From: a virus
DNA: 21,185 bases
Virus record (IMG/VR): IMGVR_UViG_3300047359_000608
Span: 1 to 21,185 of that record
Reading direction: 5' to 3' (one strand)
Part shown: in pieces, positions 1-21,185 of the stretch
How positions within the stretch are numbered: the stretch's first letter is position 1
Layout of the letters: every line of letters begins with the position of its first letter
The notes under the pieces: generated by a model
What the model was told of the DNA's origin: nothing
The model's database searches: none
What the model saw: the letters and a program-made list of their open reading frames with translations, nothing else
Made by a program: the position numbers and the translations under genes

Positions 1-4
1 CGCC

Positions 5-229
5 GTGCCGGTTGAAAAGCAATTTATACAGCAAAAGTCTTATCAAGGCAAAGATAAGCCAGGCTCAAATGCCTATCGCAAAGCAGTCAGGGAAAAGTTG
101 AAAGCATTGACGGGAAGCAAGAAAGTTTTCGCTTGTCCCGGCAATTGTGGCAATTGCTTACCAAGTGGAGAGCATGCTTGCGGGTCCAAGTCATTCGATC
201 AAATCACAATTGGTATCGGGGTCCACTAA
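5..229 (+). CDS. Hypothetical Cys-rich protein, probably 5'-partial
   Basis: The frame opens with GTG at 5 but stays open to the window edge, so this is probably the C-terminal part of a longer gene. The visible 74 residues are basic at first and then carry a Cys cluster, CPGNCGNC, followed by a His and another Cys (EHACG) in the last third. That spacing could bind zinc or another metal, but I cannot name the family. The stop codon at 227-229 lies one base before the next ATG, so it appears to belong to the same tightly packed plus-strand operon as the following mini-genes. Confidence 0.5.
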   Translation: MPVEKQFIQQKSYQGKDKPGSNAYRKAVREKLKALTGSKKVFACPGNCGNCLPSGEHACGSKSFDQITIGIGVH

Positions 230-230
230 A

Positions 231-359
231 ATGCAAGGCCAGTTAATAGATGAAGTCTTGCAACACCTGGACGAGTTTGAAAAAACCGGTGACTGGTATC
301 ACTTTAGTCTTGCGCTCGATGCGCTGGACGATCTAAAAAAACAAATAGAAAGTATATAA
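231..359 (+). CDS. Small hypothetical acidic protein (42 aa)
   Basis: The ATG at 231 sits one base after the preceding stop and fits the gene spacing better than an in-frame ATG at 147, which would overlap the upstream gene by 83 bases. The 42-residue product is acidic and looks helical (MQGQLIDEVLQHLDEFEK and onward), with one Trp-Tyr pair in the middle and an end of KKQIESI. No family is recognised. Its last codons (AAATAGAAAGTATATAA) belong to a 19-bp sequence that recurs as non-coding DNA before the ATG at 778. Confidence 0.5.
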   Translation: MQGQLIDEVLQHLDEFEKTGDWYHFSLALDALDDLKKQIESI

Positions 360-361
360 AA
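343..361 (+). repeat. 19-bp start-proximal repeat, copy 1
   Basis: AAATAGAAAGTATATAAAA lies directly before the ATG at 362 and encodes the C-terminus of the gene ending at 359. An identical copy lies at 760-778, where the final A is the first base of the next ATG. A shorter version, AGTATAAAAATGAAT, covers the start at 3459. Confidence 0.8.
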
Positions 362-499
362 ATGAATAAGAAAATAACAGATAAAAACGAGCGAGCACGT
401 GCAATCCTAGCGAAGTTTAAAGAAAAAGAATTGTTTCGCGCGGCGGTAAAGGCCGGCAAGCTTCAATTCGTAGTCGTAGACGGAAAGGCTAAATCATGA
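362..499 (+). CDS. Small hypothetical basic protein (45 aa)
   Basis: A 45-codon reading frame starts at the ATG right after the 19-bp A-rich repeat and ends in ATGA, so its TGA overlaps the ATG of the next gene at 496. The product begins MNKKITDKNERARAILAKF and ends VVVDGKAKS. It is Lys/Arg rich with a helical N-terminal half and a short hydrophobic strand near the end. No Shine-Dalgarno is visible. The four-base overlap with a downstream gene and the fit to operon spacing are the main reasons to call it real. No family is recognised. Confidence 0.6.
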   Translation: MNKKITDKNERARAILAKFKEKELFRAAVKAGKLQFVVVDGKAKS

Positions 500-750
500 G
501 CCTAGTCAACATGAATGAGACGCAACGCGAATTAGTGCTAGACTTGGCCGAAGACTTCGCGCCATTCGTAAAGAAAGTAGAAAGCGGCATGGCCCTAACT
601 CGAAACCACTATGGCGCGTATGGGTCCATGATCAGCAAACTGAGCAAGGGAAATAGAAAGCTTGCGCTCGTTTTTAGCTATGCTTTAATGATGGCCGGCG
701 CAAATGGCCAGGGTATCAGCGACGCAATGAGCGCATTTTTCCCCGAATAA
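496..750 (+). CDS. Hypothetical protein (84 aa)
   Basis: The start overlaps the previous stop (ATGA), which suggests translational coupling. The 84-residue product looks mainly helical: an acidic N-terminal part (ELVLDLAEDFAPFVKKV), a Tyr/Gly-rich middle (RNHYGAYGSM), then a hydrophobic stretch around residues 55-70 (ALVFSYALMMAGANG) that is more likely a buried helix than a membrane span because polar residues interrupt it. I do not recognise a family. It lies inside a run of small plus-strand genes that has the look of an early host-takeover region, which is inference from position only. Confidence 0.65.
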   Translation: MSLVNMNETQRELVLDLAEDFAPFVKKVESGMALTRNHYGAYGSMISKLSKGNRKLALVFSYALMMAGANGQGISDAMSAFFPE

Positions 751-759
751 TAATAACAA

Positions 760-778
760 AAATAGAAAGTATATAAAA
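760..778 (+). repeat. 19-bp start-proximal repeat, copy 2
   Basis: This is identical to 343-361 but lies in the gap between two genes and runs into the ATG at 778. Read in phase it would encode ITKIESI and a stop, which mirrors the KKQIESI ending of the gene at 231-359. It may be a relic of a duplicated gene end or a conserved initiation signal. Confidence 0.8.
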
Positions 779-1026
779 TGGAAACAAAAGAAATCACATA
801 CCTAGCAGGCACGGCCTGCGACGACTTCGAAGAGTGGGCTGAAGCCTCAAATATAGGTTGGATCGAAGATGTCGGCTCTGATCCAGACTGGATCGTATAT
901 TGCGTTGAAAAAGAAGATGTATTGTCTTGCACTAAAGTCAGCCCATACCTAATTGAATTACAGCAAGCGTTCAAAAAACATCCACAGTTCGACGCAATAA
1001 CCCTTCACCCAGAGGAGTGTTTATAA
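778..1026 (+). CDS. Hypothetical acidic protein (82 aa)
   Basis: The start follows the A-rich repeat TATATAAAATG without a clear Shine-Dalgarno. The 82 residues are strongly acidic (motifs ACDDFEEWAEAS and EDVGSDPDW) with four Cys and several aromatic residues, suggesting a compact alpha/beta fold. No catalytic motif or known family is recognised. Small acidic phage proteins of this kind often target host nucleic-acid-binding enzymes, but nothing here shows that. Confidence 0.65.
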   Translation: METKEITYLAGTACDDFEEWAEASNIGWIEDVGSDPDWIVYCVEKEDVLSCTKVSPYLIELQQAFKKHPQFDAITLHPEECL

Positions 1027-1028
1027 TT

Positions 1029-1166
1029 ATGAAAAAAACAAAAGAACAAATCGTGAACGAGCACAAGCTTGTAAATAGTGAGAGAGAAGCGGAAGCGGCG
1101 ATGATACTATTCGCTTGCATCCTGGGCGGCGTAATACTTATACTGCTAGCCATTGCAATGGGATAA
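1029..1166 (+). CDS. Small single-pass membrane protein (45 aa)
   Basis: An ATG two bases after the previous stop opens 45 codons. Residues 1-24 are charged (MKKTKEQIVNEHKLVNSERE, then AEAA). Residues 25-44 form an uninterrupted hydrophobic segment (MILFACILGGVILILLAIAM) long enough to cross the membrane once, ending in Gly and TAA. The N-terminus has no signal peptidase site, so it would stay anchored. The function is unknown; a membrane-active role in lysis or superinfection control is possible but only inferred from the topology. Confidence 0.65.
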   Translation: MKKTKEQIVNEHKLVNSEREAEAAMILFACILGGVILILLAIAMG

Positions 1167-1307
1167 ACCACCAGTCATTGCACAAGGAATCGACACTCAG
1201 AGGCTCTACAAGGGCTTACAATATCAATCTAAGGGTAACACCCTTGCAAACAATCAAAACGCCTTCTAGGGGCATTAGAAGCCCTTAGAGGGTGCATTAC
1301 CGGAAAT
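1167..1307 (+). promoter_or_regulatory. Hairpin-rich control region
   Basis: This 141-bp gap has no good reading frame. It holds a perfect 6-bp hairpin AAGGGT-AAC-ACCCTT (1231-1245), an inverted pair CTTCTA/TAGAAG (1263-1268 and 1276-1281) and CCCTTAGAGGG (1283-1293). AAGGGCTTA near 1211 recurs inverted as TAAGCCCTT-like sequence near 1279. The sequences GACACTCA and GAGGCTCTAC (1192-1209) recur in the control region ahead of the exonuclease gene. Operator sites or an RNA element are both possible; no convincing promoter is visible. Confidence 0.4.
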
Positions 1308-1604
1308 ATGCTACATATCAGTTCAACATCGGAGTCAAAAGCCAGCGCGGTGCAATGTATCGAGGGCTTCAGGGATAAAATGGAAATGCTAATGAAGGCA
1401 GGGGACATCCTTGACCATTGCACGGGGGGCAGATCGACAAGGCAAGAAACCGCTGACGCAAGAGCACGGTCGCTAAAAATATGGAAGGAAACAGGTTGCA
1501 ACCTATCGGAGGCCGCAGAGCAAGGCGGGGCAGATAGAGGGAGCTTTCGCAGATGGCTAATAAAAGAGGGGTATCACGCCGCAAGGCCATACTGCAAAGA
1601 CTAG
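1308..1604 (+). CDS. Small protein with C-terminal helix-turn-helix-like segment
   Basis: The 98-residue frame starts at an ATG after the control region; an in-frame ATG at 1380 would give a 74-residue version. Residues about 56-87 read as two helices with a tight turn (CNLSEAAEQGGADRGSFRRW), which matches the pattern of a helix-turn-helix in small phage DNA-binding proteins. The N-terminal third is less well conserved in appearance, which leaves the start uncertain. The hairpins just upstream could be its operator. The family is not recognised and the regulator role is inferred. Confidence 0.5.
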   Translation: MLHISSTSESKASAVQCIEGFRDKMEMLMKAGDILDHCTGGRSTRQETADARARSLKIWKETGCNLSEAAEQGGADRGSFRRWLIKEGYHAARPYCKD

Positions 1605-1793
1605 GTGAGTTGCTACAGAATCTCATATACCAGGAGAGATATGCCCAACGAATGCGGAGCCATAAAGCACGCCCATACGGAGGATGAGGCATTGAAGCAT
1701 CTAGCTGTAGGCAATAAGAGTAAAGGCTACAAGCTGAAGCGTATCGGCGTATCAATAATCATTCTAAATATTGAGGAAATAAAAGACACTTGA
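1605..1793 (+). CDS. Hypothetical protein (62 aa)
   Basis: The GTG at 1605 directly follows the previous TAG. An ATG at 1641 with AGGAGAG upstream is the alternative. I prefer GTG because the segment YRISYTRRDMP before that ATG looks like the first beta strand of the domain. The remainder (EDEALKHLAVGNKSKGYKLK, then RIGVSIIILN) has an alternating beta pattern typical of small phage domains of this size. The family is not named. The gene ends 64 bases before an intrinsic terminator and appears to be the last of the left cluster. Confidence 0.6.
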   Translation: MSCYRISYTRRDMPNECGAIKHAHTEDEALKHLAVGNKSKGYKLKRIGVSIIILNIEEIKDT

Positions 1794-1817
1794 CAGATCA
1801 CTTACAATGGATATTAG
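1790..1817 (+). promoter_or_regulatory. Candidate sigma70-like promoter
   Basis: A consensus -35 hexamer TTGACA (1790-1795) is followed after 16 bases by TATTAG (1812-1817), four of six matches to the -10 consensus. Transcription from it would meet the terminator at 1858 within about 40 bases, so it would make either a very short RNA or an attenuated leader. It overlaps the stop codon of the preceding gene. Confidence 0.35.
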
Positions 1818-1857
1818 TTTTTTATATATGCCGTGTAGTGACGGATCAGATCGTTTT

Positions 1858-1897
1858 AAAACCTCTCTTTCAGCACTACATGGAAGAGAGGTTTTTT
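1858..1897 (+). terminator. Intrinsic terminator
   Basis: The arms AAAACCTCTCTT (1858-1869) and AAGAGAGGTTTT (1884-1895) form a perfect 12-bp stem around a 14-base loop, and the downstream arm runs into TTTTTTATTTT. The A-tract before the stem also suits termination on the opposite strand, but only the plus-strand gene cluster ends here. Confidence 0.8.
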
Positions 1898-1958
1898 ATT
1901 TTACAGTATATCGGAGCAAGCGGCCTCACAGGTTAGCCCAAGTCTGAGTAAGTGGTTG

Positions 1959-1984
1959 CATAGCTTGACCGAAACCCGGCTATG
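1959..1984 (+). repeat. Hairpin A with TTGACC in the loop
   Basis: CATAGC and GCTATG form a 6-bp stem. The loop begins TTGACC. The same layout recurs at 2105-2135 with a different but still paired inner stem sequence. Confidence 0.55.
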
Positions 1985-2104
1985 TATAAAAGGTTTGCAG
2001 CAATGCAGGAACGGCCACGGCTAGCGTAATACAGGACCTACCATGCGCGACGATCCGGGGCACTATTGAAGGCGGGGACACTCATAATTTGAGGCTCTAC
2101 CAGG

Positions 2105-2135
2105 CATAGGTTTGACCAGTAATGGGGAACCTATG
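2105..2135 (+). repeat. Hairpin B with TTGACC next to the stem
   Basis: CATAGGTT (2105-2112) and AACCTATG (2128-2135) pair perfectly over 8 bp. Compared with hairpin A the stem changes from C-G to GT-AC pairs while staying complementary, and TTGACC keeps its position after the 5' arm. The hairpin overlaps an alternative ATG (2122) of the exonuclease frame. Confidence 0.55.
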
Positions 2136-2179
2136 TCTAACGAGAAGCAACTCTAATTTGAACGAGGCTAAAAAAAGCA

Positions 2180-2210
2180 TTGACCCCATAATTAATTCAT
2201 CCACTATATT
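2180..2210 (+). promoter_or_regulatory. Candidate promoter for the exonuclease operon
   Basis: TTGACC (2180-2185) and TATATT (2205-2210) are separated by 19 bases, slightly longer than ideal. The -10 ends only four bases before the ATG at 2215, so a transcript from here would be leaderless or nearly so. Confidence 0.35.
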
Positions 2211-2214
2211 ATAC

Positions 2215-2970
2215 ATGAATAAAAAAACTGATAAGAAAACTGCCCTGCTGGATGTAGAAATTATACTATTCAAACATGCCGCTAAAGCAGAGACCGAGGG
2301 AACAGGTTTAATCACATTAAAGGCAATGTGTAGACAAGCCATTGATCAATGTGTCATGGGATGCAGGGCATCTGATTTTTACCTCGTAGTATCTGGTCGT
2401 GACAACTATCGTAAGACACTCTATCCCAACTACAAAGGAAACCGTGGAGCAAAGCCGCCATTGTATGACCCGTTGAGCAAGGCTATGAAAGAGATGTATG
2501 CGGAGCGTTGGTATCAGCATGACCAGCTAGAAGCTGATGATTTACTAGGCATAATTGCTACCAATGGAAAGATAGAGAAGCCTATTATATGTAGCATAGA
2601 TAAAGATATGTTGTCTGTGCCCGGGTGGAACTATAACTGGGACAAGGATGACTGGCCAACCTATGTAAGCCAAGAGGAAGCGGACCACAACTGGCTAGTG
2701 CAGCTACTCATGGGTGATAGCACTGATTGCATCGAGGGCATGAAGGGTATCGGCAAGGTGAAAGCAGAGAAACTTATTAAGAAGTATGGAGACCCTGAGT
2801 TGAGTGTTCCAGACCAGGCTAAAAATATTTACGAGAAGGAAGGTTTTTCTCTTGACCAGTATTATGCTTGCCTAAATACTGTGACCATATGGAGGAAACC
2901 ATTGCCGGAAGCACTCCTAGAAAACGATCTCATTACAGACATAGTAAAAACAATACCAACCCTAGAATAA
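2215..2970 (+). CDS. T7 gp6-like 5'-3' exonuclease
   Basis: This protein belongs to the FEN-1/T7 gp6 group of metal-dependent 5'-3' exonucleases, which remove RNA primers and degrade duplex ends during phage replication and recombination. I start it at ATG 2215 (251 aa) because the conserved N-terminal strand LLDVEIILF begins at residue 11; the longer frame from 2122 adds 31 unrelated residues across hairpin B. Visible motifs in order: Asp13; the arch-like basic segment GRDNYRKTLYPNYKGNR (61-77); EADD (106-109); SIDKD (127-131); MGDSTD (166-171); and a helix-hairpin-helix GMKGIGKVKAEKLIKKYG (175-192). Together these supply the acidic metal ligands and the DNA-binding element. It heads the replication operon, with the next start two bases beyond its stop. 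Confidence 0.9.
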   Translation: MNKKTDKKTALLDVEIILFKHAAKAETEGTGLITLKAMCRQAIDQCVMGCRASDFYLVVSGRDNYRKTLYPNYKGNRGAKPPLYDPLSKAMKEMYAERWYQHDQLEADDLLGIIATNGKIEKPIICSIDKDMLSVPGWNYNWDKDDWPTYVSQEEADHNWLVQLLMGDSTDCIEGMKGIGKVKAEKLIKKYGDPELSVPDQAKNIYEKEGFSLDQYYACLNTVTIWRKPLPEALLENDLITDIVKTIPTLE

Positions 2971-2971
2971 A

Positions 2972-3202
2972 ATGGATATAAAACAAGACAACATCGAGCG
3001 CATACAAACGCGCATAGATATGATACGCCAAGAGTCACGCGCTCTTTCCTACCGCATCGAAAGAATGACGGAGCAACGCAAGGACCTGACCCAGGAGAAG
3101 AATGATCTCAAGGACAGACTGGAGGCCGTCAATGCGATACCAGCCAAAGAACTTATCGAGGGAACCAAAGATGCCCTTGCCAACCTAAGCATAAGGGTAT
3201 AA
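2972..3202 (+). CDS. Small coiled-coil protein (76 aa)
   Basis: The product is almost entirely charged helix: residues 5-55 show heptad-like spacing of Ile, Leu and Met between Arg, Glu, Gln and Lys (IERIQTRIDMIRQESRAL, then RIERMTEQRKDLTQEKNDLK). A two-strand coiled coil is likely. There is no catalytic motif and no family I can name. The gene lies directly behind the exonuclease and is probably co-translated with it. A role as an assembly or accessory factor in replication is possible but unproven. Confidence 0.7.
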   Translation: MDIKQDNIERIQTRIDMIRQESRALSYRIERMTEQRKDLTQEKNDLKDRLEAVNAIPAKELIEGTKDALANLSIRV

Positions 3203-3204
3203 AG

Positions 3205-3438
3205 ATGAGATCAGAAAAACAAAAAGCTGCCACGGAAAAACTCAAAGCTTTACGCAACAGGAAGTTTAAGGATATGACGTTTGATGAACGCGTTAAGGTC
3301 AAGGAACTGTTCAATGAACCAGTTGATCCAGATGTTGCCCGTATGAATGATTTTTTTAAGAAAGAGAACGCAAAGAAAAGAATAAATAGAAAAAAGGCTC
3401 TCATCTCTATCATGCAAATGCGTGGAGTTGAAGTTTAA
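3205..3438 (+). CDS. Hypothetical basic protein (77 aa)
   Basis: The ATG is two bases after the previous stop. The protein is highly basic and helical, with a Lys-rich N-terminus (RSEKQKAATEKLKALRNRKF), a middle segment TFDERVKVKELFNEPVDPDV and another basic stretch FKKENAKKRINRKKA before a short hydrophobic end. This composition suggests nucleic-acid binding. No family is recognised. Confidence 0.65.
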   Translation: MRSEKQKAATEKLKALRNRKFKDMTFDERVKVKELFNEPVDPDVARMNDFFKKENAKKRINRKKALISIMQMRGVEV

Positions 3439-3458
3439 ACCATAAACCAAGTATAAAA

Positions 3459-3833
3459 ATGAATGAAATAAAAGTAAGCACCGAACAGATCGACCCCTAC
3501 ACGGAGGTCTTTGCCCTAGACGTAGACGATGTATCACTACAGCGTTTGCAGTATGGAGAAGTTGGCAGCCCACATCCCTATGTTAGAGTGGCTGATATCA
3601 CCAGAGCATTGCAACAAAGGACTCCGCGTTGCGACAGCGATCTCTTAGATTTAATAGATAACCAAGGCTATACCTACTGCTTCTTTGCAGCTAAGGGAGA
3701 GGTCACGAAGAACGAGCACAGATGCGTTGCCATATATGCTCCTAATGGTCAGCAACTTACAGGAGTTGCAGAAGGATTTGAAACTGTAAGAGAAGCCCTT
3801 GGCTACGTCATGGACATGGAGGAGCAAGGGTAG
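3459..3833 (+). CDS. Hypothetical protein (124 aa)
   Basis: The start is preceded by AGTATAAAA, a short form of the repeat found before two other starts, and lacks a Shine-Dalgarno. The 124 residues look like a mixed alpha/beta domain: acidic N-terminus (EVFALDVDDVSLQRL), a central segment with Cys (RTPRCDSDLLDLIDNQGYTY) and a C-terminal helix (FETVREALGYVMDMEEQG). No motif known to me fits. Its 3' end carries GGAGGAG, which serves as the ribosome binding site of the next gene. Confidence 0.7.
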   Translation: MNEIKVSTEQIDPYTEVFALDVDDVSLQRLQYGEVGSPHPYVRVADITRALQQRTPRCDSDLLDLIDNQGYTYCFFAAKGEVTKNEHRCVAIYAPNGQQLTGVAEGFETVREALGYVMDMEEQG

Positions 3834-3834
3834 C

Positions 3835-4092
3835 ATGGAAGACCTGGGGGAAGCACTAATCATGGATGGCTTCGACGATTGCATCGCCGGGGTCGTAGAA
3901 CGAATTGGTCAGCCGCCTATCATCTGCTACGACAGAGACAAGGTTCTGAATAAGTTGATGAGCCAGGACATGGATTACGAAGAGGCTGTAGAGTATTTTG
4001 AATACAACCAACAGGGAGCTTGGATGGGAGAAGGAACCCCATGCTTCATCCGTCAGCTAGAACCCGAACCCTTTGACCCTAGTCTTAATTGA
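3835..4092 (+). CDS. Conserved phage hypothetical protein (85 aa)
   Basis: I choose the ATG at 3835, one base past the preceding stop, with GGAGGAG about ten bases upstream; an in-frame ATG at 3799 would overlap the previous gene. The pattern FDDCIAGVVERIGQPPIICY, then DYEEAVEYFEYNQQGAWMGE and GTPCF, matches a small protein that recurs in many phages, where the aromatic FNxxGAW(V/M)GExTP end is the typical feature. Its function is unknown. The stop TGA overlaps the TTG start of the HNH gene. Confidence 0.8.
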   Translation: MEDLGEALIMDGFDDCIAGVVERIGQPPIICYDRDKVLNKLMSQDMDYEEAVEYFEYNQQGAWMGEGTPCFIRQLEPEPFDPSLN

Positions 4093-4475
4093 AAGTAGAG
4101 AAGCCATACAACTCAGGTCAATGGACTAAGGCTCGTTACAGGAGCTTTATTATGTCAGCACTACGTCGTGCTCAATGGCCTGTTAAGTATGAAGCTATCC
4201 GCTCTGCCTTTGTTCGTGATGGTGTAAACCCCGCAACAGGGCGCAAGTGTAAGCTGCACAAGTGCTCTGATTGCGGGGAACTATTCCCAGCCAAAGACAT
4301 GAGAGCAGATCACATTGACCCCATCGTCCCGGTCACCGGCTTTGACAACTGGGACGCGCTCATAGCCAGACTGTTCTGTGAGATAGATGGCTTCCAGGCT
4401 ATCTGTGTGGAGTGCCACGCTGTTAAGACCAAGGCAGAGAATGCAGAGCGAAAGAAAAACAAAGAAAAAGCTTGA
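4089..4475 (+). CDS. HNH endonuclease-like protein
   Basis: The 128-residue protein has the layout of small phage HNH nucleases. Residues 11-30 (QWTKARYRSFIMSALRRAQW) form the conserved N-terminal helix, a zinc knuckle CSDC (59-62) pairs with CVEC (106-109), and ADHIDPIVP (73-81) supplies the catalytic His75, with FDNWD (85-89) and H110 as further metal-site candidates. It would cut or nick DNA during replication, recombination or packaging. The start is TTG at 4089, overlapping the previous stop as TTGA; the next in-frame ATG (4152) would remove the conserved first helix. HNH genes are often mobile, but this one sits neatly within the operon and is likely resident. Confidence 0.85.
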   Translation: MKVEKPYNSGQWTKARYRSFIMSALRRAQWPVKYEAIRSAFVRDGVNPATGRKCKLHKCSDCGELFPAKDMRADHIDPIVPVTGFDNWDALIARLFCEIDGFQAICVECHAVKTKAENAERKKNKEKA

Positions 4476-4525
4476 TTACTTATTCACAATCCTTCAACAT
4501 CAACCCATCATTAACCAATAACATT

Positions 4526-5224
4526 ATGTCAAGAACAAAACCAAGATCAACGGGGTCATCAAACCCTGCCACCAAGTTCCTTCAATGGAACACACAAGCT
4601 TCCGCATGGGAGTTTTACGATAAGGAAGCCCAAGAGTCTAAAACACTACCACAGGACACAGGTTTCATTATCCTCGATCAACTCATTACCGCCAAGGGAT
4701 GGGACGATAGGAAGAACAGCGCAATCTGGGCTAACGAAGTGTATACCGTAGGAGACAAACTTACTCTCCGCAACAAGGATGGCATCGTTGCTTCCGGCAT
4801 CTGGTCTGAGGTAAAGACTGTGCATGGTGTTAAGTTCACCAAGTCTGTCTACGCTATGGCCAAGGTTGGCGAGGGTTACGAGCTTGTTAACTTTCAGCTC
4901 AAGGGCTGTGCTCTTACCGCATGGATTGACTTTGAGGACAAGGCAGGTGGCTCCAACAAATTAGAAGGAGACATTGTAGTAGCAGTTACCGATGCAGTCG
5001 AAGACCGCAAGGGTGCTGTAACCTTCAACAAGCCAGTCTTCAACATTGTATCTAACACACTGTCCAATGAAGCTGCACTCCAGGCAGACAAGATGGATGG
5101 CACACTACAAGAATACTTGTCCTCCTACCTCAAGGTAGAGAAGCCCACAGAGGACAAGGAAGAGGAAGAGAGTGAGCCAGAAGTAGTTTACTCAGAGCCA
5201 GCCGTTGTCGCCGACCCCTTCTAG
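4526..5224 (+). CDS. Single-stranded DNA-binding protein-like
   Basis: From ATG 4526 the product is 232 aa; a TTG at 4472 would add 18 residues without family character. The body begins with NPATKFLQWN and FYDKEAQESKTLPQD, then FIILDQLITAKGW, a pattern I associate with SSB-like proteins of marine phages. The last 35 residues are very acidic (EDKEEEESEPEVV) and the chain ends VVADPF, resembling the acidic tail with terminal Pro-Phe by which SSBs recruit replication partners. It should coat ssDNA at the fork beside the exonuclease and DnaB-type helicase. A terminator follows 12 bases after the stop, suggesting that this abundant protein gets its own transcript boundary. Confidence 0.75.
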   Translation: MSRTKPRSTGSSNPATKFLQWNTQASAWEFYDKEAQESKTLPQDTGFIILDQLITAKGWDDRKNSAIWANEVYTVGDKLTLRNKDGIVASGIWSEVKTVHGVKFTKSVYAMAKVGEGYELVNFQLKGCALTAWIDFEDKAGGSNKLEGDIVVAVTDAVEDRKGAVTFNKPVFNIVSNTLSNEAALQADKMDGTLQEYLSSYLKVEKPTEDKEEEESEPEVVYSEPAVVADPF

Positions 5225-5235
5225 GCATACCTGAT

Positions 5236-5266
5236 AGCCCTTCCCCTTCGGGGGTGGGGCTTTCTT
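5236..5266 (+). terminator. Intrinsic terminator with UUCG tetraloop
   Basis: AGCCCTTCCCC (5236-5246) pairs with GGGGTGGGGCT (5251-5261) around TTCG, with one T-T mismatch and one G-U pair, followed by TTTCTT. It lies between the SSB stop and the ATG at 5272, which is only six bases beyond the T tract, so termination is likely partial and tunes expression of the downstream genes. Confidence 0.85.
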
Positions 5267-5271
5267 ACATT

Positions 5272-5682
5272 ATGATTAAAGAAACAAACCCCAAAGACAT
5301 GATTGGTATGCGCAAGGCTCCAATGTCTGGTCTACCAGCACCAGTTCTAATGGAATGTGGCTTGGTTAAATTACACGGAGACTTGAAGTATGGTGCTTAC
5401 AACTGGCGTTACGCTGGCGTTAGGGCATCAGTTTACTACAATGCTGTATGGCGGCACATGACCGCTTGGTATGAGGGCGAAGACTTAGACCCAGACTCTG
5501 GGGAGCATCACATAGCTCACGCCATAACAGGACTAATGGTTCTCCGGGACTCTCAAATGTTTGGCAACTGCGTTGATGACAGGCCAATCTCACATAAACC
5601 AGGTTGGGTGCAAGACATGAACGAACGTGCTTCCGCAATGATTGATAAATCTAACCAACTACTTGAACTAACTAAATCATAG
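5272..5682 (+). CDS. dATP/dGTP diphosphohydrolase-like protein (MazZ/DUF5664 type)
   Basis: From ATG 5272 the product is 136 aa; an upstream in-frame GTG lies inside the terminator stem and is unlikely. NPKDMIGMRKAPMSGLPAP (6-24), GDLKYGAYNWR (36-46), VYYNAVWRHMTAWYEGEDLD (54-73) and SGEHHIAHAI (76-85) match the phage family annotated as dATP/dGTP diphosphohydrolase N-terminal domain. Members are all-alpha MazG-like enzymes that release pyrophosphate from purine dNTPs using the E/D/H cluster. Some relatives work in the 2-aminoadenine (Z) genome pathway, but PurZ is not in this window, so a nucleotide-pool role is the safer reading. The final 35 residues are less conserved. Confidence 0.8.
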   Translation: MIKETNPKDMIGMRKAPMSGLPAPVLMECGLVKLHGDLKYGAYNWRYAGVRASVYYNAVWRHMTAWYEGEDLDPDSGEHHIAHAITGLMVLRDSQMFGNCVDDRPISHKPGWVQDMNERASAMIDKSNQLLELTKS

Positions 5683-5684
5683 CC

Positions 5685-5954
5685 ATGAAAGAACTAGACT
5701 ACATAGACCACTTCCGCATCATCATGAGTCCCCGAAAACGCTTCTTGGACCAGATAGTCAAAGCACTGGAGCCAATGAATGATATAGTTGGAAAAGAAGA
5801 AGAGATAGAAGCTATCCTACAGAGTGCTGAAAACATCCTTGAAGAGATCCACGACAAGTATACCCAGGATCAGCACATAGCGATAGCCAAGTTTTATTCT
5901 GAAGCTAAACAAACCGTTGGACGCGGCATCCTTTCTGGACTAATTAAAGAGTAA
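5685..5954 (+). CDS. Hypothetical helical protein (89 aa)
   Basis: The gene starts two bases after the previous stop and its TAA overlaps the helicase ATG (TAATG), so it is coupled to the helicase. The protein is acidic and nearly all helical, with amphipathic segments (VKALEPMNDIVGKEEEIEAI and ENILEEIHDKYTQDQHIAIA). It has no motif I recognise. The tight linkage makes a helicase accessory or loader role conceivable, but no loader ATPase motif is present and this is only a positional inference. Confidence 0.7.
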   Translation: MKELDYIDHFRIIMSPRKRFLDQIVKALEPMNDIVGKEEEIEAILQSAENILEEIHDKYTQDQHIAIAKFYSEAKQTVGRGILSGLIKE

Positions 5955-7267
5955 TGGAACAACCTCACAACTTAGAAGCAGAAGAGGCTTTGCTAGCCTG
6001 TTGCCTGTTGGACAATGTTGCCTACGACAGCATCAGCACCATCGTCAACGCAGACGATTTCTACAGCAACGCCAACAAGATAATTTTCAAGGGCATAGCC
6101 AAGCTGTGCTCTTCTGGTGAAGAGTTCTCTGAGCTTGAACTTGATGAGTTGTTAAAGCGTGAGGGGACAGACAGGGAAGCAGGTGGACTGAGCACCATAA
6201 TGCACCTACAGAGCCAGGCTAGTAGCTCTACTCAAATAGTAAGCCATGCCAAGATTGTAAAAGAGAAGTCTAAGTTGCGTCAGATTATTCGTACATCACG
6301 CATCGCGATTGAAGCAGCCACAGAGAACCAAGACCCGGACGTTATCATTGCCGACATCGAGAGATCCGTTACTGCTACACTAGACAACGGCTCCGCTGAT
6401 GACCCCTCAATTAGATCAGCGGCTGAGTCCCTACGTGAAGACTTCAAGAAGATGGCAGAGGGAACCTACAGCACCTTCGCCCTACCAACTAGGATCAAAC
6501 AACTAGACGATAAGCTCAGTGCTGGTGGCATAGCCAACGGGGAGGTAATGGTTGTTGCGGCTCCTACCTCCTGCGGTAAGACCTGCATAGCCTTGAACGT
6601 AGCCTTGCAGAATGGCGTGACCCACAACAAGCCTGGTCTATACTTCTCCTTTGAGATGCAGGCTAAGAGCCTAGCAAAGCGCATGATACAGACCTGCTCT
6701 GCTGTGAACCTCAACCAGTTCCAAGAGGGTGTGCTATCCCCAGAGAAACAAAGGAGAGTGTGGGATGCTACTGAGAGAGTAGAGAACGCCCCCATCTTTA
6801 CAGAGCACTACGTTAGAAACATAGACGAACTGCGTTCACGTGCTCGTATGTATAAGCGTAAACATAACATCGAATGGATAGTCATAGACTACCTACAGCT
6901 AGTCCCTTGGAACACCAAGCTCAAGAAGCACGACGGTATCGCAGAGGTTAGCCACCAGATCAAGCTCATGGCTATGGAGCTGAACCTACCAGTCATTCTC
7001 TTGGCGCAGGTGAACAGAGAGGGAGCCAAGCGTGAGACAGGTATTACTCTATACGACTTGAAGGATTCCGGGGACATCGAGAACGACGCAGACATTATTC
7101 TCTTGCTATGGCCCAATGGTTCAGACACAAAGGAAGCTACAGTCCACAATGACCCCGTCCACGGCACACACATTTGCATCAAATACAACATAGCAAAGCA
7201 ACGTGAAGGTGAGCGAGATCAGTATGGCAAGTTCGTCTTCCAAAACAACATAGGCAGATTTAGTTAA
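5954..7267 (+). CDS. Replicative DnaB-like helicase
   Basis: A 437-residue protein with full DnaB architecture. Residues 3-100 match the helical N-terminal domain (QPHNLEAEEALLACCLLDN), followed by a linker and the RecA-like ATPase domain. Walker A is APTSCGKT (203-210), Walker B is WIVIDYLQLV (308-317) with Asp312, the DNA-contact motif is AQVNRE (351-356), and LKDSGDIENDADIILLLW (369-386) matches the conserved DnaB C-terminal motif. It should form a hexamer that unwinds the fork 5' to 3'. A primase domain is absent, so priming must come from the host or from a gene outside the window. The start overlaps the preceding stop. Confidence 0.95.
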   Translation: MEQPHNLEAEEALLACCLLDNVAYDSISTIVNADDFYSNANKIIFKGIAKLCSSGEEFSELELDELLKREGTDREAGGLSTIMHLQSQASSSTQIVSHAKIVKEKSKLRQIIRTSRIAIEAATENQDPDVIIADIERSVTATLDNGSADDPSIRSAAESLREDFKKMAEGTYSTFALPTRIKQLDDKLSAGGIANGEVMVVAAPTSCGKTCIALNVALQNGVTHNKPGLYFSFEMQAKSLAKRMIQTCSAVNLNQFQEGVLSPEKQRRVWDATERVENAPIFTEHYVRNIDELRSRARMYKRKHNIEWIVIDYLQLVPWNTKLKKHDGIAEVSHQIKLMAMELNLPVILLAQVNREGAKRETGITLYDLKDSGDIENDADIILLLWPNGSDTKEATVHNDPVHGTHICIKYNIAKQREGERDQYGKFVFQNNIGRFS

Positions 7268-7291
7268 CCCATCCTACTAACTATCATAAAT

Positions 7292-8119
7292 ATGACACAA
7301 GAACACCTAACTCAGAAGCAAGCCTACGACCTCTACTTAGAAGGTCTTAGTTACCATCAAATCGCTGAAGACTATGATACAACCGCAGAAGCTGTGCGTT
7401 CTAAGATTAGGCGATACAAAGCTACTGTCCCTGCCGCCAAGGGTAACGAGCGTGTCCTTGTCATAGCTGATACTCACTGCCCGGCCATGCACCACGGCTA
7501 CATTGACTTCCTAATCTCTATCTTCCACAAGCACAAGTGCACACGTGTTGTTCACATCGGTGACCTGGTAGACTGGAATGCTATCAGCTTCCACGAGAAA
7601 GACCCATCCATGCCTAGCGCAGCAGACGAGTTTGTAGCGGCTTCTAAGCAGGTCAGAGCACTACACAAGGCGTTCCCTGAGGTAGACTACCTTATCGGTA
7701 ATCACTCCGCTCTACCAGAGCGTAAGGCTCATAGTGTTGGACTACCACCAGAAGTAATACTTAACTTCAAAACATTATGGGGACTTGACGGATGGGAAAT
7801 ACATCCTAGGTTTACTGATCTAGTGATTGACAATGTTATATACAGACACGGAGACAAAGAAAAGGGAGGACAGATGTCAGCCCTGAAGAACGCTCAGGCT
7901 CAGTTCAAGTCTCTGGTCATGGGTCACCTCCACGCACAGGCTGGTATCAACTACCACGCCAACCAGGACGGTGTTGTCTTCGGCATGAACGTAGGCTGTG
8001 GTGTAGACCATAGTCACCCTGCCATGAACTACGGACGTATATACGCTGCTCGACCAGTGCTGGGTTGCGGTGTTGTCTACTCTCCTAAGCTTGCTTTCTT
8101 TGAACCAATGTTTATCTAA
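7292..8119 (+). CDS. Helix-turn-helix plus calcineurin-like metallophosphoesterase
   Basis: The 275-residue protein joins two parts. Residues 7-43 resemble a small helix-turn-helix (KQAYDLYLEGLSYHQIAEDY, then TTAEAVRSKIRRYK), as found in DNA-recognising proteins. From residue 54 a calcineurin-like phosphoesterase follows with all metal motifs: ADTH (59-62), GDLVDW (90-95), GNHSALPER (136-144), HGD (186-188) and GHLH (211-214). Such phage enzymes hydrolyse phosphomonoesters or diesters, including nucleic acids; the substrate is unknown. The intact ligands argue for activity, and the N-terminal part suggests that it acts on DNA or RNA. It directly follows the helicase. Confidence 0.85.
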   Translation: MTQEHLTQKQAYDLYLEGLSYHQIAEDYDTTAEAVRSKIRRYKATVPAAKGNERVLVIADTHCPAMHHGYIDFLISIFHKHKCTRVVHIGDLVDWNAISFHEKDPSMPSAADEFVAASKQVRALHKAFPEVDYLIGNHSALPERKAHSVGLPPEVILNFKTLWGLDGWEIHPRFTDLVIDNVIYRHGDKEKGGQMSALKNAQAQFKSLVMGHLHAQAGINYHANQDGVVFGMNVGCGVDHSHPAMNYGRIYAARPVLGCGVVYSPKLAFFEPMFI

Positions 8120-8121
8120 CT

Positions 8122-8346
8122 ATGATCTACGAACATAAAATACAAATGGACAACATCTATGGTGACACAACTGATGTCACTGTAGAGTTTGAAGCCGACA
8201 AGCCCGGAGGCAGAAGCCCAGACATAAAAGGTATATACTACCTTGAGTCTGACGAACCACTAGACAGCGAGGACATTGTATATCTGTTTGAGTGGCTAGA
8301 GAGAGACGCTGACCAATGGAAACTAATTTCACACAACATAACATAA
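8122..8346 (+). CDS. Hypothetical acidic protein (74 aa)
   Basis: It starts two bases after the phosphoesterase stop. The product is acidic with an alternating beta-like first half (YEHKIQMDNIYGDTTDVTVE) and a C-terminal helix with Trp (IVYLFEWLERDADQWKLI). The overall pattern suggests a small alpha/beta fold. No family is recognised. The following gene starts immediately after its stop. Confidence 0.65.
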   Translation: MIYEHKIQMDNIYGDTTDVTVEFEADKPGGRSPDIKGIYYLESDEPLDSEDIVYLFEWLERDADQWKLISHNIT

Positions 8347-8544
8347 ATGCAGACAACCAATACCCAATCCGTTTACAAGATTAACTCAGAAGACATTCTA
8401 TCTAAAGGGCTAGAGGCCATGACTAGATCGTGTGAAGCTCTGACCAAACAGAATGAAACTTTAAACAAGGACATAGATAACTTGAAGAATAAAGTTAATA
8501 TGCTCCAGCATCGCCTCCTGTCTAACGCAGAGGAGCGAGAATAA
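8347..8544 (+). CDS. Small coiled-coil protein (65 aa)
   Basis: The ATG abuts the previous stop. Residues 14-60 form one amphipathic helix (EDILSKGLEAMTRSCEALTK and NETLNKDIDNLKNKVNMLQH) with leucines spaced like a coiled coil. It is the last gene of the plus-strand block; its stop is two bases before the 5' arm of the long RNA helix at 8546. No function is recognised. Confidence 0.65.
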   Translation: MQTTNTQSVYKINSEDILSKGLEAMTRSCEALTKQNETLNKDIDNLKNKVNMLQHRLLSNAEERE

Positions 8545-8545
8545 C

Positions 8546-8661
8546 TTTGTTAGTGTCTCAGCTGCAAAAGAGTAAGTCGTGAGTGCTCCGGATAAGGTCG
8601 TATTCAACCTATTATAAGGGGTTGCCGTTAGCCAGCCCTTCCAAACCACGACGCTAACAAA
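8546..8661 (+). ncRNA. Putative structured RNA closing the early operon
   Basis: TTTGTTAGTGTC (8546-8557) is complementary to GACGCTAACAAA (8650-8661) over 12 bp with one G-U pair. The 92 enclosed bases can form three further hairpins: 8570-8574/8584-8588, 8595-8598/8607-8610, and 8617-8624/8633-8640 with loop CCGTTAGC. GTCGTG (8576-8581) can instead pair with CACGAC (8647-8652), competing with the closing helix. The outline is cloverleaf-like, but there is no T-loop GTTC, no anticodon arm of normal length and no CCA end, so it is not an ordinary tRNA. A strong terminator follows after five bases. It may be a stable 3'-UTR element or a processed RNA. Confidence 0.45.
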
Positions 8662-8666
8662 CTAAG

Positions 8667-8694
8667 GTCCTCCAGGTAACTGGGGGGCTTTTTT
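8667..8694 (+). terminator. Intrinsic terminator of the plus-strand block
   Basis: GTCCTCCAG (8667-8675) pairs with CTGGGGGGC (8680-8688) around GTAA, including two G-U pairs, followed by six Ts (8689-8694). The T tract is on the plus strand, so it ends the early transcript just before the convergent virion block. Confidence 0.85.
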
Positions 8695-8702
8695 ATTGTC
8701 CC

Positions 8703-11700
8703 CTACAGGACTCCCCTAATTCTTAGTGCTTGAAGCACGGAGTCAGATAGAAGACCCTTGCGCCTAAAGTCGTTGATCATGCCTGGGTTCTTAGATAGAT
8801 AGTCTACCTTCTCATCTGTATCCATGTTCCGGATCAAAGTATCCTTCTGGTTCAACCCCTTGCTTGCATTCTTCTGCTCGCGTATCCACATATTCATTAG
8901 CCTCTTTCCCACGATTGGGTCCTTCCGAATTTCCTTCTTTATGTTGCTACGCTTCTGCTGCATGGTATCACCCATTTCGTTGTATATGTCAGATGTAGAT
9001 TTCTTTAATGCCCTTGGTAAGTCTGATGGAGAGTTGTCTAATATTTCTAACACTCTCCTAGACGAAACCTTTGCGTTCTTGAATATCTCTATGCGCTCGT
9101 TCTCGTCGTAGCCTAGAGTAATCAAACTCTCGTTGTTCTTGGACAAAGCGGCAAAAGCGTCTGAATAAATCTTGTTAGCTTTTTCGTAAGCTTGGTTTAA
9201 CTGTGCCTCTGATGGCTCTCCAAATTTTAATAACTGATTGTAGTCTGACTTGGCCTCATTGGATAAAGTGTTGGTGTTTCTAATTGTAAACATTGCAGCC
9301 TCACCCACGTCAAACGGGTTGATACGTGCTCCCAACTGTCTTGCCCCAACCTCTTTGAGTGTGAGGTCACCCTTACCAAGACGAGCCTTCTCTAGCTTCT
9401 TTAGCTCCCTGCTGAACCCAGGTCTAAATGATTCCGTCAGGAAGAATCCCAAACGCTCTCTGGCTTGATCTAACTTGTCTACTTCCTTAGATATTAGTTC
9501 ACCTCGCTCGTCTCGGTTAGCCAATGCTTGATACGCTGATTGAAAGACGAAGGAACCTTCTCCTATAAACTCTTCTGCCATTAGTCCAATGACTGACTGC
9601 TCGCTGTCCCCGCTCAAACCAGCCTGTAGGGCAGACAAACCAAGAGCGTGCGGCACTACATAACTGGGGTTGGCTACCCAACCTGTGCGCCCTCCCTTAT
9701 CTAGTTTAACTAATTGGTTTCTATTCTTATCCCAAGGTGCGTATACAACGTCACGAAGTGCCTCTTCTTTTTTCTTGTCTACTCCAGAGGCAGCCTTTAC
9801 TCCCTCTATTCCAGCATAGGTAGCTCCGTAAACACCAAGTAAAAAAGCAAGTCTCTTGCTTCCTTCAACTCTCATGCGAGTTACGTTAGCTGCTCCTAGT
9901 TCCCCAAACTCTTCACCAAAGTTTCCTGCTATCATACGAGCAATCATTTTGCCTTGGTTGTATTGATTCCGAGCAAACTCAGCCGTGAACGATGCAAACT
10001 GTGGCATGACACCCCAACGAGAAAGGGTGCGAACTACATTGCTCAACTTATCGTAATTCTGATAAGTGTCGTTGATCATCATAGCAGCCTGCTTCTTGAC
10101 CACCTCGTCGCTGGCATTGGGGAACATCTTACGCACGGTGTTCTGGTTGGCTTTCCAACCCACATACCTGCCTACCGTATCAGTTGTTTGATATGCTTTA
10201 CCAAATGGGTCTAGTCCTTTTTGTAAAAACTTGGAGAATGGCCCTGAGTCCAGGGTTGATCGAATGTCTGATTCTAGGATGTTGGCATTTTTAATGCCAT
10301 ACTTATCCATATCTTCTATTTCGTCTAGAAACGCCTTGCGAGCCTTCGGAGTATTTTCTAGACCCTCTAAAGCGCGAGATATCAGGGGAACGTCAGCTAG
10401 TGCCAAGCGAAAGCCACGTCCTGCCTTATTAAAAGGATTAATTCCCATGCCCAAGAGGTTAGTAGCACTACCATATGCGTTAACAGGATAGGATACAGTA
10501 TTTAATAAGACCTTTACCCCCTTGGACAAACCAACACCTGCCCTGTATAAATCCTGTAGACCATTGAGGAATATGTTGTCCATCTTCTCAGAGCCATTGC
10601 CAACATACAGTTCATTGAGTGCTGTTTGAACCTGTGGATATGCAAATAATCCAGAACCTTCCTTGCCTGTTCCCCGCAGCACAAGCTCAACCATTTCATT
10701 ATCTGCCTTGGTGGTAGAAGCTATGCCAGCATCAACTAGTTCTTTGCCTAGGATGACATTAGTTCTTTCTCTTGCTACTGACTTAGCAACGCCAGTTAGT
10801 GTTCCCCTCATGCGCTCTACGGGGTCTTTGATTTCTCCTAGCCAAATCTTTTCTGCTTCACCAGGCTCTCCTCTTTTCTTAAATACAGAATCGACTCCGC
10901 CCCCAAACAACGCTGTTGGATTTTCTTTTTTAGTAGACGCAAAATTCTTTTCGAGGTAGTCAAGATGCTCTTCTGCCTTAGCAAAAGCAGTTTTATTATC
11001 GTCTCCCTTTGCTACAAAAGAAGCTATTAATTCGTTTCGAGCCTGCTGTTTTTGTTTTGGATCGGCTTTGTATTTGGGGTTTAAGAAAGCCTCGTACTCT
11101 CTCCTAGCATAACGCTGGCTTGAGTTCATTGAGTCGTTAATGGTTTGCCTTAGCTTCTCTCTGGCCTCGTCATCTAAGGACTTGTATGCTCCGTCATCAA
11201 TTAGCTGTATGGCTTCCTTCTGCAAAGCTTGTCGAGCCTCATCATACTTTGTTAGATCAGCCTTAAGAACCTTAGCTACATCGTCCGACATCTCACCAGT
11301 ATCTAAGAACTTATTGATAGGTGCTTCTAGTGACGGATCTTTCTTTATTGCTCTTGCAGTCTTGGCTCCAATCCTACCAGAAATCTCTTCCGCTGTCTTA
11401 ATGATTCTAGAGAAATCAATGGTTGCTTGTTGAGCCTTTGTTCCTACGAACTTAGAGGGTGCTACCGAGGCTAGTATCTTGCCCATAGTTCCAAGGTTTG
11501 CCTGGGGCTGTGTTAGAGCTTGTGCTGCTGCCCTGCTCCTTGCTCCATCCTTAGTTTCTTGTATGCTGCGAAGCATAGTTTTTTCTACTATTCCCTTAAG
11601 GGCAGGATCAACGGTGGGTTGTGCTATATTAAAATCAATAAGGTCTTCGTCAATATTATGCTCTATTAACTTTTTGGCTTCTGACTCATTTGAAATCTTT

Positions 11701-13046
11701 GAACGCCCCAATAGCCGTAACTCATCATCTACAATCTTACCATCTTTAAATATATCAAAACTACCATCATCATTTTTCTTGTAGGTATAATCGGCTAGTT
11801 TAAATCCTTCAGGGAAATTCATTACAGCGTCATCCATATTGAAACCAGCTTCTTTATCTAGAGTTTGTAAATTAATATCTTGAAAGGGTTCATCCCTGAG
11901 GACAACGTCTGAACGATTAATTTCCTTAACTTGTTTAGATGTTGCTACATCTAGAAGAGGCTCTCCGTCGCTCCCTTTTCCTATTCTCTTTCCACTTACT
12001 TCATAGACTTTTTTATTTGAAGCAATTAAAGCATCCTGAGTTGCAATGCCCCTCTCGTATGGATTATCTAGAATTATATATTTCTTAGTTTTAGGGTCGA
12101 AGTATGCTGAGTAAACTGAATGTCCTATTTCCTGCTTGCCCGTATTTCCGATTTCAGAAGCACTTGGAGGTAGTCTCCCAAAACGAATATATGTCCCTTC
12201 TATCTTGTAAGGAACTCCATCTTTCTTGAATTTTATTATAGGTTTTGTTGGATCGACCTTAGGTGTCGCGGCGGGTCCTTTAGCTTGCACTTGATCTGGA
12301 AAAAAAGATAAATCCTTAAACGTAATCTCTTCTCTAGCAATAGCATCATCTATCTGTTGTGGTGTCTTACCCGCAAACTTCTGTCCAATCTTAGTAGTCA
12401 CACCACCAAGAGCACCACCAAACAGCGCACCTGCTCCACCAAACTGAGCTAGCTCCTCTGCTGTGGGCAGACGGCCTTCATCTATAACAGCCCTTGCTGT
12501 AGCGTCTGTAACGCCAAATGCAGCCCCTTTAGCGGCTTCTCTACCTGCCACCTTACCCAGAGTCATGCCTCCCCTTATGCCCTTGCCTACGCCCCCAGGG
12601 ATAGCACCAATGGCTGCTGCTGCTATAGCACGACCCATAGACTTATCTTCCTGCCCCTCGATGTCTTGTGCAAGTAGGCTACCAAAGAATGAAGCTGTTG
12701 CTCCACCAAGAGAAGCTCCTATGGCGGCTCCCGGAACTGCTCCTATACCAAAGAACGCAGAGCCTAATGCGCCACCAAGAATGCCACCAAGAACAGAGCC
12801 ACCAATTCCAGCTCCTACCTCTACGCCTACACCCTTTACAATGTCTCCAGCACTAGGGTCTGTTAGTTCACATAATCCCGTATCATTATTTAGGGTATAT
12901 CCAGTAGGGCATTGTGTATCAAGCGGAGTTCCAAATTCAGGAACATTAGAAAAATCACTTTGAAATTGAGTAGATTCTTTAACGGGAGTTCCAAATTCTA
13001 AAAATTCCCCAACAGGAGTTCCAAATTCAGGTATTTCTCTTGCCAT
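8703..13046 (-). CDS. Giant internal-virion-type protein (1447 aa)
   Basis: At 1447 residues this is by far the largest gene, lying last in the minus virion block. Residues 7-41 hold EFGTP repeats spaced in multiples of ten. A Cys pair follows in CPTGYTLNNDTGLCEL (46-61), then a Gly/Ala-rich hydrophobic region (about 66-130, with many GxxxG spacings). The rest is mostly charged helix, apart from a beta-rich section near 270-400. A segment near residue 1010 (WGVMPQFASFTAEFARNQYN) resembles domains seen in large polyvalent or ejected phage proteins. Size, hydrophobic region and position suggest an internal core protein released into the host with the DNA, comparable in role to T7 gp16. I see no lysozyme or transglycosylase motif. 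Function is inferred from architecture. Confidence 0.75.
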   Translation of the reverse strand: MAREIPEFGTPVGEFLEFGTPVKESTQFQSDFSNVPEFGTPLDTQCPTGYTLNNDTGLCELTDPSAGDIVKGVGVEVGAGIGGSVLGGILGGALGSAFFGIGAVPGAAIGASLGGATASFFGSLLAQDIEGQEDKSMGRAIAAAAIGAIPGGVGKGIRGGMTLGKVAGREAAKGAAFGVTDATARAVIDEGRLPTAEELAQFGGAGALFGGALGGVTTKIGQKFAGKTPQQIDDAIAREEITFKDLSFFPDQVQAKGPAATPKVDPTKPIIKFKKDGVPYKIEGTYIRFGRLPPSASEIGNTGKQEIGHSVYSAYFDPKTKKYIILDNPYERGIATQDALIASNKKVYEVSGKRIGKGSDGEPLLDVATSKQVKEINRSDVVLRDEPFQDINLQTLDKEAGFNMDDAVMNFPEGFKLADYTYKKNDDGSFDIFKDGKIVDDELRLLGRSKISNESEAKKLIEHNIDEDLIDFNIAQPTVDPALKGIVEKTMLRSIQETKDGARSRAAAQALTQPQANLGTMGKILASVAPSKFVGTKAQQATIDFSRIIKTAEEISGRIGAKTARAIKKDPSLEAPINKFLDTGEMSDDVAKVLKADLTKYDEARQALQKEAIQLIDDGAYKSLDDEAREKLRQTINDSMNSSQRYARREYEAFLNPKYKADPKQKQQARNELIASFVAKGDDNKTAFAKAEEHLDYLEKNFASTKKENPTALFGGGVDSVFKKRGEPGEAEKIWLGEIKDPVERMRGTLTGVAKSVARERTNVILGKELVDAGIASTTKADNEMVELVLRGTGKEGSGLFAYPQVQTALNELYVGNGSEKMDNIFLNGLQDLYRAGVGLSKGVKVLLNTVSYPVNAYGSATNLLGMGINPFNKAGRGFRLALADVPLISRALEGLENTPKARKAFLDEIEDMDKYGIKNANILESDIRSTLDSGPFSKFLQKGLDPFGKAYQTTDTVGRYVGWKANQNTVRKMFPNASDEVVKKQAAMMINDTYQNYDKLSNVVRTLSRWGVMPQFASFTAEFARNQYNQGKMIARMIAGNFGEEFGELGAANVTRMRVEGSKRLAFLLGVYGATYAGIEGVKAASGVDKKKEEALRDVVYAPWDKNRNQLVKLDKGGRTGWVANPSYVVPHALGLSALQAGLSGDSEQSVIGLMAEEFIGEGSFVFQSAYQALANRDERGELISKEVDKLDQARERLGFFLTESFRPGFSRELKKLEKARLGKGDLTLKEVGARQLGARINPFDVGEAAMFTIRNTNTLSNEAKSDYNQLLKFGEPSEAQLNQAYEKANKIYSDAFAALSKNNESLITLGYDENERIEIFKNAKVSSRRVLEILDNSPSDLPRALKKSTSDIYNEMGDTMQQKRSNIKKEIRKDPIVGKRLMNMWIREQKNASKGLNQKDTLIRNMDTDEKVDYLSKNPGMINDFRRKGLLSDSVLQALRIRGVL
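12925..13028 (-). repeat. 30-bp-spaced repeat encoding EFGTP decapeptides
   Basis: GGAGTTCCAAATTC occurs on the plus strand at 12925-12938, 12985-12998 and 13015-13028, so the copies lie at multiples of 30 bp. A degenerate unit sits at 12955-12968, in exact register. In protein terms this is a ten-residue repeat at residues 7, 17, 27 (degenerate) and 37. Confidence 0.8.
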
Positions 13047-14599
13047 TATATTAACGTATATCCAGCAGCTTTTGCTTCCTCGACTTGTTCAACGGGAACA
13101 TTTCTTCGTTGAACTCCGTCTGGGTGCATCATTATTGATGTAGCCCCACTGGTGTTGCTCTTGCCACCATCATCATCGCCTCTCATAAACCCTACGACTG
13201 GGTCAAATATCTCAGAAACCTTTCCTCCCATTTGTTGAATAATATACATAGCTGCCTGAGCCTCGTCCTCTAAAATAGGCTTGCCGTCAACTTTGGTGTT
13301 TAACATTTCTTGAGCAACCTTAACTACTTCCCTGAATTTCTCAGGTTCAGTCTGTTGATACTGGGCTGTGTAGGCTTGTATTCTTTTGTTGTTAAGAACC
13401 TGACCTTCAACTCTATACTCTTCGTATTGTTCCTTGAGTTGACTTATAGCACTGTTTTGTTGAGCTTGGAATGCCTTAACTCGTGCGTTATAATCTTTTG
13501 TTTTTTCTCTTGCCCCTTTTGGAACAAACTTACGAGCTTCTTCAAAGGACATTTCACCGCCTCTGTCTGTTCCCTCGGTGCGAGAGTCAGCTATCCGTGT
13601 GTCACGTTCTTGTAGGGTTTCACCAGGGCGAACATCACGCTGCTCTAGTCTAGCTAGTCTATCTAACGAAGCTTGATTAAACGCAGATCTGTCATCTCCT
13701 TGCGAGATCATACGACCTTGTGCGTCTGTTTTCATACCAAAGTCTCCTACGCCTGCGGGAAGATTAAGTATAGAATTTATTGTAGGTGTTTCAAATTCCT
13801 GTGATTCTAAAAACGGAGTTCTGCTGTAACCAAGGTTTGGATCAAACGTAGTTCCCATGCTTGCAGCAAAAGCATTAGCCTCATTAATTTGCTCTGGCGT
13901 TAAAACGCCCTGTGCTCTTGCATTTAAAAAGTTAGCTTGAGGAGAACCAGACTGAGCCTCTTCGTTTAATCTAGAAAGAGATTCTGCTTTCATTGAATCA
14001 GAAACTTCTGGGCTTTTTAAAAACTGAGAAAGGTCATTGACTTCGCCTGCCCCCTTCAGTGAGTTAGAAAAAATGTCTTCACCAGTAAAGAAGTTTACTG
14101 CATCTCTGCCAAGATTAATAGTACCAGGCACAACTTTATCAAAAAATAAATTACCCAACGTAGAACCAACACCGCCAGAAAATCTAGTATCTACTCCAAA
14201 ATTATCTGGAGATTGAAACGATGATTCAACTAATGGTTCAAAATCAACTCCACTTAAATCTAAGTTGCTAAAATCTGGTGTTCCAAAATTCATAGGAACA
14301 GGTGATCCAATATTTACTGATCCTAATCCAAACAATCCACCAGGTGTTTGTCTTGGTTTATTTAACGCAGCACCGACGCTAGCTAATCCAGATAATAAAT
14401 TTCTTTCAAACAAATCTTCTTCTTCTTCTTCAAACTGAAAGGCTTGCTGAGGCGCACCAAAGCTCTGCTGACCTAGCAGAGAAACTGGTTGCATCATGGC
14501 GTTCGTAGTAGCCGCTTGGTTCATAGTCATACCTGCGGGTAAACTAAACGACGAAGGCTCGACGTTGAATTGTGAAAATGGATTGTAGTTAATAGCCAT
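13046..14599 (-). CDS. Internal-virion-type structural protein (517 aa)
   Basis: The protein is rich in Gln, Asn, Ser and Phe at the N-terminus, with an acidic run FEEEEEDLFE (56-65), a Pro/Gly-rich linker and the motif MNFGTPDFSN (103-112), which echoes the EFGTP repeats of the next protein. Residues about 310-430 are highly charged helix (EQRDVRPGETLQERDTRIAD and KGAREKTKDYNARVKAFQAQ). There is no enzyme motif. It joins the 1447-aa gene by TAATG, so the two products are probably made together and act together in the virion. The structural role is inferred from neighbours and composition. Confidence 0.7.
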   Translation of the reverse strand: MAINYNPFSQFNVEPSSFSLPAGMTMNQAATTNAMMQPVSLLGQQSFGAPQQAFQFEEEEEDLFERNLLSGLASVGAALNKPRQTPGGLFGLGSVNIGSPVPMNFGTPDFSNLDLSGVDFEPLVESSFQSPDNFGVDTRFSGGVGSTLGNLFFDKVVPGTINLGRDAVNFFTGEDIFSNSLKGAGEVNDLSQFLKSPEVSDSMKAESLSRLNEEAQSGSPQANFLNARAQGVLTPEQINEANAFAASMGTTFDPNLGYSRTPFLESQEFETPTINSILNLPAGVGDFGMKTDAQGRMISQGDDRSAFNQASLDRLARLEQRDVRPGETLQERDTRIADSRTEGTDRGGEMSFEEARKFVPKGAREKTKDYNARVKAFQAQQNSAISQLKEQYEEYRVEGQVLNNKRIQAYTAQYQQTEPEKFREVVKVAQEMLNTKVDGKPILEDEAQAAMYIIQQMGGKVSEIFDPVVGFMRGDDDGGKSNTSGATSIMMHPDGVQRRNVPVEQVEEAKAAGYTLI

Positions 14600-14612
14600 A
14601 ATAAATTAGTAG

Positions 14613-15362
14613 TTATCGAGCTGAGAAAGTATTCTTGTTGGGCACAGTTGCCCGATTCATTGAAGAGCCAACTCTCTTGCCCTGGCTTCTAACTGGTATT
14701 GACCCAGATTGACCAAAAAGAGAGTCCATAAAACTACCTTCTTGCCCAGTAAGACCGTACAGTTGATTTGCTCGACTTATATAATTAAACAATTCTCCTA
14801 CATTTTGACCGCCTCCCAATAAAAATTGCATTGGGTTTTGTACAAATTGACTTAAAGATTGCTGTAAAGAATTTGCCCTTTGTTGTTCGGGAGTTACCTC
14901 TGGTAGAGTTGTATAATTTGGCAAATATCTGCCAGAGGCAGCTTTCATTTCTTCAGCACTAACTGGTCTTCCATCAAGCATATAAGTTCTATTTGCAATT
15001 TGGCGAGCAGCATTACGATCTCTGTTTTCTTGAATTTGTCGATCACGCCTTGATTGCTCTAACTCAGCTTCTCTTTGAGCTAATTGAAATTCAGCCGCAT
15101 CTCGCTGGTATCGCTCTGCTCTTTCTTTAAACTGTTGTTCCTCAAGCTCCTCAGGGGTAAGTTCGGGTTCAGGTCTTCTATATACATTAATTCTAGACTG
15201 TCCCCCTATTTGGTTTTGCCCCATGAATCCACCCGTTGGAATAGAATATTTTAGTTCAAGCGGCGAAGATTGCTGTTGTTGTCCAAAGACGGGACCACGA
15301 TAATTTCTTCCTCCAGGTCTGTAGCGATCTGCTTCTGCTGATTGTCCAACTCTAAGTGCCAT
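14613..15362 (-). CDS. Putative virion protein with Gln/Arg-rich coiled coil (249 aa)
   Basis: The product starts with a Gly/Gln-rich, probably disordered segment (ADRYRPGGRNYRGPVFGQQQ). Residues about 70-125 form a charged helix (ELTPEELEEQQFKERAERYQ, then LAQREAELEQSRRDRQIQEN) suited to a coiled coil. The C-terminal half is Gln/Ser-rich. No family is recognised. Its ATG is directly preceded by a 4 x 8-bp AT-rich repeat and a promoter-like TATAAT, so it is probably the first gene of a separately boosted late sub-operon leading into the 517- and 1447-aa genes. Confidence 0.7.
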   Translation of the reverse strand: MALRVGQSAEADRYRPGGRNYRGPVFGQQQQSSPLELKYSIPTGGFMGQNQIGGQSRINVYRRPEPELTPEELEEQQFKERAERYQRDAAEFQLAQREAELEQSRRDRQIQENRDRNAARQIANRTYMLDGRPVSAEEMKAASGRYLPNYTTLPEVTPEQQRANSLQQSLSQFVQNPMQFLLGGGQNVGELFNYISRANQLYGLTGQEGSFMDSLFGQSGSIPVRSQGKRVGSSMNRATVPNKNTFSAR

Positions 15363-15394
15363 AATGTTTTAATGTTTTAATGTTTTAATGTTTT
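15363..15394 (-). repeat. Tandem repeat, four copies of AATGTTTT
   Basis: Four perfect 8-bp units lie directly upstream of the ATG at 15362 (minus-strand reading AAAACATT x4, then ATG). The copy number could slip during replication and shift the distance between promoter and start, or the A-rich leader may aid initiation in the absence of a Shine-Dalgarno. Confidence 0.9.
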
Positions 15395-15399
15395 AAATG

Positions 15400-15441
15400 A
15401 AGGGGTTAGTCCTATTATACCATAGGGGGTAAGGGGTTAGT
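15400..15441 (-). promoter_or_regulatory. Probable late promoter flanked by 11-bp repeats
   Basis: On the minus strand a perfect TATAAT (15414-15419) lies about 50 bases upstream of the 249-aa gene. No TTGACA-like -35 is present; that place is taken by one copy of ACTAACCCCTT (15431-15441), and a second identical copy (15400-15410) lies downstream of the -10. The copies are 31 bp apart, close to three helical turns, as expected for an activator or repressor pair. Confidence 0.55.
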
Positions 15442-15443
15442 TG

Positions 15444-16094
15444 TTATAAAAATTCAAGACCTAAAGTCGCAGAGGCATTGGCACTTCCAGTGTTTGGTAT
15501 GCAAATATCGTCAGGGAACTCAATGACAATACTCACTTCTAATGTAACAGAATAATAAGCAGGAACAACAGATGCGGGCAGCGTCTTAGTTAACGAGCCA
15601 CTTAAACTAGGAAAACCGTTAAAGTTCTCTCCAGTCGTGTTGTCAAGAAATTGTATATTGCTAGATGTGTCAATTACCTGACCAGCACTAGCTGAAGCTA
15701 AACCATTGTAAGTTATTTTAATTTGAAAACTTTGCGTTGCTTGATAAGCAAAGCTTAACCCTGTTACTATTGTAGTCCCTCGATTAGAACTTGCCGAATT
15801 GCTTGCAGAAAAATTACCAGTGGCGGTTTTTACTGATCCAGAATTAGAGGTTGCCGAACTTTCAGTAGGTGAATCTCCACCTGGAGTAGATTCACACCCA
15901 GTATGTGTAGTTAAAGTTTTACTAAGAACGTCGTTATACCTCCAAGGCCAAGCTGATGAAGAAGTTGTATTAGCACAATTAACTGGATAAACACTGACAT
16001 TAGCAAAGCTACCAACAATAAGTGGGTCTTGCTCGTTTAAAAATGAGTCGGATGAACTTGCGAATGGACCTGCTCTTAGGATGGCATTGGGCAT
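15444..16094 (-). CDS. Putative virion structural protein (216 aa)
   Basis: The N-terminus MPNAILRAGPFASSSDSFLN, followed by a segment with Pro-Val-Asn-Cys and SSSAWPWRYND, resembles small structural proteins I associate with marine phage contigs. The middle is Ser/Thr/Asn-rich and the C-terminal 110 residues alternate hydrophobic and polar residues as in a beta sandwich, ending ASATLGLEFL. There is no catalytic motif. It follows the 148-aa gene by TAATATG and lies in the fibre/tail gene group, so a tail or capsid decoration role is plausible. Confidence 0.65.
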   Translation of the reverse strand: MPNAILRAGPFASSSDSFLNEQDPLIVGSFANVSVYPVNCANTTSSSAWPWRYNDVLSKTLTTHTGCESTPGGDSPTESSATSNSGSVKTATGNFSASNSASSNRGTTIVTGLSFAYQATQSFQIKITYNGLASASAGQVIDTSSNIQFLDNTTGENFNGFPSLSGSLTKTLPASVVPAYYSVTLEVSIVIEFPDDICIPNTGSANASATLGLEFL

Positions 16095-16095
16095 A

Positions 16096-16542
16096 TTAGT
16101 TTACTCCGCTTCCACTAAAGGTTGCTGTTCCAGCCGTGTTGTCGCTTTTGACTATGTCTAAGGTAAAAGTTCCAGACTCTTCGCCACCGCCCGGTGATCC
16201 ATCAGCTCCATTCTCTGGATAACTGCCAGTAGTGTCTGTAGAGTCATCGTCGGTAGTTGTATTTCTGTTTGTTGGATTATCCTGTTTTTCCCTTCTCTCG
16301 TTCGCGTCTCTAATTACTTGATCTCGCTCTTTTCTTAAGTCACGTTTATCTCTCGTGTCAGTTGCGTTATTTATAGCTTCTTTGTACCTGTCCTCAATTT
16401 CACCTATGGAGTTATCGAAATCTCGATCCTCTTGTCGTCTTCGTTGTCGATCGTGTGCATTTCTTTCTCTTGCTTGCTGATCCAAGCGTTCACCTTCTTT
16501 CGCGGCATTATGAAAAAATCTTTGTTTGTCAGTTACTGGCAT
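16096..16542 (-). CDS. Charged putative structural protein (148 aa)
   Basis: Residues 1-90 are almost entirely Arg, Asp, Glu, Gln and Lys in a predicted helix (RQRRRQEDRDFDNSIGEIED and KRDLRKERDQVIRDANERRE). A Thr/Asp linker follows, then a Gly-rich turn (NGADGSPGGGEESG) and a short beta-like end (FTLDIVKSDNTAGTATFSGS). The design suggests a coiled-coil shaft or connector carrying a small beta unit. It is linked on both sides by TAATATG junctions. No family is recognised. Confidence 0.65.
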   Translation of the reverse strand: MPVTDKQRFFHNAAKEGERLDQQARERNAHDRQRRRQEDRDFDNSIGEIEDRYKEAINNATDTRDKRDLRKERDQVIRDANERREKQDNPTNRNTTTDDDSTDTTGSYPENGADGSPGGGEESGTFTLDIVKSDNTAGTATFSGSGVN

Positions 16543-16543
16543 A

Positions 16544-18652
16544 TTAAAGGGTAGGCCAAGTGTATGTTACGGGCGGTATTAATGTAAAAGTATCACCCGC
16601 ATTTATTGCGAGAGAAAGACTGGTGGTAGCAATCCGAAAAATATTACTCTTGGTCCTCCTATCTGCGACAAGAACTATTATTGGAAAATCATGGATACCA
16701 ACTCTTAATGACCATCCTGAATAATCAATATTGTAGTTGAGGGGGGGGACTGATCCATCATATTCTAGTCGCTGTTGTTTAAATGGCGTAAACTCTCCCG
16801 TAACTGTAATGCTACGGTAGCTGCTGGTCGCTCTCTTGTTATGTACTACAGTTCCATTTACGTCGTATCTAGACAGTCTTATTCTAGCAAAATCATAGTT
16901 AGTAATATCAGATTCTGTCCCTGACCTGTAACGACCTGCCGCCTGATTGTCATTAAGATTGTTAACTAGCAAAATTTTATTGCTTTCTGGGTTATAGCCA
17001 CTAACCATAAATCTTTGAAGATCTTTAAAGGCATTAGTACTATTTAAATCTCTAGCATACACTTCAAGCAATGCCCCTTGGTAGTAATCATCTTCTTCAG
17101 AATATAAACTTGCGTCTAGTTCTAACGTCCGGGCTGTTGTGCTTCCTCCAGTAATATTGCTAACTGCAGTTACGGCATCAGCGGTATAACTGGCTAGCTT
17201 ATTGTCCGTCGAATCCCCACTAGAAGCGTCATCTACAGCATCTCCCTTTACATCTTTAACCGTTACTGTTTTCCTATAATATACGACTCCATCTATATCT
17301 TTAAAATCTGGTTGAATTGTAATGTTGGTTACATATTTTTTTCCTACAGGGTTTTCTGGACCTCCCCCTATTTCAATGATTGGTGGAATTTTATTAGCCA
17401 TTTGATAACCATCTATAAAAACAGTCATTCTCCTCCCAGTTGAACTAGCATTACTTAATGATCGAGGAGACGAGATATATCGCTCTAATCCTGAAGCAAA
17501 TTTACTTCCAGTCACAGGGTCTTCCTCAAACCTTATTAAATTTTCTGGTGCTCTGTACCCTCTATATGCCTTTGATACGCTGAACGGTTTATTTTTTTTA
17601 TCAATTCCGGTAATTCTAGAACTAGCCCAGCTTCCTGGACTCCACAGACCAGTTGCACTACCTAACCTGTAATCAGCACTTTGTATTTCTTTTTCGGTTT
17701 GCAAATACTCTAGTGTTTGAGTAGGACAAGAAACGTCAATTGGACCCCTTAGATCAAAAGAAAAATTAATATAATTATTTCCCAGAATAGTGCCATCGGT
17801 CTCCGTAGTAAATTCTGTGTTTGCGTTTTCTCTTAGACTAACAAGGCCAGGTACAGAAAAACTTGAAATGCTTGATGTTGTTTTTACTAAATTTGGTTCA
17901 GTTGATGATAAAGCAGAGCCAGTTGAATCTAAAATTTCAGTAACGGTAAAAGTGGATAAACCCTCAAATGATCCTGTGTCTCTTCTAGTAACAATGCCAA
18001 GAGCTGTTGGCTCGACTGCCAAGTAACTAGTAACCCGTTGTTGCAATGAACCATCATCCATGTCCACAGTTCCCCTGTTAAGGATTCCTGCCTGAAGCCA
18101 GGTTTCAACTACTTCTACGTAACCAACCTCGTAATCTCTTTTGGAAGTTTCTAGGGCGCGAGACAAGTAAAGAGTTACTGGTTGGTCTGTTGATGCTCCA
18201 TGACCCACGCTTGTTATGGATGAACCAGTACCAACTTCTTTAGAATATTCTGATCCATTCAATGCTACGACCGATCTAGTAATACGCATTAAACCATTAA
18301 TCTCAAAGTCTACCTTGTCGGCTACGTTTTGTACGAATTGGTCTGTAAGAGTTTCATATGTAAATAAAATAACATACTCCCCCGTTTGCGTATAAGATGC
18401 CTCGTTCTTAACTAGAGCCATATTGCTATAAGCCTCCCCGGTGCGAGAAGGAATGCCGTCAATAGACATTTCAGCATCATACAATGTTCCAAAGTTGGCA
18501 AATATCTGATCTTTGTTTTTGTCGTACCAAGCCTCAGTATCATTCTTGGCTATGCAACGAACGGTCATTCGGTAACGATTGCCAAATAGTTGTTCAACCT
18601 CGGGTTTATTTCCGTAGATTTGAAGCCTTTGAGTTCTGTGATATACTGCCAT
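16544..18652 (-). CDS. Large tail/virion structural protein (702 aa)
   Basis: The 702 residues look beta-rich throughout, with many alternating Thr/Val/Tyr strands. The N-terminal 150 (MAVYHRTQRLQIYGNKPEVE, then GEYVILFTYETLTDQFVQNV and INGLMRITRSVVA) resemble a structural protein seen in marine phage contigs beside tail fibre genes. No hydrolase motif or collagen-like repeat is visible. It begins at the stop of the fibre-like gene (TAATG), suggesting the two form part of one adhesion or tail assembly. A run of eight Cs in coding sense (16741-16748) does not break the frame. Confidence 0.7.
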   Translation of the reverse strand: MAVYHRTQRLQIYGNKPEVEQLFGNRYRMTVRCIAKNDTEAWYDKNKDQIFANFGTLYDAEMSIDGIPSRTGEAYSNMALVKNEASYTQTGEYVILFTYETLTDQFVQNVADKVDFEINGLMRITRSVVALNGSEYSKEVGTGSSITSVGHGASTDQPVTLYLSRALETSKRDYEVGYVEVVETWLQAGILNRGTVDMDDGSLQQRVTSYLAVEPTALGIVTRRDTGSFEGLSTFTVTEILDSTGSALSSTEPNLVKTTSSISSFSVPGLVSLRENANTEFTTETDGTILGNNYINFSFDLRGPIDVSCPTQTLEYLQTEKEIQSADYRLGSATGLWSPGSWASSRITGIDKKNKPFSVSKAYRGYRAPENLIRFEEDPVTGSKFASGLERYISSPRSLSNASSTGRRMTVFIDGYQMANKIPPIIEIGGGPENPVGKKYVTNITIQPDFKDIDGVVYYRKTVTVKDVKGDAVDDASSGDSTDNKLASYTADAVTAVSNITGGSTTARTLELDASLYSEEDDYYQGALLEVYARDLNSTNAFKDLQRFMVSGYNPESNKILLVNNLNDNQAAGRYRSGTESDITNYDFARIRLSRYDVNGTVVHNKRATSSYRSITVTGEFTPFKQQRLEYDGSVPPLNYNIDYSGWSLRVGIHDFPIIVLVADRRTKSNIFRIATTSLSLAINAGDTFTLIPPVTYTWPTL

Positions 18653-19920
18653 TATGATGCGACTGCTTTAATTACTGCAAAGTTAAGTTTAATAGTGTCG
18701 GTCCTAGAAGCTCCGCTTACATTTAAAACACTTATGCTACAGCTACCTGCAGCTACGGCTCCTACAGTAACTTGATATGATCCAGCTACCGCAACACCAC
18801 TAGCAACATTAACAATAACAACATCTGTTGCAGCTATTGTGCTGTTAGTCAATGTAAATGCAGCAGTAGCATCATCCGCCAACGCTTCGGCATTCATTAC
18901 AATTTCACCGTTTATTTTATTAAGGGTAACGGCAGTAGTTTTGCTTGTTCCTTGAGTAACAGTTCCACCACTACCAGCCTTATAGCCTAACGTCGTAGTA
19001 GCTAATACATTAGTTCCTGTAACGGCAGCAGGGGTAGTAGCACCAACTGTTCCATCAATGGCTCCCGCAAACTTAGTGCTAGCAGTAATAGTAGTTCCAG
19101 TAACAGCAGCAGCCGTAGTTGTACCAGATATGTCTAAGTCTTTGCTAATTACTACCTTTTCTCCGCTGTTAGTGGTGGTAAACTTTAAATAACTATTTGT
19201 AGACTCAGTAATATCTAAAGCATTAGCAAGATTGTCCGTAAGAGTAATTTTGTTATCCCCAGTGTCAGTTCCATCAAAAACAACATTTAGCCCAGTTGAG
19301 GCATCATCAGAAGAAATTGTGTCACAGTTAATGTTACCAACATTAGTAATATCTCCATCTGATACACTTATTGAGGTAGATGTTAGGGCAGCAGATGTTA
19401 GGGCAGCAAATGTTCCAGCAGCTGCGGAGTTAGCACCAATCACGGCTCCATCAATAGCCCCACCATCAATGTTAACTGCATTAGAGTTTTGGGAAGCTAT
19501 TGTTCCGGCATCAGATATAGTGCTTATGGTCTGCGTTCCAGTATGGTTAGCTCTTTGAATAGCTTTATCATAAACAGAACTTTGTTGTGTAGAAGACCCA
19601 CTCGGCACGTTATCTACTATAAGTGTAGCAAGTTCTATCGTAGAACTTCCTGCAGGTATAATAAATTTAGCTCGTTCTCTATTTGGAAAAACTACCTCAT
19701 AAACACTATCAATGCCAGATTTACCATTCCTGAATAGACTTACACTCCCGTCACCATTAGCATCACTTGTTGCTGTTACAGTCCCAGGTAAGACAACATA
19801 GTCTTGAGTTCCAGAGGATGCCTCAGCACCCGCACTAAGAAGGGTAAAGGTTAACGTCTGATTAGCGTAGTTAGCGTAACCAGCGGTTTTTAAATTAAAG
19901 TTTACAGTTGTACTAGCCAT
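18652..19920 (-). CDS. Tail-fibre-like protein (422 aa)
   Basis: The N-terminal 110 residues form a likely beta-sandwich virion-attachment domain (TVNFNLKTAGYANYANQTLT and onward). Then comes the fibre signature HTGTQTISTISD (126-137) and AIDGAVIGANSAAAGTFAAL (155-174), familiar from marine phage fibres. The shaft is Thr/Ser/Ala/Gly-rich with repeated alternations such as TTTAAAVTGTTITAST. Residues about 315-422 form a tip domain of short strands (VVIVNVASGVAVAGSYQVTV) ending NFAVIKAVAS. It should bind the host surface. No chaperone or endosialidase motif is seen. Spacing to the upstream gene is 13 bases, and the next gene starts on its stop. Confidence 0.8.
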   Translation of the reverse strand: MASTTVNFNLKTAGYANYANQTLTFTLLSAGAEASSGTQDYVVLPGTVTATSDANGDGSVSLFRNGKSGIDSVYEVVFPNRERAKFIIPAGSSTIELATLIVDNVPSGSSTQQSSVYDKAIQRANHTGTQTISTISDAGTIASQNSNAVNIDGGAIDGAVIGANSAAAGTFAALTSAALTSTSISVSDGDITNVGNINCDTISSDDASTGLNVVFDGTDTGDNKITLTDNLANALDITESTNSYLKFTTTNSGEKVVISKDLDISGTTTAAAVTGTTITASTKFAGAIDGTVGATTPAAVTGTNVLATTTLGYKAGSGGTVTQGTSKTTAVTLNKINGEIVMNAEALADDATAAFTLTNSTIAATDVVIVNVASGVAVAGSYQVTVGAVAAGSCSISVLNVSGASRTDTIKLNFAVIKAVAS

Positions 19921-19933
19921 AGTTATTTATAAA

Positions 19934-20170
19934 TTAACATTTCCAACGCTTCAATGCAAGTGCCTTGCGTGTTGGTCTTCCCTTCTCGTCCTTCATTGGA
20001 CCCTTAACGCCAGACATCCTGGCACAAAATGATTTCTTTCTAGCTAGCTTCTTGCCTTTTGGATTAGATTCAGTAACAGGGGGCTTGAGGTTAGCACCAG
20101 TCTTGCGCTTGAAGTGAGCACGACCAGCCGCCGTGAGTCCTCCCTTTTTACTTTTGTGTTCCTTCCTCAT
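19934..20170 (-). CDS. DUF6321-like basic protein (78 aa)
   Basis: The sequence is Lys/Arg-rich with recognisable blocks KKGGLTAAGRAHFKRKTGAN, then LKPPVT, KSFCARMSGVKGPMKDEKGR and PTRKALALKRWKC. This small protein recurs in marine phage contigs and, to my memory, in some other aquatic viruses, where it carries a DUF6321-type label. Two Cys and strong basicity suggest nucleic-acid or virion-interior binding. Its ATG overlaps the TGA of the upstream gene (ATGA). The function is unknown. Confidence 0.8.
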   Translation of the reverse strand: MRKEHKSKKGGLTAAGRAHFKRKTGANLKPPVTESNPKGKKLARKKSFCARMSGVKGPMKDEKGRPTRKALALKRWKC

Positions 20171-20409
20171 TTAGTTCTTACCTTTGCTCTGGGTGTATTT
20201 GCTACGACTGTTTTTCCTTTGGCTCCTGCTGCTTTCTTTTTTCTAGCTGTGCTTGCTCTCTCCGATTTCGTAAGACTAAGAGCCTTTCTTTTAGGGAGGC
20301 AACGGTCAGGGTTTTTCTTATCCTTCGACGTTCCGCAAGGTCCTTTGATAGATCCATCAGTTCCAATCCTTACCCAGTTCTGTTTTCTCCATTGTTCTAA
20401 CTGAGCCAT
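20167..20409 (-). CDS. DUF5872-like basic protein (80 aa)
   Basis: The blocks QNWVRIGTDGSIKGPCGTSK, then KNPDRCLPKRKALSLTKSER and ASTARKKKAAGAKGK, match a short domain I recognise as DUF5872, found in marine viral sequences. It has two Cys in a Gly/Asp context followed by a very basic C-terminal tail (VANTPRAKVRTK). It is coupled on both sides: it starts on the stop of the 56-aa gene (TAATG) and ends as ATGA with the next. A DNA-binding or structural role is plausible from composition. Confidence 0.8.
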   Translation of the reverse strand: MAQLEQWRKQNWVRIGTDGSIKGPCGTSKDKKNPDRCLPKRKALSLTKSERASTARKKKAAGAKGKTVVANTPRAKVRTK

Positions 20410-20579
20410 TACTTTCTTTTACGTTTACCACCCTTGGATTTCTTTGCATAGTTAGGATTCTTGCAATACTTGGATGCAGCCATATTCGCATAGGCGGACG
20501 GATACGTGTCAAACGTACGTCTAGCCCAGGCTTTACCTTCCGGGCATATCTTACCTCCACTCTTTGCTTTCTTTGGCAT
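20409..20579 (-). CDS. Small basic conserved protein (56 aa)
   Basis: This gene starts at the stop of the 29-aa gene (TAATG) and its TAA overlaps the next ATG in the same way. The protein begins MPKKAKSGGKICPEGKAWAR, continues with TYPSAYANMAASKYCKNPNY and ends in a Lys/Arg tail KKSKGGKRKRK. The ICPEGKAW and PSAYANMAASKYCK blocks are ones I associate with a small protein common in marine phages. The two Cys may form a zinc site or disulfide. Its function is unknown. Confidence 0.8.
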   Translation of the reverse strand: MPKKAKSGGKICPEGKAWARRTFDTYPSAYANMAASKYCKNPNYAKKSKGGKRKRK

Positions 20580-20668
20580 TATCCTTTGTCTTTACAGCCG
20601 CAACCTTTTCTTTCTCCACAGGAACCTTTTCCTGATTTACCTTTATTTATTGGTTTTCTAGTATACAT
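20579..20668 (-). CDS. Very small Lys/Gly/Cys-rich protein (29 aa)
   Basis: The frame MYTRKPINKGKSGKGSCGER, then KGCGCKDKG, is only 29 codons but its TAA overlaps the following ATG as TAATG, like its neighbours. It has three Cys (CGERKGCGC spacing) in a basic Gly-rich chain, suited to metal binding. Its size alone would not justify a call; the coupling and matching composition do. Confidence 0.5.
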   Translation of the reverse strand: MYTRKPINKGKSGKGSCGERKGCGCKDKG

Positions 20669-20679
20669 ATTAATTATCT

Positions 20680-20796
20680 TTATTTCTTTTTAGACATTTT
20701 AGATTTTACAATTTTGCGTAGAACTTTTGCTTGCCCAGCGTGAGCCTTAGATGCTTGCTCAAGTTTTCTTGCGACGCTGAGTATTTTTCTGTTCAT
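20680..20796 (-). CDS. Small basic helical protein (38 aa)
   Basis: The frame MNRKILSVARKLEQASKAHA, then GQAKVLRKIVKSKMSKKK, starts two bases after the stop of the 90-aa gene. It is a Lys/Arg-rich amphipathic helix; the ASKAHAGQAK block is one I associate with short marine phage proteins. It probably binds nucleic acid or another virion part; this is inferred from composition only. Confidence 0.65.
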   Translation of the reverse strand: MNRKILSVARKLEQASKAHAGQAKVLRKIVKSKMSKKK

Positions 20797-20798
20797 GG

Positions 20799-21071
20799 TT
20801 AAAAACGCCCAATAGTGAAGCTGTGTGGTCGGTGCATATTTCCCACCCGAGGTGCTCCTCCTGCAAACCTACGACCAGGATTGTATGATCTGCGTTCACC
20901 TATCGGCCGAGAACTCTTTTTTTGCCAACAAGATGGATCAGTCTCTTGCCTATGATCTGAGCAATACCCTTTAGTGCCATCTTGTTTGATAATTTTTCGT
21001 TTTACCCATTCTGTATTATTGCGTCTAGTAAATTCTGCATTTGGATCTGATGGATTTGCTGGCATGAACAT
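20799..21071 (-). CDS. Hypothetical basic protein (90 aa)
   Basis: The start is ATG 21071, one base past the stop of the 34-aa gene; a second ATG two codons later is possible. The sequence is polar and basic: PNAEFTRRNNTEWVKRKI, then GTKGYCSDHRQETDPSCW with two Cys, and a Gly/Arg-rich end (YNPGRRFAGGAPRVGNMHRP). No hydrophobic core is obvious, so the protein may be partly disordered. No family is recognised. It belongs to the run of small basic late genes. Confidence 0.65.
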   Translation of the reverse strand: MFMPANPSDPNAEFTRRNNTEWVKRKIIKQDGTKGYCSDHRQETDPSCWQKKSSRPIGERRSYNPGRRFAGGAPRVGNMHRPHSFTIGRF

Positions 21072-21072
21072 A

Positions 21073-21177
21073 TTATTTACCCTTCCTTTTTATAGCTTTT
21101 TTCTTTACTCCCTTAGCCTTAGCAGCTTTAGATGGACGACCTACCTTACTTCCGTATGTTCCTTTTCCTTGTGGCAT
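21073..21177 (-). CDS. MPQGKGTYGSKVGRP-type small basic protein (34 aa)
   Basis: The N-terminus MPQGKGTYGSKVGRPSK is a distinctive sequence that recurs in short viral proteins. The rest is a Lys-rich tail (AAKAKGVKKKAIKRKGK). It is joined to the next gene by TAATATG. It is the most upstream minus-strand gene visible; eight bases remain before the window edge, so the cluster may continue. Its function is unknown, but the Lys content suggests DNA contact. Confidence 0.7.
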   Translation of the reverse strand: MPQGKGTYGSKVGRPSKAAKAKGVKKKAIKRKGK

Positions 21178-21185
21178 AATATTAT

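Follow-up and report, generated by a model that had tools for sequence, protein, structure and literature searches.

Does the gap between the early and the late genes of this marine phage contain an RNA, how is it folded, and what might it do? The window, i.e. the whole stretch of 21,185 nucleotides analysed here, is a virus record from the IMG/VR database. A sequence-only reading had proposed for this gap a structured RNA of no class known to it, in which a 12-bp long-range helix encloses three hairpins, with a rival pairing that could switch the structure. An alignment of 37 distinct related gaps (alignment A2) bore out a conserved structured RNA between the early and late genes. It comprises about 90 bases directly 3' of the last early gene, but its fold differs from the one proposed.

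The conserved fold of the gap RNA

The individual elements of the proposal were all found in the sequence. The 12-bp helix pairs TTTGTTAGTGTC (8546-8557) with GACGCTAACAAA (8650-8661) and includes one G-U, the enclosed hairpins and the gap are as stated, and the RNA does lie at the 3' end of the early transcript beside a terminator, between a stop codon at 8542-8544 and a terminator stem starting at 8664. Folding of 8546-8661 gave -34.5 kcal/mol compared with -24.7 +/- 3.4 kcal/mol for shuffled sequences (z -2.9; 2 of 200 shuffles equal), thus this segment has more structure than expected by chance. The gap region has no conspicuous promoter on the same strand, which agrees with co-transcription from upstream.

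In the 37 relatives the conserved fold consists of two hairpins, F and C, and of two helices that cross, A and D (Table 1). F and A build an H-type pseudoknot, C and D a second one, and the two pseudoknots are interlocked. This fold was paired in 99.9% of cells of the alignment, with 17 double-changed cells versus 4.2 in shuffles, and shifting the helix partners along the alignment abolished the pairing. Both F and D were 100% paired, and in D a compensatory change from U-A to C-G was seen. The 8-bp hairpin at 8617-8640, present as claimed, is conserved as hairpin C, which was 99.5% paired with G-C replaced by A-U in seven relatives. Helix A, formed between UCGUG within the F loop (AAGUCGUGAGU in RNA letters) and the downstream CACGA, was invariant in the 37 relatives and covaries elsewhere, to TTGCG/CGCAA in L165, L166 and L170 and to TCGTG/CGCGA in L168 and L174. 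The supposed rival pairing GTCGTG/CACGAC is therefore present, but as part of the conserved fold and not as its competitor. Indels in the variable hairpins, such as the length changes in the loop of hairpin B, are not multiples of three, so the gap is not coding.

Table 1. Position of the gap RNA, its helices and the adjoining features in the window
Feature	Position	Strand	Description
Last early gene	8347-8544	+	65 aa; conserved beside the RNA in 55 fetched loci
P0, 5' hairpin	8546-8568	+	directly after the stop codon; TTTGT (8546-8550) with GCAAA (8564-8568)
Hairpin F	8570-8588	+	GAGT (8570-8573) with GCTC (8585-8588); 11-nt loop AAGTCGTGAGT (8574-8584)
A, pseudoknot 1	8577-8651	+	TCGTG (8577-8581) with CACGA (8647-8651); 3' strand preceded by conserved AAC (8644-8646)
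E, short helix around B and C	8590-8642	+	GGA (8590-8592) with TCC (8640-8642)
B, small variable hairpin	8595-8610	+	AGGT (8595-8598) with ACCT (8607-8610); alignment A2 read by eye
Hairpin C	8619-8638	+	GGGTTG (8619-8624) with CAGCCC (8633-8638); loop CCGTTAGC
D, pseudoknot 2	8627-8658	+	loop GTTAGC (8627-8632) with GCTAAC (8653-8658), 3' end
Intrinsic terminator	8664-8696	+	3' of the RNA; only in part of the window clade

The 12-bp enclosing helix fared differently. It is the most stable nested fold predicted for the window sequence (-34.9 kcal/mol versus -19.8 kcal/mol when F was imposed and the pseudoknot strands were kept free, in a calculation that does not score pseudoknots), and nine of the 37 relatives, which share the same 5' allele, have at least eight long-range pairs in the predicted fold. 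Across the 37 gaps, however, it was paired in 58.6% of cells compared with 58.8% in shuffled columns and showed a single double-changed pair, and in most relatives a local hairpin replaces its 5' strand. That strand is one allele of the local hairpin P0, which was predicted in 27 of the 37 folds and has different stems at the same place (TTTGCGG..CCGCAAA, TTTGCAGT..ACTGCAA, TTTGTAGG..CCTACA). A 12-bp helix around hairpins that possibly switches with a rival pairing is accordingly a very improbable description of the conserved structure. Pairing of this P0 allele with the 3' end in the nine relatives reflects either chance or an allele-specific alternative fold. The allele (window 8546-8557; also L020, L027, L035 and L062) resembles the D strand GTTAGC. 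U-rich/A-rich hairpins like P0 were also seen by eye upstream of the core in L088, L096, L138, L139 and L123.

Relatives and spread among phages

Relatives were gathered via the metallophosphoesterase gene upstream of the gap (73 loci) and via a large late gene (nine loci), and the RNA was present in about 50 of the fetched loci. In several of them late-gene identity is down to 23-30%, or the late genes are unrelated, yet the RNA core is still about 75-90% identical. The early module and the RNA are kept and the late modules replaced exactly at this border (window 8703-20000; L001-L083). None of the late proteins of the window matched a PHROG except one, of unknown function.

Scanning IMG/VR for exact matches to a pattern of the conserved loop and downstream AACC(ACGA) yielded further contigs. 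Chance matches were mostly located in coding sequence and had no helices; true matches were intergenic and contained all or most helices in different sequences. The same architecture recurs in about 17 further phage lineages, where compensatory changes are numerous, and the unpaired loop bases AAG, AGU and AAC are constant across these unrelated phages. Among 18 lineages D was fully paired in 18, C in 17, F, with differing stem sequences, in 16 and E, of 3-5 bp, in 15. None of 5000 partner shuffles reached these values, although the test is generous since the alignment was segmented by hand. D occurs in at least ten different sequences: in addition to GUUAGC/GCUAAC of the window, GUCAGC/GCUGAC, GUUCGC/GCGAAC, AUUCGC/GCGAAU, GCCCCC/GGGGGC, UGAGC/GCUCA, AGAGC/GCUCU, GCUGC/GCAGC, GCUGU/ACAGC, ACUGC/GCAGU, UUCUCC/GGAGAA, UUCAGG/CCUGAA and CGGCC/GGCCG were found.

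An automatic structural descriptor detected 20 copies beyond the window clade, whereas reversed sequence gave none; as these loci had been fetched by their loop sequence, only the remaining helices count as independent evidence. Likewise, a covariance model built from the window clade alone, with the pseudoknots left out, recovered distant copies such as those in L150 (6e-15), L174 (2e-14), L123 (4e-9) and L096 (3e-7), E-values that are flattered by the preselection of these loci with a short pattern. A BLAST search with the RNA in 50,697 phage records gave short chance matches only and no isolated phage with the long form, short diverged RNAs being below the reach of BLAST. In GTDB genome contigs there were just two matches, one in a window-clade contig from a marine bin (L130) and one in a Rubritalea bin (L131), the latter with a weak second pseudoknot. 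About 25 further pattern matches, as well as L152 and L153, were discarded as doubtful or due to chance.

Kinship with Proteo-phage-1

The statement that the RNA belongs to no class held for the Rfam search, in which the window RNA matched no family. It needs qualifying for the pseudoknot core, which is that of Proteo-phage-1 (RF03044). With the RF03044 model the window gave no match at the cut-off or at E<=10, nor did the long forms L118, L168, L123, L180 and L181, and no other Rfam 15 family (tRNA, tmRNA, riboswitches, ribozymes, sRNAs) reached its cut-off at the RNA; ARAGORN found nothing in the window. The connection came from an IMG/VR scan with the F hairpin and loop, which also returned a short form in which F is succeeded almost immediately by AAC and the A' strand. 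Two short forms, L191 (79 bits) and L182 (74.3 bits; cut-off 42), matched RF03044 aligned exactly on the motif and carry the identical 12-nt loop of the window, AAGUCGUGAGUG; in the Rfam search of many relatives these were the only hits at the RNA. Six more short copies (L185, L192, L193, L196, L198 and L186) matched at the right place below the cut-off. In a negative control, a pattern of the Proteo-phage-1 loop with a long insert gave nine matches, and by eye no proper F hairpin was seen in any of them.

Both RNAs have a hairpin with the loop AAG-N-AGU followed by G, invariant in A2, and in both the loop pairs with a strand that follows AAC. In the window RNA this is helix A, found in 37 of 37 relatives and covarying in L165 and L168; in Proteo-phage-1 the pseudoknot is our reading of the RF03044 model consensus. 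They also share a hairpin 5' of the pseudoknot (P0 in the window clade), albeit of different sequence, and the phage or prophage setting. The window form differs in having about 55 nt between F and AAC, comprising E, B, C and the second pseudoknot, compared with a third loop of about 20 nt, and in the pseudoknot sequence, UCGUG/CACGA versus GCCGG/CCGGC in the model consensus. As the window RNA itself does not match RF03044, the kinship rests on the intermediates and a short motif, and the RNA appears best described as an enlarged Proteo-phage-1 variant, not as a member of RF03044. We know of no established function for Proteo-phage-1 RNA. The long form may already figure, unnamed, in earlier listings. 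If it is joined to Proteo-phage-1, what was a small catalogued motif becomes part of a wider superfamily whose core can be tested.

Genomic context and possible function

In most lineages the RNA is located 3' of a same-strand gene, usually about 20-120 nt away. It follows tRNAs in L165 and a tmRNA in L139, and in L168 and L174 a tRNA-Arg comes after it. Such a position 3' of upstream genes or tRNAs fits a cut-out or trimmed 3' part of a transcript and not a leader or riboswitch; the downstream gene, which is often on the opposite strand (window, L088, L185, L198), likewise argues against a riboswitch. The neighbours include TerS/TerL (L093, L115, L118, L141), TerL (upstream of the RNA in L191 and L202), portal (upstream in L185 and L198), ligase/PNK-like proteins (L085, L096), a PIF1-like helicase (L123), ParB-like or methyltransferase genes (L165, L180) and a primase (L150), where the names for L085, L096 and L123 and the terminase names for L093 and L115 come from reading the sequences. 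The differing neighbours show that the RNA is not tied to one gene.

The fold, conservation, spread and 3' position are observed directly, whereas transcription, processing and action in trans are inferred; a processed, trans-acting phage small RNA seems most likely. We consider it somewhat probable, taken as a whole, that the gap encodes a stand-alone processed non-coding RNA, an enlarged Proteo-phage-1 variant of about 90 nt plus the 5' hairpin, which acts in trans. It would be transcribed from the upstream early promoter, end at or near the terminator and be cut or trimmed from the 3' end of the early transcript. A hairpin pseudoknot of the Proteo-phage-1 type (AAG-N5-AGUG) would carry the domain of E, B and C inserted in its third loop, and the second pseudoknot, D, would lock the 3' end, so that two interlocked pseudoknots hold a few unpaired bases (AAG, AGU, AAC) in position. 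Through these conserved loops the RNA may act on a host or phage factor, either a protein or ribosome-related. Against this account, a terminator is not visible in several relatives, and the most stable nested fold predicted for the window sequence is the 12-bp helix. Retention of the RNA by many unrelated phages amid gene exchange suggests that it likely has a useful role not yet named in phage biology.

A considerably less probable view is that the knotted fold merely shields the end of the early mRNA from exonucleases as a cis-acting element, with no separate small RNA. The prevailing location 3' of a same-strand gene or tRNA would suit this, as would the window itself, where the RNA begins two bases past the stop codon and the terminator is next. 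However, stability alone does not require constant unpaired AAG, AGU and AAC in unrelated phages, and some copies lie between same-strand genes without a terminator. The same few fixed unpaired bases in a compact pseudoknot, and the tRNA or tmRNA genes adjoining several copies, would also suit self-cleavage: a ribozyme built on a double-pseudoknot core could trim the early transcript, or the precursors of adjacent tRNAs or tmRNAs. HDV-like and pistol ribozymes are compact, pseudoknotted and self-cleaving, and HDV-like ones occur near phage tRNAs. We nevertheless regard a ribozyme as unlikely: as far as we know these ribozymes, the topology is unlike theirs, with a different helix order and different conserved bases, no Rfam ribozyme family matched, and a conserved cleavage-site context was not recognised. 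Finally, the location of the gap exactly where a kept early module borders replaced late modules could suggest an element acting as DNA, for instance an inverted-repeat site for recombination or replication, alongside which late modules are swapped. Invariant G-U pairs (A2 columns 41-53 and 97-110) and crossing helices fit RNA instead, and the mostly single orientation relative to the upstream gene also speaks against such a site, making it a very remote prospect.

The stable RNAs C and D of phage T4 (rnaC, rnaD) are, like the gap RNA, small phage RNAs beside tRNA genes, to our knowledge without known function; they were rejected as relatives, as a scan of the T4 tRNA region with the structural descriptor came back empty. 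A likeness to short stretches of 16S rRNA was set aside because it is short and unsupported.

In part of the window clade a 66-nt RNA gene follows right after the gap RNA (L028:2560-2625, + strand; also L029, L030, L037, L042, L043, L047, L048, L097 and L111). It matches Rfam tmRNA (47-54 bits) but consists of the tRNA-like part only, with a T arm, an acceptor stem containing G3-U70 (alanine identity) and a short hairpin in place of message and pseudoknots. Compensatory changes in L030 (GGGGAUG/CAUCUCC to GGGGGUG/CACCUCC) indicate that it seems to be kept by selection, and it is possibly a tmRNA decoy. In an unrelated 95-kb contig the conserved RNA comes 34 nt after the end of a full-length phage tmRNA (L139:3296-3732, - strand), which scored 118 bits with Rfam and was missed by ARAGORN. 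With a reduced tmRNA after the RNA in one clade and a full tmRNA before it in an unrelated phage, the RNA could represent a broad phage superfamily that cooperates with tRNA-like RNAs to rescue ribosomes or take over translation, a reading which we hold to be improbable. Permuted tmRNA genes (RF04321), unannotated in the records, were also observed in L212:1471-1673 (Stenotrophomonas phage BUCTxx99) and L213:1469-1768 (Pseudomonas phage PA_L9), and two type II hammerhead ribozymes (L181:1157-1221 and 2008-2074) precede a long-form copy of the RNA by about 3-4 kb.
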